Source: Alphaproteobacteria bacterium (GTDB lineage Bacteria > Pseudomonadota > Alphaproteobacteria > Bin65). From it: DNA of 64,000 bases. Made by a program: the position numbers and the translations under genes. Numbering within the stretch: the stretch's first letter is position 1; each line of letters starts with the position of its first letter. The notes under the pieces were generated by a model. The model ran no database searches. It was not told the DNA's origin and worked only from the letters and a program-made list of their open reading frames with translations. The stretch is from positions 62,001 to 126,000 of the forward strand of contig JAJFFJ010000040.1 in NCBI GenBank assembly GCA_021776685.1, in the 5' to 3' direction. This document shows, piece by piece, positions 1-64,000 of this stretch.

Positions 1-268
1 TGCCGCGGCCAGGCCCAAGTTCCACCAGGCTCACCGGCTCCGGCGCGCCCATTGCACGCCATTGGGCCGCCGCCCACAGGCCCAGCAATTCGCCGAACAT
101 CTGGGAGATCTCAGGTGCGGTGATGAAGGCGCCGGCTTTGCCCACCGGTTCGCCGGTCATGTAATAGCCGTGTTCCGGATGATAGAGGGCGAGCGCCATG
201 AACTCGGTGACGGTCACGGGCCCGTCCCGCGCGATGCGGTCGCGCAGTTCCGCCTCGAGCGGTGTCAC
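1..268 (-). CDS. MidA/NDUFAF7-like SAM-dependent methyltransferase (partial, 5' part)
   Basis: This is the N-terminal part of a class I SAM-dependent methyltransferase of the DUF185 (MidA/NDUFAF7) family; the rest lies beyond the left edge. The reading begins VTPLEAELRDRI and continues with the family's typical FMALALYHPEHGYYM and an ITAPEISQMFGELLG segment. The start is GTG at 268, overlapping the lgt stop by 4 bases (GTGA), so the two genes are probably translationally coupled. In mitochondria the homologue methylates a complex I subunit; the bacterial role is less clear. The family call is good. The substrate is unknown and the C-terminal half is not visible. Confidence 0.85.
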   Translation of the reverse strand, partial: MTPLEAELRDRIARDGPVTVTEFMALALYHPEHGYYMTGEPVGKAGAFITAPEISQMFGELLGLWAAAQWRAMGAPEPVSLVELGPGRG

Positions 269-1218
269 GCGCCGGCGGCTCCCGGCCCCGCGACGTTGGG
301 ACGGGCGGCGCGCACGCGCGCGCGCCAGATCTGGTAGGCGCCAAACAGGATCAGCGGGATCGACAGCAACTGTCCCATGGACAGGTCGAACCAGAGCAGG
401 CCCAAATGGGCGTCTGGCTGGCGCATGAATTCAACCGTGAAGCGCGCCACGCCATAGCCCGCCAAAAACCAGCCGCCGATCTCGCCCGGCCGGTCGAGGC
501 CGCGGAAGCGGGTGCGCACGATCCAAAGCATGGTGAAGAGCACGATCCCTTCCAGAAACGCCTCATACAGTTGCGAAGGGTGGCGGGGCAGCCTGGAGGG
601 GTCTGACGGGAAGACCATGGCCCAGGAGACATCGGTGGTCCGGCCCCACAGCTCGCCATTCACGAAGTTGGCCAGCCGACCCAGACCCAGGCCGATAGGC
701 GTGGCGCAGGCGCCCAGATCCGCCACCGAGAGAGGGCTTAGCTTCCGCCGAAGAGCGAAGATGAGCATGGCGAGGATGACGCCCAAAAGGCCGCCATGGA
801 ACGACATGCCGCCGCCCCAGATCTGGATGATCTCTTCCGGATTATTGAAAAAATGGACCGGCTTGTAGAAGAACACATAGCCGAGCCTGCCGCCCAAAAT
901 CACACCGAGAGTGACCCAGAATACGGCGTCGTCCACATCCTGTTTGGTCAGGATGCCAGCGCGGCGGATGGCGGCGGTACGGCCTTTCTCTGGCAGCTTG
1001 TCCAGATTACCGAGCTTAGCCCGGGCCCGCTGGTCCACGATGCGCCGGATATACCACCAGCCGATGACCAGCCCACCCACATAGGCAAGCGCATACCAGC
1101 GGATCACCAATGGCCCCAGTTCGAGGGCGATCGGGTCAATCTTCGGGTAGGCGATCACCAGCAAAAGGGGTGAAAACAGGTTGGCAATCAGATCGGGCAA
1201 GGGGCGACTCCGCAGCAT
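265..1218 (-). CDS. lgt: Prolipoprotein diacylglyceryl transferase
   Basis: This integral inner-membrane enzyme moves diacylglycerol from phosphatidylglycerol to the lipobox cysteine of prolipoproteins. The protein is 317 residues. It has the family opening (AYPKIDPIALELGPLVIRWYAL), several hydrophobic segments, the motif GRLANFVNGELWGR around residues 180-193, and a C-terminal WFLAGYGVARFTVEF segment. The first 20 or so residues are less typical, so the true start could be a little downstream. The last codons overlap a MidA-like methyltransferase gene. At least two lipoproteins in this window (16379 and 42830) would be its substrates. Confidence 0.96.
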   Translation of the reverse strand: MLRSRPLPDLIANLFSPLLLVIAYPKIDPIALELGPLVIRWYALAYVGGLVIGWWYIRRIVDQRARAKLGNLDKLPEKGRTAAIRRAGILTKQDVDDAVFWVTLGVILGGRLGYVFFYKPVHFFNNPEEIIQIWGGGMSFHGGLLGVILAMLIFALRRKLSPLSVADLGACATPIGLGLGRLANFVNGELWGRTTDVSWAMVFPSDPSRLPRHPSQLYEAFLEGIVLFTMLWIVRTRFRGLDRPGEIGGWFLAGYGVARFTVEFMRQPDAHLGLLWFDLSMGQLLSIPLILFGAYQIWRARVRAARPNVAGPGAAGA

Positions 1219-1247
1219 CAGACTCGGGCGTCAGGCTCGGGCGTCAG
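1218..1247. repeat. 13-bp tandem duplication at the lgt start
   Basis: Two 13-bp copies, TCAGACTCGGGCG at 1218-1230 and TCAGGCTCGGGCG at 1231-1243, are followed by a third partial TCAG. They lie directly on the lgt start codon. This is one of a series of similar micro-duplications at gene borders in this window. Confidence 0.8.
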
Positions 1248-1382
1248 TATCCGCAACCCGATAGGCGATTTCATGGCAGGATATACGCGCGTGCGCGGGA
1301 TTTCGCCATGAAAAGGGTTGTGGCGGGATATCAGCGCCGCGCCATCCGATCCAATCAATATTGCGGGATCAGGAGGAATTAG

Positions 1383-1406
1383 CGTTATATTCGTCTGGAT
1401 ATAACG
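1383..1406. promoter_or_regulatory. Mo-box: predicted ModE operator of modABC
   Basis: A perfect inverted repeat, CGTTATAT at 1383-1390 and ATATAACG at 1399-1406, has an 8-bp spacer. It matches the known ModE operator pattern of CG-TATAT half sites. It ends 12 bp before the modA ATG. The right arm contains TATAAC, a good -10 hexamer, whose expected start point falls at or just before the ATG. A repressor bound here would therefore block the core promoter. The modE-type gene lies at the other end of the operon. Confidence 0.85.
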
Positions 1407-1418
1407 AGCCCTTCCGCC

Positions 1419-2237
1419 ATGCCTCTGATTTCACTGAAAGCGCCCGCGGGCGCCTGCCTGCTTCTCGCGTTGCTCCCCGGAGCAGCCGTTCGCGCGGATA
1501 CGGTGACTGTGTTCGCGGCGGCCAGCCTTCAGGAAGTACTGCAGCGCGTGGCGACAGGCCATCGGCAGGCAGGCGGCGGCCGGGTGCGGCTGGTGTTTGC
1601 CGCGACCTCGACCCTGGCGCGACAGGTGGCGCGGGGGGCGCCTGCGGATATTTTCGTGTCCGCCCATCCACAGTGGAGCCGCTGGCTAGTGGCGCAGCGG
1701 CATGTGCGGCTCCTGCAAATGACGACGATTCTCACCAATCGACTGGCGCTGGTCGCCCCTGCTGGATCAACGACTCCGCGCACCGCTCCCTTCACTGACC
1801 TCGATTTGCCCGCGGCGCTCAACGGCGGCCGGCTTGCGGTGGGCGACCCCGCTCATGTACCCGTGGGGCTCTATGCCCGCGCCGCACTGCGCCACTACGG
1901 TGTCTGGCGGCGGCTGGGCGGGCATCTGGCGCCAACGGCAAACACCCGCGCGGCCGTGGCCCTTGTCGCCCGGGGTGAAGCGCCATTGGGCATCGTCTAC
2001 CGGTCGGACGCCCTGGCGGAGAAGCGCCTGCGCGTTGTCGCCCTGATCCCCGCAACGTCCCATCCGCCAATCCGCTATCAGGCCGCGCTGGTGGGCCTCA
2101 GACGGGGGACGCCCGCGACACCCAGCGTGTCGGCGCGCCGCTTTTTTGACCGCCTGTTGAAGGCTGCGGCGGCGGGCGACTTCACGCGCCTCGGCTTCGA
2201 TCCCTGGCGGGGCCAACCCGCCTCCGGTGGGCGCTAG
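1419..2237 (+). CDS. modA: Molybdate ABC transporter substrate-binding protein
   Basis: This is the periplasmic binding protein that captures molybdate for ModBC, 272 residues long. A signal peptide (about residues 1-26, ending AAVRA) precedes VTVFAAASLQEVLQ, the family's first oxyanion-binding segment; FAATSTLARQVARGAPADIFVSA is the second. The start is the ATG at 1419. An in-frame stop at 1380-1382 rules out a longer form, and no Shine-Dalgarno lies at normal spacing, so the mRNA may be leaderless. The AGGAGG at 1371-1376 is too far upstream to serve it. The stop overlaps the modB GTG by one base. Confidence 0.95.
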   Translation: MPLISLKAPAGACLLLALLPGAAVRADTVTVFAAASLQEVLQRVATGHRQAGGGRVRLVFAATSTLARQVARGAPADIFVSAHPQWSRWLVAQRHVRLLQMTTILTNRLALVAPAGSTTPRTAPFTDLDLPAALNGGRLAVGDPAHVPVGLYARAALRHYGVWRRLGGHLAPTANTRAAVALVARGEAPLGIVYRSDALAEKRLRVVALIPATSHPPIRYQAALVGLRRGTPATPSVSARRFFDRLLKAAAAGDFTRLGFDPWRGQPASGGR

Positions 2238-2923
2238 TGCTGACCCCGGCGGAATGGCAGGCGGTCGGGCTCAGCCTGCAGGTGGCTGCGCTGGCGCTCG
2301 TCATCGTCTTGCCCCTCGCCGTGGCGGTCGCCTGGTTGCTCGCGCGGAAACGCTTTCCCGGCAAGGTGCTGGTCGATGCGCTGGTGCATCTGCCACTGGT
2401 GATGCCGCCGGTGGTGACCGGTTATCTGTTGCTTGTCCTGTTGGGCCGGCAGGGCGTGGTCGGTCAGTTCCTGGACGAAACCTTCGGCATCGTCTTTGCC
2501 TTCCGCTGGACCGGAGCCGCGGTGGCGGCCGGGGTAATGGCGCTGCCCCTGGTGGTGCGCCCCCTGCGCCTGGCCTTCGAATCCGTGGATCCGCGGCTGG
2601 AGCAGGCCGCCGCCACGTTGGGCGCAAGTCCGCTGCGCGTATTTCTCACCGTCACACTGCCGCTCGCCATGCCGGGGCTCATTGCCGGGGTGATTCTCGG
2701 CTTTGCCAAGAGTCTGGGCGAGTTTGGCGCCACCATCACCTTTGTCTCCAGCATCCCCGGCGAGACCCGCACCCTGTCGCTGGCGATCCAGACCCTGCTG
2801 GAAATACCCGGCCGGGAAGATGCGGCGCTGCGCCTGACGCTGATTGCGGTGGCGATATCGGTCGCGGCACTCGTGGCGTCTGAGTTAGTGGTCCGCAGGC
2901 TCCGGAGGGACGTCCATGCTTGA
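2237..2923 (+). CDS. modB: Molybdate ABC transporter permease
   Basis: This inner-membrane channel subunit of the molybdate importer has 228 residues and about five hydrophobic segments. The cytoplasmic EAA loop is visible as EQAAATLGASPLRVF followed by LPLAMPGLIAG (about residues 122-147), which docks on ModC. KSLGEFGATITFVSSIPGETRTL is typical of ModB. Translation starts at GTG 2237, sharing one base with the modA stop. The 3' end overlaps modC by 8 bases, so the three genes form one translationally coupled operon under the Mo-box. Confidence 0.95.
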   Translation: MLTPAEWQAVGLSLQVAALALVIVLPLAVAVAWLLARKRFPGKVLVDALVHLPLVMPPVVTGYLLLVLLGRQGVVGQFLDETFGIVFAFRWTGAAVAAGVMALPLVVRPLRLAFESVDPRLEQAAATLGASPLRVFLTVTLPLAMPGLIAGVILGFAKSLGEFGATITFVSSIPGETRTLSLAIQTLLEIPGREDAALRLTLIAVAISVAALVASELVVRRLRRDVHA

Positions 2924-4004
2924 GGTGGACATCCATCTTCGCCAGGGGGACTTCCGCCTGGATGCAGCGTTTGCCGGCAGCGACGGGGTGACGGCGCTGT
3001 TTGGCCGTTCCGGCGCGGGCAAGACGACCCTTCTGAACGCGATTGCCGGGCTCGTGCGGGTGGACAGCGGTGCGGTTACCGTCGACGGCGTGGCGCTTTA
3101 CGATTCTGTCCGCGGCATCGATCTGCCGGTCCATCGGCGGCGGGTGGGCTATGTCTTTCAGGACACCCGGCTGTTCCCGCATCTGACCGTTGCCCGCAAT
3201 ATGACCTATGGCGCCGGACGCCGGCCGGACCGGCAGGCGCTGGCGCATATGGCGTCGCTTCTGGATCTTGAGGCTCACCTGACCCGCCGTCCGGACAATC
3301 TTTCCGGCGGGGAACGTCAGCGGGTGGCCATCGGCAGGGCCATGCTTTCCCGCCCGCGTGTGCTGCTGATGGACGAACCGCTGACCGCCCTGGACGTCGC
3401 CCTCCGGGCGGAGATTCTGCCCTATATCGAGCGCCTTCGGGACGAAGCCGGCATCGCCATCGTCTATGTCAGCCACACGGTGGAGGAGGTCACGCGCCTG
3501 GCCGAACGGGTGGTGTTTCTGGATGCCGGGCAGGTGGCGGCGGCGGGCACTGTGGACGATGTCATGGGCCAGCCGGACCTGATGGCAGTGACCGGCCGGT
3601 CCGCCGGCGGCGCCATCCTGCAGGGCGTCATCGACGAGATCGATGCGGATGCCGGGCTTGCGCGCATTGCCATGCCTGGCGGGACTGTCTGGGCGCCGGA
3701 CGGCGGCTGGCCGCGCGGCACGACCGTGCGCCTGCGCCTGCGTGCCCGGGATGTGGCGCTGGCGCGGGCCGCGCCCCAAGGCACCTCCATTGCCAACGCG
3801 CTCCCAGCCACGGTGATGGCAATCGAGGCGGGGGAAGGTGCAGTTGTCACTGTGCGTCTCACCTTTGGTGCGCAGACAGTGCTGGCCCACCTCACACGGC
3901 CGGCAGTTGCCGCGCTCGAACTGGCCGAGGGGCATCAGGTCTGGGCGCTGGTGGATGCGGTGGCGCTGGATCCGCCTGTGCGGCTCAGCGGCGCCCCCGC
4001 TTGA
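2916..4004 (+). CDS. modC: Molybdate ABC transporter ATP-binding protein
   Basis: This is the ATPase of the molybdate importer, 362 residues. It shows Walker A GRSGAGKTTL (about residues 31-40), signature LSGGERQRVAIGRAM, Walker B VLLMDEPLTALD and the switch histidine in YVSHTVEEV. The C-terminal third (about 290-355) fits the MOP/TOBE domain that binds oxyanion and regulates ModC. It is convergent with the modE-type gene and overlaps its 3' end by 20 bp, so the whole molybdate cassette is compact. Confidence 0.96.
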   Translation: MLEVDIHLRQGDFRLDAAFAGSDGVTALFGRSGAGKTTLLNAIAGLVRVDSGAVTVDGVALYDSVRGIDLPVHRRRVGYVFQDTRLFPHLTVARNMTYGAGRRPDRQALAHMASLLDLEAHLTRRPDNLSGGERQRVAIGRAMLSRPRVLLMDEPLTALDVALRAEILPYIERLRDEAGIAIVYVSHTVEEVTRLAERVVFLDAGQVAAAGTVDDVMGQPDLMAVTGRSAGGAILQGVIDEIDADAGLARIAMPGGTVWAPDGGWPRGTTVRLRLRARDVALARAAPQGTSIANALPATVMAIEAGEGAVVTVRLTFGAQTVLAHLTRPAVAALELAEGHQVWALVDAVALDPPVRLSGAPA

Positions 4005-4377
4005 GCGGGCGGGCGGGCACATCGGCCGTCAAACTGGCAGGCTTTGCGGCAATCGCCTGCAGGCGGGCCATATGTCCGCCAGCGGCGTCATGGGCGGCGG
4101 TTTCCACAGCACGATAGCGGGCGATCAGGTCGCGGCCGAAATCTGTCAGAGCGGCCCCTCCGCCTCTCGCGCCACCCGGCTGGCGGGTGAGCACGGGTTC
4201 CGCGAAGGTCTGGTTGATGGCGCTGACCAGTCGCCAGGCGCGGGCATAGGACATGCCGAGGGCGCGGGCCGCCGCGGCGATCGAGCCCTCCCGGTCGACC
4301 GCCTCCAGAAGCACGATTTTTCCAGGCCCGATGGATCCGCCTTCATCCAGGTCAATGCGTATGGTCAGCCGCGGCAT
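3985..4377 (-). CDS. ModE N-terminal-domain regulator without molybdate-binding domain
   Basis: This 130-residue winged-helix protein is of the LysR-like type found at the N-terminus of ModE. The helix-turn-helix is in REGSIAAAARALGMSYARAW followed by RLVSAINQ (about residues 30-57), then a glycine-rich wing (GGARGGGAALTDFG). Full ModE is about 260 residues with two C-terminal MOP domains; none is present here. The protein could bind DNA, but molybdate sensing must happen another way, for example through ModC's MOP domain or directly. It is the obvious candidate to bind the palindrome before modA. Confidence 0.88.
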   Translation of the reverse strand: MPRLTIRIDLDEGGSIGPGKIVLLEAVDREGSIAAAARALGMSYARAWRLVSAINQTFAEPVLTRQPGGARGGGAALTDFGRDLIARYRAVETAAHDAAGGHMARLQAIAAKPASLTADVPARPLKRGRR

Positions 4378-4523
4378 GGGCCCAGCCTAGCAAACCGGGC
4401 ATCGTCGGGAAACGGGGCGACGCCTCGCCCGCTTTCCATGCCGCGTGGCCGCCGCTAGAGTCCTGGCAACTGAATTCGTTTCCGCCACAATTCCGGAAAC
4501 GCGCGTCAACAGCAGGTGCCCCG

Positions 4524-4778
4524 ATGCAGACCGAGAACCGTTTCTTCGACGACTTCGCCCGCCTCACCAGTGGCATGGCCGGCCTTGCCGCCGGATTTCG
4601 CCAGGAAATTGAGCAGGTGGTGCGTGCCCGCATGCAGTCTGTCCTGGCCGACATGGACCTGGTGCCCCGGGAAGATTTCGAGGCCGTACGGGCCATGGCG
4701 GAAAAAGCGCGGCTGGAACAGGAGCAGCTCTCTGCGCGACTTGCTGAACTGGAAGCGAAGCTGGCCGAGCGGGGCTGA
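4524..4778 (+). CDS. ubiK: UbiK-family ubiquinone biosynthesis accessory factor
   Basis: This 84-residue protein is of the BMFP (DUF526, formerly YqiC) family. It opens with TENRFFDDFARLTSGMAGL, typical of the family, then an amphipathic helix, and closes with a C-terminal coiled coil (EKARLEQEQLSARLAELEAKLAE). In Escherichia coli UbiK helps the aerobic steps of ubiquinone synthesis and associates with membranes. In many alphaproteobacteria this gene sits next to and divergent from lgt. Here the molybdate operon lies between them. Confidence 0.9.
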   Translation: MQTENRFFDDFARLTSGMAGLAAGFRQEIEQVVRARMQSVLADMDLVPREDFEAVRAMAEKARLEQEQLSARLAELEAKLAERG

Positions 4779-5140
4779 ACGACGACGGGGCCCATTGCCG
4801 GTCACACGTAGGTCTTCCACAGGTATTTGTTCCACAGGGTGCGCTCGACCGCGCCGGAAAAAATTCGACTCTGGATCAATAGCTTAAAGGAGTCCGGCGC
4901 CGCGTTGTCGAATCTATATTTAGTAGATATCAGACCTATACTTGGCAAATGCTGTTGCGCCTGATTCTTGAATTTCCTAGTCTCCCTCCAGGTGGTGTGC
5001 GACAGGTCCTGGAGCACAAAATGTAGTGCGGCCGACGCGGCCTGTTCGACGCGTCAGGCGCCGCGCCGGACATCGCCGGATTCAGCAGCTTCGGCAGCGC
5101 GTTTGAACCGGCGCTGCTGCCGATTCCGGAGGGAGCTTCA
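4779..5140. other. Intergenic region between ubiK and ybjN, AT-rich in its centre
   Basis: These 362 bp have no convincing gene. Bases 4850-4990 are clearly richer in A and T than the flanks and contain ATCTA/TAGAT and CTCCAGG/CCTGGAG inverted repeats (the latter at 4986-4992 and 5008-5014). Bases 5028-5140 read open in frame with ybjN but have a stop just upstream and no usable start, and ybjN has its own strong Shine-Dalgarno. Most likely the region carries the ybjN-proC promoter. Confidence 0.5.
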
Positions 5141-5641
5141 ATGCCCGCGGTCGCGATCAGTAGCCACAACGCTGTCAATCCCCTGGACCTTCTGGAAGAA
5201 ATCGTCACGACCAACGAGTGGCCCTTCGAACGGGCCGCCGACGACGAGATGGCCGTAGAGATGAACGGCCAGTGGTGCAGCTATCACCTCTATTTCATGT
5301 GGTGCGAGGATCTGAGCGCCATGCATCTTTCCTGTTTCATGGACATGAAAGTGCCGAAGAAAAAGCGGGTCGATGTGGCCGGCCTGCTGGGGCAGATCAA
5401 CAACAAGATGTGGCTCGGCCACTTCGTGATTCCCGATGACGATACCAGCCCTACCTTTCGCCATACGGTGCTGCTGCGCGGCGCCCAGGGGGCCAGCGTT
5501 GAACAGCTCGAAGATTTGGTGGATATTGCCGTTGCAGAATGCGAGCGGTTCTATCCTGCCTTCCAGCTTGTCACCTGGGGGGGCAAGACTCCGGACGAGG
5601 CAGTAGCCGCATCGCTCCTGGATACGGTCGGGGAAGCCTGA
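5141..5641 (+). CDS. YbjN domain-containing protein
   Basis: This 166-residue protein is of the YbjN family, which has a fold like type III secretion chaperones. The match includes NPLDLLEEIVTTNEWPFER near the N-terminus, a WCSYHLYFMWCEDLSAMHLSCFMD strand region, and ELLGQINNKMWLGHF-like text in the middle (AGLLGQINNKMWLGHF). The start has a strong GGAGGG seven bases upstream. It lies 30 bp before proC, an arrangement common in alphaproteobacteria. The molecular function is unknown; Escherichia coli YbjN influences motility and stress traits. Confidence 0.88.
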   Translation: MPAVAISSHNAVNPLDLLEEIVTTNEWPFERAADDEMAVEMNGQWCSYHLYFMWCEDLSAMHLSCFMDMKVPKKKRVDVAGLLGQINNKMWLGHFVIPDDDTSPTFRHTVLLRGAQGASVEQLEDLVDIAVAECERFYPAFQLVTWGGKTPDEAVAASLLDTVGEA

Positions 5642-5671
5642 CCGTCGGCCACATTGTTGGGAGGGAATGCG

Positions 5672-6538
5672 ATGGGCTCGCTGGAAACAACTGAAATCGG
5701 GCCCCGCTCCCAAAGTCATGGCGGCGACGGCGGACTGTTGCTGGTGGGCTGTGGCAAGATGGGTGGCGCCCTGCTGCGCGGCTGGCTGGAAGGCGGCTAC
5801 AATCCCGATGAGATTACCGTGGTGGAGCCCAGCCGCGCGTCGGTGGAAACCACCATCGGCGAACATCCCGTCAGGGTCTTCGATTCAATTCAGGAACTCG
5901 GCACGGACATCCGCCCCCGCGTGGTGCTGTTTGCGGTCAAGCCGCAGATGATGGACGAGACCGTCCCTTTCTACCGGCCGATTGCAGAAAACGGCGCGTT
6001 GATCGTCTCGATCGCTGCCGGAAAGACCATCAATTACTACGAGAACCAGCTGACCAAGGAGGCTGGCATCATCCGCTGCATGCCCAATACGCCGGCGGCA
6101 GTCGGCCGGGGCATCACCGCGGCGATCTCGAACAGCAACGTCTCGATCGAGGAGCGCGATCTGTGTGACGAGCTGCTGCATGCGGTGGGCGAGGTGGTCT
6201 GGCTCACCGACGAAGGGCAGATGGATGCGGTGACCGCGCTTTCGGGCGGCGGACCCGCCTATGTGTTCCTTCTTGTCGAATGCCTGGCCGAGGCCGGTAT
6301 GGCGGCGGGCCTGGACGAAGACCTGGCGATGGATCTGGCGCGGGCGACGGTTGCCGGAGCAGGTGAGTTGCTGTTCCAGTCCGACGAGCCTGCGGCCCAG
6401 TTGCGCAAGAATGTGACCAGCCCCGCGGGTACCACCGAGGCGGCGATCCGCGTCCTCAGGGACACGGACGCGCTCAAGGATCTGATGACCCTGGCCATCG
6501 GCGCCGCGACAGAGCGGTCGAGGGACCTCGGCGGCTGA
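5672..6538 (+). CDS. proC: Pyrroline-5-carboxylate reductase
   Basis: This enzyme makes the last step of proline synthesis, NAD(P)H-dependent reduction of pyrroline-5-carboxylate. The protein is 288 residues from the ATG at 5672, chosen because GGGAGG at 5659-5664 is well placed; a TTG 18 bases upstream is less likely. The Rossmann motif VGCGKMGGALLRGWL is at about residues 27-41. The C-terminal domain carries the family signature TALSGGGPAYVFLLVE and ATVAGAGELL, and VTSPAGTTEAAIRVL near the end. The downstream deacylase starts one base after its stop. Confidence 0.97.
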   Translation: MGSLETTEIGPRSQSHGGDGGLLLVGCGKMGGALLRGWLEGGYNPDEITVVEPSRASVETTIGEHPVRVFDSIQELGTDIRPRVVLFAVKPQMMDETVPFYRPIAENGALIVSIAAGKTINYYENQLTKEAGIIRCMPNTPAAVGRGITAAISNSNVSIEERDLCDELLHAVGEVVWLTDEGQMDAVTALSGGGPAYVFLLVECLAEAGMAAGLDEDLAMDLARATVAGAGELLFQSDEPAAQLRKNVTSPAGTTEAAIRVLRDTDALKDLMTLAIGAATERSRDLGG

Positions 6539-6539
6539 C

Positions 6540-7022
6540 ATGGTTCTGCCGGCGGCGGCCCAGCGGGTGCAGGATCACCTGACAGCGATCGATCCGATGC
6601 TCACCGTTCAGGAAATGCCGGACAGCACGGGCACTGCGGAAGAGGCGGCAGCCGCCTGCGGCTGCACCGTCGCGCAGATCGCCAAGTCGATCATCTTCCG
6701 GGGCAAGCAGTCCGGCCGTCCAATCCTGGTGATTGCCAGCGGCGTCAATCGGGTGGACGAAAAGAAGGTGCGTGACGTGATCGGCGAAAAACCCGGCCGC
6801 GCGGATGCGGAGTTTGTGCGTGAGAAGACAGGCTTTGCCATCGGTGGCGTCCCGCCAGTGGCACACGCCGAGCTGCCTGTTGTGCTGATCGACGAAGATT
6901 TATTGGCCTTCGGTCAGATCTGGGCTGCCGGTGGCACGCCCCGTGCGGTTTTCGCGGTGGCGCCCGACAGGCTTGCGGGCCTGACAGGCGGCCAGGTCGC
7001 GGAAATACGACAGGACTCGTGA
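6540..7022 (+). CDS. YbaK/EbsC-type aminoacyl-tRNA deacylase
   Basis: This 160-residue protein belongs to the YbaK/ProX editing-domain family, which hydrolyses mischarged tRNA in trans (commonly Cys-tRNA-Pro or Ala-tRNA-Pro). It has the family's CTVAQIAKSIIFRG segment, the conserved lysine, VNRVDEKKVRDVIG, and the FAIGGVPPVAH loop with the GXXXP motif. It follows proC with one base between, a suggestive link of proline synthesis to tRNA-Pro quality control. The exact substrate cannot be read from sequence. Its stop codon sits inside a 14-bp tandem duplication. Confidence 0.88.
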   Translation: MVLPAAAQRVQDHLTAIDPMLTVQEMPDSTGTAEEAAAACGCTVAQIAKSIIFRGKQSGRPILVIASGVNRVDEKKVRDVIGEKPGRADAEFVREKTGFAIGGVPPVAHAELPVVLIDEDLLAFGQIWAAGGTPRAVFAVAPDRLAGLTGGQVAEIRQDS

Positions 7023-7041
7023 GGAAGGATTCGTGAGAAAG
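7014..7041. repeat. 14-bp tandem duplication spanning a stop codon
   Basis: GACTCGTGAGGAAG (7014-7027) and GATTCGTGAGAAAG (7028-7041) are tandem copies with two mismatches. The first copy carries the TGA stop (7020-7022) of the deacylase gene. Confidence 0.85.
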
Positions 7042-7049
7042 GACTAGGG

Positions 7050-7913
7050 TCAGCGCGCCGCGGCGCGGTTGAGCTTGGGGCCGAGAAATTTGCGAAGCTT
7101 CTCGAGCGCGGCCTGTTCCAGTTGGCGAACCCGCTCTTTGGAGAGCCCGAGTTCCCCGCCGATGGTGCTGCGGGTCTTTTTCAGGTCTGAGAGATAGCGG
7201 CCGGCGATGATCACCCGTTCACGGTCGGGCAGGCGGGCGAGTGCGGCGGCGATTGCTTTCTTGCAAAAGCGTGCCTCGCTTTCAGCGGCGACGGCCTCCT
7301 CCGGCGTTTCTCCCGAGTCCGGCAGGTGATCGATCCACTCCTGTTCGCTGTCGGCCCGAAGATGCTGGTTCAGGGACGGGTCGGACCGTCCAGCGCGACC
7401 CGCCAGGTTCATCGCTTCCTTCAGTGGCACGTTGAACCGCTTGGCGATGGGCCTGACGAGGTCTTCGGTCAGTGCATCCGCGCCGTCGCGCAGGTCCGCC
7501 ATCATCCGGCGCAGGCGGAAGAACATGGCCTTCTGCGCAGTGCTGGTGCCCACCCGGACCATCGACCAGGACTTGACCACATGTTCCTGTATGGCCGAGC
7601 GCACCCACCAGCTGGCATAGGTGGCTAGGCGGGACTCCTTGGACGGATCAAAGCGGCGGATGGCATGGATCAGGCCAATCGTGCCTTCCTGCACCAGGTC
7701 GCTCATGGGCACGCCATAGCGGCGGTATTTGCGCGCGATCTTTTCCACATATCTGAGATGGGCGCGGACCAGTTTGTCCACGGCGCCTGTATCACCGCTC
7801 TGGCTGAGCGCCGCCAAGTTCCGTTCTTCGTCCAAAGACAGCAATAGCAAATCGCTGCGCCGCTGCCGGGCGGCGGCGCGAAGGCCCATTCTTTCGCCTG
7901 ATTTCCGTGTCAC
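7050..7913 (-). CDS. RpoH-family (sigma-32-like) RNA polymerase sigma factor
   Basis: This 287-residue group 2/3 sigma factor has region 2 (HLRYVEKIARKYRRYGVPM, then DLVQEGTIGLIHAIRRFDP and LATYASWWVRSAIQEHV). A variant of the RpoH-specific box follows: QKAMFFRLRR where RpoH normally has QRKLFFNLR. Region 4 closes with LGLSKERVRQLEQAALEKLR. Alphaproteobacteria often carry two or more RpoH paralogues for heat and oxidative stress. The altered box suggests this is an extra member rather than the main heat-shock factor. It is divergent from a TetR-type gene across a repeat-containing spacer. Confidence 0.9.
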   Translation of the reverse strand: MTRKSGERMGLRAAARQRRSDLLLLSLDEERNLAALSQSGDTGAVDKLVRAHLRYVEKIARKYRRYGVPMSDLVQEGTIGLIHAIRRFDPSKESRLATYASWWVRSAIQEHVVKSWSMVRVGTSTAQKAMFFRLRRMMADLRDGADALTEDLVRPIAKRFNVPLKEAMNLAGRAGRSDPSLNQHLRADSEQEWIDHLPDSGETPEEAVAAESEARFCKKAIAAALARLPDRERVIIAGRYLSDLKKTRSTIGGELGLSKERVRQLEQAALEKLRKFLGPKLNRAAAR

Positions 7914-8025
7914 GTCAGACGCCTGTTGGCCGGTCTCGGTCTCGCGGTTGCCTACTGTCTGTAAACATAAGGCTGCGCATCCGATTTGACTACGTTAGAT
8001 TTCGCCAGTCGGGTTTGACCAAGTG

Positions 8026-8075
8026 CCGAATACAGGACCGATTACAGAGCCGATTTCAGGGGCCGGTTACAGAGG
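8026..8075. repeat. Four imperfect 12-13-bp tandem repeats in the sigma factor/TetR spacer
   Basis: The units are CCGAATACAGGA (8026-8037), CCGATTACAGAG (8038-8049), CCGATTTCAGGGG (8050-8062) and CCGGTTACAGAGG (8063-8075). The array lies between the divergent sigma factor gene and the TetR gene, 61 bp before the latter's start. It could be a set of binding sites or a slippage product. Confidence 0.75.
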
Positions 8076-8135
8076 TTGCACAGAGGTCCCGCGGGAGAGT
8101 CCCAGGATGGAGCTCAGACGCGGGATGGAGATGAC

Positions 8136-8810
8136 ATGATGACGGATCAACGAGCAGAATTTTTTGAAGCAGTAATGGAGCTGGCGGCAACCGCCGGCTG
8201 GCGGCGGCTGAACCTCTCGGAGATCGCCGACGCAGCCGGCCTGTCCTTGGCAGACCTGCAAAAGATCTATGGCGGCAAGGCGCGAATCCTGGGTGCGTTT
8301 GCGGACTTTGTCGACGAGCAGGTGCTGGTCCACCCGGCGGATGACGGCTCGGCCCGCGACCGCCTGTTCGACATCCTGATGCGCCGGTTCGATGCCCTTG
8401 GCCCCTACAAGGAAGGCCTAGGCGCAATCCTGCGGGAAGGCGGCGGCGGCGGTGTGTGCGCCGCGGTTTGCGGTGGACAGCGCTTGCTGCGGTCGATGGC
8501 GTGGACACTGGAAGCCGCCGGGATCGGCTCCGCGGGAATTGTCGGCGCTCTACGCACAAAGGGGCTGGCGCTGGTCTATGCCGGCACATTCCTGACCTGG
8601 CTGCGGGACGATACCGAAGACATGAGCCGGACCATGGCAACGCTGGACCGAAATCTCGCACAAGCGGAGCGGCTGGCGAATGGCCTGCCCAACTGGCGCC
8701 GCCGCCGCGGTGCGCCTGAAGGGGAGGAGGCTTCGACGGATGATCCCGTCACACCACCGCCAACATCGCCGTTTGCGGCACCGCCTGGTGGCGCATCGAC
8801 CACGCCCTGA
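8136..8810 (+). CDS. TetR-type transcriptional regulator
   Basis: This 224-residue protein has an N-terminal TetR-like helix-turn-helix (FFEAVMELAATAGWRRLNLS, then EIADAAGLSLADLQKIYGGK, about residues 9-48) and a helical ligand or dimer domain. The C-terminal 35 residues are low complexity and proline-rich. The ATG at 8136 is chosen because HTH homology starts just after it and GGAG lies 7 bases upstream. The fold is also shared with COQ9-family proteins, so a COQ9-like role cannot be ruled out. The target is unknown; the upstream tandem repeats or the divergent sigma factor are possibilities. Confidence 0.75.
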   Translation: MMTDQRAEFFEAVMELAATAGWRRLNLSEIADAAGLSLADLQKIYGGKARILGAFADFVDEQVLVHPADDGSARDRLFDILMRRFDALGPYKEGLGAILREGGGGGVCAAVCGGQRLLRSMAWTLEAAGIGSAGIVGALRTKGLALVYAGTFLTWLRDDTEDMSRTMATLDRNLAQAERLANGLPNWRRRRGAPEGEEASTDDPVTPPPTSPFAAPPGGASTTP

Positions 8811-8881
8811 GGGCGCGTTTTCATTTCAGCTAATGGCGGCCGGCCCGACCGGTCGTCACGTGGTATGCGCCGGGAGGGGGC

Positions 8882-9220
8882 ATGGACCAGATTACGTTTG
8901 ACGATTTCCAGAGGGTGGACATCCGAGTCGGTACTGTAACAGCGGCGGAGATCAATCCCGGGACGCGCAAGCCGGCCTATATCCTGAGTGTGGACCTGGG
9001 GCCGGAGATCGGCGTCAAGCGGTCGTCCGCGCAGTTGACGGCCCACTACCAGCCAGAAGAGCTGGTGGGCCGGCAGGTGGCGGCTGTAGTCAATTTTCCG
9101 CCCCGCCAGATTGCCAAAATGGTGTCGGAAGTTCTTGTTCTCGGGTTTCCGGACGCTGACGGCGAAGTGGTGCTGATCAACATCGACCACTCGGTACCGA
9201 ACGGCGGCAAGCTTTTCTAG
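8882..9220 (+). CDS. csaA: CsaA-like tRNA-binding/chaperone protein
   Basis: This 112-residue protein is a single EMAP-II/OB-fold tRNA-binding domain, matching CsaA in full length. Key segments are FQRVDIRVGTVTAAEINPGT, ILSVDLGPEIGVKRSSAQLT, GRQVAAVVNFPPRQIAKMVSE and the C-terminal SVPNGGKLF. CsaA was described as a secretion-related chaperone in Bacillus; the domain also binds tRNA. It starts 71 bp after the TetR gene on the same strand, so co-transcription is possible. Confidence 0.92.
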   Translation: MDQITFDDFQRVDIRVGTVTAAEINPGTRKPAYILSVDLGPEIGVKRSSAQLTAHYQPEELVGRQVAAVVNFPPRQIAKMVSEVLVLGFPDADGEVVLINIDHSVPNGGKLF

Positions 9221-9231
9221 GCAGCAGGCCC

Positions 9232-9281
9232 CAGGTGTTCGCCCTCAGGTGTCTGCCCCCTGGACTAGCCCCCTGGCCTAG
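9232..9281. repeat. Two adjacent micro-duplications spanning the kinase stop
   Basis: CCCCCTGGACTAG (9256-9268) and CCCCCTGGCCTAG (9269-9281) are 13-bp tandem copies with one mismatch. The second contains the stop of the histidine kinase (CTA on this strand, 9278-9280). Just before it a 14-bp unit, CAGGTGTTCGCCCT, is repeated with three mismatches (9232-9245 and 9246-9259). Confidence 0.85.
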
Positions 9282-10588
9282 AGTGGCAAGCGGACCACTG
9301 CGCGGGTGCCGCCCAAGGGCGATACATCGAGGAACACGTCGCCGCCATGGCCGCGGATAATATCGCGGGCGATGGTGAGGCCGAGCCCGGCGCCGCCTGA
9401 GTCCCGGTTACGCGAATGCTCGACACGGACAAAGGGCCGGAAGACGTCCTCGCGCCGGGCTTCCGGTATTCCCGGGCCATTGTCGTCGACGCAGATCTCT
9501 ACAAATTTTGACCTTCGCGCCGCCTGCACCACCACCTTGTCGCCAAAGCGTGCGGCATTGCCGATCAGATTGTTCATACAGCGGCGGAAGGCTGTGGGCC
9601 GCAAAGTAACCTGTAGCGCGCCCTTGCCCTGAAGCTCGATGGCATGGCCATTCCGCTGTGCCGTTTCGACAATATCAGCCAGCAGCCCGGGCAGATCGGA
9701 TTCGACGGCCTGTTCCAGGCCCTCACCACGGGCGAAGGACAGATATTCCTCCACCATCTGCTGCATTTCATCGATGTCGGCTTCCAGGTCCTCCACATCC
9801 TTGCTGTCGCCGAGGATCGCCAGCTGCAGCTTCAGCCGGGTAAGTGGCGTTCGCAGGTCGTGGGAAATGCCCGCCAGCATCTCTGTCCGCTGCTGCATCT
9901 GGCGATTGATGCGCTCGCGCATGATGATAAAGGCGGTGGCGGCGCGGCGCACCTCCTGGGCGCCCCAGGGCTTGAAACCCGGTACATCCTGGCCCTTGCC
10001 GAAACTGTCTGCGGCCCGGGCAAGTTGTCCGATGGGTCGGACCTGATTGCGCATGAACAGCGCCGCAATAATCAGCACGAACACGGAGCTGCCGATCGAC
10101 CACATAACGAACAGGTCCGTGGTGATGGTGCGCAGTTTCTTGATGTTGGTGGAGATTTCCAGCACGCCGCCGGGAACTTGCAGATTGATCAGCACCTGAT
10201 TGCGCTTGCTCTCCAAATCCACGTGGAACTTGTTGGACCGCATCCGCTGGCCGAGGATGCGCACCAGCTCTTCGCCGACACCGGAATCTGCACCCCGGTG
10301 AACCACCTTACCCAGCTTTTTGCCTCTCCGGTACGTGGCGCGGATGCCCAGATTGGATTGTACCTCTGACAGGATCCAGACCAGATCCGCTGGATTTTTG
10401 TAGTAGTTCAGGTGATTGACCGTGACGACGAGCTCGCCCACCAGGCTGTTGGCCATGCGCCGGGTGATGGTGTCCACATGCCGGTCATAAAATACCCAGA
10501 TGGAGATGAACTGCACGATGATCAGCGGCAGGCCGATGATCAGCAGAGACCGCATGAGCAGACTTTTAGGGGCGAAGCGTTTGAACAT
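9278..10588 (-). CDS. EnvZ-like sensor histidine kinase
   Basis: This 436-residue membrane kinase has a first transmembrane helix at about residues 13-33, a periplasmic sensor of roughly 130 residues, a second helix at about 160-180, then HAMP. The HisKA phospho-acceptor motif is AGISHDLRTPLTRLKLQ. The ATPase domain shows the N box (NLIGNAARFGD), G1 (DDNGPGIPE) and G2 (GGAGLGLTIARDI). It lies 12 bp downstream of an OmpR-like response regulator gene and is surely its partner. The sensed signal is unknown. Confidence 0.93.
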   Translation of the reverse strand: MFKRFAPKSLLMRSLLIIGLPLIIVQFISIWVFYDRHVDTITRRMANSLVGELVVTVNHLNYYKNPADLVWILSEVQSNLGIRATYRRGKKLGKVVHRGADSGVGEELVRILGQRMRSNKFHVDLESKRNQVLINLQVPGGVLEISTNIKKLRTITTDLFVMWSIGSSVFVLIIAALFMRNQVRPIGQLARAADSFGKGQDVPGFKPWGAQEVRRAATAFIIMRERINRQMQQRTEMLAGISHDLRTPLTRLKLQLAILGDSKDVEDLEADIDEMQQMVEEYLSFARGEGLEQAVESDLPGLLADIVETAQRNGHAIELQGKGALQVTLRPTAFRRCMNNLIGNAARFGDKVVVQAARRSKFVEICVDDNGPGIPEARREDVFRPFVRVEHSRNRDSGGAGLGLTIARDIIRGHGGDVFLDVSPLGGTRAVVRLPL

Positions 10589-10600
10589 GGCGCCGCTGCC

Positions 10601-11281
10601 TTAGCCGGTGGTCAGCATGTAGCCGACACCGCGAACGGTTTGCAGATGACGGGGGTTGCGGGGATCTGGTTCAATTTTGCGGCGCAGCCGGGTCATTTGT
10701 ACATCTACAGCACGGCCACCGGCGTCCAGGCCCATTTCCGCCGCCAGCAGGCCGCGTGGAACGGTTGCACCCGGCCGTCGGGCCAGGACGCCCAGCAGGC
10801 GGGCCTCCGACTCGGTCAGGCGGATGCGCTGGCCGTTCCGGATCAGGTCAGACGTCGCGGGGTCGAAGCGGCATGTCCCAAAGGCAATCTCGCCCGTTGG
10901 CTCAATGGCTGCAGGCGCGCGGCGCAGGATGGTCTGGATGCGCAGCAGCAACTCACGTGGCTCGAACGGCTTGACCAAATAGTCGTCGGCGCCGTGCTCC
11001 AGGCCTGCGATCCTGTCATCGGATTCGCTGAGCGCGGTCAGCATCATGATGGGCACGCTGGTGTGTGTGCGCAGCGACTGGGTTAGCTGCAGTCCGGTTT
11101 CGCCCGGCATCATCACGTCCACCACCAGCAGGTCGAAGGCGAAGGCGGTCATCTTTTGGCGCGCGTCGGTGGCGTCCCCGGCAGTGGTCACGCGAAAGCC
11201 ATTTTCGAACAAATAGCGTTGCAACAGGTCACGCAGACGCCGGTCGTCATCGACCACCAGGATATGAGGCAGTTCCTCCAT
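10601..11281 (-). CDS. OmpR-like response regulator
   Basis: This 226-residue regulator has a receiver domain (acidic pair in LVVDDD, phospho-acceptor Asp in VVDVMMPGETG, Lys in DYLVKPF) and a C-terminal winged helix (RLTESEARLLGVLARRPGA, then VDVQMTRLRRKIEPDP, ending TVRGVGYML). The start is the ATG at 11281 with MEELPHILVVDDD; longer in-frame text upstream is not conserved in character. It is followed by its kinase gene and preceded by a MarR gene on the same strand. Confidence 0.95.
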   Translation of the reverse strand: MEELPHILVVDDDRRLRDLLQRYLFENGFRVTTAGDATDARQKMTAFAFDLLVVDVMMPGETGLQLTQSLRTHTSVPIMMLTALSESDDRIAGLEHGADDYLVKPFEPRELLLRIQTILRRAPAAIEPTGEIAFGTCRFDPATSDLIRNGQRIRLTESEARLLGVLARRPGATVPRGLLAAEMGLDAGGRAVDVQMTRLRRKIEPDPRNPRHLQTVRGVGYMLTTG

Positions 11282-11322
11282 GGGCGGATTATAGGGCGCT
11301 GCGGCGCTGAGGGGTACCGAAG

Positions 11323-11790
11323 CTAGTCGTGGCCCTGCTCGCCTGCAAGCCGGCCCAGCACCTGACGGAAGCCCTCGACCGCTTCCGCGCCGGCCTGGCG
11401 GTAGGCGCTGGCGAACAGCTCGCGCTGCGCCTCCGTCGTGTCCCGCTCTACGGTCTCCCCCCGGGGGGTCAGAGATAGCCGGCGCTGGCGCCGGTCCTGC
11501 CGGCCTGCGTCGACGGTGATAAAGCCGTCGTCGGTCAACTGGCGCACCACACGGCTGAGGCTTTGCTTGGTAATGCCCAAACGGTCGAGCAGATCCCCGA
11601 CCGTGATTCCCGGTGTGCGGCCGATGAAATAGATCGCCCGGTGGTGTGCCCGGCCCAACCCGTGGGCCGCCAGCGCTCCGTCCGCGCTTCCAGCCACGTT
11701 TCGCCACGCCAGGAACAGCATTTCCATGCCGCGGCGCAGCTCTTCTTCGCGTAGGAACAAGGGATTAATGGCGGGGTTGAAATCTGCCAT
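11323..11790 (-). CDS. MarR-family transcriptional regulator
   Basis: This 155-residue MarR protein has a winged helix (TPGITVGDLLDRLGITKQSL, then SRVVRQLTDDGFITVDAGRQ and the wing DRRQRRLSLTPRG) flanked by dimerisation helices. The ATG at 11790 is chosen because GGAG lies 9 bases before it; a GTG at 11805 would start inside that site. It is divergent from the branched-chain aminotransferase gene. A perfect 8-bp inverted repeat in the shared spacer is the likely operator, so autoregulation is expected. Confidence 0.92.
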   Translation of the reverse strand: MADFNPAINPLFLREEELRRGMEMLFLAWRNVAGSADGALAAHGLGRAHHRAIYFIGRTPGITVGDLLDRLGITKQSLSRVVRQLTDDGFITVDAGRQDRRQRRLSLTPRGETVERDTTEAQRELFASAYRQAGAEAVEGFRQVLGRLAGEQGHD

Positions 11791-11810
11791 GGTTGACAGC
11801 TCCACATAAC

Positions 11811-11844
11811 AATGTTACGGCAAAGACGTTATTTGGGTAACATT
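11811..11844. promoter_or_regulatory. Predicted MarR operator between marR-type gene and ilvE
   Basis: AATGTTAC (11811-11818) and GTAACATT (11837-11844) form a perfect inverted repeat with an 18-bp spacer. It starts 21 bp upstream of the MarR gene's ATG and lies about 110 bp upstream of ilvE. The position fits a regulator blocking its own promoter. No protein binding is known; this is inferred from symmetry and location. Confidence 0.6.
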
Positions 11845-11954
11845 CTAACACATATCCCGATCACAATCGTGGTGCGGGGTTGATGGCCCATAGGGCGGTC
11901 CGTGAGGTATCACGTGCGCCGGTCTGTGGGCCAAGTCGTCGAAAGGCAGCCGAA

Positions 11955-12866
11955 ATGTCAATGCTCCCGTTTCATGATCGCGATGGCGTGATCTGGTTCA
12001 ATGGCGAGATGGTTCAGTGGCGGGACGCCAAAGTCCACGTGCTGACCCATGGCCTGCACTATGGCAGCTGCGTCTTCGAAGGCGAACGTGTATATGGCGG
12101 CGAGATCTTCGAGCTGACCCAACATACTGAGCGTTTGCATCATTCCGCTGAAGTTCTGGGCTTTTCCCTGCCCTGGTCGGTGGCGGAGATCGATGAAGCC
12201 TGCCGGCAGGTGATCCACGCCATGGATATTGTGGACGGCTATGTCCGGCCGGTGGCCTGGCGGGGCAGCGAGATGATGGGCGTGTCGGCCCAGACGAACA
12301 AGATCAATGTGGCGATCGCGGCCTGGGAATGGCCGGCCTACTTCACGCCGGAAGCGCGTCTGGAAGGCATCCGCATGGATTTCGCCAAATATCAGCGGCC
12401 TGACCCGAAGACCGCGCCGACGGACAGCAAGGCCGCCGGCCTCTATATGATCTGCACCCTGTCCAAGCACGAGGTGGAAGCGCGTGGCTACAACGATGCG
12501 CTGATGCTCGACTGGCGGGGGCAGATCGCAGAAGCCACGGGCGCCAATATTTTTCTCGTGCAGGACGGCGTCATCCACACGCCAACCCCGGATTGCTTTC
12601 TGGATGGGATTACCCGGCGCACCGTGATCGACCTGGCCCGCGCCCGCGGCTATGAGGTCGTGGAGCGGGCCATCATGCCGGAAGAGCTGGGCAAGACCGA
12701 TGAGGTCTTTCTGACCGGCACGGCCGTGGAAGTGACGCCCGTGCGCGAGATTGGCCAGTACAGCTTTACGGTTGGCGAGATCACCCGGAATCTGGTGCAC
12801 GATTATGACTCGCTGGTGCAGCGCAATGACGAACGGGCCGCGTCCGCCCGCGCCAGCGCGGCCTGA
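11955..12866 (+). CDS. ilvE: Branched-chain amino acid aminotransferase
   Basis: This PLP enzyme of fold type IV transaminates leucine, isoleucine and valine with 2-oxoglutarate; the protein is 303 residues. It shows the family's GEMVQWRDAKVHVLTHGLHY and GSCVFEGERVYGG start, the PLP lysine region (TDSKAAGLYMICTLSKHEVE), EATGANIFLVQDGVIHTP, and the C-terminal LTGTAVEVTPVREIG. The ATG at 11955 is chosen because homology begins at MLPFHDRDGVIWFNGE. An upstream in-frame start at 11880 would add unrelated residues. It is divergent from a MarR gene. Confidence 0.95.
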   Translation: MSMLPFHDRDGVIWFNGEMVQWRDAKVHVLTHGLHYGSCVFEGERVYGGEIFELTQHTERLHHSAEVLGFSLPWSVAEIDEACRQVIHAMDIVDGYVRPVAWRGSEMMGVSAQTNKINVAIAAWEWPAYFTPEARLEGIRMDFAKYQRPDPKTAPTDSKAAGLYMICTLSKHEVEARGYNDALMLDWRGQIAEATGANIFLVQDGVIHTPTPDCFLDGITRRTVIDLARARGYEVVERAIMPEELGKTDEVFLTGTAVEVTPVREIGQYSFTVGEITRNLVHDYDSLVQRNDERAASARASAA

Positions 12867-13039
12867 CGCCAGCTAGCCCAGCAAGCGTGACCTGGTCTCC
12901 CATGGTTCAACCAGGCCGCAAGAACAACTGAGTCTCAAGAGAATGTGAGTATGCGGCGCGTACCCCTGGTGCGCGCCGCAAGCTTGTGCGTCCCAATCTA
13001 GGCAGAAACGCGAAGGAATTTATGTGAAATATCGTGTGG

Positions 13040-13054
13040 GTTGCATAATGCAAC
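13040..13054. promoter_or_regulatory. Perfect 15-bp palindrome, possible operator
   Basis: GTTGCAT and ATGCAAC flank a single A (13047). It lies in AT-rich sequence between two convergent genes, where no promoter is expected. The cognate protein is unknown. Confidence 0.4.
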
Positions 13055-13117
13055 TCTGAATCATTTTAACTCAATGCTATCCAATCACGGACCGTTCACA
13101 TATAGTTGAATAAGGAA

Positions 13118-13186
13118 ACCGGCGGAGACAGGGGCAACGCCTCCGCCGGTCCTTCCTCCGCGGGGGCTCCCACCGGGAGCCCCCGC
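13118..13186 (-). terminator. Double hairpin after the bufferin operon
   Basis: Directly after the DoxX stop, a 12-bp perfect stem with a 3-base loop (arms 13160-13171 and 13175-13186, GCGGGGGCTCCC/GGGAGCCCCCGC) is followed by a 10-bp perfect stem (13118-13127 and 13141-13150). There is no long T-tract, so it may act as a transcript-stabilising or weak termination structure rather than a classic intrinsic terminator. Confidence 0.6.
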
Positions 13187-13199
13187 CGCCGAGGAACCT

Positions 13200-13712
13200 C
13201 TAACGCTTTTCGGTTCTTAGCAGCAGGTGATCGAGCGACAACCAGCCCGGTCCGCGCAGAACCAGCATGGCCGCCAACACGATCCACACATAGTGAATCA
13301 GGTTGGCGATGCCGTTTTCCTTACCCTGAGGGGTCTGGGCGGCGACCAACTCGATCACCAGCACCATGATCAGGATGCCCCCCGCGCCAAGGCGCCCAAA
13401 AATTCCGAACACCAATAATATAGGCAGAACCAGCTCGCCGACCATGGTCACAGGCGCAATAATGCTTCCCGGGAGGCCGGGCACCGGGTGGATATTGTCG
13501 AACAGGAAAATCTCGTTCGACCCCTTGCCGTCCAGCCAGGTCGTCAGCCGCGCCCAGCCCGACTTGAAAATGGTCCAGCCCAGGTAGATGCGGGCCGCCA
13601 GCAAGCCGATCGGGAACAGCCATTTGGTCACCCCGTCAGACAGATTGGCGTAAAGGCCGCGAATACCGCCTACGCTGCGATAGCCGTCGCCGGAGTCGAC
13701 TGCTTCATTCAT
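13200..13712 (-). CDS. DoxX-family membrane protein of the bufferin operon
   Basis: This 170-residue membrane protein of the DoxX family has four hydrophobic segments (about residues 33-50, 80-105, 110-128 and 138-156). Typical text is LLAARIYLGWTIFKSGWARL near the first helix and GELVLPILLVFGIFGRLGA in the middle. DoxX proteins commonly end bufferin and related MNIO operons, where they are proposed to act in the membrane with the copper-binding peptide. It starts 39 bp after bufC on the same strand and is followed by a strong hairpin. The precise role is unproven. Confidence 0.88.
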   Translation of the reverse strand: MNEAVDSGDGYRSVGGIRGLYANLSDGVTKWLFPIGLLAARIYLGWTIFKSGWARLTTWLDGKGSNEIFLFDNIHPVPGLPGSIIAPVTMVGELVLPILLVFGIFGRLGAGGILIMVLVIELVAAQTPQGKENGIANLIHYVWIVLAAMLVLRGPGWLSLDHLLLRTEKR

Positions 13713-13751
13713 TGTTTGGGTTCCTTCCCCGTATCGCTATCCGCTCCGGCA

Positions 13752-14492
13752 TCAGCCGTCGCGAAACACGCCCCATTCGAACAGCCGCACCAGTGCGCCC
13801 TGCAGGTCAAAATCTTCTTCTTCGGTTTGCGCAACCAGCGCCGCATCTCCCAGCGACTGGCCCGCAGCCAGCGCCGTAAACAACAGATAGCCGCCAGCAT
13901 CCACGTCCCAGGCGGCAACATCCAACTCGGGCCGCGTGACCAGCGCCTGATATCCGGTCTCCGTGACGTCAGCCAGGGTCTCCGCCGCCCAGATGGCGTG
14001 GATGGGATAAGCTGAGGCAATGGCGCGTGTCGCCGGATGGGGCGTGAATGTCAGCGCCAGCATTTCCTCGGGTGCTATTTCGCCCAGTGTTCCCGGGTCA
14101 AAGCGCGGCGCATCGGCTGCAAAGTAACTGTCGTGATAGGCCCATTCCAGACGGGCCAAATCCGGCAGCCATGGCAGGTTTTCACGCGCCGGCGCAAAGC
14201 CGTCGACAAATTCGGCAAACCCGCCGCCATAGAGATCGAGCCGCGGCCGGGCCGGTGGCTGCGACCGGACAAACGCGCCGGCGATGACAGCAAAATTCTC
14301 TTCGCCAACGTGACGTTGCATGGCCGGGAAGGTGTTTTCCAGCACCTCAGTCAATGAACCGACAATGTTGTTGGCATAGACTGCGATGCGATCTTCGGCG
14401 GCGATCTCGTCGGCGCGCACCAATTCAGCAGCGGCGGCAATCTCGCCCGCCAGCGCGCTGTCCCGGAATGCTGCCTCCAGTTCATGCAACAT
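13752..14492 (-). CDS. bufC: BufC-type DUF2063 protein, partner of the MNIO enzyme
   Basis: This 246-residue protein is of the HvfC/BufC (DUF2063) family. The N-terminal domain is clear: LAGEIAAAAELVRADEIAAE, then RIAVYANNIVGSLTEVLENTF, PAMQRHVGEENFAVIAGAFV, and WLPDLARLEWAYHDSYFA. In MNIO systems this protein works as a partner or recognition subunit that presents the precursor peptide to the oxidase. The start overlaps the 3' end of bufB by 11 bp, which implies translational coupling and a shared complex. Confidence 0.92.
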   Translation of the reverse strand: MLHELEAAFRDSALAGEIAAAAELVRADEIAAEDRIAVYANNIVGSLTEVLENTFPAMQRHVGEENFAVIAGAFVRSQPPARPRLDLYGGGFAEFVDGFAPARENLPWLPDLARLEWAYHDSYFAADAPRFDPGTLGEIAPEEMLALTFTPHPATRAIASAYPIHAIWAAETLADVTETGYQALVTRPELDVAAWDVDAGGYLLFTALAAGQSLGDAALVAQTEEEDFDLQGALVRLFEWGVFRDG

Positions 14493-15375
14493 GGGCGAGC
14501 TTCCCAGTGGCGGCCTGGTCCAGATGGTGTTGCGCGGTTTCGGCGACGGCGGTCAACACGCTCAGTTCTGGAATGTCGCCATCCCATTCCATCAACACCG
14601 GCGTTGCTCCCAGGTGGGCCAGGGCATGGTCGAGCAGGTCCCAGACCTGGTCGATTGGCGCGCTGCTGTGGTCGTCGATCAGGATGGTGGCGGCGCCCAT
14701 TTCCCGCCGGGCGTGGCCGGCAATGTGGATTTCCCCCACGGCGTCGGCCGGAATGGCGTCGATATAGGCAGTCGCGTCGAAGCCGTGATTGTGGCTGCTG
14801 ACAAAGATATTATTCACGTCCAGCAGGATGCCGCACCCCGTTCGCCGGGCGATCTCGGACATGAACACCCATTCCGGAATGGTCGAGGCGTGGAAGGTTA
14901 CATAGGAGGATGGATTTTCCACCAGCATGGGCCGGCCGAATGCTTCCTGCGCCTGATCCACATTGCGGCAGATCACGTCCAGGGCTTCTTCCGTGTAAGG
15001 CAAAGGCAGCAAGTCATTCAAATAAGTGCCGCCGGTGGTGGTCCAGGACACGTGGTCCGAGACCAGGCCGGGCTCAAAACGGTCAAACAAACTACGGAGT
15101 TGCGCCAAGTGGGTCTGATCGTGGCCGCCGACGGACCCAAGAGACAAGGCGACGCCATGGCAACTCAGCGGGTAGTCCTGGCGAATTGCTTCCAGTTGGC
15201 GCATCCGGGCGCCGCCTGCCGCGAGATAGTTCTCGCTGTGCACTTCAAGCCAGGCGATATCCGGTGTGTGCTCGATTATTTCAAGCACATGGGGATGCCG
15301 GAGGCCGATCCCCGCCTGGGCAGGGATCGGCAATTCGGCAAATGAACCGGAGGACTTTGCCCCGGTTTCGGTCAT
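14482..15375 (-). CDS. bufB: BufB-type multinuclear non-haem iron oxidase (MNIO, DUF692)
   Basis: This 297-residue TIM-barrel enzyme of the DUF692/MNIO family modifies cysteines of RiPP precursors using a cluster of iron ions. Likely ligand-bearing segments are GIGLRHPH, EVHSENYLA, SCHGVALSLGS, LVSDHVSW, LVENPSSYV, LLDVNNIFVSSHNHG, EIHIAGH and LMEWD. It lies between the precursor gene (23 bp upstream) and bufC (overlapping). In Caulobacter the homologous enzyme converts cysteines of bufferin to thiooxazole groups. The same chemistry is inferred here, not shown. Confidence 0.94.
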   Translation of the reverse strand: MTETGAKSSGSFAELPIPAQAGIGLRHPHVLEIIEHTPDIAWLEVHSENYLAAGGARMRQLEAIRQDYPLSCHGVALSLGSVGGHDQTHLAQLRSLFDRFEPGLVSDHVSWTTTGGTYLNDLLPLPYTEEALDVICRNVDQAQEAFGRPMLVENPSSYVTFHASTIPEWVFMSEIARRTGCGILLDVNNIFVSSHNHGFDATAYIDAIPADAVGEIHIAGHARREMGAATILIDDHSSAPIDQVWDLLDHALAHLGATPVLMEWDGDIPELSVLTAVAETAQHHLDQAATGKLAHVA

Positions 15376-15397
15376 TTTCCGCCCCTTGGTCCTTTGA

Positions 15398-15682
15398 CTA
15401 GGACTTCAGCGCCGGGTTGATGCCGTCGAACGCCTTGGTCTTGCCTTTGGCGCTGTTGCAGGCATTCGCGTCGGCAACCAGTTTCCAGTCGTTGCCGTCG
15501 TAAGAAACCTTGTTCTGGCCTTTGCAGGAATGGCCAGCTTTCTTGTTGGCGCAGTCATTCTCGCCCTTTTTGGAAATGCCATAGCACTTCACAGCGGCAT
15601 TGGCCGGAACGGTCGAGATTGCGAAGGCGCCAGCAACGGCAACCGCGAGGGCGGCAGTGGTCAGTTTGGTCTTCATGTTCAA
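15398..15682 (-). CDS. bufA: BufA-type (DUF2282) bufferin precursor peptide
   Basis: This 94-residue secreted peptide of the DUF2282 family is the probable RiPP precursor. A signal peptide (about residues 1-29, ending VPANA) is followed by VKCYGISKKGENDCANKKAG and a lysine-rich core with four cysteines at 33, 44, 53 and 75. The Cys-Tyr-Gly and Asn-Asp-Cys spacing is the family hallmark. In characterised bufferins, cysteines are modified by the MNIO enzyme and the peptide binds copper in the periplasm. It lacks the acidic residue usually before KC in the family (VKC instead of EKC). GGAGA lies before the start. Confidence 0.92.
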   Translation of the reverse strand: MNMKTKLTTAALAVAVAGAFAISTVPANAAVKCYGISKKGENDCANKKAGHSCKGQNKVSYDGNDWKLVADANACNSAKGKTKAFDGINPALKS

Positions 15683-15836
15683 TTCTCCTGAGTCATGGGC
15701 AGAACACCCGTGAGCGGTCAGTGCCCCTTCATTGAGGTGTTCACGGTATACATACGCACGCTGGATGATATTCCGGAATCAACTCCATTCACAAAAAAAT
15801 GAGCATGTCGCGTGCCCCGGAAGTCCCGAACAATTC
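15683..15836 (-). promoter_or_regulatory. Leader and promoter region of the bufferin operon
   Basis: This 154-bp gap between moaE and bufA must hold the operon's promoter unless transcription reads through from moaE. A perfect 10-bp palindrome ATTCCGGAAT sits at 15770-15779, about 90 bp upstream of the bufA start. I could not recognise a sure sigma-70 or ECF promoter. Confidence 0.4.
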
Positions 15837-16304
15837 CTATTCTTTCGGGGCTTTGCCGGCTGACCATCTGTCTGCCGCGGCGTCGTCCGCCGCCCGGGCC
15901 GCCACCCACCGGGATCCGGCGGCGGTTTCTTCCTGCTTCCAGAAGGGCGCGCGGGTTTTCAGCCAGTCTACGAGGAACATGTTCGCGTCATAGGCTGCTT
16001 GCCGGTGGGCGGAAGCCGTGACCACGTAGACAATCCGGTCGCCGGGCAACAGGCGGCCATGCCGGTGGATAATCAGTGACGCTTCAAGCTGCCAGCGCGC
16101 CTGCGCCTCGGCCTCGATTTCGCCGAGCAGCTTCTCGGTCATGCCCGGATAATGCTCCAGCGTCATCGCGGCGATCTCGTCCGACCCCTGCTCGCTGCGC
16201 ACCAGGCCCAGGAAGGTTGCCACACCGCCCACATTGCTGCGGCCCTGGAGCAAGACCTCCAGCTCAAACCCGGGGTCGAAGTCTTCGGCTTGTACCCGAA
16301 TCAT
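15837..16304 (-). CDS. moaE: Molybdopterin synthase catalytic subunit
   Basis: This large subunit of molybdopterin synthase transfers sulfur from MoaD thiocarboxylate to precursor Z; 155 residues. Family text is seen in GGVATFLGLVRSE, LEHYPGMTEK, IIHRHGRLLPGDRIVYVVTA, SAHRQAAYDANMFLVDWLK and the active-site region KTRAPFWKQE with the conserved lysines. It lies downstream of moaD on the same strand, but a small lipoprotein gene on the other strand separates the two. The last 20 residues are extra and lysine/alanine-rich. Confidence 0.96.
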   Translation of the reverse strand: MIRVQAEDFDPGFELEVLLQGRSNVGGVATFLGLVRSEQGSDEIAAMTLEHYPGMTEKLLGEIEAEAQARWQLEASLIIHRHGRLLPGDRIVYVVTASAHRQAAYDANMFLVDWLKTRAPFWKQEETAAGSRWVAARAADDAAADRWSAGKAPKE

Positions 16305-16378
16305 GAGAAACCTATGCTGCGGTCGTCATCCGGTCTCGGGTGGGCCCGTGACCGGTCAGGAATGCAGGAGTATATGCC

Positions 16379-16618
16379 ATGCGTGTTGTTTTGGTCGTCC
16401 TTGTCACCGCAATTACGCTTGGCGGTTGCGCCGCGAAAGAAGCGCCTTGGGTCCGCATGCGCGATGATGCCCAGTCGCTGAAAAGCGCCCGGTATTGGTG
16501 CACCACGCAACGGCGTGAGAAGTTTCATAGAATGCATCCCGACACCACCGGCCGCAAAAAAAGCATCGTGGTTAGCGATAAATGCATGAACAGCCGCGGC
16601 TGGCGCCGGGGAAAATAG
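16379..16618 (+). CDS. Small lipoprotein of unknown function
   Basis: This 79-residue predicted lipoprotein has a hydrophobic N-terminus and a lipobox LGGC with the lipidated cysteine at residue 17. The mature part is basic and holds two more cysteines and an aromatic stretch (ARYWCTTQRREKFH). A GGAG sits 8 bases before the ATG. It lies on the opposite strand between moaD and moaE, which are normally adjacent. I do not recognise a family. Its mature size is about 60 residues, so an envelope-anchored peptide role is likely. Confidence 0.7.
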   Translation: MRVVLVVLVTAITLGGCAAKEAPWVRMRDDAQSLKSARYWCTTQRREKFHRMHPDTTGRKKSIVVSDKCMNSRGWRRGK

Positions 16619-16632
16619 ACCGCGCAGGCATT

Positions 16633-16884
16633 TCAGCCGCCCGTGACGGGCGGGAAGAAGGCCACCTCTTCCGCGTCGCCGAGGGCATCGTCCGGGTCCG
16701 CGAAAGCCATATTCACCGCCGCACGCACAGCCCCCGCATTGGCGAACGCGTCGGCATGGCCGGTGCTGCGGCCCTTCAACCACTCAACAAGTTGGGCCAC
16801 GGTCGTCACCTCCTCTGGTGGCGACACGGACTCCTCGGCAAGGCCGATCTTCTGGCGGAGCCAGGCAAAATACAAAACCTTCAT
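16633..16884 (-). CDS. moaD: Molybdopterin synthase sulfur carrier subunit
   Basis: This 83-residue ubiquitin-fold protein ends in the diagnostic GG (FFPPVTGG), whose terminal glycine becomes a thiocarboxylate for dithiolene formation. Typical opening text is MKVLYFAWLRQKIGLAEE, and VNMAFADPDDALGDAEEVAFFPP precedes the tail. It starts 5 bp after the moeA stop. It is convergent with the small lipoprotein gene. Confidence 0.96.
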   Translation of the reverse strand: MKVLYFAWLRQKIGLAEESVSPPEEVTTVAQLVEWLKGRSTGHADAFANAGAVRAAVNMAFADPDDALGDAEEVAFFPPVTGG

Positions 16885-16889
16885 ATCTT

Positions 16890-18161
16890 CTAGAGTCCCA
16901 CTTCACTGAAGGGCAAAAACTCAATCTGCTGCCCTTCCTGTATCTCGGTCACCGCCTCCGGTATTTCAACCAGTCCATCTGCCGCCACCATGGAAGACAG
17001 AATGGCAGCGCCCTGGCGGGGAAATTTCTCCGCGATCAGGCTGCCATCGGATGCAGTTTTCAGGTGCGCCCGTACCCATTCCCGCCGGTCCTTTTTCTTG
17101 CGGTGGCTGAAGCCGGCACGGACCTGAAACAGCCGCGGCGCCGTATCGGCGGCGCCGGACAAGCGCAGGATCATCGGCCGCGCGACCCTGAGAAAGGTGA
17201 CCATCACGGCGACAGGATTGCCCGGCAGGCCGATGAAGGGCGTGCTGCCCACCAGTCCCAGCGCAACGGGTCGCCCCGGCTTGATTGCCAGCTTCCAGAA
17301 ATGCAACGAGCCCAGCTCTTCAACCGCCGCCTTGACGTGGTCTTCTTCGCCCACCGACATGCCGCCCGAGGTGAGGAGCAGATCGTTCGTCGCGGTGGCG
17401 CTTTTGAGGGCGTCGCGAATGTCATTCAGCCTGTCCGGGAGGATGCCAAGATCCTCCACCACGCACCCCAACCCGGCAAGTAGGCCGGCCAGGGTGTAGC
17501 GGTTGGAGTCGTAGACCGCGCCCGGCGCCAGATCCGGGCCGCCCGGGTCCTGCAATTCATCGCCGGTAGAGAACAGCGCGACCCTGAGCGGCCGATAGAC
17601 CGGCAGTGACGTGATACCCACAGAGGCGGCGAGACCTACATCCTGGGGACGAAGCCGGTGGCCCTTGACCAGCAACGTTTCGCCGGCGCGCACATCTTCG
17701 GCGGCTTCCCGCCGGTTGGCGTTACGGGCAATGCCCGGCGGGATCTGGACCCGCCCGTCTGCCTCCGTACAGTCTTCCTGCATCATAACGGTGTCGGGTC
17801 CGCCGCCATCGGCGTCCGGCATCGGCGCGCCGGTGAAGATCCGAATCGCCTCGCCCCGCCGCGCGGGACGGTCCAGAGGATGGCCTGCCGCGGCCCTGCC
17901 TGTCACCGGCAGATCGGCGCCCTTTTCAGGATCGAGGTCGTTGAAATAGACGGCATAGCCATCGACCGCTGAATTGGCATGGGGCGGTACATTCTGGCTG
18001 GCCGTGGCGTCCGCCGCCAGAATCCGTCCATTGGCCTGACCCAGCGTAACAGTCTCTGTCTCAGCCACCGCGGTCACGCGCACGGCCAGCAGATCAAGCG
18101 CATCCTGCAGGGGGATGAGCGCACCACCGTTCGCGAAACAGTCGTCGCTCAGCTGCGCCAT
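16890..18161 (-). CDS. moeA: Molybdopterin molybdenumtransferase
   Basis: This 423-residue enzyme inserts molybdate into adenylylated molybdopterin. Visible features: N-terminal ALIPLQDALDLLAVRV, the PPHANSAVDGYAV motif around residue 58, a sugar/phosphate-binding core TGDELQDPG, the MoCF motif LLTSGGMSVGEEDHVKAAVE, and IGLPGNPVAVMVTF. The ATG at 18161 is chosen because it follows the mobB stop by a single base and homology begins there; a longer in-frame form would overlap mobB. It sits in the mobB-moeA-moaD-moaE series. Confidence 0.96.
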   Translation of the reverse strand: MAQLSDDCFANGGALIPLQDALDLLAVRVTAVAETETVTLGQANGRILAADATASQNVPPHANSAVDGYAVYFNDLDPEKGADLPVTGRAAAGHPLDRPARRGEAIRIFTGAPMPDADGGGPDTVMMQEDCTEADGRVQIPPGIARNANRREAAEDVRAGETLLVKGHRLRPQDVGLAASVGITSLPVYRPLRVALFSTGDELQDPGGPDLAPGAVYDSNRYTLAGLLAGLGCVVEDLGILPDRLNDIRDALKSATATNDLLLTSGGMSVGEEDHVKAAVEELGSLHFWKLAIKPGRPVALGLVGSTPFIGLPGNPVAVMVTFLRVARPMILRLSGAADTAPRLFQVRAGFSHRKKKDRREWVRAHLKTASDGSLIAEKFPRQGAAILSSMVAADGLVEIPEAVTEIQEGQQIEFLPFSEVGL

Positions 18162-18162
18162 A

Positions 18163-18678
18163 TCAGGCGGCTCCTGCCAGACCAGCCAGGCCACATTGGT
18201 CCAGGATGAACGTGGCGATGGCGCCGGCGTCATTCAGATCCATCACGGGCAGGCGGGTTTCCGGCACTGGGCCATCGCTGACCACGGCGATGATCTGCGG
18301 GTCGTCAGGGCACAGCAGGGGTTTTCCGACATCGCGCCGGAACACCTCCAGCTTGTCGTGGGATTCCTGCTTGAACCCCTCAACCAGACAAAGATCGGTG
18401 GGGCTCATACGCGCCACCAGGTCTACGAGGCTTGGCTCCGGCGCACCTTTGTGCTCCCTCATCAGCGCCCAGCGCTGGGCAGAGGCCAACATGACTTCGG
18501 TCGCGCCTGCGCTGCGGTGGGCGTGACTGTCCTTGCCGGGCTGATCCACGTCAAAGCTGTGATGGGCATGCTTGATGGTCGACACCGACAGACCGCGGGC
18601 CGTCAGCTCGGGAATCAGGCGCACCAGCAGCGTGGTCTTGCCACTGCCGCTCCAGCCAGCGAATCCAATCAGTTTCAT
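18163..18678 (-). CDS. mobB: Molybdopterin-guanine dinucleotide biosynthesis protein MobB
   Basis: This 171-residue P-loop GTP-binding protein assists attachment of GMP to molybdopterin. Walker A is GWSGSGKTTL (residues 8-17), followed by the family's STIKHAHHSFDVDQPGKDSH and the segment LVEGFKQESHDKLEVFR. It is the first gene of the cofactor block and is separated from moeA by one base. Together with modABC about 14 kb away, it marks strong investment in molybdoenzymes, none of which is encoded in this window. Confidence 0.95.
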   Translation of the reverse strand: MKLIGFAGWSGSGKTTLLVRLIPELTARGLSVSTIKHAHHSFDVDQPGKDSHAHRSAGATEVMLASAQRWALMREHKGAPEPSLVDLVARMSPTDLCLVEGFKQESHDKLEVFRRDVGKPLLCPDDPQIIAVVSDGPVPETRLPVMDLNDAGAIATFILDQCGLAGLAGAA

Positions 18679-18772
18679 AGGTCTAATCTAGCGCGCCCGG
18701 AGAGAGAAGGAAGGCCAAAGGGCGGCGCTCTTTGTCCTCGTTGTATGACGCGCCGCTGAGCCCTTCAGCGTA

Positions 18773-19600
18773 CTACATATCTTGGGATTTGAACTGTTCC
18801 GCCAATTCTCCGGAGATACCGCGTTCCTTAATGACCGATTGCTTGCTGATCACCCGGATCTGGCTGGCCAATACCATGATAGCGAGCGCGACGGCACAGG
18901 TGACCCAGGAAACCGCCCAGTGAAGCAGAGACAGAAAAACACCCAATGCGAGCACCTGAAGGAGAATCGCCAGGAAGCCAAAACCAATGATAACCTTGAT
19001 CAGCCTGAACCGGCTATCCGTTGGGACCAGGGGACTCAGCGAGTTTGTGTGGAGCGCGTCTATTAGCGTCAGAACCACCGCCGAGACCGCCAGCAGTCCG
19101 ACGGCAACATAGGCGCTGACTTCTTGAATCGGATTATCTTTGAACAAATTTGGCCCGGCGGTGAAGATCAGCACGATGATGACAAACACGGCGCTGAAGG
19201 ACAGCGCTGCATACCCGCTCCAGCCATAGGTCGCATGGTAGGCTCGCATACTCTCTTGGGTAAGCTCCTTCTCAATAACGCCTTGGTTGTCCGGGTCCAT
19301 TAGGATCTCTTCCGCCACTTGGTACTGCCGAATTTCCTGGTCTTTGTGGATTCTGTTTTGGCCGTACCAAGTGTAAAACCCGCCGTAAATGGCGGTCACC
19401 ACAGCCGCACCAACGCCGAGCAACTGATTGGTCTTCACCGGCAGGTCCTGCAGCCCGGCCTGATCTAAACCGTAATTGATCCCAGCGTAAAACAGGGACG
19501 CACAACCGAATACAAATGCCCAAGAGACGGCGATGTCGAAGGCGAGTTTTCCGGTTGAAATTTTTCGCTGACGTTCCTCAGTCATGAAGATCTCCGGCAT
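18773..19600 (-). CDS. Polytopic membrane protein of unknown function
   Basis: This 275-residue protein has about six hydrophobic segments (near residues 22-40, 60-78, 125-148, 160-182, 200-222 and 225-247), with a polar stretch KDQEIRQYQVAEEILMDPDN after the second. I do not recognise a family. Base composition of the gene is lower in GC than its neighbours, visible in codons such as AAT, AAA and TTT. That could mean acquisition from elsewhere. An alternative start is the internal MTEERQ (residue 6). Confidence 0.65.
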   Translation of the reverse strand: MPEIFMTEERQRKISTGKLAFDIAVSWAFVFGCASLFYAGINYGLDQAGLQDLPVKTNQLLGVGAAVVTAIYGGFYTWYGQNRIHKDQEIRQYQVAEEILMDPDNQGVIEKELTQESMRAYHATYGWSGYAALSFSAVFVIIVLIFTAGPNLFKDNPIQEVSAYVAVGLLAVSAVVLTLIDALHTNSLSPLVPTDSRFRLIKVIIGFGFLAILLQVLALGVFLSLLHWAVSWVTCAVALAIMVLASQIRVISKQSVIKERGISGELAEQFKSQDM

Positions 19601-19724
19601 TCTGCTTCCTGCTCGATGGCCACCTGCATCGGCGTTGACGCCAGCCTAGCATGTGGACACGCCCACAAAAATCGTGGAAGCAATCGGCTCATGACTTGTT
19701 GCCGAAGATTGGCGGTTCGCTGGA

Positions 19725-20522
19725 ATGCCTTTGGATACACTAAATCGCACAGCAGTGGCGCTTCTCACGGCCACTCGCTACGTCCTCTGCGACCTGGACG
19801 ACACGGTGACGCTGGACGGGCGGCTGCCGGCGGCGAGCTATAGCGCGATGGAGCGGCTGCGTGACAGCGGGCGGCAGGTGATCGTGGTGACGGGCCGGCC
19901 CGCCGGCTGGTGCGATCTGATCGCCCGCTGGTGGCCTGTGGCCGGCGTGATCGGTGAAAATGGCGCGCTCTATTACACCTATGACCACGACGCCAAGGTG
20001 ATGACCCGGGTCTACAGCCGACCAGCTGAAGCGCGGGCGGCGGACCAGGCGGCGATGCGGGAAATGTTCGCCGACGTGCAGACGCGCTATCCGGACGCGC
20101 AGTTGGCCGCGGATCAGCCCTTCCGGGTCAGCGACATCGCTATTGATATCTGCGAGGACGTAGCCCCCCTGCCGGTCGCCGACGTGGCGGCAATTGTTGA
20201 CCTATTGGCCGCGGCGGGAGCGACGGTGAAGGTGAGCTCGATCCATATCAACGCGTGGATCGGCGATTTCACCAAGCGGGAGATGGCGGAACGTTTCTTT
20301 CGCGATGAGATCGGCGTCGACCCCCACAGCATCCGAGACCAGATCGTCTATGTGGGCGACAGCCCCAACGACGAGCCCATGTTCGAGGCCTTCGATCTGA
20401 CGGTGGGGGTGGCAAACCTCGCGGCCTACGCGGAGGCGATGACCCATCTGCCTCGCTGGATCACGTCCGCGCCCGGTGGCCTTGGGTTCGAGGAACTGGC
20501 GGCTGCGATCCTCGATGACTGA
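19725..20522 (+). CDS. HAD-IIB hydrolase (Cof/trehalose-phosphatase-like)
   Basis: This 265-residue HAD phosphatase has motif I CDLDDTVTLDG (Asp nucleophile), motif II VVTGRPAG, a long C2-type cap, and motif III/IV VYVGDSPNDEPMF. The subclass IIB includes sugar-phosphate phosphatases such as mannosyl-3-phosphoglycerate phosphatase and trehalose-6-phosphatase. Substrate cannot be told. It is followed after 13 bp by an NAD-dependent epimerase gene, suggesting a joint role in sugar or polyol metabolism. Confidence 0.85.
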   Translation: MPLDTLNRTAVALLTATRYVLCDLDDTVTLDGRLPAASYSAMERLRDSGRQVIVVTGRPAGWCDLIARWWPVAGVIGENGALYYTYDHDAKVMTRVYSRPAEARAADQAAMREMFADVQTRYPDAQLAADQPFRVSDIAIDICEDVAPLPVADVAAIVDLLAAAGATVKVSSIHINAWIGDFTKREMAERFFRDEIGVDPHSIRDQIVYVGDSPNDEPMFEAFDLTVGVANLAAYAEAMTHLPRWITSAPGGLGFEELAAAILDD

Positions 20523-20535
20523 GGGCTGAGCCGGC

Positions 20536-21471
20536 ATGATAGTTGGACTGACCGGTGCCGCTGGCCATCTGGCGAGCTTGATCCTTGAGCGGTGCCTGTC
20601 CGACCCCTCCGTTCAACGCATCAGAGCCCTGGACCTCGTTCCGGTACAGCACCATGACCCGCGGGTAGAGCCCCTGGTGACCGACATCCGCGATGGCGAC
20701 GCCGTGGCCGAGGCGCTGCAGGGGTGTGACACAGTCATTCACACCGCCTTCAACGTGGACCGACCCGGCAACCGGGCAGCGATGTATGAAACCAATGTCA
20801 CGGGTTCCGGGCATGTGGTCGCCGCCTGCCAGGCCGCTGGCGTCCGGCACCTGATCTATATCTCCTCAGGCGCGGTCTACGGCTTCGACCGGAGATACCC
20901 GGAGCGGTTTGTGGAAACGGATCCGCTCAATCCTCCCGGCGACTTTGCCTATGCCGACCAGAAATGCGCGGTGGAGGAGATCGTTGGCCGGGCCAATGAA
21001 GCCATGAAGGTGACGATTTTCCGGCCGGCGATCTGCGTTGGCGCGCGGGGCAAGACCGCCTTTGCCCAGAATATGCGCCGCCGGCGTCTGGTCACCACGT
21101 CCCGTGCACCACTGCAGCTGCTGTGGGACGGCGACCTCGCGGATGCGGTGCTGCTGTCGGTACAAAAAGAACAGGGCGGTGTTTTCAATCTGGGGGGGGA
21201 CGCGCCGCTTTCCTGCGCACAGATGGCCGAGGTGGGGGGGATGCGTGCCGTGCACGTGCCGGCCTGGCTGGCGCTCGCGGGGGTCGCGGTGGTCAACGGG
21301 CTGGGTCGCGTCGGTGTGTGCAAAGGAGCGGACAGTGCCTGGATTCGCTATTTGCCGGCAGCGCCTTGGCTGGATGCGGCAAAGGCCCAGCGGGAGCTCG
21401 GATGGATGCCGCGTTTTCCCACCTGCGCTGACATTATCCGCCACTTTGCCGAGACCGTGCCGCGGGACTAA
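20536..21471 (+). CDS. NAD-dependent epimerase/dehydratase
   Basis: This 311-residue extended SDR protein has a Rossmann motif VGLTGAAGHLAS at residues 3-14, the catalytic SSGAVYGFD region with the serine, and Tyr/Lys in FAYADQKCAVEE. The C-terminal part (LAGVAVVNGLGRVGV) resembles sugar-nucleotide epimerases. The product could be a UDP-sugar epimerase or a 3-beta-hydroxysteroid-type reductase. It is probably in an operon with the preceding HAD phosphatase. It is convergent with an SDR gene, 21 bp apart. Confidence 0.87.
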   Translation: MIVGLTGAAGHLASLILERCLSDPSVQRIRALDLVPVQHHDPRVEPLVTDIRDGDAVAEALQGCDTVIHTAFNVDRPGNRAAMYETNVTGSGHVVAACQAAGVRHLIYISSGAVYGFDRRYPERFVETDPLNPPGDFAYADQKCAVEEIVGRANEAMKVTIFRPAICVGARGKTAFAQNMRRRRLVTTSRAPLQLLWDGDLADAVLLSVQKEQGGVFNLGGDAPLSCAQMAEVGGMRAVHVPAWLALAGVAVVNGLGRVGVCKGADSAWIRYLPAAPWLDAAKAQRELGWMPRFPTCADIIRHFAETVPRD

Positions 21472-21492
21472 GCGCAACATCTGTCGGTGAAA

Positions 21493-22308
21493 TCAGCGTG
21501 ATCGGCCCATCATCCGTCTCACCCAACTCCTGGGCGCCAGGCGTTGAAGCCAGCCCAGCAGGTGGGTCGGCAGGCCCGCGTGGTAAACTGTCTTCGGCCG
21601 GCGAGCCGTGCAGGCGTGGAGAAGCTTGCGCCCCGCGGTGGCATGGGAACAGGCCAAGAGACCACCGCCCTCTCCGGCGAGCGGCCCCAGAATCAGATTG
21701 GAGACGCGAATGGCAGGGGCGTCGAACTCCATGGCGAATGAGTCAGCGAATGAGTTCAGCGCCGCCTTGCTGGCGGCATAGACGGCTTTCTCGGGAGCCG
21801 GGTGCAGGCCGAGGACAGAGGAAACAAAAATGATCCTGCCGGTTCGCCCTGGCCCGTCCTGCATCGCCCGCGCCGCCTGCAGGCTCAGTTCGACCGTGCC
21901 GAAGACGTTCGCCTGGAAGTCCCGGACCATATCTGTCCGATCAGGCGGGGTATCACCGACCAGAGAGCCGAGCACCCCTGTCGCCGCGTTGTTGACCAGC
22001 ACATCCAGTCGTCCGCCGGTCGCTTGCATCACCTGGTTGAGGCAAGCCGCGACGCTCTTGCTGTCGGTCAGTTCCAGCGGCACCGCCTCAATGCCATGAG
22101 TGATGAGCGCCTCCAGATCGGCTGATTGGCGGGCCGTGGCGAAAACCCGCCAGCCACGGGCCAGCATCATCTGGCTGCAGAAAGCGCCAAAGCCGCGGGA
22201 AGCGCCGGTGATCAGAACGGTTTGGGGCAAGATGACGTGATCGCGGAGTGGGCCTGTGACTGGACAGGGTGGGGGCAGGGCGTGCGGGTGGCGCCACCTT
22301 AACACCAA
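21493..22308 (-). CDS. Short-chain dehydrogenase/reductase
   Basis: This is a classical SDR of up to 271 residues. It shows the cofactor motif TGASRGFGAFCS, NNAATG, catalytic serine in FVSSVLG, and Tyr-Lys in YAASKAALNSF. The most upstream start (GTG 22308) would add about 25 proline-rich residues; a TTG near 22230 just before the Rossmann strand may be the real one. The C-terminus (RLAPRSWVRRMMGR) is basic. The substrate is unknown. Confidence 0.85.
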   Translation of the reverse strand: MVLRWRHPHALPPPCPVTGPLRDHVILPQTVLITGASRGFGAFCSQMMLARGWRVFATARQSADLEALITHGIEAVPLELTDSKSVAACLNQVMQATGGRLDVLVNNAATGVLGSLVGDTPPDRTDMVRDFQANVFGTVELSLQAARAMQDGPGRTGRIIFVSSVLGLHPAPEKAVYAASKAALNSFADSFAMEFDAPAIRVSNLILGPLAGEGGGLLACSHATAGRKLLHACTARRPKTVYHAGLPTHLLGWLQRLAPRSWVRRMMGRSR

Positions 22309-22417
22309 TGCAACGGCCGCCGGCAGTCTTGTGGCCCCCTCGCAGGCCTGAAATGATGGGGCCTTACCGGAAGTTCATTGTGGGGCGACAGCCGCCGCAA
22401 GCGCCAGGGAGTTTGCG

Positions 22418-22984
22418 CTGACCATCCCCAATCTCATCACCTCTGTTCGCCTGATTGCCGGGCCGGTCTGTCTTTACCTGCTGCTGCTGGGCGCCCACTG
22501 GGCGCTCTGGCTGGCGCTGGCGGTGATGATCGTGGCCGAGCTGTCGGACATGCTTGACGGTATGGTCGCCCGGGCGCTGGGACAGGTGTCCGACCTGGGC
22601 AAATTGCTCGACCCGCTGTCCGACAGCGTCTACCGCGTCGCGGTTTTTCTGGCATTTGTGGCCACCGGGCTGATGCCGGCCTGGATGATGATTGTCATTC
22701 TCGTGCGCGATCTGGTGGTCGCCAATGTACGGGTGGTCGCCGCTGCGCGGGGCGAGACCATGGCTGCGCGCACCAGCGGCAAGATCAAGGCGATCGTCCA
22801 GGCCGCGGCGCAAATCGCGACGGTGGTGATTGTGGCGGCCTTCGCCGGGACCACCTGGGCATCGGACGCGGTCTGGGCGGTGTTGCTGGTGGCCACAGCC
22901 GTGACTGCCTGGTCGATGGTCGACTATGCAGGTGCAGTGATACTCCGCCGCGGGCCGGTGAAGGCAGGAGCGGAGCGGCCATGA
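22418..22984 (+). CDS. CDP-alcohol phosphatidyltransferase with a probable CTG start
   Basis: This 188-residue membrane enzyme would transfer a phosphatidyl group from CDP-diacylglycerol to an alcohol. The complete active-site motif DxxDGxxARx8Gx3Dx3D is present: Asp44, Asp47, Gly48, Ala51, Arg52, Gly61, Asp65, Asp69. The opening TIPNLITSVRLIAGP is the family's usual N-terminus. No ATG, GTG or TTG lies in frame between the stop at 22349 and that segment. A CTG at 22418, six bases after AGGGAG, fits as the start. Its stop overlaps the next ATG by 4 bases (ATGA). Confidence 0.88.
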   Translation: MTIPNLITSVRLIAGPVCLYLLLLGAHWALWLALAVMIVAELSDMLDGMVARALGQVSDLGKLLDPLSDSVYRVAVFLAFVATGLMPAWMMIVILVRDLVVANVRVVAAARGETMAARTSGKIKAIVQAAAQIATVVIVAAFAGTTWASDAVWAVLLVATAVTAWSMVDYAGAVILRRGPVKAGAERP

Positions 22985-23760
22985 ACAAACCCGTGTTCGA
23001 CCGCTTGGGGACATACGGTTTTGTCCATCACCGGGCGCTCAACAGTTTCACAGGTCTGGAGACGGCATTGGCCACCGCCCGAGCCTGGCCGAATGCTGTT
23101 CATGTGATGGAAGGGGACATCTGCTGGAACTTCCGTGGGGGGCGAGAGGATTTGTATTTCCGGCATCCAGCATTGCTCTTCGATGTACTGGGTTCGGGGC
23201 AGATCGACAGGCGGGTGGCCGCGCGACGGCTGGTGCGGCTGGAGGATACTGCCGCGCTGGTGCCCGACAATGTCCTCCTGATCGTTGAGCTCAAGGTCGG
23301 CCGGGGCGATCGTCAGGCCGCATTTGCCAAAATGCTCAGCTATCTGGAAACCCATTTCCCGAGGCGCTACTGGATCGATGGCTTCAGTCTCAAATTGCTA
23401 AGAGAGATTCAGGCAGAGCGTCCGGAGACCCCGGTCACACTGCATACGGAATTCCTGCGCGCCGGGCGCGCGCTGCTGCTGGCGCCGGAATGGCCGCTGG
23501 TGCGTCTCAGCAAGGTCCAATCTCTGGAGCGGCTCGACGGCATCGCCATCCGCTGGCACGGAAGCGCCGCCACGATGGAACGCAGCGCTGCTGCCGTTAC
23601 TGACACCGACCAGCGGCTGATCCTGTCCCGCCTGCACGACCAGAAGCGCTTCGAGGCGTCTGTCAGGTGGGGTGCTGCAGCCGGCTATGTCTATGGCGAT
23701 TTTGCAAACCTGACCTCAACGCTTGCGCGACTACGGGCAAAAGCCGGGGCCAGTTCATGA
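22981..23760 (+). CDS. Glycerophosphodiester phosphodiesterase-like protein
   Basis: This 259-residue protein resembles GDPD TIM-barrel enzymes: HHRALNS near residues 16-22 takes the place of the usual HRG motif, MEGDICW (Glu44, Asp46) gives the acidic pair, and IVELKVGRG the third conserved Glu-Lys strand. The match is diverged, so activity is not certain. It is sandwiched between two CDP-alcohol phosphatidyltransferase genes with ATGA overlaps at both ends, which argues for a role in turning over or remodelling the same lipid headgroup. Confidence 0.72.
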   Translation: MNKPVFDRLGTYGFVHHRALNSFTGLETALATARAWPNAVHVMEGDICWNFRGGREDLYFRHPALLFDVLGSGQIDRRVAARRLVRLEDTAALVPDNVLLIVELKVGRGDRQAAFAKMLSYLETHFPRRYWIDGFSLKLLREIQAERPETPVTLHTEFLRAGRALLLAPEWPLVRLSKVQSLERLDGIAIRWHGSAATMERSAAAVTDTDQRLILSRLHDQKRFEASVRWGAAAGYVYGDFANLTSTLARLRAKAGASS

Positions 23761-24371
23761 CGGTGGCCCCCCCGGACCCGCAGGATACCAGCCTGGGATG
23801 GCTGCCCGCGCTCAGCCTCGTCCGCGCGGTGCTGGGTGTTGCGGCAGGGGTGATGATCGCCACCGGTGCGGCCTGGGCTATCGAGGCTGCGTTCGTCTGC
23901 CTGGCCGTCGCCGTGGTGGCGGACCTCGCCGATGGCACCCTGCCACACCGTTTGGGCCGGTCCTCGCAGATGGCGGCTTTTCTCGATCACACTGCAGATA
24001 CGGTGATTTTTGCGGCGGTGTTTGTGGGTCTGCTGGCGGCCGGGTGGATGTCTGTCTGGGCCGTGCTGGTGGTGGCTGCGGCGGAGGTGACCGTGCCCTA
24101 TCTACGCAATATTGGCGGCCAGGCGGCGCGGGCATTGGAGATCGGCTGGCCGGAACGGCTGCGCACACTGGCCTATGCGGCCGGGCAGCTCGTCATCGTG
24201 GCGTTTGGCGCCGGGCTGATGTCATCAACCATTCGTTTGGAAAGCATCGGCTGGGTGCTGGCCGCGGTGGCGGCGCTCTTCTGGGCCGGGACATTGTTGG
24301 AATGCTTGCGCGCTGCCCACCCGGAGTCTCGCCCTAAGTCCGGCTCAGAGGCCGGCCCAGAGTCCCGCTAG
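23757..24371 (+). CDS. Degenerate CDP-alcohol phosphatidyltransferase paralogue
   Basis: This 204-residue membrane protein matches the family in layout and retains all four aspartates (56, 59, 77, 81) and Gly60. However, the AR pair of the motif is PH (63-64) and the second glycine is Ala73. Four to five hydrophobic helices are visible. The changes suggest altered substrate choice or a non-catalytic partner of the enzyme two genes upstream. The last 15 residues (ESRPKSGSEAGPESR) are encoded by four 12-bp repeat units. It starts within the GDPD-like stop (ATGA). Confidence 0.75.
   Translation: MTVAPPDPQDTSLGWLPALSLVRAVLGVAAGVMIATGAAWAIEAAFVCLAVAVVADLADGTLPHRLGRSSQMAAFLDHTADTVIFAAVFVGLLAAGWMSVWAVLVVAAAEVTVPYLRNIGGQAARALEIGWPERLRTLAYAAGQLVIVAFGAGLMSSTIRLESIGWVLAAVAALFWAGTLLECLRAAHPESRPKSGSEAGPESR
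24324..24371 (+). repeat. Four 12-bp units ending exactly at a stop codon
   Basis: GAGTCTCGCCCT, AAGTCCGGCTCA, GAGGCCGGCCCA and GAGTCCCGCTAG are in-frame imperfect copies; the last ends in the TAG of the phosphatidyltransferase paralogue. They encode ESRP, KSGS, EAGP and ESR-stop. Confidence 0.8.
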
Positions 24372-24398
24372 GCGAAAGTCGGAGGCCGCTCGCCCTGG

Positions 24399-26339
24399 TC
24401 AGACTTCGCCGTGAAAATGATCGTAGATTTTTTGGGCCACGGTGCGGTTGATGCCGTCTACAGCCTCAAGGTCCGTCAGGCCGGCCCGCGCGACCTCTCG
24501 AGCTGATCCAAAATGCAGCAGCAGCGCTTTCTTACGCTTGCCGCCGATGCCCGGCACGTCGTCAAGCGCGGAGCGGGTGGTGGCGGCCTTGCGCCGGGTG
24601 CGGTGGGCGCCAATGGCGAAGCGGTGGGCCTCGTCGCGCAGGCGCTGCAGGAAATAGAGCGCCGGATGATTGGGCGGCAGGCGGCGTGAATCGCCATCCG
24701 GGTAATAGAAGGTCTCGCGGCCGGCGTCCCGTTCCGGTCCTTTGGCAACGCCGATGATATCCAGATCTTCGATGCCCAAATCCGCCAGTGTTTCCAACGC
24801 CGTGTTGAGCTGGCCGCGGCCGCCGTCAATCAGCACCAGGTCAGGCCACGTGCCAGTGTCGCGATCCGGGTCTTCCTTCAGGGCGCGGGAGAAGCGGCGG
24901 GTCAGCACCTCGCGCATCATGGCGTAGTCATCGCCGGGCGCTATCGGCCCTTTGATGTTGAATTTGCGGTAGGCGTTCTTGTCATAGCCGTCGGGGCCGG
25001 AGACGATCATCGCGCCGACCGCATTGGTGCCCGAGATGTGGCTGTTGTCGTAAACCTCAATCCGCTCCGGCGGGGCGTCCAAGCGCAGGGCGTCGGCGAC
25101 TGCGTCCAGCAGATCGCGCTGGGTCGCACTTTCCGCCAGCCGCCGGCCCAGCGCCGCCTTGGCGTTGGCAAAGGCGTGGTCGATCAGTTTGCGGCGGTCC
25201 CCCCGCAGGGGCACGGAGATCGCCACCTTGCGCCCGGCCTTCGACGTCAGCGCCTCTGCCATCAGCGCGCCTTCGGGGACCTTGTCGCTCAGCATGATCT
25301 GCCGAGGCGGGATTTTGTCGTCGTAGAACTGGCCCAGGAATGCTTCCAGTACTTCCGCCGCGCCAACGCTGGAATCGTGCCGGGGATAGTAGGCACGGTT
25401 GCCATAGTTGCGTCCCTGTCTGAAGAAGAAAACCTGGACGCAGGTCTGGCCACCTTCCTGGGCCACGGCGACCACGTCGGCTTCCTCGATCTGCGGCAGG
25501 TTGATGTCCTGGCGGGAGCGGATATGGGCCAACGCCCGGATACGGTCGCGGTAGTAGGCCGCCCGTTCGAACTCCAGGGTGGCGGATGCGTCCTCCATTT
25601 CACGGGCGAAGCGCTTCTGGATGGTGTCGGACTGGCCGTCGAGAAAGGCACGCGCCTGGTCGATCAGCTCGTCATAGGCGGTCGCGTCAATGCGGCCAAC
25701 GCAAGGAGCCGAGCAGCGCTTGATTTGATACAGCAGACAGGGACGGGTGCGGCTGGAGAAGACGGCGTCCGTGCAGGACCGCAGCAAAAAGGCGCGCTGC
25801 AGGGCATTGAGGGTCTGGTTGACGGCCTTGGCGGAGGCGAAAGGGCCATAGTAGGCGCCGGGCTGGGAGCGGCTGCCACGATACTTGCGCAGCCGGGCCC
25901 AACGTATCGGTTTGCCCGGGTCATCCCCTTGGGCCTCAGCGATGTGGATGTAGGGGAAGGATTTGTCGTCCCGCAGCAGCACGTTGTAGCGCGGCTTCAG
26001 GCGCTTGATGAGGTTGGCCTCCAGCAGCAAGGCCTCCACCTCGGTGTGGGTGGAAACCACCTCCAGCAGGGTTGTCTCCGCCACCATGCGGCGCAGGCGG
26101 TCGGGCAACTTGGAAGAATTGGTGTAGTTGGTTACCCGCTTCCGGAGGCTGCGCGCCTTGCCCACATAGAGAGCATCGCCCTTGCGGTTGAGCATGCGAT
26201 AGACACCCGGCGCGTCAGGCAGGCGTTTGAGCTGGTCTTTCAGAAAGGCGGTGCCGGCCGCAAGCGACTGGCCCAACGCGCGCGCGGGCGGCGGGGAGTC
26301 GTTTGTCTCGGGCGTGAGGGGCACCGTCGGGTCAGCCAT
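24399..26339 (-). CDS. uvrC: Excinuclease ABC subunit C
   Basis: This 646-residue nuclease makes both incisions in nucleotide excision repair. In order: GIY-YIG domain (PGVYRMLNRKGDALYVGKAR, about 41-60), a cysteine-rich part (YQIKRCSAPCVG), UVR motif (FAREMEDASATLEFERAAYY) for UvrB contact, RNase H-like endonuclease (EVYDNSHISG, VLIDGGRGQLNTA), and a helix-hairpin-helix tail (DDVPGIGGKRKKALLLHFG). No Shine-Dalgarno precedes the ATG; a TTGACG and CAATAT pair lies just upstream, so the mRNA may be leaderless. Its usual partner uvrB is at 39646. Confidence 0.98.
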   Translation of the reverse strand: MADPTVPLTPETNDSPPPARALGQSLAAGTAFLKDQLKRLPDAPGVYRMLNRKGDALYVGKARSLRKRVTNYTNSSKLPDRLRRMVAETTLLEVVSTHTEVEALLLEANLIKRLKPRYNVLLRDDKSFPYIHIAEAQGDDPGKPIRWARLRKYRGSRSQPGAYYGPFASAKAVNQTLNALQRAFLLRSCTDAVFSSRTRPCLLYQIKRCSAPCVGRIDATAYDELIDQARAFLDGQSDTIQKRFAREMEDASATLEFERAAYYRDRIRALAHIRSRQDINLPQIEEADVVAVAQEGGQTCVQVFFFRQGRNYGNRAYYPRHDSSVGAAEVLEAFLGQFYDDKIPPRQIMLSDKVPEGALMAEALTSKAGRKVAISVPLRGDRRKLIDHAFANAKAALGRRLAESATQRDLLDAVADALRLDAPPERIEVYDNSHISGTNAVGAMIVSGPDGYDKNAYRKFNIKGPIAPGDDYAMMREVLTRRFSRALKEDPDRDTGTWPDLVLIDGGRGQLNTALETLADLGIEDLDIIGVAKGPERDAGRETFYYPDGDSRRLPPNHPALYFLQRLRDEAHRFAIGAHRTRRKAATTRSALDDVPGIGGKRKKALLLHFGSAREVARAGLTDLEAVDGINRTVAQKIYDHFHGEV

Positions 26340-26732
26340 AGACGCATATTGAGCGGCAGGAGCGGGGCGTCAACCTTTGCCTTGAATACGGAAATTTCAA
26401 TGATTTCCATGGGTTGCACAAGGTGGGCATTCGGGCTCGAATTTCACTGTAACGCTTATCCACTTTTTTTGTGGGTAAGCCTGTGGGTAGCGGCACGATG
26501 GTGAACACGAGTCCCCGGCCTTGCTGGCACTCTATGTGATTGCCTATTTTTTTGGCATATTCGGTAAACTATTGAAATTAAATGATTAATATAGGCGAGA
26601 TTGTGGCGACAAGGTGAATAAACCGTTAAACGATCAATTCTCCGAATTGTGAGCGGCAATAAATTCCCGGTGTGCACAAGACCGGCGTCGGCCGGCCGCG
26701 CGGCGGCGGATTTCCCAGTGTTCTATGGTGCT
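26340..26732. other. Long spacer upstream of uvrC with DnaA-box-like sites and an AT-rich tract
   Basis: These 393 bp have no gene. The right half (26537-26640) is strikingly AT-rich for this genome. The left half contains three DnaA-box-like 9-mers within 35 bp, with a fourth beyond the AT-rich tract. A possible uvrC promoter (TTGACG, 16-bp spacer, CAATAT on the minus strand) abuts the uvrC ATG. No LexA-type GTTC-N7-GTTC site was found. Confidence 0.6.
26456..26621. promoter_or_regulatory. Cluster of DnaA-box-like 9-mers flanking an AT-rich tract
   Basis: Against the consensus TTATNCACA: TTATCCACT at 26456-26464 on the plus strand (8/9); TTACCCACA at 26470-26478 (8/9), CTACCCACA at 26482-26490 (7/9) and TTATTCACC at 26613-26621 (8/9), all on the minus strand. 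Between the third and fourth lies the AT-rich stretch. This could be a DnaA-regulated promoter or an origin-like element. Confidence 0.4.
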
Positions 26733-27146
26733 CTAAACCGCGCGGAAACGCTCAATTTCGATCCCCACGCTCGCGACGTCCACAAACACATCCAGCTTTT
26801 CGATCCGGACCCTGACACTCCGCACCGGCGCGTGGGTGAGGCAACTTTCGGCGATCAACTCCGCCAGGGTCTCGACCAGGTTAACGTGCGGGCCTTCGGC
26901 GATGGTGCGGATCGTGTTCGTGATCTCCTCGTAGGACAGCACCCGGTCCAGGTTGTCCTCGTGTGGCCCTGCGCCTTCGACGACCGCCATGTCCACATTG
27001 ACCCGCACCCGTTGTGGCAGGTCGCGCTCATGGCGGTGAACGCCAATGCTGCGGGCGACCACCATGTCGCGAATGAAAACATGGCGCAGGGTGTGCTGGG
27101 CGCTGGACAGCTGGCGGGCGTCAAGGGGCAGCGTTTCGTTCATCAT
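26733..27146 (-). CDS. folB: Dihydroneopterin aldolase
   Basis: This folate-pathway enzyme cleaves 7,8-dihydroneopterin. The 137-residue protein contains VFIRDMVVARSIGVHRHERD, then RVRVNVDMAVVE, the SYEEITNTIRTIAEGPHVNLVETLAELIAE core with the catalytic region, and VRVRIEKLDVFVDVASVGIEIER at the end. It lies 31 bp downstream of an SDR gene on the same strand. Two ATGs lie in tandem (27146 and 27143); GGAAG spacing slightly favours the second. Confidence 0.94.
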   Translation of the reverse strand: MMNETLPLDARQLSSAQHTLRHVFIRDMVVARSIGVHRHERDLPQRVRVNVDMAVVEGAGPHEDNLDRVLSYEEITNTIRTIAEGPHVNLVETLAELIAESCLTHAPVRSVRVRIEKLDVFVDVASVGIEIERFRAV

Positions 27147-27177
27147 GCTTCCAATCGGAGCGGATGGGTGGGTCGCG

Positions 27178-27951
27178 TTATTCGTCGATCATCTGAGAGT
27201 CGGTCGGGTGGCTCCAGCCCAGATGCTGCCCACCGTCCAGGGCGAGCATCTGGCCGGTGACCGCCGGCGCATCCAGAAGATAGGCAACTGCATCTGCGAT
27301 TTCATCGGGCGCGGTGCCGCGGCCGAGCGGCTGGGCGGACTGCTGCGCCGCAAATAGCGTCGGGCTCTGGCGCTTACTCGGTAGGGTCGGCCCGGGGCCA
27401 ATGGCGTTCACCCGTATATCCGGCGCCAACGCCAGGGCGAGGGTGCGCGTCAACGTCCACAGTCCAGCCTTGCTGAGGGTGTAGGACATGAAATGGGGCG
27501 TCAGGTTCCAGACCCGCTGATCAATCAGATTGATGATGGCCCCCTGCGCGTCGGCCGGCAGATCCCGCGCCATCGCCTGGCACAGGACAAAAGGCGCCCG
27601 CAGGTTGGTCTCCATATGCATGTCCCAGCTTTCGCGGGTCGCGTCGGTGATTTCGTCCCGCTCGAACTCGGCCGCATTATTGACCAGGCAGGTAACCGGC
27701 CCCAGCATTGCCGCCCGCGCCATCAGGCCTGCAGTCTGTGATTCGATGGCAAGGTCGGCATCCAGCGTTACCGCCGCGCCACCCGCAGCCTCGATCTCGT
27801 CGGCAAGGGTCTGCGCATCAGCGTCGGATTCGCGGTAGTGGACGGCCACGGCCCAGCCCAACGTTGCCAGGCGCAGGCTAATGGCCCGGCCGATGCGGGT
27901 CGCGCCGCCTGTAACGAGAGCGGTTCCGGGTTTTGTGCCGCGACGGGTCAT
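27178..27951 (-). CDS. Short-chain dehydrogenase, possibly pteridine reductase-like
   Basis: This 257-residue SDR has TGGATRIGRAISLRLA (residues 14-29), NNAAEFERD, and the Tyr-Lys pair in MSYTLSKAGLWTLT. The TGGATRIGRAI form of the cofactor loop, with Arg rather than the usual Gly run, is typical of pteridine reductase-like SDRs. The adjacent folB gene supports a link to pterins. C-terminal GQMLALDGGQHLGW is standard. It overlaps the upstream antiporter gene by 4 bases (ATGA). Confidence 0.85.
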   Translation of the reverse strand: MTRRGTKPGTALVTGGATRIGRAISLRLATLGWAVAVHYRESDADAQTLADEIEAAGGAAVTLDADLAIESQTAGLMARAAMLGPVTCLVNNAAEFERDEITDATRESWDMHMETNLRAPFVLCQAMARDLPADAQGAIINLIDQRVWNLTPHFMSYTLSKAGLWTLTRTLALALAPDIRVNAIGPGPTLPSKRQSPTLFAAQQSAQPLGRGTAPDEIADAVAYLLDAPAVTGQMLALDGGQHLGWSHPTDSQMIDE

Positions 27952-28931
27952 TGGCCTTGCAGGGAATGCATCATCTGAGAATAGCCGGCAAACTGGGCAT
28001 AAATATAGGCGACGTAAAGCAGAATGAAGACAATGCCGACAACCTTACCCAGCCGTGGCAGCGCCAGTGCGACGACCACAAAGCCGATGGTAACGCCCAG
28101 CATCACCCACAGGTCGAAATCCATAATGACCTGGGGCACGGCGATGGGTTTGACGATGGCCACCGTGCCCATGATGGCCAGAACGTTGAAGATACAGCTT
28201 CCGATCGCGTTGCCGAGCGCCACATCGCTGTGTTTGCGCCGTGCGGCAATAATCGATGCGGCGAGCTCCGGCAGGGAGGTGCCAACGGCCACGAGGGTCA
28301 GGCCGATAACGGTCTCTTCGATGCCGGCGTGCCGGGCGATGCCAATCGCGCCCCCGACGATCAGTTCCGCACCCACCAGCACACCCACGAGCCCCAGGAC
28401 CAGCTTGCCGAGAGTCATCCACAGCGAGCCCTCGTTGCCGGCCAGTTCCGCCACTTCGGATTCGATTTCCCGGGCGGCCGCCACGTTTCGCCGGTCCAGC
28501 CAGTAGGACGAAAAAATATAGATCGCGAGCATCACGACCATGACGATGCCGTGCCACCGCTCGATCTGCTGGGTCAGGCAGAGCAGCACAAAAAGCCCTG
28601 CCGTGGCGACGAAGACAAATCCGTCCCGCAGCACGGATTTGGTATTGCGGACGATCGGATGAATCAAGGCGGCGGCGCCCAGGACCAGCAGAATGTTGGC
28701 GATGTTGCTGCCGACGACATTGCCGACCGCGATGCCCGGCGAGCCTTCAAGGGAGGCGATAAGGCTGACTACCAGCTCTGGCGCAGATGTTCCGGCGGAG
28801 ACCACAGTCAACCCGACGATCAGCGGCGACACACCCAGCTGCCGTGCGAAGGCGACCGCGCCCCGCACAAGAAATTCGCCGCCCAGGAAAAGCAGCAAAA
28901 GTCCGCCCGCCACTTCAAGAAAGATGATCAT
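27948..28931 (-). CDS. Calcium/sodium antiporter (CaCA family, YrbG-like)
   Basis: This 327-residue inner-membrane exchanger has about ten hydrophobic helices arranged as two inverted repeats. Each alpha-repeat is visible: VSAGTSAPELVVSLIASL with VGNVVGSNIANILLVLG, and VAVGTSLPELAASIIAA with LGNAIGSCIFNVLAIMG. The two Glu residues in the GTSxPE motifs bind cation. The start at 28931 (MIIFLEVAGG) is where helix one begins; a TTG nine codons upstream is less likely. Its 3' end overlaps an SDR gene. Confidence 0.93.
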   Translation of the reverse strand: MIIFLEVAGGLLLLFLGGEFLVRGAVAFARQLGVSPLIVGLTVVSAGTSAPELVVSLIASLEGSPGIAVGNVVGSNIANILLVLGAAALIHPIVRNTKSVLRDGFVFVATAGLFVLLCLTQQIERWHGIVMVVMLAIYIFSSYWLDRRNVAAAREIESEVAELAGNEGSLWMTLGKLVLGLVGVLVGAELIVGGAIGIARHAGIEETVIGLTLVAVGTSLPELAASIIAARRKHSDVALGNAIGSCIFNVLAIMGTVAIVKPIAVPQVIMDFDLWVMLGVTIGFVVVALALPRLGKVVGIVFILLYVAYIYAQFAGYSQMMHSLQGQ

Positions 28932-29074
28932 CGGCGGGCGTTTTCCCCCAGAATACAAGTGCCCGCCTGGTATCGCTTCTTGTCAGGCACCGCCGCGGCG
29001 GTGTAGCACGCGGTCCACGGGCGAAGCAAAGGGCTGGACGGTCCGGCTGGGAATTTCCCACAGCGACAGGGCAC

Positions 29075-30763
29075 ATGCACGACCTCGCATACCTGCAGCA
29101 AATTCTGGTGATATTGACGGCGGCGGCGCTTGCCACCTTTGTCGCGCACCGACTCCGGGCCAGCCCGGTTCTCGGCTATCTGGTCGTGGGCATCATCATT
29201 GGGCCCCAGGCAATCGCCCTGATCCCCAATACAAAGGGCATTCACGATCTCGCTGAACTTGGTGTCGTGTTCCTGCTGTTCTCCATTGGCCTGGAGCTGT
29301 CGTTCCGCCGCCTGACCAGCCTGCGGTTCGAAGTCTTCGGCCTGGGCACGGCGCAACTGGTGCTGACCGCATCGGCGGTAGGGGTGGTGGTGTGGCTGAT
29401 CCACCCGTCTGTTGAAGCGGCCATCGTCATCGGCTCTGGCGTGGCGCTGTCGTCCACCGCGATCGTCATGCAGCTGCTGTCCGAGCGGGGGGAACTGTCC
29501 AACCGCGTGGGCCGGTCTGCCTTCTCGATCCTGTTGCTGCAGGACATGGCTATCGTGCCAATGCTGGCGCTGCTGCCGCTGCTGGGGGACAAGGGGGCGA
29601 CGGACTGGACCGTGATCGGCCTGGCGGTTGCCAAGGCGGCGGGCGCTTTGGTGGCCATCCTGCTGGTAGGCCGGTTTTTGCTGCAGCCGCTGTTCCGGGC
29701 CTTCGCGGCGATGCGTAGCCAGGAGATCTTCGTTGCCGTCACGCTCCTGGCCGTTCTCGGGACTGCCTGGGCGACCGAGCAGGTTGGCCTGTCCCTGACG
29801 CTGGGCGCCTTCCTGGCTGGGCTGATGCTGGCAGAGACCGAATTCCGCCATCAGATCGAGACGGATATCCGACCGTTCCAGGGGCTGCTGCTGGGCCTTT
29901 TTTTCATCACCATCGGCATGTCGATCAACCTGGAATTCGCCGTCGACCACTGGTGGCAGGTTCTGGTGTTTGTGGTGGGACTGATCACCCTCAAGGCCGG
30001 AATTATCTTTGGCCTGGGCCTGGCCATGCGTCAGCCCCTGGGGGTCGCGCTGCGCACGGGCCTGCTGCTGGCCCAGGGTGGCGAGTTTGCATTTGTGCTG
30101 ATCGGCTTCGCCGTCCGCGATGACCTGGTGCCGGAACCGCTGGAACAGATGACCATTGCCGTGGTCAGCGTCTCGATGGCGCTTACGCCGTTCCTCAACA
30201 TGCTGGGGCAATGGCTGGTGACCCGCATCCAGCGGGTTACGGCCATCGGCCTGGCGGCCTTGGCGGAGGAAAATGAAGATCTGAAAGATCATGCCATCAT
30301 CGCAGGGTTCGGTCGTTTCGGTCAGGCGGTGGCGCGGCTGTTGGACGAGCACCGCATTCCCTATGTGGGGTTTGATCTCAATCCCGCAAATGTCATGGCC
30401 GCCCGCAGTCAGGGTCGTCCGGTACACTATGGCGACGTCACCCGGCGCGACCTCCTGTGGGCGTCCGGTGTGGACCGTGCCCGGGCACTGATTGTGGCGA
30501 CCGACGCCAGCCCGGCGCAGGTCACTGACCTGGTACGGCGTATGCATGTAGAACTACCCAATGTGCGGGTGATCGCCCGGGCGCGCAGCGGGTTTCATGC
30601 CAAAACCCTGCGGGACGCCGGGGCGGAGGAAGCTGTGCCGGATGTTACCTATTCAGCACAGCAGCTTGCCCGGTCGGTGGCGAAGGCCTTCGACCTGCCG
30701 GAAGATGACATTGCCAAGATGCTGGAAGAGGCAGAATTCGGCGGTGACACCCACCATCACTGA
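29075..30763 (+). CDS. CPA2-family monovalent cation/proton antiporter with TrkA-N domain (KefB/C-like)
   Basis: This 562-residue protein has a membrane domain of about 12 helices (residues 5-385), with the LLLFSIGLELSF-type segment, SSTAIVMQLLSE, LLLQDMAIVPML and LGAFLAGLMLAETEFRHQIE. A cytosolic TrkA-N Rossmann domain follows (HAIIAGFGRFGQAVARLLDE, about 408-427). This build fits potassium or sodium efflux systems such as KefB/KefC, which respond to nucleotides or glutathione adducts. It ends with DTHHH. It is divergent from the calcium/sodium antiporter, so two cation exchangers share a promoter region. Confidence 0.93.
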   Translation: MHDLAYLQQILVILTAAALATFVAHRLRASPVLGYLVVGIIIGPQAIALIPNTKGIHDLAELGVVFLLFSIGLELSFRRLTSLRFEVFGLGTAQLVLTASAVGVVVWLIHPSVEAAIVIGSGVALSSTAIVMQLLSERGELSNRVGRSAFSILLLQDMAIVPMLALLPLLGDKGATDWTVIGLAVAKAAGALVAILLVGRFLLQPLFRAFAAMRSQEIFVAVTLLAVLGTAWATEQVGLSLTLGAFLAGLMLAETEFRHQIETDIRPFQGLLLGLFFITIGMSINLEFAVDHWWQVLVFVVGLITLKAGIIFGLGLAMRQPLGVALRTGLLLAQGGEFAFVLIGFAVRDDLVPEPLEQMTIAVVSVSMALTPFLNMLGQWLVTRIQRVTAIGLAALAEENEDLKDHAIIAGFGRFGQAVARLLDEHRIPYVGFDLNPANVMAARSQGRPVHYGDVTRRDLLWASGVDRARALIVATDASPAQVTDLVRRMHVELPNVRVIARARSGFHAKTLRDAGAEEAVPDVTYSAQQLARSVAKAFDLPEDDIAKMLEEAEFGGDTHHH

Positions 30764-30770
30764 CGCTACA

Positions 30771-30790
30771 GACCGGGACTGACCGGGCCT
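30771..30790. repeat. 10-bp tandem duplication at the msrB stop
   Basis: GACCGGGACT (30771-30780) is followed by GACCGGGCCT (30781-30790), one mismatch. The second unit runs into the msrB stop (30789-30791 on the minus strand). Confidence 0.75.
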
Positions 30791-31217
30791 AGGCCTCGTC
30801 AGTGTCGCCTTCCGCCTTCGGCTTCAGATCCAGCGACGCGGAGTTCATGCAGAAACGCTGGCCTGACGGCTTCGGTCCATCCGGGAAGACATGCCCCAGA
30901 TGGGCGTCGCAGCGGCTGCACAACACCTCGACCCGGCGCATGAACAGGCCGCGGTCTTCCTTGTAGCTGACCGCGTCATCGGTGATTGGCCCCCAGAAAC
31001 TGGGCCAACCTGTGCCGGAATCATATTTTGTCTCCGAGCTGAACAGCGGCGCATCGCAACAGATGCAGTTATAGGTGCCCGGGGTTTTGGCATCGTGATA
31101 AACGCCGGTAAAGGCGCGCTCGGTGCCATGCTCGCGGGCGACGTGAAACTGAAGATCGGAGAGCTGCGCCCGCCATTCTTCATCGGTCTTGACGACCTTG
31201 TCAGGATTCTCGCTCAT
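30789..31217 (-). CDS. msrB: Peptide-methionine (R)-S-oxide reductase
   Basis: This enzyme reduces methionine-R-sulfoxide in proteins; 142 residues from the ATG at 31217. Zinc-binding cysteine pairs are seen in NCICCDAPLF and CSRCDAHLGH, the catalytic cysteine in RFCMNSASL, and the substrate loop in SGTGWPSFW. The upstream in-frame extension is unrelated text and is rejected. It is convergent with the antiporter gene and divergent from tag, 57 bp apart. Confidence 0.96.
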   Translation of the reverse strand: MSENPDKVVKTDEEWRAQLSDLQFHVAREHGTERAFTGVYHDAKTPGTYNCICCDAPLFSSETKYDSGTGWPSFWGPITDDAVSYKEDRGLFMRRVEVLCSRCDAHLGHVFPDGPKPSGQRFCMNSASLDLKPKAEGDTDEA

Positions 31218-31274
31218 GGGGGAACTATATGGGCTGCCGGGCGGCGGCTTCAACGGGTGAAGGATGACAGACGA

Positions 31275-31913
31275 ATGGCAAGGTTGGCAGAAGGACTGAT
31301 TCTGGGCGAGGACGGCAAGGTGCGTTGCTGGTGGCATGACGGCCTGCCCGACTATCAGGACTATCATGATCGCGAGTGGGGTTGGCCCGTGATCGACGAC
31401 ACCCGACTGTTCGAGAAAATCTGCCTGGAGGGCTTTCAAGCGGGCCTGTCCTGGCTGACGATCCTGCGCAAAAGGGAGAATTTTCGCGCCGCTTTTTCGG
31501 CCTTCGACATCGGCAAGGTCGCCCGATTTGACAGCCGCAAGTTAGAGCGTCTGGTCCTGGACGCCGGCATCGTCCGCCACCGCGGCAAGATTGAATCTAC
31601 TATCAATAACGCCAAACGCGCCCGGGAACTGATCAAGGAACGCGGATCCCTCGCCGCTTATTTCTGGAGCTGGGAGCCGGCGGCATCTGCCCGGCCAAAG
31701 AAAGTCACGAAGAAAGCCCTGATGGCGCTCGCCAAGACACCCGAGTCGACGGCCCTTTCAAAAGACCTGAAAGCACGGGGTTGGAGCTTTGTAGGGCCCA
31801 CCACCGTCTACGCCTTCATGCAGGCCATGGGCCTGGTCAACGACCACCTGGAAGGCTGCATCTGCCGCGCCCCGGTGGAAGCCGCGCGCAAAAAGCTGAA
31901 GCGCCCGGCCTAG
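31275..31913 (+). CDS. tag: DNA-3-methyladenine glycosylase I
   Basis: This base-excision repair glycosylase removes 3-methyladenine; 212 residues. Strong matches: VRCWWHDGLPDYQDYHDREWG, LFEKICLEGFQAGLSWLTIL, RKRENFRAAF, DAGIVRHRGKIESTI and GPTTVYAFMQAMGLVNDH. The zinc-snap residues are Cys in RCWW, a His near the C-terminus and the CICR cysteines. The ATG at 31275 is chosen since homology begins shortly after it. Its stop lies in a 14-bp tandem duplication. Confidence 0.95.
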   Translation: MARLAEGLILGEDGKVRCWWHDGLPDYQDYHDREWGWPVIDDTRLFEKICLEGFQAGLSWLTILRKRENFRAAFSAFDIGKVARFDSRKLERLVLDAGIVRHRGKIESTINNAKRARELIKERGSLAAYFWSWEPAASARPKKVTKKALMALAKTPESTALSKDLKARGWSFVGPTTVYAFMQAMGLVNDHLEGCICRAPVEAARKKLKRPA

Positions 31914-31928
31914 TGCGCCCGGCGTAGT
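31901..31928. repeat. 14-bp tandem duplication spanning the tag stop
   Basis: GCGCCCGGCCTAGT (31901-31914) and GCGCCCGGCGTAGT (31915-31928) differ by one base; a third degraded unit GCGGCCGGCTAT follows. The first unit holds the TAG stop of tag (31911-31913). Confidence 0.88.
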
Positions 31929-31936
31929 GCGGCCGG

Positions 31937-33004
31937 CTATTCGGCAGCGTCACTCGCGGCGGGGCGTTCCGCGGCGATTGCCTTGTGCAGCGCCTGGCGG
32001 GCGAGCGTCAGGGCCTTGTCCAGGCCGGTGCTGACCAGTCGGTAGTCAGGATCCAGGTCCAGCCGCTGTTGCTGCACCTCCAAAAGCGCCTTGTCTTCCA
32101 GGAAGGTCGGATAGCTCTCGTCGAAAAGCTGCTGGGTCGCTTCCGGTTCGTTCTGCCGATAGCCGTTGGCGACGGACCAAAAATAGTGGAAGGACGTCTC
32201 CGTCTCCGGCGTTGCTGTATGCAGGATCTGGAAGTGCAGGCCGGGTTGGTCCTGGTTCTTCCGTGCGTCCTTGCCGACGTCGATGGCGCCGTTGTTCTGA
32301 ATCACTGTCGACGGCGTGTGGTAGGTGAATCTGTGCCAGCGGTCGATATTGCCCTTGAAACCGACGGCTTTCACGTAGGTCGGCGGCGTGGGGGAATCGA
32401 TCATCCAGCGCTCATAATGGCAGCCGTTGGCCGTCGGTTCGATCACCATCTCTGCGGCGGCGTGCGCCTCCGGATTGCCGCCGATGGTTTTGCGGTGGAC
32501 ATAGGCCAGATGGGACAGGTCCATCAGATTGTCGATCATCATCATGTAGTTGGCCTCGATCCGGAACGTGGTCTTCTTGTGCGGCCATTTCTCGGGCTGA
32601 TCGTGCCAGGGGTAGTCGACGATCAACGATTCGTCGGCCGCGTCCGGGTCGCCCATCCAGATCCAGATGCATTGCTGCCGCTCGACGATCGGCCATGCGC
32701 CGACACGGGCGGTGGCCGGGACGAAGTCCTGTCCCGGAATCTGCACGCAGGCGCCGGAGCCGTCGAAAACCAGGCCGTGATAGCCGCACTGGATGCCTTG
32801 CTCGTGCACCTGACCGTGGCTAAGCGGTGCGCCTCGATGGCAGCAGCGGTCGTCCAGCGCCGCGACCTTGCCGTCGGGACCGCGGAAGAAGACCAGTGGC
32901 CTGTCCATGATGGTCCGCGCCACCAGGCCGTCTTCCAGCTCTTCGGGCCAGGCAGCGATATACCAGGCGTTGCGGACATAGGGCTCGTTGGCGGGATGGG
33001 ACAT
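31937..33004 (-). CDS. Rieske non-haem iron oxygenase, VanA-like
   Basis: This 355-residue oxygenase component has a Rieske [2Fe-2S] centre: C-x-H in DDRCCHRGAPLSHG and C-x2-H in IQCGYHGLVF, 16 residues apart. The catalytic domain has the bridging Asp region NLMDLSHLAYVH, whose His and Asp residues bind iron. The family includes vanillate O-demethylase and carbazole- or phenoxybenzoate-type oxygenases. A MaoC-like hydratase gene lies 17 bp upstream in the same operon. No reductase gene is adjacent. The substrate is unknown. Confidence 0.9.
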   Translation of the reverse strand: MSHPANEPYVRNAWYIAAWPEELEDGLVARTIMDRPLVFFRGPDGKVAALDDRCCHRGAPLSHGQVHEQGIQCGYHGLVFDGSGACVQIPGQDFVPATARVGAWPIVERQQCIWIWMGDPDAADESLIVDYPWHDQPEKWPHKKTTFRIEANYMMMIDNLMDLSHLAYVHRKTIGGNPEAHAAAEMVIEPTANGCHYERWMIDSPTPPTYVKAVGFKGNIDRWHRFTYHTPSTVIQNNGAIDVGKDARKNQDQPGLHFQILHTATPETETSFHYFWSVANGYRQNEPEATQQLFDESYPTFLEDKALLEVQQQRLDLDPDYRLVSTGLDKALTLARQALHKAIAAERPAASDAAE

Positions 33005-33021
33005 GAATTACTCCTCCGGGA

Positions 33022-33483
33022 CTATTCCTTTGGGTCGGGCCGGCGGGCGAAGAGAAGGTCGAGAGTGCTGCCAAGTGCAATCTCGTCCCGCTGGTTGAGC
33101 AGGTTTTGCTGCACGGTGATGATGCCGCGTTTGCCGCTTTTGGTCAGTTTTTTGTCCAGCACCTTGTAGTGCTGGCGCAACTCGTCGCCGGCGCGCACTG
33201 CTTGCGCGAATTTCAGATTCCAGTCCAGCGCAACTTCCACATGCCAGGTGTCGCCGCGGGTGAAGTAGATCTCCTTCAGGGTCCGGTAGTGGAGGGTGAT
33301 GGTGTAGCCGCCGCTGGCGATGATGCCGCCAAACATGGTTTCGGCAGCTGCCGCCTCATCCACGTGATAGGGCCAGGGGTCGTTTTCCTGTCCATAGGCC
33401 AGCATGGGGCCATGTTCGGCGGTCACAGGAGCGCTGAAGAACTCCTGCCCCACCTCCAGATCTTCGTAATAAATGTCCGCCAT
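33022..33483 (-). CDS. MaoC-family (hot-dog) dehydratase
   Basis: This 153-residue hot-dog protein has the MaoC start YYEDLEVGQEFFSAPVTAEH. The usual catalytic segment with DPWPYHVDEAAAAETMFGG carries the Asp and His, followed by IIASGGYTI. Members hydrate enoyl-CoA or related thioesters. It is the first gene of a two-gene operon with a VanA-like oxygenase, so a role on a ring-derived acid is plausible. The substrate is inferred only from context. Confidence 0.85.
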   Translation of the reverse strand: MADIYYEDLEVGQEFFSAPVTAEHGPMLAYGQENDPWPYHVDEAAAAETMFGGIIASGGYTITLHYRTLKEIYFTRGDTWHVEVALDWNLKFAQAVRAGDELRQHYKVLDKKLTKSGKRGIITVQQNLLNQRDEIALGSTLDLLFARRPDPKE

Positions 33484-33654
33484 GTCGGGCCCTTTTTGGT
33501 GCGTTCGTCAGGTGGAAATACCGGTCCGCCGTATTTTCCTCAACCAGGCATAGTCTGTGGTATCATGACGTGCCGGTGCGGGCAGACCGCCAGCCGGAGT
33601 AACAGGGGCATGTGTCCGGGCCGGTCCGTCAATTGCGGACCATGGGAGGCTCAC

Positions 33655-34086
33655 ATGCTCGTTTCCGACATTTTGCGCAAAAAAGGCGGCCTGGTTGTCT
33701 CGGTCGAACCTGCCACGTCGATCCGCGAAACCGGGCGAATGATGTCATCCAAAGGCATCGGCTCCGTTCTGGTGCTGGATGGAGATGTCATCGCCGGCAT
33801 TGTCTCAGAGCGGGACATTGTGGGCGCCGTGACGACCGCGGGATCTGACGTTCTGGACGTTCCCGTCAGCACCATCATGACGGCCGAGGTCATCACCTGC
33901 GGGCCGGGGGAATCCATCAAATCATTGATGGAGACCATGACGGCAGAACGGATTCGTCATCTGCCGGTGGTGGATAGTGATGGCGACCTGTGCGGCGTCA
34001 TCTCCATCGGCGATGTGGTCAAGCACCGCCTGGAAGAGACCCAGGCGGAGGTGGAGCAGATGGAAGCCTATGTGCGGGGCGGTTGA
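33655..34086 (+). CDS. CBS-domain pair protein
   Basis: This 143-residue protein is made of two CBS motifs: VSDILRKKGGLVVSVEPATS to IVSERDIVGAV and VSTIMTAEVITCGPGESIKS to VISIGDVVKHRL. CBS pairs bind adenine nucleotides and act as energy or redox sensors. The C-terminus ends in a short acidic helix (EETQAEVEQMEAYV). GGGAGG at 33644-33649 fixes the ATG. It stands alone, between a Rieske operon and a HAD gene. The regulated partner is unknown. Confidence 0.9.
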   Translation: MLVSDILRKKGGLVVSVEPATSIRETGRMMSSKGIGSVLVLDGDVIAGIVSERDIVGAVTTAGSDVLDVPVSTIMTAEVITCGPGESIKSLMETMTAERIRHLPVVDSDGDLCGVISIGDVVKHRLEETQAEVEQMEAYVRGG

Positions 34087-34107
34087 CGCAACCGCGTGCG
34101 GTTGACG
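34079..34107. repeat. Direct repeat spanning the CBS-protein stop
   Basis: GCGGTTGACG occurs at 34079-34088, containing the TGA stop, and again at 34098-34107, a 19-bp period. Confidence 0.65.
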
Positions 34108-34158
34108 GTTGCGCGCCTCCTGGTTCGCGTTTAAACGGGCGCGGCGACAGGAGGCCCC

Positions 34159-34878
34159 ATGCATTTATCTGACTTTAAAGTTCTGACATTCGACTGCTAT
34201 GGCACGCTGATCGACTGGGAAACCGGCATCTGGAATGCGCTGCAGCCGCTTATCGCCGCCGGGGGCGTTGGCCACAGCCGCGAAGACGGCATGCTGGCGT
34301 TTGCGAAGCACGAATCGGCGCAGCAGGCCGAGACGCCGGAGATGATCTACAGCGAGCTGCTGGGCGCGGTGCACGCGCGCATTTCGGCGGAGTGGGGTGT
34401 TCCGGCGGACGCGGGTTCAGATGCTGCCTTCGGCGCGGCGATTGCCGACTGGCCGGCCTTTCCGGACACGGCGGCGGCGCTGCAGTATCTCGGCCAGCAC
34501 TACAAGCTGGTGATCCTGTCGAATGTGGACCGGGGCAGTTTCGCCCTGTCGAATCCCAGGATGGGCGTCACCTTCGACGGTATCTACACCGCTCAGGACA
34601 TCGGCAGCTACAAACCCGACCCGCGCAACTTCCGCTACGCCATCGAGCATGCACAGTCAGACTTCGGCGCGGGTCCGGAGACCATTCTGCACACGGCGCA
34701 GAGCCTGTTTCACGACCATCGCCCCGCAGGCGCGGCTGGCCTCACCAGCGCCTGGATCCGCCGTCCCGGCGCGATCATGGGCCACTCCGGCGCCCAGGCC
34801 GGCGACACGCCTGAAGTCGCCTTCGCCTTCGACACCATGGGCGACATGGCAGCCGCGCACCGGGCTGAAAGTAGCTAG
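34159..34878 (+). CDS. Haloacid dehalogenase type II-like HAD protein
   Basis: This 239-residue HAD protein has nucleophile motif TFDCYGTLIDWETG, motif II VILSNVDRGSF, the Lys in GSYKPDPRNF, and an acidic motif near the end. The DCYGTLIDWE form matches L-2-haloacid dehalogenase and related type II enzymes, which hydrolyse 2-haloalkanoates; many homologues are broader phosphatases. No partner gene suggests a particular substrate. It is convergent with a secreted protein gene. Confidence 0.85.
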   Translation: MHLSDFKVLTFDCYGTLIDWETGIWNALQPLIAAGGVGHSREDGMLAFAKHESAQQAETPEMIYSELLGAVHARISAEWGVPADAGSDAAFGAAIADWPAFPDTAAALQYLGQHYKLVILSNVDRGSFALSNPRMGVTFDGIYTAQDIGSYKPDPRNFRYAIEHAQSDFGAGPETILHTAQSLFHDHRPAGAAGLTSAWIRRPGAIMGHSGAQAGDTPEVAFAFDTMGDMAAAHRAESS

Positions 34879-34885
34879 GACCGGG

Positions 34886-35386
34886 TTAGTAGCGCGGGTG
34901 GCCGCGGCGCCAGTGGTTGCCGTGGCGGGGGCCATGCCTGGGTCCGAGACCCCGTCCGCCGCCGCGGCGCATGCCGCGCAAACGCGGGCCGGCGACAAGG
35001 CGCACCATTCCCATGCAGTTGCGGCGGAACAGGATGCCCCGGAAGTTGCAGCGGGCGCGGACCAGATGCAGGTTTGCCAGGATGGCGCGGCAGTGGCTGT
35101 ATTCGAAGGTTTCCTGAGTCGCCGGCCGGTGGTCGCTGATCCAGAAGGTCTCCAGGTTGCCGTCCGCGGCGCGCATCCAGAAACGCGCACCTTGAATGCG
35201 CATGGTGCTGCGGTTGCGCAGGACAAAAGTGACCCGGCAGCCCGTTGGCGTCATGTGCATCTCGCGGGCGACGATGGTGATGGGCGCGCGATAGCCCTGG
35301 GCGCCGGCCTGGGAGGCGCTTAGCCCCGCGGCCGCACCACCAAAAGCCATCGTGCCGGCCAGAAGGCCGAAAATTGGGCGTTTCAC
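34886..35386 (-). CDS. Secreted protein of unknown function with basic Gly/Arg/His tail
   Basis: This 166-residue protein has a signal peptide (about residues 1-30, ending AGAQ). A beta-rich domain follows with four cysteines that could pair (GCRVTFVLRN, SHCRAILAN, RARCNF, RRNCMG). The last 35 residues are Gly/Arg/His-rich (RGMRRGGGRGLGPRHGPRHG). I do not recognise a family. The tail could bind metal or nucleic acid, but that is only suggested by composition. Confidence 0.65.
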   Translation of the reverse strand: MKRPIFGLLAGTMAFGGAAAGLSASQAGAQGYRAPITIVAREMHMTPTGCRVTFVLRNRSTMRIQGARFWMRAADGNLETFWISDHRPATQETFEYSHCRAILANLHLVRARCNFRGILFRRNCMGMVRLVAGPRLRGMRRGGGRGLGPRHGPRHGNHWRRGHPRY

Positions 35387-35539
35387 AGCGAATTCTCCTT
35401 GTTTGCGGGGGCCGGCCGTCTATTGGCGGCGGCCAGACCCATCCCCGAACCGCAATATCTTCTCTCAATGGATACGGGGCGATGGCGCGGGATTTCCCCA
35501 CGGTCTATGTTGCTGTCGACTGACAAAGAGGAGCGCCCC

Positions 35540-36226
35540 ATGCACCCGCTGAACCTTCCCGAAGACCTGCGCACCCGTGTGACAGAGCGGATGGGCCGCG
35601 ATCACGCCTATGACCAGTTGGACCCGGCCAAGACTGCGCTGGTGGTGGTGGATATGCAGAATTATTTCGTGGCGCCCGGCGCGCCGGCGGCCTGCGACCA
35701 TGGCCCCGCGATTGCGCCCAACATCAATCGCCTGGCAGAGACGCTCAGGGACAAGGGCGGCCACGTCTACTGGATCCAGACCGAGGCGCTGCCGGAAGAC
35801 GCCAGTGACTGGCAGAATCTTTACGAGATGCTCGGCGCCAAGGGGAAGGAAAGCCGCCTGGCGGGTCTGGACAGTGAATCAGAACTCTACGATCTGTGGC
35901 CGGAGATGGACCGGCGCGAAGACGACGAGACGGTCGTCAAGACCCGCTACAGCGCCATGCTGGAAAATTCGTCAGACCTGAAGCGGCGGCTGGACGAGGC
36001 CGGGGTCGACACAGTGCTGATTACCGGCGTCGCCACCAATGTCTGCTGCGAGGCGACCGCGCGGGATTCCATGATGATGGGCTATCGCACCGTGATGGTG
36101 CATGACGGCATGGCCACCTTCACCGACGCCCAGCACAATGCAAGCCTGGAGACCTTCTACATGCTGTTTGGCGACGTGCAGTCGACCGATGAGGCTGTGG
36201 GGTATCTGGATAAAGCATCCGACTAG
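35540..36226 (+). CDS. Isochorismatase-family cysteine hydrolase
   Basis: This 228-residue protein has the family's catalytic triad: Asp in VVVDMQNYFV, Lys in VVKTRYSAM, Cys in GVATNVCCEATARD. It includes N-carbamoylsarcosine amidase and nicotinamidase-like enzymes; the double Cys resembles ureidoacrylate/biuret-type hydrolases. The ATG at 35540 follows a good AAGAGGAG. Its 3' end overlaps the convergent membrane-protein gene by 4 bp. The substrate is open. Confidence 0.9.
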   Translation: MHPLNLPEDLRTRVTERMGRDHAYDQLDPAKTALVVVDMQNYFVAPGAPAACDHGPAIAPNINRLAETLRDKGGHVYWIQTEALPEDASDWQNLYEMLGAKGKESRLAGLDSESELYDLWPEMDRREDDETVVKTRYSAMLENSSDLKRRLDEAGVDTVLITGVATNVCCEATARDSMMMGYRTVMVHDGMATFTDAQHNASLETFYMLFGDVQSTDEAVGYLDKASD

Positions 36227-36894
36227 GACGTCTCCTTTTTGCTGCCACCGAATCCCGTCAGCGGCCCCACAATCAGCCACATGCCGATAACAGACATGAC
36301 CATGTAGTAGACCAGTGCGGCGAGCAGCAGGCTGCCGGCGTGGGTGGCGGCAATGCTGCGGATCAGGTCTTCCTTGAAGAACACCAGCCAGAAGGGCGGC
36401 ACCAGCGCGACAAAGCCATAGAGGCCGCTGGCGATCCTGCCAGCCCAGCGCTCACAGGCGAAGGCCAGGGGCGCGCCGGTGGCGCCATAGATGAACATCG
36501 AGAGATAGGTGGTGCCGATAACGAAATCGGCGGCGAAGCCGCCTGGCCCGCCCGTGGTTTCCCCGCCGCCCAGCACATAGAAGACCAGGACCGTCAGGAT
36601 AAGCCCCTCGAACAGGGCCAGATACTGCATCACCCCGCCCGCAGCCTCGCCGGCCGTGCGGAGTATCGGGTTGGAATGCTTCATCAGCCAGATGATCAGC
36701 AGGATCTGGCCGGCCAGGAAAAAGCCGATAGGGATCACCAGCAGCAGGCCGATCTGGGTCAGCAGCTGGTAGTAATAGTAGGTGGTCATGAAGGTGGGCA
36801 CGCCCACTGCGCCCACAAAGACCACATGCCAGAACGGCCGCGAATTGCCGAAGATCACCGGAAGCCCCATATTGCCGTAATATTGAACCACCAT
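36223..36894 (-). CDS. Polytopic membrane protein of unknown function
   Basis: This protein of 223 residues has about six hydrophobic segments. Parts are FWHVVFVGAVGVPTFMTTYYYYQ, LLVIPIGFFLAGQILLIIWL, ALFEGLILTVLVFYVLGGG and LLLAALVYYMVMSVIGMWLI. The ATG at 36894 gives a start near the first helix; an internal MGLP (36870) is an alternative. I do not recognise a family. It is divergent from the PanE-like reductase across 20 bp, so the two promoters must overlap. Confidence 0.6.
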   Translation of the reverse strand: MVVQYYGNMGLPVIFGNSRPFWHVVFVGAVGVPTFMTTYYYYQLLTQIGLLLVIPIGFFLAGQILLIIWLMKHSNPILRTAGEAAGGVMQYLALFEGLILTVLVFYVLGGGETTGGPGGFAADFVIGTTYLSMFIYGATGAPLAFACERWAGRIASGLYGFVALVPPFWLVFFKEDLIRSIAATHAGSLLLAALVYYMVMSVIGMWLIVGPLTGFGGSKKETS

Positions 36895-36914
36895 ACGGGA
36901 ACAGGACGGCAGGC

Positions 36915-37838
36915 ATGGCCAAAATCGCAATCATGGGCGCCGGGGGCATCGGCGCGGTTTACGGCGCACGGCTGGCGGAGGCGGGGCACGAAGTGGCCTG
37001 GATCGCCCGCGGCGACCACCTGGCAGCCTTGCAGAAGGATGGCCTGAAGCTGCAGAGCCCCGCGGGCGACGCCCATCTGCCGGGGCTGGCGGCCAGCGCG
37101 GACCCTGCAGAAATCGGTGTTTCTGACCTGGTGCTACACACCACCAAAATGACGGCCCTGGCGGAAGATCCGGACTTTGTTGCGCCCCTGGTGGGCGACG
37201 GCACGGCAGTGGTCTGTCTGCAGAATGGCGTCGATGCGCCAGAGATGCTTGCCGAGGCGTTGGGCGAGGCGCATGTGCTCGGCGGGCTTGCCTATATCTC
37301 CGCCCACATCATTGCCCCCGGTGTCATCGAACAGGTGGGCACGTTCACGAAGATCGAGTTCGGCGCACCAACGGATGCGGCAAGACCGCTTGAAGCGAAA
37401 GTGGAGGAGTGGCTCACCGTCCCCGGCGTTGAGACCACCCTGGTGCCGGACATCCGGCTCGCCCTCTGGCGCAAATTCTGCATGCTCGCCTCCGGAGCGG
37501 CGGTGATGTCTGCGGCGCGCACCACCTATGGCGCGCTGCGCGATGACCCTGAAGGCAAGCAGCTTTTCATGGACGCAGTGGCGGAGTCTGCGGCGGTCGG
37601 CCGGGCAGAAGGCATGGCCCTGCCGGATGACTATGTGGAATGGGCCATGGGCGTCGTCGACGGTTTCCCACCGGAGATGACCGCGTCCATGCGTGTCGAT
37701 CTGGAGCGCGGCAAGCCCATGGAACTGCCCTGGTTCAGCGGCACCATCGCGCGCCTGGGCCGGAAGCACGGCGTGCCGACGCCGGTGCACAGCCACCTCG
37801 GCACCGTCCTCCGGCTGCAGCAGGAAGCCGCAAACTGA
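36915..37838 (+). CDS. 2-dehydropantoate 2-reductase-like protein
   Basis: This 307-residue protein has an N-terminal Rossmann motif IAIMGAGGIGAVYGARLAE, the NGV loop (VVCLQNGVDAPEML), the catalytic Lys in LWRKFCMLAS and the C-terminal PanE/ApbA domain with ERGKPMELPWFSG. Genuine PanE makes pantoate for coenzyme A, but many paralogues in catabolic genomes act on other 2-oxo acids. Whether this is the housekeeping PanE cannot be told. Confidence 0.87.
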   Translation: MAKIAIMGAGGIGAVYGARLAEAGHEVAWIARGDHLAALQKDGLKLQSPAGDAHLPGLAASADPAEIGVSDLVLHTTKMTALAEDPDFVAPLVGDGTAVVCLQNGVDAPEMLAEALGEAHVLGGLAYISAHIIAPGVIEQVGTFTKIEFGAPTDAARPLEAKVEEWLTVPGVETTLVPDIRLALWRKFCMLASGAAVMSAARTTYGALRDDPEGKQLFMDAVAESAAVGRAEGMALPDDYVEWAMGVVDGFPPEMTASMRVDLERGKPMELPWFSGTIARLGRKHGVPTPVHSHLGTVLRLQQEAAN

Positions 37839-37905
37839 CCCGCCCGCGCCAGTACGGCCTGGCGCCGGTAACAAAAAATTAACCATGTGGGCCTAAAGCC
37901 GGGCG

Positions 37906-37926
37906 ACATATTGGTCACCGATATGT
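37906..37926. promoter_or_regulatory. 21-bp near-perfect palindrome upstream of the DUF2141 gene
   Basis: Arms ACATAT (37906-37911) and ATATGT (37921-37926) enclose an inner GGT-C-ACC (37913-37919); only the pair 37912/37920 breaks the symmetry. It lies 87 bp before the DUF2141 start. Operator-like; the cognate regulator is unknown. Confidence 0.5.
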
Positions 37927-38012
37927 GACTGGTTCGCGCGCCGCTGGCTGCCTATCTGGCGGGAAGCGGAAGCCCCGTCGCGAAGGCACGGGGCCAGGTT
38001 CGGGAGCGGGAC

Positions 38013-38603
38013 GTGGGTCAACAGCCACACGCAGAGAAATTTTCCCAGATGAGTGACCGGCGCAGCCATTATCTGGCGGCGCGTACCGGGGCATTTGCCC
38101 TGGCGGTTACTGGAGCCCTTGTTGTGGCGCTGGTCGGCGCCCGGGCCTATGCAGACCAGCCGAACAACAGCAATTCAGCGAAAACCAGCGCACCGGTCAG
38201 GGACACCGCGCCGCCGACGGTGGCGGCGCCCGTCCGTTCGACTGTCCGCGTGATCGTCACTGGCCTCCGGAACAACAAGGGCGTGGTCTATTGCAAGCTG
38301 CATGAGCGCCGCGCGACCTTCCCGTCCGGCAAGCATGCCAGCATCCGCCACGCCAAGGTGCGCCCGGCAGGCCGCCAGGCCATCTGCACCTTCCCGGGTG
38401 TACCCCGCGGCCGCTACGCCGCCGTCATCGCCCATGACGAAAACGGCAACGGCAAGATCGACAGCAACTGGATCGGCATTCCCAAGGAAGGCTACGGCTT
38501 CTCAAACAATGTCCAGCCCCTCTTCAGCGCCCCCAGCTTCGGCAGCGCAGGGTTCCCCGTGACGGCGGATGCCAAGGTGACAATCCGGGTGATTTACCGG
38601 TAG
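38013..38603 (+). CDS. Secreted DUF2141-domain protein
   Basis: This 196-residue protein has a signal anchor or signal peptide (hydrophobic part about residues 25-43, then ARAYA). A Ser/Thr/Pro-rich linker and a C-terminal DUF2141 beta domain (about 78-196) follow. DUF2141 hallmarks are GVVYCKLHERRATFP, CTFPGVPRGRYAAVIAHDEN and IGIPKEGYGFSNN. The GTG at 38013 has GGGAG six bases before it; an ATG at 38049 is the alternative. Function of the domain is unknown. A good terminator lies 60 bp downstream. Confidence 0.82.
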   Translation: MGQQPHAEKFSQMSDRRSHYLAARTGAFALAVTGALVVALVGARAYADQPNNSNSAKTSAPVRDTAPPTVAAPVRSTVRVIVTGLRNNKGVVYCKLHERRATFPSGKHASIRHAKVRPAGRQAICTFPGVPRGRYAAVIAHDENGNGKIDSNWIGIPKEGYGFSNNVQPLFSAPSFGSAGFPVTADAKVTIRVIYR

Positions 38604-38663
38604 GGCTCAGGTTCCTGGGCGCGGAATCATTGGCGAGCAATTCGAGGGCCAGCGTCTGCTTTT

Positions 38664-38685
38664 GGACCGGAAGCGGTCCTTTTTT
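38664..38685 (+). terminator. Intrinsic terminator after the DUF2141 gene
   Basis: A 6-bp stem GGACCG/CGGTCC with GAAG loop (38664-38679) is followed directly by six T (38680-38685). It lies 60 bp past the DUF2141 stop on the same strand. Confidence 0.88.
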
Positions 38686-38853
38686 AGGACGCCAGCTAAA
38701 GGCAGCTTGTGACCCTTTGCCAACCATTCGCCAAACGAAAAATGGCCTCGAAGGTCCGACCTGTAACCGTGCATTTATCTGTTTGGTCTGGTAGCCGCAG
38801 CAGAATTCCCGCCCTTGGCCGAGCCAATGACAATCGCGTCCTAGTCGTTTGCA

Positions 38854-39249
38854 TCACTGTGCTGCATCACTACCCTCAGCGGCGCGGCTCGAGACGATGT
38901 CCCAGACTTCAACAATGCGCCCGTCCAGCACCCGCCAGACGACGACCACGTCCACCGCAACAAACCGATCCTGAATGGTCAGCGTGTTCCGCGACTGAAC
39001 GACGACCAGATCGTCACCGACAGCAGTGATTGAGACGGGTTCCACCTTGAAGGTCCCACGGCTCTTTTGGCCAATGGCTTCGAAGAAGGATCGGATACCG
39101 TCCAATCCCACATGGTCGCCCTGCAAATCGGGCAGATTGGGATTGAAGTAATGAAAGACCACATCTTCGGCGAATAGGTCTTTCGCAGCCGCCATATTGC
39201 CTGGGTCGAGCTGCTTCAGCAGTGAGACGTTCGGATGCTCGTTGGTCAT
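38854..39249 (-). CDS. SnoaL-like/NTF2-fold protein
   Basis: This 131-residue protein has the NTF2-like SnoaL form: VSLLKQLDPGNMAAAKDLFA, EDVVFHYFNPNLPDLQGD, GLDGIRSFFEAIGQ, and the strand-rich C-terminal VAVDVVVVWRVLDGRIVEVWDI. Such domains are used as small hydrolases, isomerases or ligand-binding modules. The ATG at 39249 (MTNEHPN) is preferred to longer versions, whose extra residues are not family-like. Nothing in the neighbourhood indicates a substrate. Confidence 0.83.
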   Translation of the reverse strand: MTNEHPNVSLLKQLDPGNMAAAKDLFAEDVVFHYFNPNLPDLQGDHVGLDGIRSFFEAIGQKSRGTFKVEPVSITAVGDDLVVVQSRNTLTIQDRFVAVDVVVVWRVLDGRIVEVWDIVSSRAAEGSDAAQ

Positions 39250-39645
39250 CTCGAGGCTCCTGCGCATCATCCCCGCGGGACAGCGCGAAAGCGGTTGGCG
39301 ATCTGCATACAGGAAATGGCCTATGCTCAGGGGCCATCTCCCATATGGCGAAATCGCCAATACTCTATTTCCTGATGCCGCGGCCTTTATTGAGCAGGAT
39401 CAAGTGCGTTACGACCTGCGTTCGAGTACTAATACCGGCCTGTGGAATGGGTTGGTCGCTTGTCCGAAAGGGGCTCAAAGCTACTATTCGCTCCACGATG
39501 CATGAGTGTCCGCTTCTGGCTATTAGCGGACTCTCCCGTTCCCCAGCCGACACGTCTGGAAGAGCCACAAAAGCGGACAGGGCTAAAGGCAAACCCCCCG
39601 CTCTTTCGCGCGGCGCCTGAGCCAGATGGCGGTAATCCGATTTGG
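39250..39645. other. Intergenic region downstream of uvrB, with a short inverted repeat
   Basis: No ORF here looks real; several short frames overlap without homology. A GTCCGCT/AGCGGAC inverted repeat (39508-39514 and 39525-39531) resembles the TGTCCGC-type interspersed repeats I recall from other alphaproteobacterial genomes. The region is somewhat lower in GC than the flanking genes and may be decayed sequence. Confidence 0.45.
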
Positions 39646-41862
39646 CTATCTTCGCCGCCGTTTATGCCCACTCCGCCCCATCCCTCGCGGTTTCGCGCCG
39701 GTCTTGATAGGGCTGTTGACCAGTTCGCGGGCGCGGGCGGCTTTTTCGGCGAGTGACTTGGTCGGGCTGAGGCCGAGGTCTTCGGCTTCCAGGCGGCGGA
39801 GTTCGTCGCGCAGTCTTGCGGCTTCCTCGAATTCCAGGTTGGCCGCGGCGTCCTTCATGCGTTCTTCCAGCTCCGCCAGATAGTGCTGCAGATTGTGGCC
39901 GATCATGGTTGGGTGTTCGTCGTCGCCGGTCTGCACCGTCACGTGGTCGCGCTCATAGACGCTGTCGAGAATGTCGGCGATGCCCTTCTTGATGGTCTCC
40001 GGCGTGATGCCGTTCTCGGCGTTGTAGACCTGCTGCTTCTCGCGCCGCCGGTTGGTCTCGTCCATGGCGGCGGCCATGGAGGCGGTGATCTTGTCGGCAT
40101 AGAGGATGGCGATGCCGTCCACGTTGCGGGCCGCGCGGCCGATGGTCTGGATCAATGACGTACGGGAGCGGAGATAGCCCTCCTTGTCCGCATCGAGGAT
40201 CGCCACCAGGGTGCATTCCGGGATGTCCAGCCCCTCGCGCAGCAGGTTGATGCCCACCAGCACGTCGAAGGCGCCGAGCCGCAGGTCGCGCAGGATCTCG
40301 ATGCGCTCCAGCGTGTCCACGTCCGAATGCATGTATCGGACCTTGAGGCCAGCCTCGTTCAGATAGTCGGTGAGGTCCTCGGCCATGCGCTTGGTCAGCG
40401 TGGTGACGAGGGCGCGCTCGCCGCGGGCCGCCCGTTCCTTGCATTCGTGGATCAGGTCGTCCACCTGGCTTTCCACCGGGCGGATTTCCACCACCGGGTC
40501 GATCAGCCCGGTGGGGCGGATCACCTGGTCGGCAAAGACGCCGCTGGTGCGCTCCAACTCCCAGTCGCCCGGCGTTGCCGAGACGAAGACGGTGTTGCCG
40601 CGCATGGCGTCCCATTCCTCGAATTTGAGCGGCCGGTTGTCGATGCAGGAGGGCAGGCGGAAGCCGAATTCCGAGAGCGTCGACTTGCGGGCGAAATCGC
40701 CCCGGGACATGCCGTGCAGCTGCGGCACGGTGATGTGGCTTTCATCCACGAAAATCAGCGCGTTTTCCGGCAGATATTCCACCAGGGTCGGGGGTGGTGC
40801 GCCGGGCGCGCGGCCGGTCAGATAGCGGGAATAGTTCTCGATGCCGTTGCAGAAGCCGACCGTCTCCAGCATCTCCAGGTCATATGTGCTGCGCTGGTCC
40901 AGCCGCTGCGCCTCCAGCAGCTTGCCCTGCTCGGTCAGCTCCGCCAGCCGTTGTTTCAGCTCCACCTTGATGCCCTTGATCGCCTGCTGCAGCGTCGGCC
41001 GGGGCGTCACATAGTGGCTGTTCGCGAAGATGACGATGTCTTCCAGCACGTTGGTCTTCTCGCCGGTCAGCGGGTCGAACTCAGTGATCGACTCCAGATC
41101 GTCGCCGAACAGGGACAGCCGCCACGCCCGGTCCTCCAGGTGGGCCGGGAAGATTTCGACGCCGTCGCCGCGCACCCGGAAGGTGCCGCGGTGGAAATCG
41201 GTGTCGTTGCGTTTGTACTGCAGCTCCACCAGCCGCTTGAGGAGGTCCGAACGGTTGAGGGTCTGGCCGGTCTTCACCCGGACGATCATCTCCGAATAGG
41301 TCTCGATCGAGCCGATGCCGTAGATGCAGGAGACCGAGGCGACGATGATCACGTCGTCCCGCTCCAGCAGTGACCGCGTCGCCGAGTGGCGCATGCGGTC
41401 GATCTGCTCGTTCACCTGCGCCTCTTTCTCCACGTAGGTGTCTGTGCGCGGGACATAGGCCTCAGGCTGGTAATAGTCGTAATAGCTGACGAAATATTCG
41501 ACCGCGTTGTCCGGAAAGAAGCTGCGCATCTCGCCGTAAAGCTGGGCCGCAAGCGTCTTGTTCGGCGCCAGGACCAGGGCCGGGCGCTGCAGGCGCTGGA
41601 TGGTGTGCGCCATGGTGAAAGTCTTGCCCGAGCCGGTGACGCCGAGCAGCACCTGATCCCGTTCTCCCGCTTCGATCCCGGCCACGAGATCGTCGATGGC
41701 GGCGGGCTGATCGCCGGCGGGCTCATAGTCAGAGACGATCTTCAGTTCGCTGCCCACCCCCCGCTCGCGCAGCATCGCCAGCCGCTCGGACTTGAGCGGT
41801 GGGGCATCGGGGGGGTCGGCCGGTGGGCTAACGGGTGGTGCAGTGATCTCGTTGGGCGCCAT
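39646..41862 (-). CDS. uvrB: Excinuclease ABC subunit B
   Basis: This 738-residue helicase-like DNA damage verifier has Walker [13 protein letters not shown], the beta-hairpin region ([12 protein letters not shown]), Walker [12 protein letters not shown], motif V/VI ([19 protein letters not shown]), and a C-terminal UVR domain ([20 protein letters not shown]) that contacts UvrC. It is longer than the usual 670 residues: about 30 proline-rich residues are added at the N-terminus and a basic tail ([11 protein letters not shown]) at the C-terminus. Confidence 0.98.
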
Positions 41863-41991
41863 AGATCAATTATAGGACGACTTGGGCGCAGGTTAAGACC
41901 CCCCGCCAAACACTCCTGACACAAAGTGGACAACAGGAAGAGAGTGCGCCATCGTTGCATCCGAAAACTGACTGACGCGAGGGGGGAATCC

Positions 41992-42840
41992 ATGGCTGAG
42001 AGCGTGCTTGAAGGCAAAGTTGTGATGATGACGGGCGCGGCCCAGGGCATGGGCCGGGAGATGTGTCTCGCCCTGGCCGAGGCCGGCGCCAACGTGGTCC
42101 TGATCGATATCGAAGAGGACGTGCTGAACGCCACGGCCAAAGAGGTCGAGGAAGCGGGCGGCCAGGGCTGTGCGCTGCCCGTCATTTGCGATGTGTCCAG
42201 CACGGAAGCGGCAGCAAACGCGCTGAAGCAAACCCTGGACCGCTATGGCCGGCTGGATGTGCTGGTCAATGACGCGGTCATCGGGCCGGAGAGTATCGGC
42301 GAGAATTTCTTTGGCGCGCCGCGTAAGTTTTGGGAACTGGACGACGGCCTCTGGAACGCCATGCTTCGGGTCAACATCTATGGGCCGCAGCTTATGACCA
42401 AGACGGTGGTCGGGCACATGATCGACAACGGTTGGGGACGGATCATCAACATCACCACCAGCCTCGACACCATGTACCGCTTCGGGCTCGGCGCCTATGG
42501 ACCGACCAAGGCGGCTCTGGAGGCGCACACCCACATTATGGCCCACGATCTGGAAGGCACCGGTGTGACGGCCAATGTGTTGATCCCCGGCGGACCTGTC
42601 TCCACCCGTATGTTCCCGGAGGACGCAGGCGCGCCGCGTGAACTGTTGCTGAAGCCGGACATCTTGCGGAAGCCAATCGTCTGGCTCTGCTCTGAGGAGT
42701 CGGACGGCGTCAACTCCATGCGCTTCCGCGGCGCGTTGTGGGATGACGCGACAGGTGGCGCAGGCTTTGTCGAGAAGGGCGGCGACCCGGTGGCCTGGAC
42801 CCAGCTCGGCGCGCAGGCGATCTATCCCGATGACCTCTAG
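41992..42840 (+). CDS. Short-chain dehydrogenase/reductase
   Basis: This 282-residue SDR has cofactor loop TGAAQGMGREMCLALAE (residues 15-31), VNDAVIG in place of the usual NNAG, the serine in NITTSLDTMY, and the catalytic AYGPTKAALEAHT. The ATG at 41992 follows a G-rich Shine-Dalgarno. It overlaps a small lipoprotein gene by 11 bp. Substrate unknown; the neighbouring epoxide hydrolase suggests small hydrophobic diols or ketones. Confidence 0.88.
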   Translation: MAESVLEGKVVMMTGAAQGMGREMCLALAEAGANVVLIDIEEDVLNATAKEVEEAGGQGCALPVICDVSSTEAAANALKQTLDRYGRLDVLVNDAVIGPESIGENFFGAPRKFWELDDGLWNAMLRVNIYGPQLMTKTVVGHMIDNGWGRIINITTSLDTMYRFGLGAYGPTKAALEAHTHIMAHDLEGTGVTANVLIPGGPVSTRMFPEDAGAPRELLLKPDILRKPIVWLCSEESDGVNSMRFRGALWDDATGGAGFVEKGGDPVAWTQLGAQAIYPDDL

Positions 42841-43159
42841 GCCGGTTCTGGCAATTGCCGCCGCTCTGATCCTTGCCGCTTGCGGCGACGATGCGGCGGT
42901 GGACGGCGGGCTGTCTGGCAGTTGGAAGAACAGCAGCGGCAGCCTTTCCTTTGACGATGGAAACGTCGTGCGCAAAGCCGGGCGGGTCACCCAAAAGGGC
43001 CGCTACAAGCTCCACGATGTGAAGGACAAGGCCGGCCGGATCGTTATCGTCATGGATGGCCAAAAGCTGACCTGCCGGTTCAGCATCATGGGTGAAATGC
43101 TGACCCTGGCCGAGCCCTGCGCCGCCAACTTCGACGGTGGCAGCTTTACCCGCAGCTAA
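42830..43159 (+). CDS. Small lipoprotein of unknown function
   Basis: This 109-residue predicted lipoprotein has a signal peptide with lipobox LAAC (lipidated Cys near residue 18). The small beta-rich domain that follows (SGSWKNSSGSLSFDDGNVVR, GRYKLHDVKDKAGRIVIVMD) resembles lipocalin- or lysozyme-inhibitor-like folds in pattern only. Two further cysteines (TCRFS, EPCAA) could form a disulfide. It is coupled to the upstream SDR by overlap and convergent with the epoxide hydrolase gene (4-bp overlap). Confidence 0.75.
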   Translation: MTSRPVLAIAAALILAACGDDAAVDGGLSGSWKNSSGSLSFDDGNVVRKAGRVTQKGRYKLHDVKDKAGRIVIVMDGQKLTCRFSIMGEMLTLAEPCAANFDGGSFTRS

Positions 43160-44373
43160 AGCGCCTCGCCGAACTTCCGGATGTCGTCCAGCAGCAGGTC
43201 CGGCTCCTCCATGGCGGCGAAGTGGCCGCCGCGGGGCATGTTCGTCCAGTGGGTGACATTGTAGGCCTGCTCAACGAAGCGGCGCGGCGGGAAGGGCACG
43301 ATCTCGCGAGGGAAGGCGGCGATACCGGTGGGCACCTCGATCCGTTTGCCCGGCGGCAACAGGCCAGAGCCTTCTTCGCTGTGCCCCCGGTAGGTCCAGG
43401 CGGCTGTGTTGAAGCTGTCCGTCAGGATGTAGAGCAGAATGTTGCTCAGCAGCCGGTCGCGTCCGATCACGATATCCAGGCTTTCGTAACTGCCTGCGCT
43501 GCCCGCTGATGTGGGGTCGCCGTCTTCGGTCGATGTGCGGTCAATCCAGGTGCGGAATTTCTCACCGATCCATGCTGCCACGCCCACGGGGCTGTCATTC
43601 ATGGCATAGGCCAGGGTCTCCGGCTTGGTCGCCTGGATATGGTAGTAGCCGCCGCCGACCTGCACCCACTTCTGTGCCTGTCGCTGCCAGGCCAGCTCCT
43701 CGCCGCCCTCGGGCGGCAGCGGGCGTGCCTTGTCGCCCACCCGTTCCGTGGCGCGCAGCGCGTACATGTTCAGGTGGATGGCGCGGCAGGCATCATGTTC
43801 AAACCCCAGCCAGGAGCAGATGACGGAGCCCCAGTCGCCGCCCTGGGCGGTATAGCGGTCATAGCCCAGTTCATCGGCCATCAGCCGCGCGAGATATCCG
43901 GCCATCGCCCGCGGTCCGATGGGGCGGTCGGGCTTGCCGCTGAAGGCGTATCCCGGCAGGGAGGGCACCACCACGTGGAAGGCGGGCGCCCCCGGTGCAC
44001 CATTGCCGTCCGGGTCGGTCAAATGGGGGATCAGTTCCTCGAACTCAAGAATCGAGCCGGGCCAGCCATGCACCAAAAGCAGCGGCGTCGCGTCTTCGCG
44101 CGGGCTCCGCTGATGGATGAAGTGTATGTCCAGGGGGCCACCGTCACCGTCAATCTCCGCCGTGAAGTGGGGCAGACGATTGAGCCGTGCCTGGGTTTCT
44201 GCCCAATCATATTCCGCCGCCCAATAGCTGATCAGGCCGCGAAACCAGGCCGGATCCGGTCCCAGGGACCACCCACTGTCTGCGGCCTCATGGTGCCATG
44301 CATGGTTGCGGAGGCGGTCCGCCACCCAGTCCAGCTTCGCTTGCGGAATTTCAATCTGATACGGCGTTGCCAT
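43156..44373 (-). CDS. Epoxide hydrolase (EHN/alpha-beta hydrolase)
   Basis: This 405-residue alpha/beta hydrolase has the N-terminal EHN domain (PQAKLDWVADRLRNHAW, about residues 10-115). Then come the oxyanion-hole motif HGWPGSILEFEELIPHL, the nucleophile Asp in TAQGGDWGSVICSWLG, and the C-terminal His in PRGGHFAAMEEP. Family members open epoxides to diols, as in microsomal and limonene-type pathways. The substrate cannot be read from sequence. Confidence 0.93.
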   Translation of the reverse strand: MATPYQIEIPQAKLDWVADRLRNHAWHHEAADSGWSLGPDPAWFRGLISYWAAEYDWAETQARLNRLPHFTAEIDGDGGPLDIHFIHQRSPREDATPLLLVHGWPGSILEFEELIPHLTDPDGNGAPGAPAFHVVVPSLPGYAFSGKPDRPIGPRAMAGYLARLMADELGYDRYTAQGGDWGSVICSWLGFEHDACRAIHLNMYALRATERVGDKARPLPPEGGEELAWQRQAQKWVQVGGGYYHIQATKPETLAYAMNDSPVGVAAWIGEKFRTWIDRTSTEDGDPTSAGSAGSYESLDIVIGRDRLLSNILLYILTDSFNTAAWTYRGHSEEGSGLLPPGKRIEVPTGIAAFPREIVPFPPRRFVEQAYNVTHWTNMPRGGHFAAMEEPDLLLDDIRKFGEAL

Positions 44374-44707
44374 CTGAGGCTCCCCTGAAAGAGGGCTCTA
44401 TACGCCAGTGACCGGCATCTGATTTCAAGGATGAAGTGGGCCGGGAAGTTGAGGGAGGTGAGAGACCGGCCGCAGGACGGGGGAGGGGAAGGGTGGGGAA
44501 CGTCCTGCGGCCGGTTCATCTCTCCGGCCGGGCGCCGGGGAACGCCGGGATTGGCCGGTTCGTCAGCAGTGGTGCGGCGCATATGCGCTGCGCTCCTGCT
44601 CTTGAGATATATCTAGGCATCGGCAGTGGCGGAAATTCAGGCGTAAAGGGGCATTTCGGCGGCAAATTCAGGCCGAATAAGGGCAGGGTTTCCCGGAAAT
44701 TAAAGTC
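44374..44707. other. Intergenic region with a hairpin that encloses a G-rich loop
   Basis: These 334 bp between two minus-strand genes hold no gene. A long perfect hairpin with a G-quadruplex-capable loop lies at 44465-44515 (separate entry). A 10-bp palindrome AGATATATCT sits at 44605-44614, a plausible -10 or operator region for the epoxide hydrolase gene downstream. Confidence 0.5.
44465..44515. other. 15-bp perfect hairpin with G-quadruplex motif in its loop
   Basis: Arms ACCGGCCGCAGGACG (44465-44479) and CGTCCTGCGGCCGGT (44501-44515) pair perfectly. The 21-base loop has G-tracts of 4-5, 4, 3 and 4 separated by A, AA and T (44479-44498). It lies about 90 bp upstream of the epoxide hydrolase start and about 190 bp past the end of the dioxygenase gene. 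Confidence 0.75.
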
Positions 44708-45739
44708 TTAACGAGGGTCGAAGACTGGCACGTCTTTGGCCATTTCGGCTCCGGTGTCTGACCGGTCGGCTGGCAGGTCGGCTGGCACATCGGGCGTGGC
44801 GTATTCCAGGAAGCTGTCCGGCAGGGCGCCGCCCCAGTAAACGCCGGTGCCGCGAGCTTCCTCATCCCACACCACGGGCTTGAAATCCGGCGCAAACACG
44901 AGGAATCCGCTGGTGTAGATTTCGACCCGGTTGCCGCCCGGCTCATAGGAATAGAGATAGAAGGCCTGGCTGTTGTTGTGCTTGGACGGCCCTGCTTCGA
45001 TGAAGATGTCATGCTCGCTGAGGATGTCTGCGGCTCGCAGAACATCGGACTTGTCCTCGACCCACAGGGAGAAATGGTGGAGCCGGCCGTGCTGGCCGCG
45101 GATGTCGGTGACATAGGCCAGTTCGTGATGGGTGGCTGACGTACTCATCCACGAGCCAATTTCCTTGGTGCCATTTTCGTAGACCACCTGTTCCCGCAGG
45201 CGCAGTCCCAGGGTATCGGAGGCGAACTTGCGATTGGCTGCTACATCCGCGCAACAGACGGCCAGGTGGTCTGTGCGCCGGACGCCGATACCGTCCTTGG
45301 GATATTTCATGGGCAGGTTCTTCAGATTGGAGCGCAGGTGCTCCGGCGCCTCGTAGCGGTCTTCCTGATAGTAGATCTCCATCAGGTGACCGTCCGGGTC
45401 GCGGAATTGATAGGCGCGGCCATGGCCAAAATCGCCGTTTATCCAGCCGATGCCGAGACCGGTGGCGTCGATTGCCGCCGCCCGCCGCTCCAGTGCGGGC
45501 TCGCTCGCCGCGCGCCAGGATATGCAGCCGACACCCGCGTCGTCTCCTTCGCTCAGCTTCAGGGTGGTGGCCGCATAGTCGCCATAGCCGCGCAGGTAGA
45601 CCGACTGGCCCTCCTGATGGGCGACTTCCATGCCGAGCAGATCGTGGAAATACCACAGGCTCTCCGCCGGCTTGGGCGTCATCAGTTCCACATGACCCAG
45701 ATGGGCGATATCCTGGAGCAGTTCACCATTGTCGGACAT
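44708..45739 (-). CDS. Extradiol ring-cleavage dioxygenase (catechol 2,3-dioxygenase-like, VOC fold)
   Basis: This 343-residue two-domain VOC protein would cleave a catecholic ring next to the diol. In the C-terminal catalytic domain the metal ligands are His in RTDHLAVCCAD, His in LHHFSLWVED and Glu in GNRVEIYTSG. The N-terminal domain (HLGHVELMTPKPAESLWYFH) is the non-catalytic copy. The ATG at 45739 has AAGGGA properly spaced; an upstream TTG is less fit. It is divergent from a proline racemase-like gene. Confidence 0.9.
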   Translation of the reverse strand: MSDNGELLQDIAHLGHVELMTPKPAESLWYFHDLLGMEVAHQEGQSVYLRGYGDYAATTLKLSEGDDAGVGCISWRAASEPALERRAAAIDATGLGIGWINGDFGHGRAYQFRDPDGHLMEIYYQEDRYEAPEHLRSNLKNLPMKYPKDGIGVRRTDHLAVCCADVAANRKFASDTLGLRLREQVVYENGTKEIGSWMSTSATHHELAYVTDIRGQHGRLHHFSLWVEDKSDVLRAADILSEHDIFIEAGPSKHNNSQAFYLYSYEPGGNRVEIYTSGFLVFAPDFKPVVWDEEARGTGVYWGGALPDSFLEYATPDVPADLPADRSDTGAEMAKDVPVFDPR

Positions 45740-45818
45740 AGGGTTCCCTTTTCGCATAACGCGGCACGGTCAAAGCATGATCGGCGGGTGGCAAGGGGAC
45801 ATTGATGCAGGTCAACCC

Positions 45819-46841
45819 ATGACGTTGTTGCCGGCTTTACCGAGCGGAGTGATCGAAACCGTTGAGATGCACACGGGCGGAGAGCCGGTGCGCATTGTTG
45901 TCGGCGGGTGGCCGGAAGTGCCGGGCGCGACACTCCTGGACAAGCGCCGTCACGCAACGGCGGAACAGGACCATCTGCGCCGCTTCCTGATGCATGAGCC
46001 GCGCGGGCATTACGACATGTATGGCGTGCTGCCGGTAACGCCGGACCATCCGGATGCGCATCTCGCCGTCTTGTTCATGCACAATGCAGGATGGTCGACC
46101 ATGTGCGGCCATGCAGTGATCGCGCTCGGCCGCTGGGCGGTAGACCAAGGCATGGTCAGCACTGACGGCGACACGGCGCGGGTCAACATCCAGTGCCCCT
46201 GCGGTCTGGTGCCGGCGGATGTGGCGCTGAGCGGGCCGGATGCGGGGCAGGTGACCTTTGAGAGCGTACCCGCCTTTGCTGCGGCGCTGGATCAGAGCAT
46301 CGACTTGCCCCACATCGGCGATGTGGCTCTAGACGTCGGATATGGCGGTGCTTTTTACGCGATCCTAGCGGCCAGCCAACTTGGGCTTGATGTCCGTGAA
46401 AGCCCGGTGCGCGACCTGGTAGACGGGGCAGTTGGCGTGACCGAAGCTGTGAAGGCGCAATGTCCTCCCAGCCATCCAGAGGAACCGGATTTGAGCTTCC
46501 TTTACGGCACCATTCTGACTGATGGGGGCAGCGGACAGGGAGCAGCCAGCCGCAACGTCTGTGTCTTCGCCGACCGGCAGGTGGATCGCAGCCCTACCGG
46601 CAGCGGCGTCACGGCGCGGGTGGCCCTTGCCCATGCACGTGGAGAAATCGCGACCGGGGACACAGCTGTGTTTGAAAGTCTGACTGGCGCCCGGTTTACG
46701 GGTCGGGTCGGCCGCCGGCACCGCGTAGGTGATATCGATGCCGTGACCGTGGAGGTGACGGGCCGCGCCCACTATGCCGGCACGGCGCGCTTCACGTTGG
46801 AAGCGGACGATCCATTGGCTTCGGGCTTTCTGCTGCGCTAA
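45819..46841 (+). CDS. Trans-3-hydroxy-L-proline dehydratase-like protein (proline racemase family)
   Basis: This 340-residue protein is of the proline racemase family. The first catalytic cysteine is present (STMCGHAVIALG), but the second position is Thr (DRSPTGSG) instead of Cys. That Cys-to-Thr change is known to convert the fold into trans-3-hydroxy-L-proline dehydratase. The opening ETVEMHTGGEPVRIV is typical. It starts at ATG 45819; longer starts add non-family residues. Its 3' end nearly meets the convergent methyltransferase gene (4-bp gap). Confidence 0.87.
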   Translation: MTLLPALPSGVIETVEMHTGGEPVRIVVGGWPEVPGATLLDKRRHATAEQDHLRRFLMHEPRGHYDMYGVLPVTPDHPDAHLAVLFMHNAGWSTMCGHAVIALGRWAVDQGMVSTDGDTARVNIQCPCGLVPADVALSGPDAGQVTFESVPAFAAALDQSIDLPHIGDVALDVGYGGAFYAILAASQLGLDVRESPVRDLVDGAVGVTEAVKAQCPPSHPEEPDLSFLYGTILTDGGSGQGAASRNVCVFADRQVDRSPTGSGVTARVALAHARGEIATGDTAVFESLTGARFTGRVGRRHRVGDIDAVTVEVTGRAHYAGTARFTLEADDPLASGFLLR

Positions 46842-46845
46842 CCCC

Positions 46846-47664
46846 TCAGGGCTTCGTCGCCGTAAACATCGCCGCTGGAAATGCCAGGCGGATTTTGCCG
46901 TCGCGAAAGTGGCGGCTGGCCTTCTCCATAATTTCATCGTCGATGATTTTCCGGATTACCGGCGTCTGGCGTTCCAGCACCATCGGCGCGCGGACGATGC
47001 TCTTGTAGATCATGGTCAGAACATCTTCCGGCTTTTCGCATGTCCATTCCAGGTCCAGCCGGGTGAATTCCGGGTCGCGAAAGCCGGCTTTGGACAGGGC
47101 TGCTTTTGAGATTTCCGGATCCGAGTAGCGAAACATCGGCGGCGCCTCCGGCAGGTCCACGTCGAGGTTCGCGTGCTTCCGCATGGAGCCGCCGATCAGA
47201 CGCATCATCTCCGAGCCCTTGTCTGGCCCCAGCCAGACAGTGAAGCCATAGCGTCCACCGGCTTTGAGTACGCGGCAAGCTTCGGCCATGCCGGCCTCCG
47301 GTTCGGAGAAATGGAGAATGCCGAAAGCGCAGGCAACGGCATCGTAGGCGCCATCCGCTGCGGCAAGCGCCTCGCCATCGCCTTCGTTGAAACTGAGGCC
47401 GGGATAGTTTTGGCGCGCGTGCGCCACCATGGTGACGGCGAAGTCGATGCCATCCGCGTCTGCGCCCCCGGCGGCCGCCGCGGCCGTCAGGTGCCCGGTG
47501 CCGCAGCAGATATCCAGCAGGCGCTTGCCGGTCAGGCCTCCACCAACCGCGTCTAACAGCGGGTCAATGGCCTGGCGGGTGACGGTGGCGAACCAGGTGT
47601 CATAGGCATCTGCCTTTTCGGTCCAGCCTTTGTGTTCCAGATCCTTGAAAGTAACGTCCGGCAT
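46846..47664 (-). CDS. Class I SAM-dependent methyltransferase
   Basis: This 272-residue methyltransferase has motif I LLDICCGTGHLTAAAAAGGA and motif II/III in VACAFGILHFSEPE and CRVLKAGGRYGFTVWLGP. The ubiE/COQ5-type layout suggests a small-molecule substrate. The acceptor is unknown and no operon partner helps. It lies divergent from an aspartate aminotransferase gene. Confidence 0.85.
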   Translation of the reverse strand: MPDVTFKDLEHKGWTEKADAYDTWFATVTRQAIDPLLDAVGGGLTGKRLLDICCGTGHLTAAAAAGGADADGIDFAVTMVAHARQNYPGLSFNEGDGEALAAADGAYDAVACAFGILHFSEPEAGMAEACRVLKAGGRYGFTVWLGPDKGSEMMRLIGGSMRKHANLDVDLPEAPPMFRYSDPEISKAALSKAGFRDPEFTRLDLEWTCEKPEDVLTMIYKSIVRAPMVLERQTPVIRKIIDDEIMEKASRHFRDGKIRLAFPAAMFTATKP

Positions 47665-47718
47665 AAGACGGCTTCTCCTTGCGGGTTGGCACCAGTGATG
47701 GACAGGTTGTCCGGTTGA

Positions 47719-48987
<1,269 letters not shown>

Positions 48988-49159
48988 GGCGACCCGCCCG
49001 CATAGCGGGCCGTTAACCCTTTCCCTCTTGCCAAACTGGCGCTTCTGGCGTCACCATGACGGCACCAAAACAGGCGCACCAGCGCCGTCCTATACGTGCC
49101 GGTGCGTCCCGGGAGGAAACAAGGGCCTGCGAACAGGTCCTAACCCAGGGAGGTGACGT

Positions 49160-51184
49160 GTGGCACGTTCTCAACGATGCGCAGCGCTGGTTGGACCGTA
49201 TTTGAGCGGCAAGACCAGCCTGCTGGAAAGCATTCTCTTAGTAACCGAAAAGATCCATCGCCGGGGCATGGTGCCGGAGGGCAACACCGTGGGCGACGCC
49301 TCGCCGGAATCGCGCGCCCGCGAAATGTCCACTGAAATGAACATCGCCAACATGACCTATCTGGATGACCCCTGGGCCATCCTGGATTGCCCGGGATCCC
49401 TCGAGTTTTTGCAGGAATCGCGTCATGCGCTGATGGTCGCCGATGTGGCTGTGGTGGTTTGCGAGCCGGACCTGGACAAGGCCATGATGCTCGCGCCCAC
49501 GCTCAAGTTTCTGGACGAACACGACATCCCGCATATCGTCTTCATCAACAAGATCGACCAGCTGGGCCAGACCAGCATCGCTGATCTGCTGTCCGCCATG
49601 CAGGATGCTTCCGACCGGCCGCTCGTGCTGCGTCATATCCCGATCCGTGACGGCGATGAGGTCAAAGGCTATGTCGATCTCGCCTCCGAGCGCGCCTACG
49701 AATACAAGGAAGGTCAGGCCTCGGCGCTGATCGAAATTCCCTCGGACGTATCTCTCGAAGAAGAGGAAGCGCGCCAGCAGATGCTGGAGTCGTTGGCCGA
49801 CTTCGATGATTCGTTGCTGGAGCAGCTTCTGGAAGAGGCCGTGCCGCCTAAGGACGAAGTCTACAAATATCTCACCGACACCATGCGCGACGACAAGATT
49901 GTGCCAGTGATGTTGGGCAGCGCGGTCAACGACAACGGCGTGCGCCGGCTGCTGAAGCTGCTGCGCCACGAGACGCCGGATTACGAAGGCGCGGCCATGC
50001 GCTGTGAGCTGGAGCCGGGCGACGCACCCTTGGCGACCGTCTTCAAGACCCTGCACATGCCACATACGGGCAAACTGTCGGTGTCCCGCATCTGGGGCGG
50101 CACCATCAAGGATGGCATGACGCTCAACGACGAGCGGGTTTCGGGCATCACCCGTCTGAACGGCTACGAACAGGAAAAGCTGAGCAGCGCCGCGCCGGGA
50201 GATGTGGTTGGTCTCGGACGCATGGATTCGGTTCACACCGGGAACAGGCTCAGCGAAACCGGTGATGGCCCCACGGGCATCTGGCCGGCGCCGGCGATGC
50301 CGCTTTTTTCCCGCGCAATTGAGGCGGAGAATCGCGACGACGAAACCAAGCTGTCGACGGCGATTTCCAAGGTGATCGAGGAAGACGGTTCACTCCGCAT
50401 CGACCACAATCCGGATACCCGTGAGATGGTCATGTCCGGCCAGGGCGATATCCATATTCGCGTCGCGCTCGACCGGCTGAAGAGCAAATACAATGTCGGC
50501 GTCGTCGGCCGGCAGCCGCAGGTGGCCTACAAGGAGACAATCAAGAAGACAATCTCCCAGCATGCCCGTCATAAAAAGCAGTCGGGTGGCCATGGCCAGT
50601 TCGGCGACGTGCATATCGACATCAAGCCGCTGCCGCGGGGGACGGGTTTCGAGTTCGCCGAAAAAATTCACGGCGGTTCGGTGCCGAAGCAGTACATCCC
50701 TGCCGTTGAGAAAGGCGTGAAGGAATATCTGCAACGTGGCCCGTTGGGCTTTCCGGTGGTCGATGTGGCGGTGGTCCTGACAGACGGTCAGTATCATGCG
50801 GTGGACAGCTCGGATCAGGCCTTTTCCCTGGCCGGTTCGCTGGCCATGCGCGAGGGCATGCCGAAGGCGGGGCCTGTGCTGCTGGAGCCGATCTACGATG
50901 TGAAAATATCGGCGCCAAACAGTTTCACCTCCAACATCCAGGCGCTGATCAGCGGCCGTCGCGGCCAAATTCTCGGCTTCGACGCCAAGAGCGGTTGGAG
51001 CGGCTGGGACGAGGTGTCGGCCAAGTTGCCCGAGTCAGAGGTGCAGGATCTGATCATCGAGCTGCGCTCCCTGACCAAGGGCGTCGGCAGTTTTGAGTCG
51101 AACTTCGATCACCTGCAGGAGCTGACCGGCCGTCTGGCGGATGATGTGGTCCAGGCCCGCAACGGCAACGCGGAAGCGTCCTAA
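49160..51184 (+). CDS. EF-G-like translational GTPase with altered G motifs
   Basis: This 674-residue protein has the EF-G domain order G, II, III, IV, V. G1 is GPYLSGKT and G4 NKID. But G3 is DCPGS where EF-G has DTPGH, so the catalytic His is Ser, and the switch I RGIT motif is missing (REMSTEMN). Domain IV is intact (SGGHGQFGDVHIDIKPL, VPKQYIPAVEKGVKEYLQRG), as is V (EPIYDVKISAP). It starts at a GTG after GGGAGGTGA. It is a stand-alone paralogue, as in other alphaproteobacteria, not the str-operon gene. Role unknown; ribosome rescue or regulation is possible. Confidence 0.88.
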   Translation: MARSQRCAALVGPYLSGKTSLLESILLVTEKIHRRGMVPEGNTVGDASPESRAREMSTEMNIANMTYLDDPWAILDCPGSLEFLQESRHALMVADVAVVVCEPDLDKAMMLAPTLKFLDEHDIPHIVFINKIDQLGQTSIADLLSAMQDASDRPLVLRHIPIRDGDEVKGYVDLASERAYEYKEGQASALIEIPSDVSLEEEEARQQMLESLADFDDSLLEQLLEEAVPPKDEVYKYLTDTMRDDKIVPVMLGSAVNDNGVRRLLKLLRHETPDYEGAAMRCELEPGDAPLATVFKTLHMPHTGKLSVSRIWGGTIKDGMTLNDERVSGITRLNGYEQEKLSSAAPGDVVGLGRMDSVHTGNRLSETGDGPTGIWPAPAMPLFSRAIEAENRDDETKLSTAISKVIEEDGSLRIDHNPDTREMVMSGQGDIHIRVALDRLKSKYNVGVVGRQPQVAYKETIKKTISQHARHKKQSGGHGQFGDVHIDIKPLPRGTGFEFAEKIHGGSVPKQYIPAVEKGVKEYLQRGPLGFPVVDVAVVLTDGQYHAVDSSDQAFSLAGSLAMREGMPKAGPVLLEPIYDVKISAPNSFTSNIQALISGRRGQILGFDAKSGWSGWDEVSAKLPESEVQDLIIELRSLTKGVGSFESNFDHLQELTGRLADDVVQARNGNAEAS

Positions 51185-51203
51185 GCAGGCTGTTCGAGCG
51201 TTG

Positions 51204-51227
51204 AAAGGGCGGGGTTTCCCGCCCTTT
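51204..51227 (+). terminator. Terminator-like hairpin after the EF-G-like gene
   Basis: AAAGGGCGGG (51204-51213) pairs with CCCGCCCTTT (51218-51227) across a GTTT loop, 20 bp past the stop. The T-tract is within the stem end and is weak after it. Confidence 0.8.
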
Positions 51228-51250
51228 CTGCGTTTGCGTTTGGTGGTGTG

Positions 51251-51298
51251 CCCGGTGGCGCGCCTGGCGGCGTATCCGGTGGCGTGTCAGGCCCGGCG
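51251..51298. repeat. 12-bp imperfect tandem repeats before the hydratase gene
   Basis: CCCGGTGGCGCG, CCTGGCGGCGTA, TCCGGTGGCGTG and TCAGGCCCGGCG are consecutive 12-bp units (51251-51298), the last degraded. They lie between the EF-G-like terminator and the hydratase ribosome site. Confidence 0.7.
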
Positions 51299-51346
51299 CT
51301 TGCCGCGTGCCCGGTTCCGCGCTACCCCATCCGGGGAGGAATTATC

Positions 51347-52129
51347 ATGACACCAGATCAAGCCCAGGCGGCAGCAGGGCTGCTGCACGCCGCGCGATTG
51401 TCCGCGACCGCCATGGTGGCGCTGCCGGAAGACTGCCGGCCCGCGGATGTGGAAGAAGGGCGGGCGATCCAGGAAGTCTGGGCGGCCACCGCAGGTTGGG
51501 AGATAGCCGGCTACAAGATTGGCTGCACGTCCGTGCATGCGCAGCATATGCTCGGCACCGATAGTCCTTTTCCCGGCAGGGTGTTCCGGCCTTTCGTCCA
51601 TGACAGTCCGGCGACCATCGAGAACGGCATGATTTCAATGATGGTGGAGGGCGAGTTCGCCTTTCGCCTCGGCGCTGACCTGTCTGCCCGCGACCGGACC
51701 TACGACCGCGCGGAGGTGGAGGAAGCGGTCGCCGCCGTGATCCCGGCCATCGAACTGATCGATACCCGATTCACGGAATTCGTTGGCGTCGGCGTCGCCA
51801 ATCTGGTGGCGGATATGGGCGCCAATGGTGGCCTGGTATTGGGTGCGGCCGTGGAAGACTGGCGGGCGCTTGATCTCGCGGCTAACCCGGTTTCCATGAC
51901 CATGGCTGGCGAACTGAAGGCCTCGGGCACCGGCGCAGATGCCCTCGGTCATCCGCTGAATGCGTTGACCTGGCTGGCCAACGACCTGTCCCGGCGCGGC
52001 TTCGGGCTGGAGGCCGGCATGGTGGTCACCACCGGCACCTGCACCGAAGTGTTTCCAGTGCCAGCCGGTGCGACGGCAATTGCAGATCATGGCCCGCTCG
52101 GCCGGGTGGAGGTGACCCTTGCCGGCTGA
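51347..52129 (+). CDS. 2-oxopent-4-enoate hydratase-like protein (MhpD/FAH family)
   Basis: This 260-residue protein matches MhpD-type hydratases of meta-cleavage pathways: GWEIAGYKIGCTSVHAQHMLG, the acidic metal-binding EGEFAFRLGADL, AVIPAIELIDTRF, ANLVADMGANGGLVLGA and the C-terminal VVTTGTCTEVFPV. It hydrates a 2-hydroxy-2,4-dienoate, or decarboxylates in some members. GGGAGGA precedes the ATG at 51347. It overlaps the next gene, an acyl-CoA carboxyltransferase, by 11 bp. A ring-cleavage dioxygenase is 6 kb away. Confidence 0.88.
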   Translation: MTPDQAQAAAGLLHAARLSATAMVALPEDCRPADVEEGRAIQEVWAATAGWEIAGYKIGCTSVHAQHMLGTDSPFPGRVFRPFVHDSPATIENGMISMMVEGEFAFRLGADLSARDRTYDRAEVEEAVAAVIPAIELIDTRFTEFVGVGVANLVADMGANGGLVLGAAVEDWRALDLAANPVSMTMAGELKASGTGADALGHPLNALTWLANDLSRRGFGLEAGMVVTTGTCTEVFPVPAGATAIADHGPLGRVEVTLAG

Positions 52130-53675
52130 TTCCGACCCGCCCCAAGATGGACCTGCGGGTACAGGGGACAACGGCCTACGCGCCGACATACAGAACATCG
52201 TCGACAAACGCGCGGCCGCACTGGACGACGCCCGACCGGAGGCGGTCGAAAAGCGCCGCGCCCGGGGCCGCCGCACCGTACGTGAGAATATCGACGACTT
52301 CCTGGACCGGGAGACCTTCGTCGAATATGGCCGCATGACCAAACCGGCACGGGATGACATGACGGGCGTCGCGGACGGCATCGTCATGGGAACCGGTCAT
52401 GCGAATGGCCGCCCAGTCGCCGTCATGGCCTATGACTACACGGTCCATGCCGGCACCCAGAGCCTGCACAATCACAAGAAGTCCGACCGCATCTATGCAC
52501 TGGCCGCCGAGCATCGCTGGCCGATGATCTCCTGGCTGGAAGGCGGCGGCGCCCGGCCCCACGACATCATCGTGCGCTTCTCGGCGGAGACCGACACCTT
52601 TGTCAATTTTGCCCGCCTTTCGGGCCTGGTGCCGACCATCGGCATCGTCACCGGCAACTGTTTCGCGGGCAACGCCAACTTGGCCGGCATGTGCGATATC
52701 CTGATCGCGACCGACAGCGCCGTTATCGGCATGGCGGGTCCGGCATTGGTGGCCCAGGCGCTCGGCTTCACCCCCAAGCCGGAAGAAATCGGTCCCGCCA
52801 AAGTGCATGTGGAATCGGGTGTTATCGACGTCCTGTGCAAGTCGGATGAGGAGGCCGTTGCGCTGGCCAAGCAGGCGCTGGGCTACTTCCAGGGCTCCAC
52901 AGCGCCGGGCGCCGCGCCGGACGGGACAAAACTGCGGGACATCGTCCCGGAAGACCCGATGCAGGGCTACAACGTGCGCCGGGTCATGGAAAATCTGTTC
53001 GACATCGGCAGCATTCTGGAACTCAGACCCCGCTTTGGCGGGGGCGTGGTCACGGCATTCGCCCGCATCGAAGGCATGCCTGTAGGTGTCCTCGCCAACC
53101 AGCCGGCCTATCTGGGCGGCGCCATCGATAGCCCGGCATCCGACAAGGCAGCGCGCTTCATCCAGCTGTGCGATGCCCACGACATACCGATGGTGCTGCT
53201 CGACGACACGCCCGGCCTTATGGTGGGACCGGAGGTGGAGAAGACGGCCCTGGTCCGGCACAGCGCCCGTGTTCTCATTGCCATCGCCAACGCGGATACG
53301 CCCTTCATGACGGTGGTGATGCGCAAGGCGTATGGCCTCGGATACTACGTGCTGGGCTCCAAGGCGCTCGACCCCGCCCTGCTGATCGCCTGGCCGACGG
53401 CCGAATTCGGCGGCATGGGGCTGGAGGGCGCGGCCGCGATTATCTGGAAGAAAGATATCGAGGCGATCGAGGATGAGGCGGAGCGGCGCGCCTTCCACGA
53501 AGAAAAGACCGACTATCTCATGCGCATGAATACGGCGGAGGAGGTGGCCGGCCGTTTCGAGTATGACGATGTCATCGACCCGGCCGAAACACGGACGTTC
53601 CTTGCCAGGACGCTCCGGGCCCTGCCACGCCCCCGGCCGCGGGAGGGCCGCAAGCGCACGGTGGATGCGTGGTAG
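52119..53675 (+). CDS. Acyl-CoA carboxyltransferase subunit (propionyl/acetyl-CoA carboxylase beta-type)
   Basis: This 518-residue crotonase-fold protein has the N-terminal half with GVADGIVMGTGHANGRPVAV, YDYTVHAGTQS, and the oxyanion-type TGNCFAGNANLAGMCD. The C-terminal half has LDDTPGLMVGPEVEKTALVR and KAYGLGYYVLGSKA. TTG at 52119, six bases past GGAGG, is chosen. No biotin carboxylase or biotin carrier gene is in the window, so it either pairs with a distant subunit or acts as a decarboxylase-like member. Coupling to a hydratase suggests acyl-CoA catabolism. Confidence 0.9.
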   Translation: MPADSDPPQDGPAGTGDNGLRADIQNIVDKRAAALDDARPEAVEKRRARGRRTVRENIDDFLDRETFVEYGRMTKPARDDMTGVADGIVMGTGHANGRPVAVMAYDYTVHAGTQSLHNHKKSDRIYALAAEHRWPMISWLEGGGARPHDIIVRFSAETDTFVNFARLSGLVPTIGIVTGNCFAGNANLAGMCDILIATDSAVIGMAGPALVAQALGFTPKPEEIGPAKVHVESGVIDVLCKSDEEAVALAKQALGYFQGSTAPGAAPDGTKLRDIVPEDPMQGYNVRRVMENLFDIGSILELRPRFGGGVVTAFARIEGMPVGVLANQPAYLGGAIDSPASDKAARFIQLCDAHDIPMVLLDDTPGLMVGPEVEKTALVRHSARVLIAIANADTPFMTVVMRKAYGLGYYVLGSKALDPALLIAWPTAEFGGMGLEGAAAIIWKKDIEAIEDEAERRAFHEEKTDYLMRMNTAEEVAGRFEYDDVIDPAETRTFLARTLRALPRPRPREGRKRTVDAW

Positions 53676-53698
53676 ATGCGTTGGCCGATGCGTCTGAA
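53664..53698. repeat. Short repeats around the carboxyltransferase stop
   Basis: GATGCGT occurs at 53664-53670, 53675-53681 and 53687-53693 (periods 11 and 12). The TAG stop lies at 53673-53675 between the first two. Confidence 0.65.
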
Positions 53699-53807
53699 TT
53701 GCATTTGACAATAAATTGCAACATGCCGAGCATCATTCTGATGGAGTGAGAGTGGTGCAAGTGTGCTTGAAGGAGGGAGCAGGCGCGCACGGATGGGAGA
53801 ATGGACG

Positions 53808-53999
53808 ATGACTGATTCTGCTAAGCAATGTATGTGCAAGAGCGCGGTGATGCGGGCCTACCGGGAACTAAGGGCGCGGGACATCCTGGATGTGGACGCG
53901 TTCGAATCTGCGGCCCGAATTTTTCGATATCACCATCCGGAGGCTACCCCCCGGCAATCCCGGTTTACCGTTGCCGAATGGCTTGATCCTGTGAACTGA
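53808..53999 (+). CDS. Small protein of unknown function
   Basis: This 63-residue protein, MTDSAKQCMCKSAVMRAYRE and onwards, has two close cysteines (CMC) near the N-terminus, a basic amphipathic helix and a HHPEATPRQSRF segment. GGGAGA lies 7 bases before the ATG. It resembles the small DUF-type regulatory or metal-binding peptides common in alphaproteobacteria, but I do not recognise a family. A bidirectional terminator follows 47 bp after the stop. Confidence 0.55.
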   Translation: MTDSAKQCMCKSAVMRAYRELRARDILDVDAFESAARIFRYHHPEATPRQSRFTVAEWLDPVN

Positions 54000-54045
54000 G
54001 CGGCCTGCGCCGGACAAGCAATCTCTACAGGGCGCAGCCAGCAGA

Positions 54046-54075
54046 AAACCCGCCCCGGTTGCCCGGAGCGGGTTT
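54046..54075. terminator. Bidirectional terminator between two convergent genes
   Basis: AAACCCGC (54046-54053) and GCGGGTTT (54068-54075) form an 8-bp stem with an inner CCGG-type extension. A-rich and T-rich ends allow action on both strands: after the 63-residue protein gene on plus and after the repeat-protein gene on minus. Confidence 0.85.
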
Positions 54076-54103
54076 CTAACTTTTGGTGTTGTCGGGAAGA
54101 GCC

Positions 54104-55246
54104 TTAGATGGCGGTCCTGCCGAGATAGACACCGGTCTTGCTGAAGCGCAGCTTGTACTTCTTCCAGAAGAAACCGATCTTCTTGGACCCCTTGATGGTC
54201 CAGCGCTGGGTCAGCAGGTTGTACTTGAGCTGGTGCAGGAACTTGTAGCCCATCAGCGAGGCCTTCTGCTTGATCTTCCAGCCGGGGACGATGGCCGGTC
54301 CGCCGCCGATCTGTGTGCGGCCGAGATAGGCACCAGTCTTGGTGAAGCGCAGTACATACTTCTTCCAGACGAAGCCGACCTTCTTGAAGCCACGGATGGT
54401 CCAGATTTTCACGAAGCCGTTATACTTCAGCATGTGAAGGTTCTTGTAACCCATCAGCGCGGCTTTCTGCTTGATCTTCCAGCCGGGTACGGCCACCGGG
54501 CCATTACCGATCAGCGTGCGGCCGAGGTAGAAGCCGACCTTGCTGAAGCGAAGGCGATACTGCCTCCAGATGAAGCCGACTTTCTTGTAGCCTTCAATCG
54601 TCCAACGCTTGGTGAACTGGTTGTACTTAAGGGCATGCAGGTTCTTGTAGCCCATCAGCGTGGCTTTCTGCTTGATCTTCCAGCCAGGCACGACCACCGG
54701 ACCGTTACCGATCAGCGTTCGGCCGAGGTAGAAGCCGACCTTGCTGAAGCGAAGGCGATACTGCTTCCAGATGAAGCCGACTTTCTTGTAGCCTTCAATC
54801 GTCCAACGCTTGGTGAACTGGTTGTATTTAAGGGCATGCAGGTTCTTGTAGCCCATCAACGTGGCTTTCTGCTTGATCTTCCAGCCGGGAACGATCGGGC
54901 CAGGTCCGGGGCCGAAGCCGAGGGCCTTGGCATAGATCAACTTGCCGGTCTTGATTGAGGACAGCAGGGCGTATTTGACGCCGAACTTCTTGGCGACCGA
55001 ATAGTAGACGCCGCAATGCGGGCCGAACCGGCGGGGGAAGTAGAACATGTTGGAGATGTTGGTGTAGCCCATCAGTGAGGCTTTCAGCTTGGCAACGTGC
55101 TTCGGCGCCTTGGGGCCGATGTGAATGCACAGCTGACCCAACTGGATCTGCACGGACGGGGCGGCGCTGGCGGTGTTCACCGGGCCGATGGCAGCCGAAG
55201 CTGCCATCGCGGCGCCGGCTAGCAGGGTGAGGGATGTGGTCTTCAT
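54104..55246 (-). CDS. Secreted protein of tandem 67-residue Trp/Tyr/Lys-rich repeats
   Basis: This 380-residue protein has a signal peptide (about residues 1-29). An N-terminal unit with two cysteines (CIHIGPK and PHCGV) carries a diverged repeat (LKASLMGYTN). Four full 67-residue repeats start at residues 120, 187, 254 and 321, the last cut to 60. Each unit reads PGWKIKQKA, LMGYKNLHALKYN, a WTIEGYKKVGF part and YLGRTLIGNGP. Repeats two and three are almost identical. I do not recognise a family. The high basic and aromatic content fits an adhesin, a matrix or a polyanion-binding protein; none is proven. Confidence 0.85.
   Translation of the reverse strand: MKTTSLTLLAGAAMAASAAIGPVNTASAAPSVQIQLGQLCIHIGPKAPKHVAKLKASLMGYTNISNMFYFPRRFGPHCGVYYSVAKKFGVKYALLSSIKTGKLIYAKALGFGPGPGPIVPGWKIKQKATLMGYKNLHALKYNQFTKRWTIEGYKKVGFIWKQYRLRFSKVGFYLGRTLIGNGPVVVPGWKIKQKATLMGYKNLHALKYNQFTKRWTIEGYKKVGFIWRQYRLRFSKVGFYLGRTLIGNGPVAVPGWKIKQKAALMGYKNLHMLKYNGFVKIWTIRGFKKVGFVWKKYVLRFTKTGAYLGRTQIGGGPAIVPGWKIKQKASLMGYKFLHQLKYNLLTQRWTIKGSKKIGFFWKKYKLRFSKTGVYLGRTAI
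54107..54889 (-). repeat. 201-bp tandem repeats within the secreted protein gene
   Basis: Four units of 201 bp (the last incomplete) code for the 67-residue repeats. The units at 54689-54889 and 54488-54688 are nearly identical in DNA, including silent positions, which points to recent duplication or gene conversion. Confidence 0.9.
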
Positions 55247-55629
55247 GGTTTTTATCCTTTGCTGCCCCAGTCGTCGGGGCCTCTCTCTGGTTGGTTTGGC
55301 CTTGGTGGCCTGTTCGGGGCGGCGTCTCTGCGCCAGTCGATGGCGGGGTTATAGACACCCGGCACTGAACCCAACCTGAGAGCGCCGTTCAGAAACCGTT
55401 CAGACACGGCCGGCGCGTTCGGATAAAAATTAGTGTTTATTTACAATAAGATAAATCAGGTAATGAGTGCGAGACCGTCGCGTGGAAAGGCTTGGCGACA
55501 GAGGCGTTCCCCGCAGATAAGTCCCTAAATTTTCGATCGTGGTCGATTTTTTTTAATGCTGCCTATCAGGCGGAAAGTCGTCTGTGTGCCTGATGTCGAT
55601 CTCCAGGGAGGGTCGATTCCACCAGGGCG
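55247..55629. other. Intergenic region upstream of the repeat-protein gene
   Basis: These 383 bp between the repeat protein (minus) and an SDR gene (minus) hold no gene. Bases 55425-55560 are AT-rich. A direct repeat with an 11-bp period and a -10-like hexamer near 55350 make the likely promoter of the repeat protein (separate entry). Confidence 0.5.
55348..55404 (-). promoter_or_regulatory. Predicted promoter with 11-bp-spaced direct repeats (OmpR-type site)
   Basis: On the minus strand TATAAC (55353-55348) fits a -10. Upstream, CCGTTCAGA recurs at 55385-55393 and 55396-55404 with an 11-bp period, the spacing used by tandem OmpR/PhoB-family dimers. The -35 position (55371-55376) is poor, consistent with activator dependence. 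The predicted start would give a leader of about 95 bases before the repeat protein. Confidence 0.45.
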
Positions 55630-56463
55630 CTAATCGGCCGTGGACGCTTCCGGTTGATTGATCGTGCCGCCGACGCAATCAAGCCAGCCGCCATTTATAT
55701 GCAGGACCTGGGCGGTCAAATAACGTGCGGCATCGCTCATCAAAAAAAGAATCGGCGCAACGACATCGTCGGGCACGGCGATCCGGCCAAGGGGCACGGT
55801 CTTTACATAGGCTTCCAGGTTCGTGCGCGCCGAGGTCGCGCCTTGCCGGCCGCCGCGCCCGGTACCGCCAGAAAGAAACGCGGTATCCACCGCCGCGGGC
55901 GAAACCGCGTTGACGCGGATGGCCGGCGCAAGTTCCGCTGCCAGGGTGCGGGTCAGCGACACGACCGCAGCCTTGGCGGCGGCATAGGCGGCGTAACCCG
56001 ACCGGCCGATAAATCCGAGATCGGAGGACATGTTGACGATGGAACCGCCGCCGCTGGCCTGCATTAGCGGGATTGCCGCCCGGGAGCACAGCAATGTGCT
56101 GCGTACGCTGCCATCCAGAACCTCGTGAAAGTCGTCGGCAGTCAGGTCGGCCACCGGCGTCGCGCAATTGGCGAATCCGGCGAGATTGACCAGATGGTGC
56201 ACGGCGCCCAACGCGTCATGGGCTGCCGCCATGGCTGCTTGCACCTGCGCCTCGTCGGTCGCATCGCACTCAAATACGGCGGCGGTATCTGGCGGCGGGT
56301 TCTCGGCGATGGAGTGGGGCAGGTCGAGGATCGCCACCGGCAATCCGTTCTCGAGGGCGGCCTGGACGAGCCGGCTGCCGATGCCACCGCAACCGCCGGT
56401 GACCACAAGCGCCTGTCCGGCAGCTGGCGCCAGTCGTGTCATGTCGAGACGGTCGGGGGTCAT
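55630..56463 (-). CDS. Short-chain dehydrogenase/reductase
   Basis: This 277-residue SDR has TGGCGGIGSRLVQAALENG (about residues 22-40), VNLAGFANCAT for the NNAG region, catalytic serine in NMSSDLGFI and Tyr-Lys in YAAYAAAKAAVVSL. The C-terminal LTAQVLHINGGWLD is typical. It follows UbiD on the same strand by 44 bp, so the two may act in one pathway, for example a cis-dihydrodiol or alcohol dehydrogenase step. Confidence 0.87.
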   Translation of the reverse strand: MTPDRLDMTRLAPAAGQALVVTGGCGGIGSRLVQAALENGLPVAILDLPHSIAENPPPDTAAVFECDATDEAQVQAAMAAAHDALGAVHHLVNLAGFANCATPVADLTADDFHEVLDGSVRSTLLCSRAAIPLMQASGGGSIVNMSSDLGFIGRSGYAAYAAAKAAVVSLTRTLAAELAPAIRVNAVSPAAVDTAFLSGGTGRGGRQGATSARTNLEAYVKTVPLGRIAVPDDVVAPILFLMSDAARYLTAQVLHINGGWLDCVGGTINQPEASTAD

Positions 56464-56489
56464 GTCATCCTCGCGGCGGCAGCATTGGT

Positions 56490-56517
56490 CGGTCAGTCGA
56501 TGGCGGTCAGTCGATAT
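56490..56517. repeat. 14-bp tandem duplication spanning the ubiD stop
   Basis: CGGTCAGTCGATGG (56490-56503) and CGGTCAGTCGATAT (56504-56517) are tandem copies with two differences. The second includes the UbiD stop (TCA on this strand, 56507-56509). Confidence 0.85.
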
Positions 56518-57856
56518 AGTCGTTCAGATCGATCTCATCCATCTGCGGGAAGGATCGGCGAACGAAGGCGTCGCGCATATCCATGGGGACAGTGGCGTCG
56601 ATCCCGAATTTTCCTTTATGCACGGCGCGCACATCCGCCCGGGGAAAGCTGCCCATCCGCGGCAGGTGATAGAGGCCCGTATCCGGCGTTGAGCGGGTAT
56701 GGATCGCCCACATCACCTCGCGCAGATCATGGATATTCACATCGTCGTCCACCACGACGACCACCTTCATCCAGGAATGGGCGGCAAGGGCGGCCATCAG
56801 CACGGCGCGAGGTTGCTCGTCGTTGGCTTTTTTGATGCTGACAACGCAGCCGAAGATATGGCCGGGGGTCGAGATATCGGTGATATGAGCGAAGGCCTTT
56901 ACCCGCTTGAGCACCTCGATCTGAAGGTTGAGGCCAAGGAGGGTGATATCCTCGGCGCCGCCGGCCAGCATGGCGTGATAGATGGCGTCTCGCCGGCGTG
57001 TGATGGCGGTGACCCGCAGCACATGGTTGGGCGCTGGATCCACATAGGTGTCGGTGAATTCGCCGAAGGGCCCCTCGATCTCGCGTTTGTCGGGCAGCAC
57101 CTCGCCTTCGATCACATATTCGGCGTTTGCGGGCACCATGACCGGCACAGTTACCGCCGGCACCATCTCCAGCGGCGCGCGCTGCCAGCCGCCCGCAACA
57201 TCCAGTTCGCTAGCGTCGAGGGGGATCTTCGATGACGCGGCAACCATCAGCGCCGGCGGCGCACCCACCACCATGGCGATGGGCAGCGGCTTGCCTGCAG
57301 CCTCTGCAGACGCCTGATACTGGCCCAGGTGCTGCGGCGGCATCATCCGGATGCGGGCATGGTCGCCGCCCACCAGCTGGGTGCGGTTCCAGGAAGCGTT
57401 GTAGGTGCCGGTTTTTGGGTCGCGGGCGATGGCGATTCCGGCAGTGATGTAGGGGCCGGCATCTTCCGGGCAATGCACCACCTGGGGCAGGTCACGCGCC
57501 ACATCGACACCGTCAGTGATGACGACTTCCTGGACCGGCGCGTCGCGCACCTTGATCGGCTTTTGGGGCGTGATCTCGCCGGCCTCAAGAACCGGCAGGA
57601 TATCAGGGCCGTCAATTCCCAGCGCCAGGCCCACATAGTCCCGCCGGCACAATAGATTGGTGGCCACAGGGCCGGGACTGTCCTTCACCGTCTGGAACAG
57701 CAATCCCCGGTTCTCGGTCAGATGCATCTTGCGCGTGACAGCAATGACCTCCAGCCGTGCGTCGACCGGGCGGGTGACGCGGGCCAGGGCCTTGGCCCCG
57801 TCAAGACGGTCAATGAGGTCGCGAAAGGATGTTCCCGGTTCAGCAGGGGCAGACAT
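56507..57856 (-). CDS. UbiD-family prenylated-FMN-dependent decarboxylase
   Basis: This 449-residue (de)carboxylase would use prenylated FMN to act on aromatic or unsaturated acids. Visible are FRDLIDRLDGAKALARVTRP, ENRGLLFQ, NASWNRTQLVGGDHARIRMM, and the catalytic EIEGPFGEFTDTY with its Glu pair. HSWMKVVVVVDDDVNIHD and MRDAFVRR follow. The ATG at 57856 is chosen because a longer start at 57898 would fall in the predicted -10 hexamer. It is divergent from a Rieske oxygenase gene with a twin promoter. UbiX, which makes the cofactor, is not in the window. Confidence 0.93.
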   Translation of the reverse strand: MSAPAEPGTSFRDLIDRLDGAKALARVTRPVDARLEVIAVTRKMHLTENRGLLFQTVKDSPGPVATNLLCRRDYVGLALGIDGPDILPVLEAGEITPQKPIKVRDAPVQEVVITDGVDVARDLPQVVHCPEDAGPYITAGIAIARDPKTGTYNASWNRTQLVGGDHARIRMMPPQHLGQYQASAEAAGKPLPIAMVVGAPPALMVAASSKIPLDASELDVAGGWQRAPLEMVPAVTVPVMVPANAEYVIEGEVLPDKREIEGPFGEFTDTYVDPAPNHVLRVTAITRRRDAIYHAMLAGGAEDITLLGLNLQIEVLKRVKAFAHITDISTPGHIFGCVVSIKKANDEQPRAVLMAALAAHSWMKVVVVVDDDVNIHDLREVMWAIHTRSTPDTGLYHLPRMGSFPRADVRAVHKGKFGIDATVPMDMRDAFVRRSFPQMDEIDLNDYID

Positions 57857-57899
57857 GACACGACCCTCATTTTCGGCGCTGATGCGCTGGAGAGTCATA

Positions 57900-57928
57900 T
57901 TTGTATTTATCTAAGGACAATATGTCAA
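57900..57928 (-). promoter_or_regulatory. Predicted promoter of ubiD (twin of the Rieske promoter)
   Basis: On the minus strand TTGACA (57928-57923), a 17-bp spacer and TACAAA (57905-57900), then TATG. The same hexamers, spacing and following bases recur in the divergent Rieske promoter 134 bp away. Confidence 0.75.
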
Positions 57929-58061
57929 TTGACCGACACAGCCTGACGGTGGCGATGGCATGAGATCGGCCCATTTATTGGCTATTTCGTGGACTCCCAT
58001 GCCAAATGCACTGCCTGTTTCCCGTCGCCTGTGGTCTTCTGCTGGCACGGGTGCAGCAGAA

Positions 58062-58094
58062 TTGACATTATGTATTGTATATAGTACAAATATG
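58062..58094 (+). promoter_or_regulatory. Predicted promoter of the Rieske gene
   Basis: TTGACA (58062-58067), a 17-bp spacer and TACAAA (58085-58090), followed by TATG. The 10-mer TACAAATATG is the exact reverse complement of 57896-57905 in the ubiD promoter. The expected transcript has a leader of about 67 bases. Confidence 0.78.
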
Positions 58095-58163
58095 GAAATG
58101 ATGCACGGCTGAACCGCGGCGGAGAAGTCTTGTGTTGATGGGAATTTCAGGCGGCAGGGGCAC

Positions 58164-59213
58164 ATGACCTTTCTCAGAAGCGCCTGGTATATGGCGATGT
58201 GGGGCGAGCAGTTGGCTGAAGGCGCGCTGGCCCCCCGCACCATGCTGAACGAAAATATCGTCGTCTACCGCACGTCAGACGGTGTGCCGGTGGCGATGGC
58301 GGACGTTTGTCCCCACCGGCTCGCCCCTCTGCATATGGGCAAGGTCGTGGGCGGCGACCGGCTGCGCTGTCCCTATCATGGGTTGGAGTTCGACCGGCAC
58401 GGGGCTTGCGTGCACAATCCGAATGGACCTGGAAACCTGCCGCCCGTGGAGACGCGGGTGTATCCGGTCGTCGAGCGTCATTCCATCGTCTGGGTGTGGA
58501 TGGGGGATCCCGGGCGGGCCGATCCGTCCCTGATCCCCGATTTCGGCATTCTTGATCCTGATGCGGAGAATCCCGCGATTGGGCGCGACTGGATCCGGAT
58601 GAAGGCGAATTATCGGCTGATCACCGATAATCTGCTGGACCTGTGTCACGTCTCATTCTTGCACGAAGGCATCCTTGGCAACGAGATGACGCGGGAGGCA
58701 CCGACCAAGCTGAACCGGAACGGCACCCATGTCTCGGTGCATCGCGAAATGCTGAATGTGTCTCCGCCCGAGATGTTCAATCTGCTGTTCAAGCGCGATG
58801 GCGCGCCGGTGGACATGTACGCCAACATGCACTGGGATCCGCCGGGCTGCCTGGTCAATGATGTGCGGATAAACACGCCCGGGGCGCCGGCGAAGGAGGG
58901 CACGGGCATCTTCGGTTGTCACTTCCTGACGCCGGAGACCGAGTCTTCGACCCTCTATCATTTCGCCGCTGTCCGTCAGAACCCGCGGCCATTCCCGGAA
59001 GACGTGGCAGTGGAAATCGCCGAGCGCATCTCGGAACTGCGCCGGATGGCGTTTATGGAGCAGGACACACCGCTGATCGAAGCCCAGCAGCGCAACATGG
59101 AGGCGCGGAGCGCAGGCGACGCGCCCCCGGCCCTGTTCAACGTGGATGTGGGCGGCGTCGCCTACCAACGCATTCTCGATGATCTGATTGCGGCGGAGGA
59201 TACGCGGTCCTAA
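58164..59213 (+). CDS. Rieske non-haem iron oxygenase, VanA-like
   Basis: This 349-residue oxygenase has Rieske ligands in ADVCPHRLAPLHMG and LRCPYHGLEFD (C-x-H and C-x2-H). The mononuclear iron site is in NLLDLCHVSFLHE with the bridging Asp. It opens directly with FLRSAWYMAMW, typical of VanA-type oxygenases. It differs clearly from the other Rieske protein at 31937. No ferredoxin reductase gene is near. The divergent UbiD decarboxylase with matched promoter suggests that both act on one aromatic acid. Confidence 0.9.
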   Translation: MTFLRSAWYMAMWGEQLAEGALAPRTMLNENIVVYRTSDGVPVAMADVCPHRLAPLHMGKVVGGDRLRCPYHGLEFDRHGACVHNPNGPGNLPPVETRVYPVVERHSIVWVWMGDPGRADPSLIPDFGILDPDAENPAIGRDWIRMKANYRLITDNLLDLCHVSFLHEGILGNEMTREAPTKLNRNGTHVSVHREMLNVSPPEMFNLLFKRDGAPVDMYANMHWDPPGCLVNDVRINTPGAPAKEGTGIFGCHFLTPETESSTLYHFAAVRQNPRPFPEDVAVEIAERISELRRMAFMEQDTPLIEAQQRNMEARSAGDAPPALFNVDVGGVAYQRILDDLIAAEDTRS

Positions 59214-59232
59214 GGTCAGTCGCGCGCCGCCA

Positions 59233-59931
59233 TCAGGGCGTCTTGCGGGGCGGTTCGATACTGACCCCCACATCGTTGCCGGGATAGAGCATCTGGCTAA
59301 CGGCGAAAACATCGCCGTCAACGGTGGTGGTCCACCAGATGGAAATCAGTGGACTGCCGACCGGAATTTCAAACAACAACACCATGTGTGGCTCGGCCAG
59401 AATCGCTTCAATCCAGAATTTCCGGGTATCAATCGGGCCGTCCACCCGCGTTGCCAGCGCCCGGTCGAAGTCTGCGTCCGACACCAGGTCATCGTCCAGA
59501 AAGGGCAGAATGGCAGGCCTGAAGAAACGTTTGACGCCGCATTTTGGGCCGGCGTCATCCGCATATAGTTTGACGAAGAAAGCGGCCTCCTCCTTGTCTT
59601 CCAGCGCAAGTTCCCGCGTCACCACCGCCGGCGGCTGGGCACGGCCGCGGCGGATCACTTCGCCCTTCCGCCGGGACAGGTCCTGCAACAGAGAGCTCAG
59701 GTCCACCAGCCGCCGTGGACTGTGACGCCAGTCGATATCCGGCAATTTGCTGAGAAAGGTGCCCCGGCCTGGCTGGCGCGTGATCAGACCTTCGGTCTCA
59801 AGCTCGCGCAGCGCCAGACGCACCGTTACGCGGCTGACATCGAACATCTGGCACAGCATGTGCTCGGTCGGGAGCCGGTCGCCCACCTTGAATTCACCGT
59901 TGGCAATCTGGTTCAGCAGAACGGCGCGCAC
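59233..59931 (-). CDS. GntR-family (HutC/UTRA) transcriptional regulator
   Basis: This protein of at least 232 residues has an N-terminal winged helix (LLNQIANGEFKVGDRLPTEH, MLCQMFDVSRVTVRLALREL, GLITRQPGRGTFLSKLP) and a C-terminal UTRA ligand domain (from about 85). The GTG at 59931 gives a helix truncated by about ten residues compared with the family. The frame is open up to a TAG at about 60006, with CTG at 59979 the only near-cognate start giving the complete domain. It is convergent with the Rieske gene and probably controls this island. Confidence 0.85.
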   Translation of the reverse strand: MRAVLLNQIANGEFKVGDRLPTEHMLCQMFDVSRVTVRLALRELETEGLITRQPGRGTFLSKLPDIDWRHSPRRLVDLSSLLQDLSRRKGEVIRRGRAQPPAVVTRELALEDKEEAAFFVKLYADDAGPKCGVKRFFRPAILPFLDDDLVSDADFDRALATRVDGPIDTRKFWIEAILAEPHMVLLFEIPVGSPLISIWWTTTVDGDVFAVSQMLYPGNDVGVSIEPPRKTP

Positions 59932-60085
59932 CTGCTGGTGGCGCAGCAGGCCGAGGCGCTGGGTGTCGGCGGCGGTCAGTTCCCTATCCTCTTCAGGCTA
60001 ATTGTCATGCTCTTGATACAATATAGCCTGCCCAGGTGCGGCCAGCACACAGAAATGGCGCGCCGGCGAGGTGCTGCAATGGGCG

Positions 60086-60865
60086 CTAGATCAACCCGCG
60101 ATAGGAGCCGCCGTCGAGCTGGATATTCTGGCCGCTGGTGTAGCCGGTGTGGGCGCTGCAGAGGAATGCGCAGGTGCGGCCGAACTCTTCTGGCCGGCCC
60201 AGCCGGTCGGCGGCGATCGACGCCACCTGCTCTGCCCGGGCTTCCTCAAAGCTGACGCCGCCCCGTTCGGCCCGCCGCTCCGCCATATAGATCTGGCGGT
60301 GGGTGTCCACGCGCTCGGGCAGCAGATTGTTGATGGTGACATTGTCTTTCACACAGTCGCGGGACAGGGCCTTGCAGGCCGATGTCAGGCCTGTCCGCGC
60401 GCCGGCGGACAGCGCCATCATGGGAATCGGCGACTTCACCATCTGGGAGGTGATGTTGACGATGCGGCCAAACTTTCGCGCGCGCATGCCCGGCAGGACG
60501 CCTTTGATCATCATCAGTGGCGCCAGCATGTTGGCGTTGATCGCCTCGACCCAGTCGTCATAGGTGATGTCCTCGAAGGCCGTGGGCGGCGGCCCCCAGT
60601 TGTTGTTGACCAGGATATCGGCCTCCGGGCAGGCGGTCAGCAGCGCGTCCCGCCCTTCCGGCGTGTCGATGTCAGCAGCAATCGGGTTCACGTCAGCCCC
60701 CGTGGCCGCGCGGATCTCTTCGGCGGTCTGCTGGAGCACGTCAGTGTCACGGCCATTGATGACGACAGCGACCCCTTCCGCCGCCAGCGCCTCGGCGCAG
60801 GCGCGGCCCAGGCCGCGGGAAGAGGCGCAGACGATTGCGTTTTTTCCGGATAGTCCGAGATCCAT
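60086..60865 (-). CDS. SDR-family protein without the usual Tyr-x3-Lys
   Basis: This 259-residue SDR keeps the cofactor loop (CASSRGLGRACAEALA), NNNWGPP, and the C-terminal SGQNIQLDGGSYRG. But at the catalytic position it has ALSAGARTGLT: Tyr is Ser and Lys is Arg. Such divergent SDRs form a known FabG-like subgroup with unclear activity. The ATG at 60865 fits the family start. It lies downstream of the TRAP binding-protein gene on the same strand, with a terminator between. Confidence 0.85.
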   Translation of the reverse strand: MDLGLSGKNAIVCASSRGLGRACAEALAAEGVAVVINGRDTDVLQQTAEEIRAATGADVNPIAADIDTPEGRDALLTACPEADILVNNNWGPPPTAFEDITYDDWVEAINANMLAPLMMIKGVLPGMRARKFGRIVNITSQMVKSPIPMMALSAGARTGLTSACKALSRDCVKDNVTINNLLPERVDTHRQIYMAERRAERGGVSFEEARAEQVASIAADRLGRPEEFGRTCAFLCSAHTGYTSGQNIQLDGGSYRGLI

Positions 60866-60924
60866 GGTCAAATCCCCTGTTTTTGAAATCCCGCCCGCCA
60901 ACGGCCGGGAAGGTCATTGTCCGC

Positions 60925-60962
60925 AAAAAATATGCCCGGAGGGCTGGAACGCCCCCCGGGCA
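60925..60962 (-). terminator. Intrinsic terminator after the TRAP binding protein
   Basis: On the minus strand, a 12-bp stem with one mismatch (60951-60962 and 60933-60944, six-base loop) is followed after two bases by six T (60930-60925). Confidence 0.87.
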
Positions 60963-61005
60963 CAGAAATACTCGCCGGTCAAATCGCTTCAGCCGGAATT
61001 GGCGG

Positions 61006-62082
61006 CTATTTCTTGTCCCAGTTCCGTGCGCATTTCACGCCCTGGGCGCGCAACGCGTCCATATACAGCGTCAAGACTTTGCTGCCCGGCAGGCCCTTCT
61101 TCTCCATACGCGCCGCCCATTCCTTGGCGATGTTGGGCATGGCATTGGCCCATTTCACTCGCTCAGCCTGCGGAAATTCGCTGAAGGTGGCCTTCTTGAA
61201 CATTTTCTTGCCGGTGTTCCAGCCCCAGCGCCCAGCGCCGATATGGCCTTTGTCGCCAATGGGACCCCAGGACTTGGCCGCGCCTCTGATGGCTTTCTGA
61301 ACGTCAGCCGGCAGCTTTTTCATGCTGTCCTTGTTCATGACAAGGGCGACCGCATACATGGCGCCGAAATTGACCCGTGTGACGTAGGGCGCCACTTCCG
61401 GATATTTCATCGGCGGGATGGGCGAGCCCATGATGATGAAGCCCTGGTAGATGCCTGTCTTGGTGTCGTTGTAGTAGCGGAACATGTGCGCCTGCACCGA
61501 GGTCACGCCGATCCCACGCAGCCACTGCAGGGCGGAGCCTGCAGTGCCGATCTTCTTTCCCTTCATGTCGGCAAGGGATTTGACCGGGAAATTAGTCAGC
61601 AGCTGATAGCTGTCGACGCCCGAGCCGTTCAGCCGGATCAGATTGAACTTGCTGTATTGCCCGTCCATCTGCGGCACCTTGGCGTATACGGCATTGATCG
61701 CGTTGGTGACCTTGCTCAGATCATCCGTGCAGAACGGCGCCATGAAGGCGACAGCGTCGAGCGGCAGCTTGTCCGGATGGAAGATCGTCGGCACGTAGCC
61801 GATATCCGCCACGCCGTCCTGTGTACCCAGGAAGACCTTGGTGGGTTTCAGGAGTGAGCCGGTATAAGCCTGACGCCAACGGATCTTGTGATTGCTGCCC
61901 ATGGCTTTGAGGCGCTTGTTCACCTCCGGGATAAAGTATTTGCCGAGCATCTTGAGCGATGCCAGCGCACGCGGCGCCTGGCCCGCGGCCACGGTCAGCT
62001 TGTAGGTCTTTGCTTGCGTGGCTGATGCCAGGCAAAACGCCATTGCTGCAGTCGCGGCGCCAGTCAAAAGAACTCTTCTCAT
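61006..62082 (-). CDS. TRAP transporter substrate-binding protein (DctP-type)
   Basis: This 358-residue periplasmic binding protein has a signal peptide (about residues 1-24, ending ATQA). The DctP pattern is seen in IRWRQAYTGSLLKPTKVFLG, VADIGYVPTIFHPDKLPLD, SLADMKGKKIGTAGSALQWL and VMNKDSMKKLPADVQKAIRGA. GGGAGGA precedes the ATG. TRAP systems import carboxylates with sodium or proton symport. The membrane subunits DctQ and DctM are not in the window, so it is an orphan or their genes are elsewhere. Context suggests an aromatic acid ligand. Confidence 0.88.
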   Translation of the reverse strand: MRRVLLTGAATAAMAFCLASATQAKTYKLTVAAGQAPRALASLKMLGKYFIPEVNKRLKAMGSNHKIRWRQAYTGSLLKPTKVFLGTQDGVADIGYVPTIFHPDKLPLDAVAFMAPFCTDDLSKVTNAINAVYAKVPQMDGQYSKFNLIRLNGSGVDSYQLLTNFPVKSLADMKGKKIGTAGSALQWLRGIGVTSVQAHMFRYYNDTKTGIYQGFIIMGSPIPPMKYPEVAPYVTRVNFGAMYAVALVMNKDSMKKLPADVQKAIRGAAKSWGPIGDKGHIGAGRWGWNTGKKMFKKATFSEFPQAERVKWANAMPNIAKEWAARMEKKGLPGSKVLTLYMDALRAQGVKCARNWDKK

Positions 62083-62135
62083 GTATTCCTCCCTGGAATG
62101 CCGACTCGCTGGACGGCAGGTTAGATAGTTTCCCT

Positions 62136-63071
62136 TTAGTCGAAGAAAGTTTCCGTCACTGTGGGGCCCCATTGGGACAGATTTTCCGGCGTTGCCGGAT
62201 AGTCCAGGGGCTGATGCTGCTGGTTGACCAGATCGCCATCGGCGTAATGCTCGAACATATGGCCCCACGGGTCGCGCCAATAGTCGAAGACCTGGCTGCC
62301 GAGCACGTGACGGCCCACGCCCCACTCCTGATTCCAGCCGCCCTTTTCCATCGCATGATTACCGATGAATACGGCGTCCGGATCTTGTGTCTCATAGGAC
62401 GTGTGATGGATCTTGACGTCGTCCGGGGCGTTGATGATGAAGATCGAATGGTGATCGGAAAAGTCGTCGCCCCGGTCAACATGCATGAAGGTGCCAAGGG
62501 TCTGGTTCGCATCGTCCGGAATGTGGAGCCGGTCGGTTTTCATCATCCCGAGCGTGTCGTTGAGCCAGACCGCCATCGCGTCGGCATCGGCCACCTTGAA
62601 CACGCAATGGCCCAGTCGAAGAATTTCACAGGGCACCAGATCGGGCCTCTGGAATGTTCCCTGCCGGTTTTTGGAGCGGGCATAGTTGATGGCCAAGGGC
62701 TCGCGGATCGACATCTCATCCGCTTCCTCAATGCCGTGAATGACCTGGAACTCGAAACCGTCCGGGGATTTTAGTCTGACGCGCTTGCCGCCGCCCGGCC
62801 CGTCGATATCCTCGACGCCGCTCGTCGCATCGCTGTGGCCTGCGATTGTGTCCAGATCCGCAGCCGAACCCGCAACCATCGCGACGGCTTTGAACCCCGG
62901 TTCGCCCTTGTGGGTGACGTTGAGATAGGGGTACTTGCCGCGGCCGCGCATATAGAGGCGGTCTTCCGTGCGCTCGACCTTGACCATGCCAAAGTCGGTC
63001 AAAAAGGCTTCCTGTTTATCCAGGTCCGGAACGCTGAATTCCGCAAATGCAATATCCTGAACCTTGATCAT
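62136..63071 (-). CDS. Extradiol dioxygenase/VOC-fold protein
   Basis: This 311-residue two-domain VOC protein has the metal ligands of type I extradiol dioxygenases in its second domain: His in LRLGHCVFKVAD, His in DVKIHHTSYET and Glu in DPWGHMFEHYAD. The N-terminal domain (DIAFAEFSVPDLDKQEAFLT) is the non-catalytic half. It starts at ATG 63071, where GGGAGGAG is well placed. It is 53 bp upstream of the TRAP binding-protein gene on the same strand, so ring cleavage and uptake appear coupled. Confidence 0.88.
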   Translation of the reverse strand: MIKVQDIAFAEFSVPDLDKQEAFLTDFGMVKVERTEDRLYMRGRGKYPYLNVTHKGEPGFKAVAMVAGSAADLDTIAGHSDATSGVEDIDGPGGGKRVRLKSPDGFEFQVIHGIEEADEMSIREPLAINYARSKNRQGTFQRPDLVPCEILRLGHCVFKVADADAMAVWLNDTLGMMKTDRLHIPDDANQTLGTFMHVDRGDDFSDHHSIFIINAPDDVKIHHTSYETQDPDAVFIGNHAMEKGGWNQEWGVGRHVLGSQVFDYWRDPWGHMFEHYADGDLVNQQHQPLDYPATPENLSQWGPTVTETFFD

Positions 63072-63229
63072 GCTGCTCCTCCCGTTATTCAGCACCGTTG
63101 GTCAGGCGCCGAGCAGTCTTCAGCCATCATGGCGAAATCACTAGTGACGTTTCCCGCATGGAAGCGCTGCTGGCACAAATCATGCCACGCGGACGAAGAA
63201 AATCTATAGCAGGATCGAAGCTCCGGCAA

Positions 63230-63259
63230 GATTTTCGAAATATTGGAAAATCTCGAAAT
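63230..63259. promoter_or_regulatory. Candidate GntR operator in a divergent spacer
   Basis: GATTTTC (63230-63236) and GAAAATC (63246-63252) form a 7-bp inverted repeat with a 9-bp spacer. TCGAAAT is also repeated directly at 63235-63241 and 63253-63259. The spacer separates the dioxygenase gene from the FCD-type GntR gene. Confidence 0.5.
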
Positions 63260-63327
63260 CTGTGATACCTGCGGTCCAGTGCCGGATTGTGTGGATGTCG
63301 ATCCGGCCGGGGCAGGGGAGCGTGAAA

Positions 63328-64000
63328 ATGGCTGAAACAGCTTCGCCGGAACAGGCCCGGACCCTCAGTGCCGCGGTGCTGCGCGACCTGCGTGACGACA
63401 TCGTCAATTGCCGGCTGCGCCCCGGCGACAAGCTGCGATTTTCTGATCTGAAAGCGCGCTATGGCGTGGGGCTGAGCCCCTTGCGTGAGGCGCTGCAACA
63501 TCTGGCGGCGGAGGGGCTGGTGGACGCCCAGGACCAGCGCGGTTTCACGGTTGCTGCCATGTCGGTGGATGATCTGCAGGATCTGGTGCGCATGCGTCTG
63601 GAGATCGAATCGTTGACGCTGACGGATGCGCTGTCCTGTGGTGACGATGCATGGGAATCCGAAGTGGTGCGCAGCGCCCATCACCTGCGGCTGACTGGAC
63701 CGGCGACGGAACAGGCGGGTCCGGACGCCGCCGCGGAATGGTGCCGCCGCCACAAGAATTTTCACATGACCCTTCTCAGCGGCTCCAGCTCACCGCGGCT
63801 GCGCAATCTGTGTGACGCGCTGTTCGACCAGTCCGAGCGCTATCGGCTCTGGCTGATTCTCCACGGCACTGTGGCCCGGGATGTGGAGGGTGAACACGAC
63901 ACACTAATGGATGCTGCGCTCGCCCGCGACACGGCCCGCGCGACAGCCCTTTTGAAGCAGCATATCCAGCAGACCGCCGATGAAGTGGCCGATCTCACGG
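63328..64000 (+). CDS. GntR-family (FadR/FCD) transcriptional regulator (partial, 3' end missing)
   Basis: This gene runs off the right edge; 224 codons are visible with no stop. The N-terminal winged helix is in LRDDIVNCRLRPGDKLRFSD, LKARYGVGLSPLREALQHLA and GLVDAQDQRGFTV. The all-helical FCD domain follows (DLVRMRLEIESLTLTDAL, then RRHKNFHMTLLSG and a HDTLMDAALARD segment with metal-binding His residues). GGGGAG sits 7 bases before the ATG. FCD regulators sense carboxylic acids and usually repress adjacent catabolic genes, here the divergent dioxygenase and TRAP genes. Confidence 0.88.
   Translation, partial: MAETASPEQARTLSAAVLRDLRDDIVNCRLRPGDKLRFSDLKARYGVGLSPLREALQHLAAEGLVDAQDQRGFTVAAMSVDDLQDLVRMRLEIESLTLTDALSCGDDAWESEVVRSAHHLRLTGPATEQAGPDAAAEWCRRHKNFHMTLLSGSSSPRLRNLCDALFDQSERYRLWLILHGTVARDVEGEHDTLMDAALARDTARATALLKQHIQQTADEVADLT

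Follow-up and report, generated by a model that had tools for sequence, protein, structure and literature searches.

Gene content and layout of the cluster

The window, a stretch of 64,000 nucleotides from an Alphaproteobacteria bacterium (GCA_021776685.1, contig JAJFFJ010000040.1), carries four genes in the order bufA-bufB-bufC-doxX between positions 13200 and 15676, all on the minus strand. The bufA gene (15398..15676) encodes a Buf1-type precursor of 92 aa, bufB (14482..15375) an MNIO (DUF692) bufferin maturase of 297 aa, bufC (13752..14492) a DUF2063 partner of 246 aa with a predicted C-terminal RRE-like domain, and doxX (13200..13712) a DoxX-family membrane protein of 170 aa. The bufA and bufB genes are separated by 22 bp and bufC and doxX by 39 bp, and the bufB and bufC genes overlap by 11 bp (14482-14492). 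The four genes, their order on one strand, and this overlap had all been reported in the preliminary description and were found again here. The start of bufA was placed at the ATG at position 15676, since it is preceded by a good ribosome-binding site (AGGAGAATTGAAC); position 15682 corresponds to an in-frame TTG located further upstream.

Two strong hairpins (13116..13186, minus strand; fold −70.9 kcal/mol, z −4.3) were found 3' of doxX, at 13160-13186 and about 13116-13153, between the convergent doxX and ilvE genes. They had been described as closing the operon and their strength was verified, but no clear T-run was seen in them and the terminator scan contained no entry for either hairpin. 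Even without a clear T-run, the pair is a probable terminator.

The BufB protein matched the NCBIfam model NF050167 (MNIO_BufB, "MNIO family bufferin maturase") with 371 bits, above the curated cut-off of 310, and the Pfam family MbnB_TglH_ChrH (PF05114) with 343 bits for a cut-off of 25, and aligned with the structure 3bww of the PDB (E 6e-36). Its score with the NCBIfam model of MbnB was 61 bits for a cut-off of 325. Conserved residues of BufB are H73, H108, E153, D186, N188, N189, H217, D234, H236, E263, and D265, among which N188/N189, D234, H236, and D265 were invariant in 19 aligned BufB sequences. The loss of N175, D242, or H244 abolishes the activity of HvfB (PMC13419390), and the loss of D249, the proposed base of FonB, abolishes modification (PMC13097082). 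D234, H236, and both Asn residues of the DVNN motif of BufB are the counterparts of HvfB D242, H244, and N175, the latter being mapped by eye, via the 3BWW alignment, to one of two Asn residues that are both invariant, and D265 is the counterpart of FonB D249. The loss of iron ligands from a BufB alignment had been named beforehand as an argument against a bufferin operon; the ligands were kept, and were invariant in the 19 sequences.

BufC matched DUF2063 over residues 17-96 (Pfam, 69.9 bits, cut-off 27.2). Its AlphaFold model (pLDDT 90) was matched by Foldseek to TglHI (8hi7, E 1.4e-6) and to 3dee, a solved DUF2063 partner (E 7.5e-5), and weakly to RRE proteins such as TbiB1, in keeping with a DUF2063 domain fused to an RRE-like domain. 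A sequence search for solved structures gave no meaningful match for BufA or BufC. DoxX was recognized by the Pfam family PF07681 (48.9 bits, cut-off 23.6), and a doxX gene recurs after bufC in most relatives.

The precursor, its relatives, and their distribution

BufA was assigned to DUF2282 by Pfam with 55 bits (cut-off 22.4) and contains exactly four cysteines (Cys31, 42, 51, and 73), which are invariant across 26 aligned precursors. As read from the sequence alone, it starts with a Sec signal peptide (MKTKLTTAALAVAVAGAFAISTVPANA) composed of a basic start, a hydrophobic stretch, and an Ala-Asn-Ala cleavage motif. No EGKCG repeats were found in the precursor sequence. The only precursor model of NCBIfam that matched was BufA2 (NF050166), with 36.4 bits, below the cut-off of 60, and the DUF2282 score was the lowest among the genomes listed in our surveys of the order and of the phylum. 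These two scores place BufA on the margin of the family as described so far.

The second and third cysteines of BufA enclose eight residues (C-ANKKAGHS-C), with His49 two positions before Cys51. We typed this loop in 44 Alphaproteobacterial precursors, including that of the window. Twenty-seven of them, the window's among them, are of a type (x8) with eight residues between Cys2 and Cys3, the last two being HS or HD, and most of these precursors have a ...PFxGxNP tail; the 17 others are of a type (x7) with an AAGPGTS/TT-like loop and mostly a GSLxxL tail. A tree of 19 BufB sequences showed two groups (support 99/100) that coincide exactly with the owners of x8 and x7 precursors. The phylum-wide sample contained further loops of type x6, and also x8 loops with a His.

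The preliminary description had pointed out that VKC replaces the usual EKC at the first cysteine. VKC is present and EK before Cys1 is dominant in the phylum-wide precursor sample, but the replacement is not unusual: the residues before Cys1 were EK in 21 of the 44 Alphaproteobacterial precursors, VK in 13, TK in four, FK in three, and others in three, and the subtype to which the window's precursor belongs has V, T, F, I, or E before Lys-Cys1. Little conservation around the cysteines has been reported in DUF2282 (PMC13097082). We therefore did not retain VKC as an anomaly, since it is ordinary in the precursors of this lineage and since Cys1 is reported in Buf1 as a disulfide cysteine that is not modified (PMC12452194).

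A DUF2282 gene and exactly one MNIO gene were found in every one of 11 genomes examined from the order, and the window's own genome has one of each. In the class, a BufA relative was found in 99 of 289 genomes, and in the phylum, DUF2282 in 63 of 299. The bufA-bufB-bufC order is kept at nearly all loci of the relatives examined. At two of these loci (L028, 8224-9072, and L038, 4876-5528), bufA genes lie in tandem ahead of one bufB gene. In another locus (G006:C30:109434-110228), an in-frame TAA interrupts bufB while the bufA and bufC frames are open, reflecting either an assembly error or decay.

The four-gene set is also annotated on public plasmid records, such as that of Azospirillum oryzae (NZ_CP054618.1), where the cluster HUE56_RS07245-07230 shows the same four gene families and the same order as the window, with a precursor 56% identical to BufA over 59 aa. 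This cluster differs from that of the window in being plasmid-borne, in being followed by a chemotaxis gene, and in having a peroxiredoxin-like gene (2650-3315 of locus L109) immediately ahead of bufA.

Upstream region and control of expression

A motif search in the regions upstream of 38 bufA genes revealed an element, TCACG-N4-CGTGA-N6-TGATT, that precedes many of these genes and is near-identical within one genus of the same family (g3). The copy in the window (TCATTTTTTTGTGAATGGAGTTGATTCC, 15775..15803, minus strand) is degenerate, and its inverted repeat is no better than expected by chance (p 0.5). The pooled signal of the element reached 229 for a shuffled maximum of 208, a post hoc comparison in which the motif was derived from the same sequences. 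The window's genome contains one copy. When the pattern was searched for in the 11 genomes examined from the order, the buf locus alone gave strong matches, the two others having three mismatches, and we rejected the idea that the element marks a wider regulon. It may be a regulator site or belong to the promoter region, and is given here as a lead only.

Control by sigma-F, as in Caulobacter, was likewise rejected for the window operon: NrsF was not found in the genome, and no GTAACC-N16-CGAA or GTAAC-type sigma-F site was present in the 180 bp upstream of bufA. In one relative, a second bufA-doxX locus without an MNIO gene was observed (G005:C74, 3063-6496), for which a maturation enzyme would need to act in trans. 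Next to this locus lie a DUF3179 gene and, in divergent orientation, sigF and nrsF, and it carries an exact GTAACC-N16-CGAA site.

Proposed function and alternative explanations

The bufferin core cluster has been defined as genes for a precursor, an MNIO, a DUF2063 protein, and a DoxX protein, with Buf1 precursors being DUF2282 proteins that have four cysteines and a Sec signal (PMC12452194). Every sequence-level item of this definition is present in the window, and the gene content, the gene order, the homologies, the catalytic residues, and the conservation in relatives fit a Buf1 cluster. The bufferin-type RiPP operon proposed in the preliminary description is well supported, with the profiles, the catalytic residues, the order of the genes, their recurrence in relatives, and the published definition all in agreement. 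The cluster adds one more case to a system that is already described and widespread, in its standard four-gene composition. We consider it very likely that the locus is a Buf1-type bufferin operon producing a thiooxazole-modified, exported, and copper-chelating peptide, its chemistry, export, and copper binding being those expected by analogy with characterized members of the family.

In Buf1, the central cysteines are modified and the two outer ones, including the first, pair as a disulfide (PMC12452194). By analogy, BufA would be synthesized with its Sec signal peptide and presented in the cytoplasm by BufC, with its DUF2063 and RRE-like domains, to the iron enzyme BufB. BufB would convert Cys42 and Cys51, the residues designated by alignment alone, into 5-thiooxazoles, with a loss of four hydrogens each. 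Export of the peptide would be followed by removal of the signal and formation of a Cys31-Cys73 disulfide, and the periplasmic peptide would chelate copper, and possibly other soft metals. DoxX would have a putative auxiliary role.

Among the closest known systems is Buf1 of Caulobacter vibrioides (CC3254-CC3257; PMC12452194, PMC3511200), which shares with the window the four-cysteine Sec-exported precursor, the MNIO, the DUF2063 partner, DoxX, and the gene order, but whose sigma-F/NrsF pair has no equivalent at the window locus. Compared to the relatives with a seven-residue loop, which served here as the reference in place of the Caulobacter precursor, BufA differs by its eight-residue loop, the His before Cys3, its tail (...KAFDGINPALKS), and a V instead of an E before Lys-Cys1. 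The oxazolin (HvfABC) and fontiphorin (FonABC) systems, captophorins that, like the window, combine an MNIO with a DUF2063/RRE partner, make copper-binding 5-thiooxazoles, but on precursors with EGKCG repeats instead of DUF2282 (PMC13097082). Methanobactin (MbnABC) also relies on an MNIO, a partner, and copper ligands derived from cysteines, but has a typical leader peptide and not a Sec signal, carries oxazolone/thioamide groups, and serves copper acquisition and not protection (PMC12452194).

An oxazolin/HvfA-type (EGKCG) or a Buf2-type cluster could be suspected instead of Buf1, as BufA2 was the sole precursor match in NCBIfam and Hvf models also matched BufB, BufC, and DoxX. However, BufA2 and all the Hvf models, including HvfC for BufC and HvfX for DoxX, stayed below their cut-offs, whereas DUF2282 and the bufferin maturase model exceeded theirs, and BufA has four cysteines and lacks the EGKCG repeats, Buf2 having 6 or 12 cysteines (PMC12452194), which makes such an assignment highly improbable. 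A less remote alternative, which we nevertheless regard as unlikely, is that the same type of modified peptide has its primary role with a different metal (cadmium, chromate, gold, or mercury) or with oxidative or sulfur stress, copper being secondary. DUF2282 operons of Caulobacter were found as sigma-F targets induced by chromate and cadmium (PMC3511200), gold-induced genes include bufferin clusters and MerC is fused to some precursors (PMC12452194), and the lack of NrsF implies that the Caulobacter control circuit is absent here. However, all characterized Buf1 and oxazolin/fontiphorin products bind copper (PMC12452194, PMC13097082), and nothing within the locus points to another metal.

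The surroundings of the Buf1-type operon raise the question of a link with molybdenum. The mobB, moeA, moaD, and moaE genes lie in this order 5' of bufA on the same strand, and the position of the operon after molybdenum-cofactor genes had already been described. On the far side of doxX are ilvE and a MarR gene. This gene order recurs in one sister genus (g4; locus L047), and its moa half was also seen in another locus (L041); moreover, the sigma-F regulon of Caulobacter holds both YedY, a molybdenum enzyme, and bufferin operons (PMC3511200). Copper buffering coupled to molybdenum-cofactor synthesis, with both gene blocks as one functional unit, is nevertheless very improbable: no moa genes were found near buf at the other loci compared, those of genus g3 of the same family and of more distant relatives, some of them on short contigs, the blocks are split in g4 by an oppositely oriented class II aldolase gene, and 160 bp separate moaE from bufA in the window. 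The copper-molybdenum link suggested earlier was therefore dropped as a general feature, and the adjacency, common only to the window and to g4, is inherited local synteny. The window also contains, on the plus strand between the moaE and moaD genes, a small lipoprotein-like ORF of 79 aa (16379-16618) with no Pfam match, and at the matching position in L041 lies a comparable ORF that contains a YWCTT motif.

In the Buf1 lineage of the window, an eight-residue loop with a conserved His two positions before Cys3 and a conserved ...PFKGxNPKK-like tail would go together with a separate BufB clade. An additional metal ligand could be provided by this His, resulting in a metal preference or a stoichiometry unlike that of the Caulobacter-type bufferin; we regard this reading as unlikely, and metal binding by the loop His is a speculation. 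As the two loop types track two BufB clades, they offer a simple experimental comparison of the function of the loop and of its His. With the window, the known range of bufferins extends to one more order of Alphaproteobacteria, in which they are well conserved; otherwise, known biology is confirmed.
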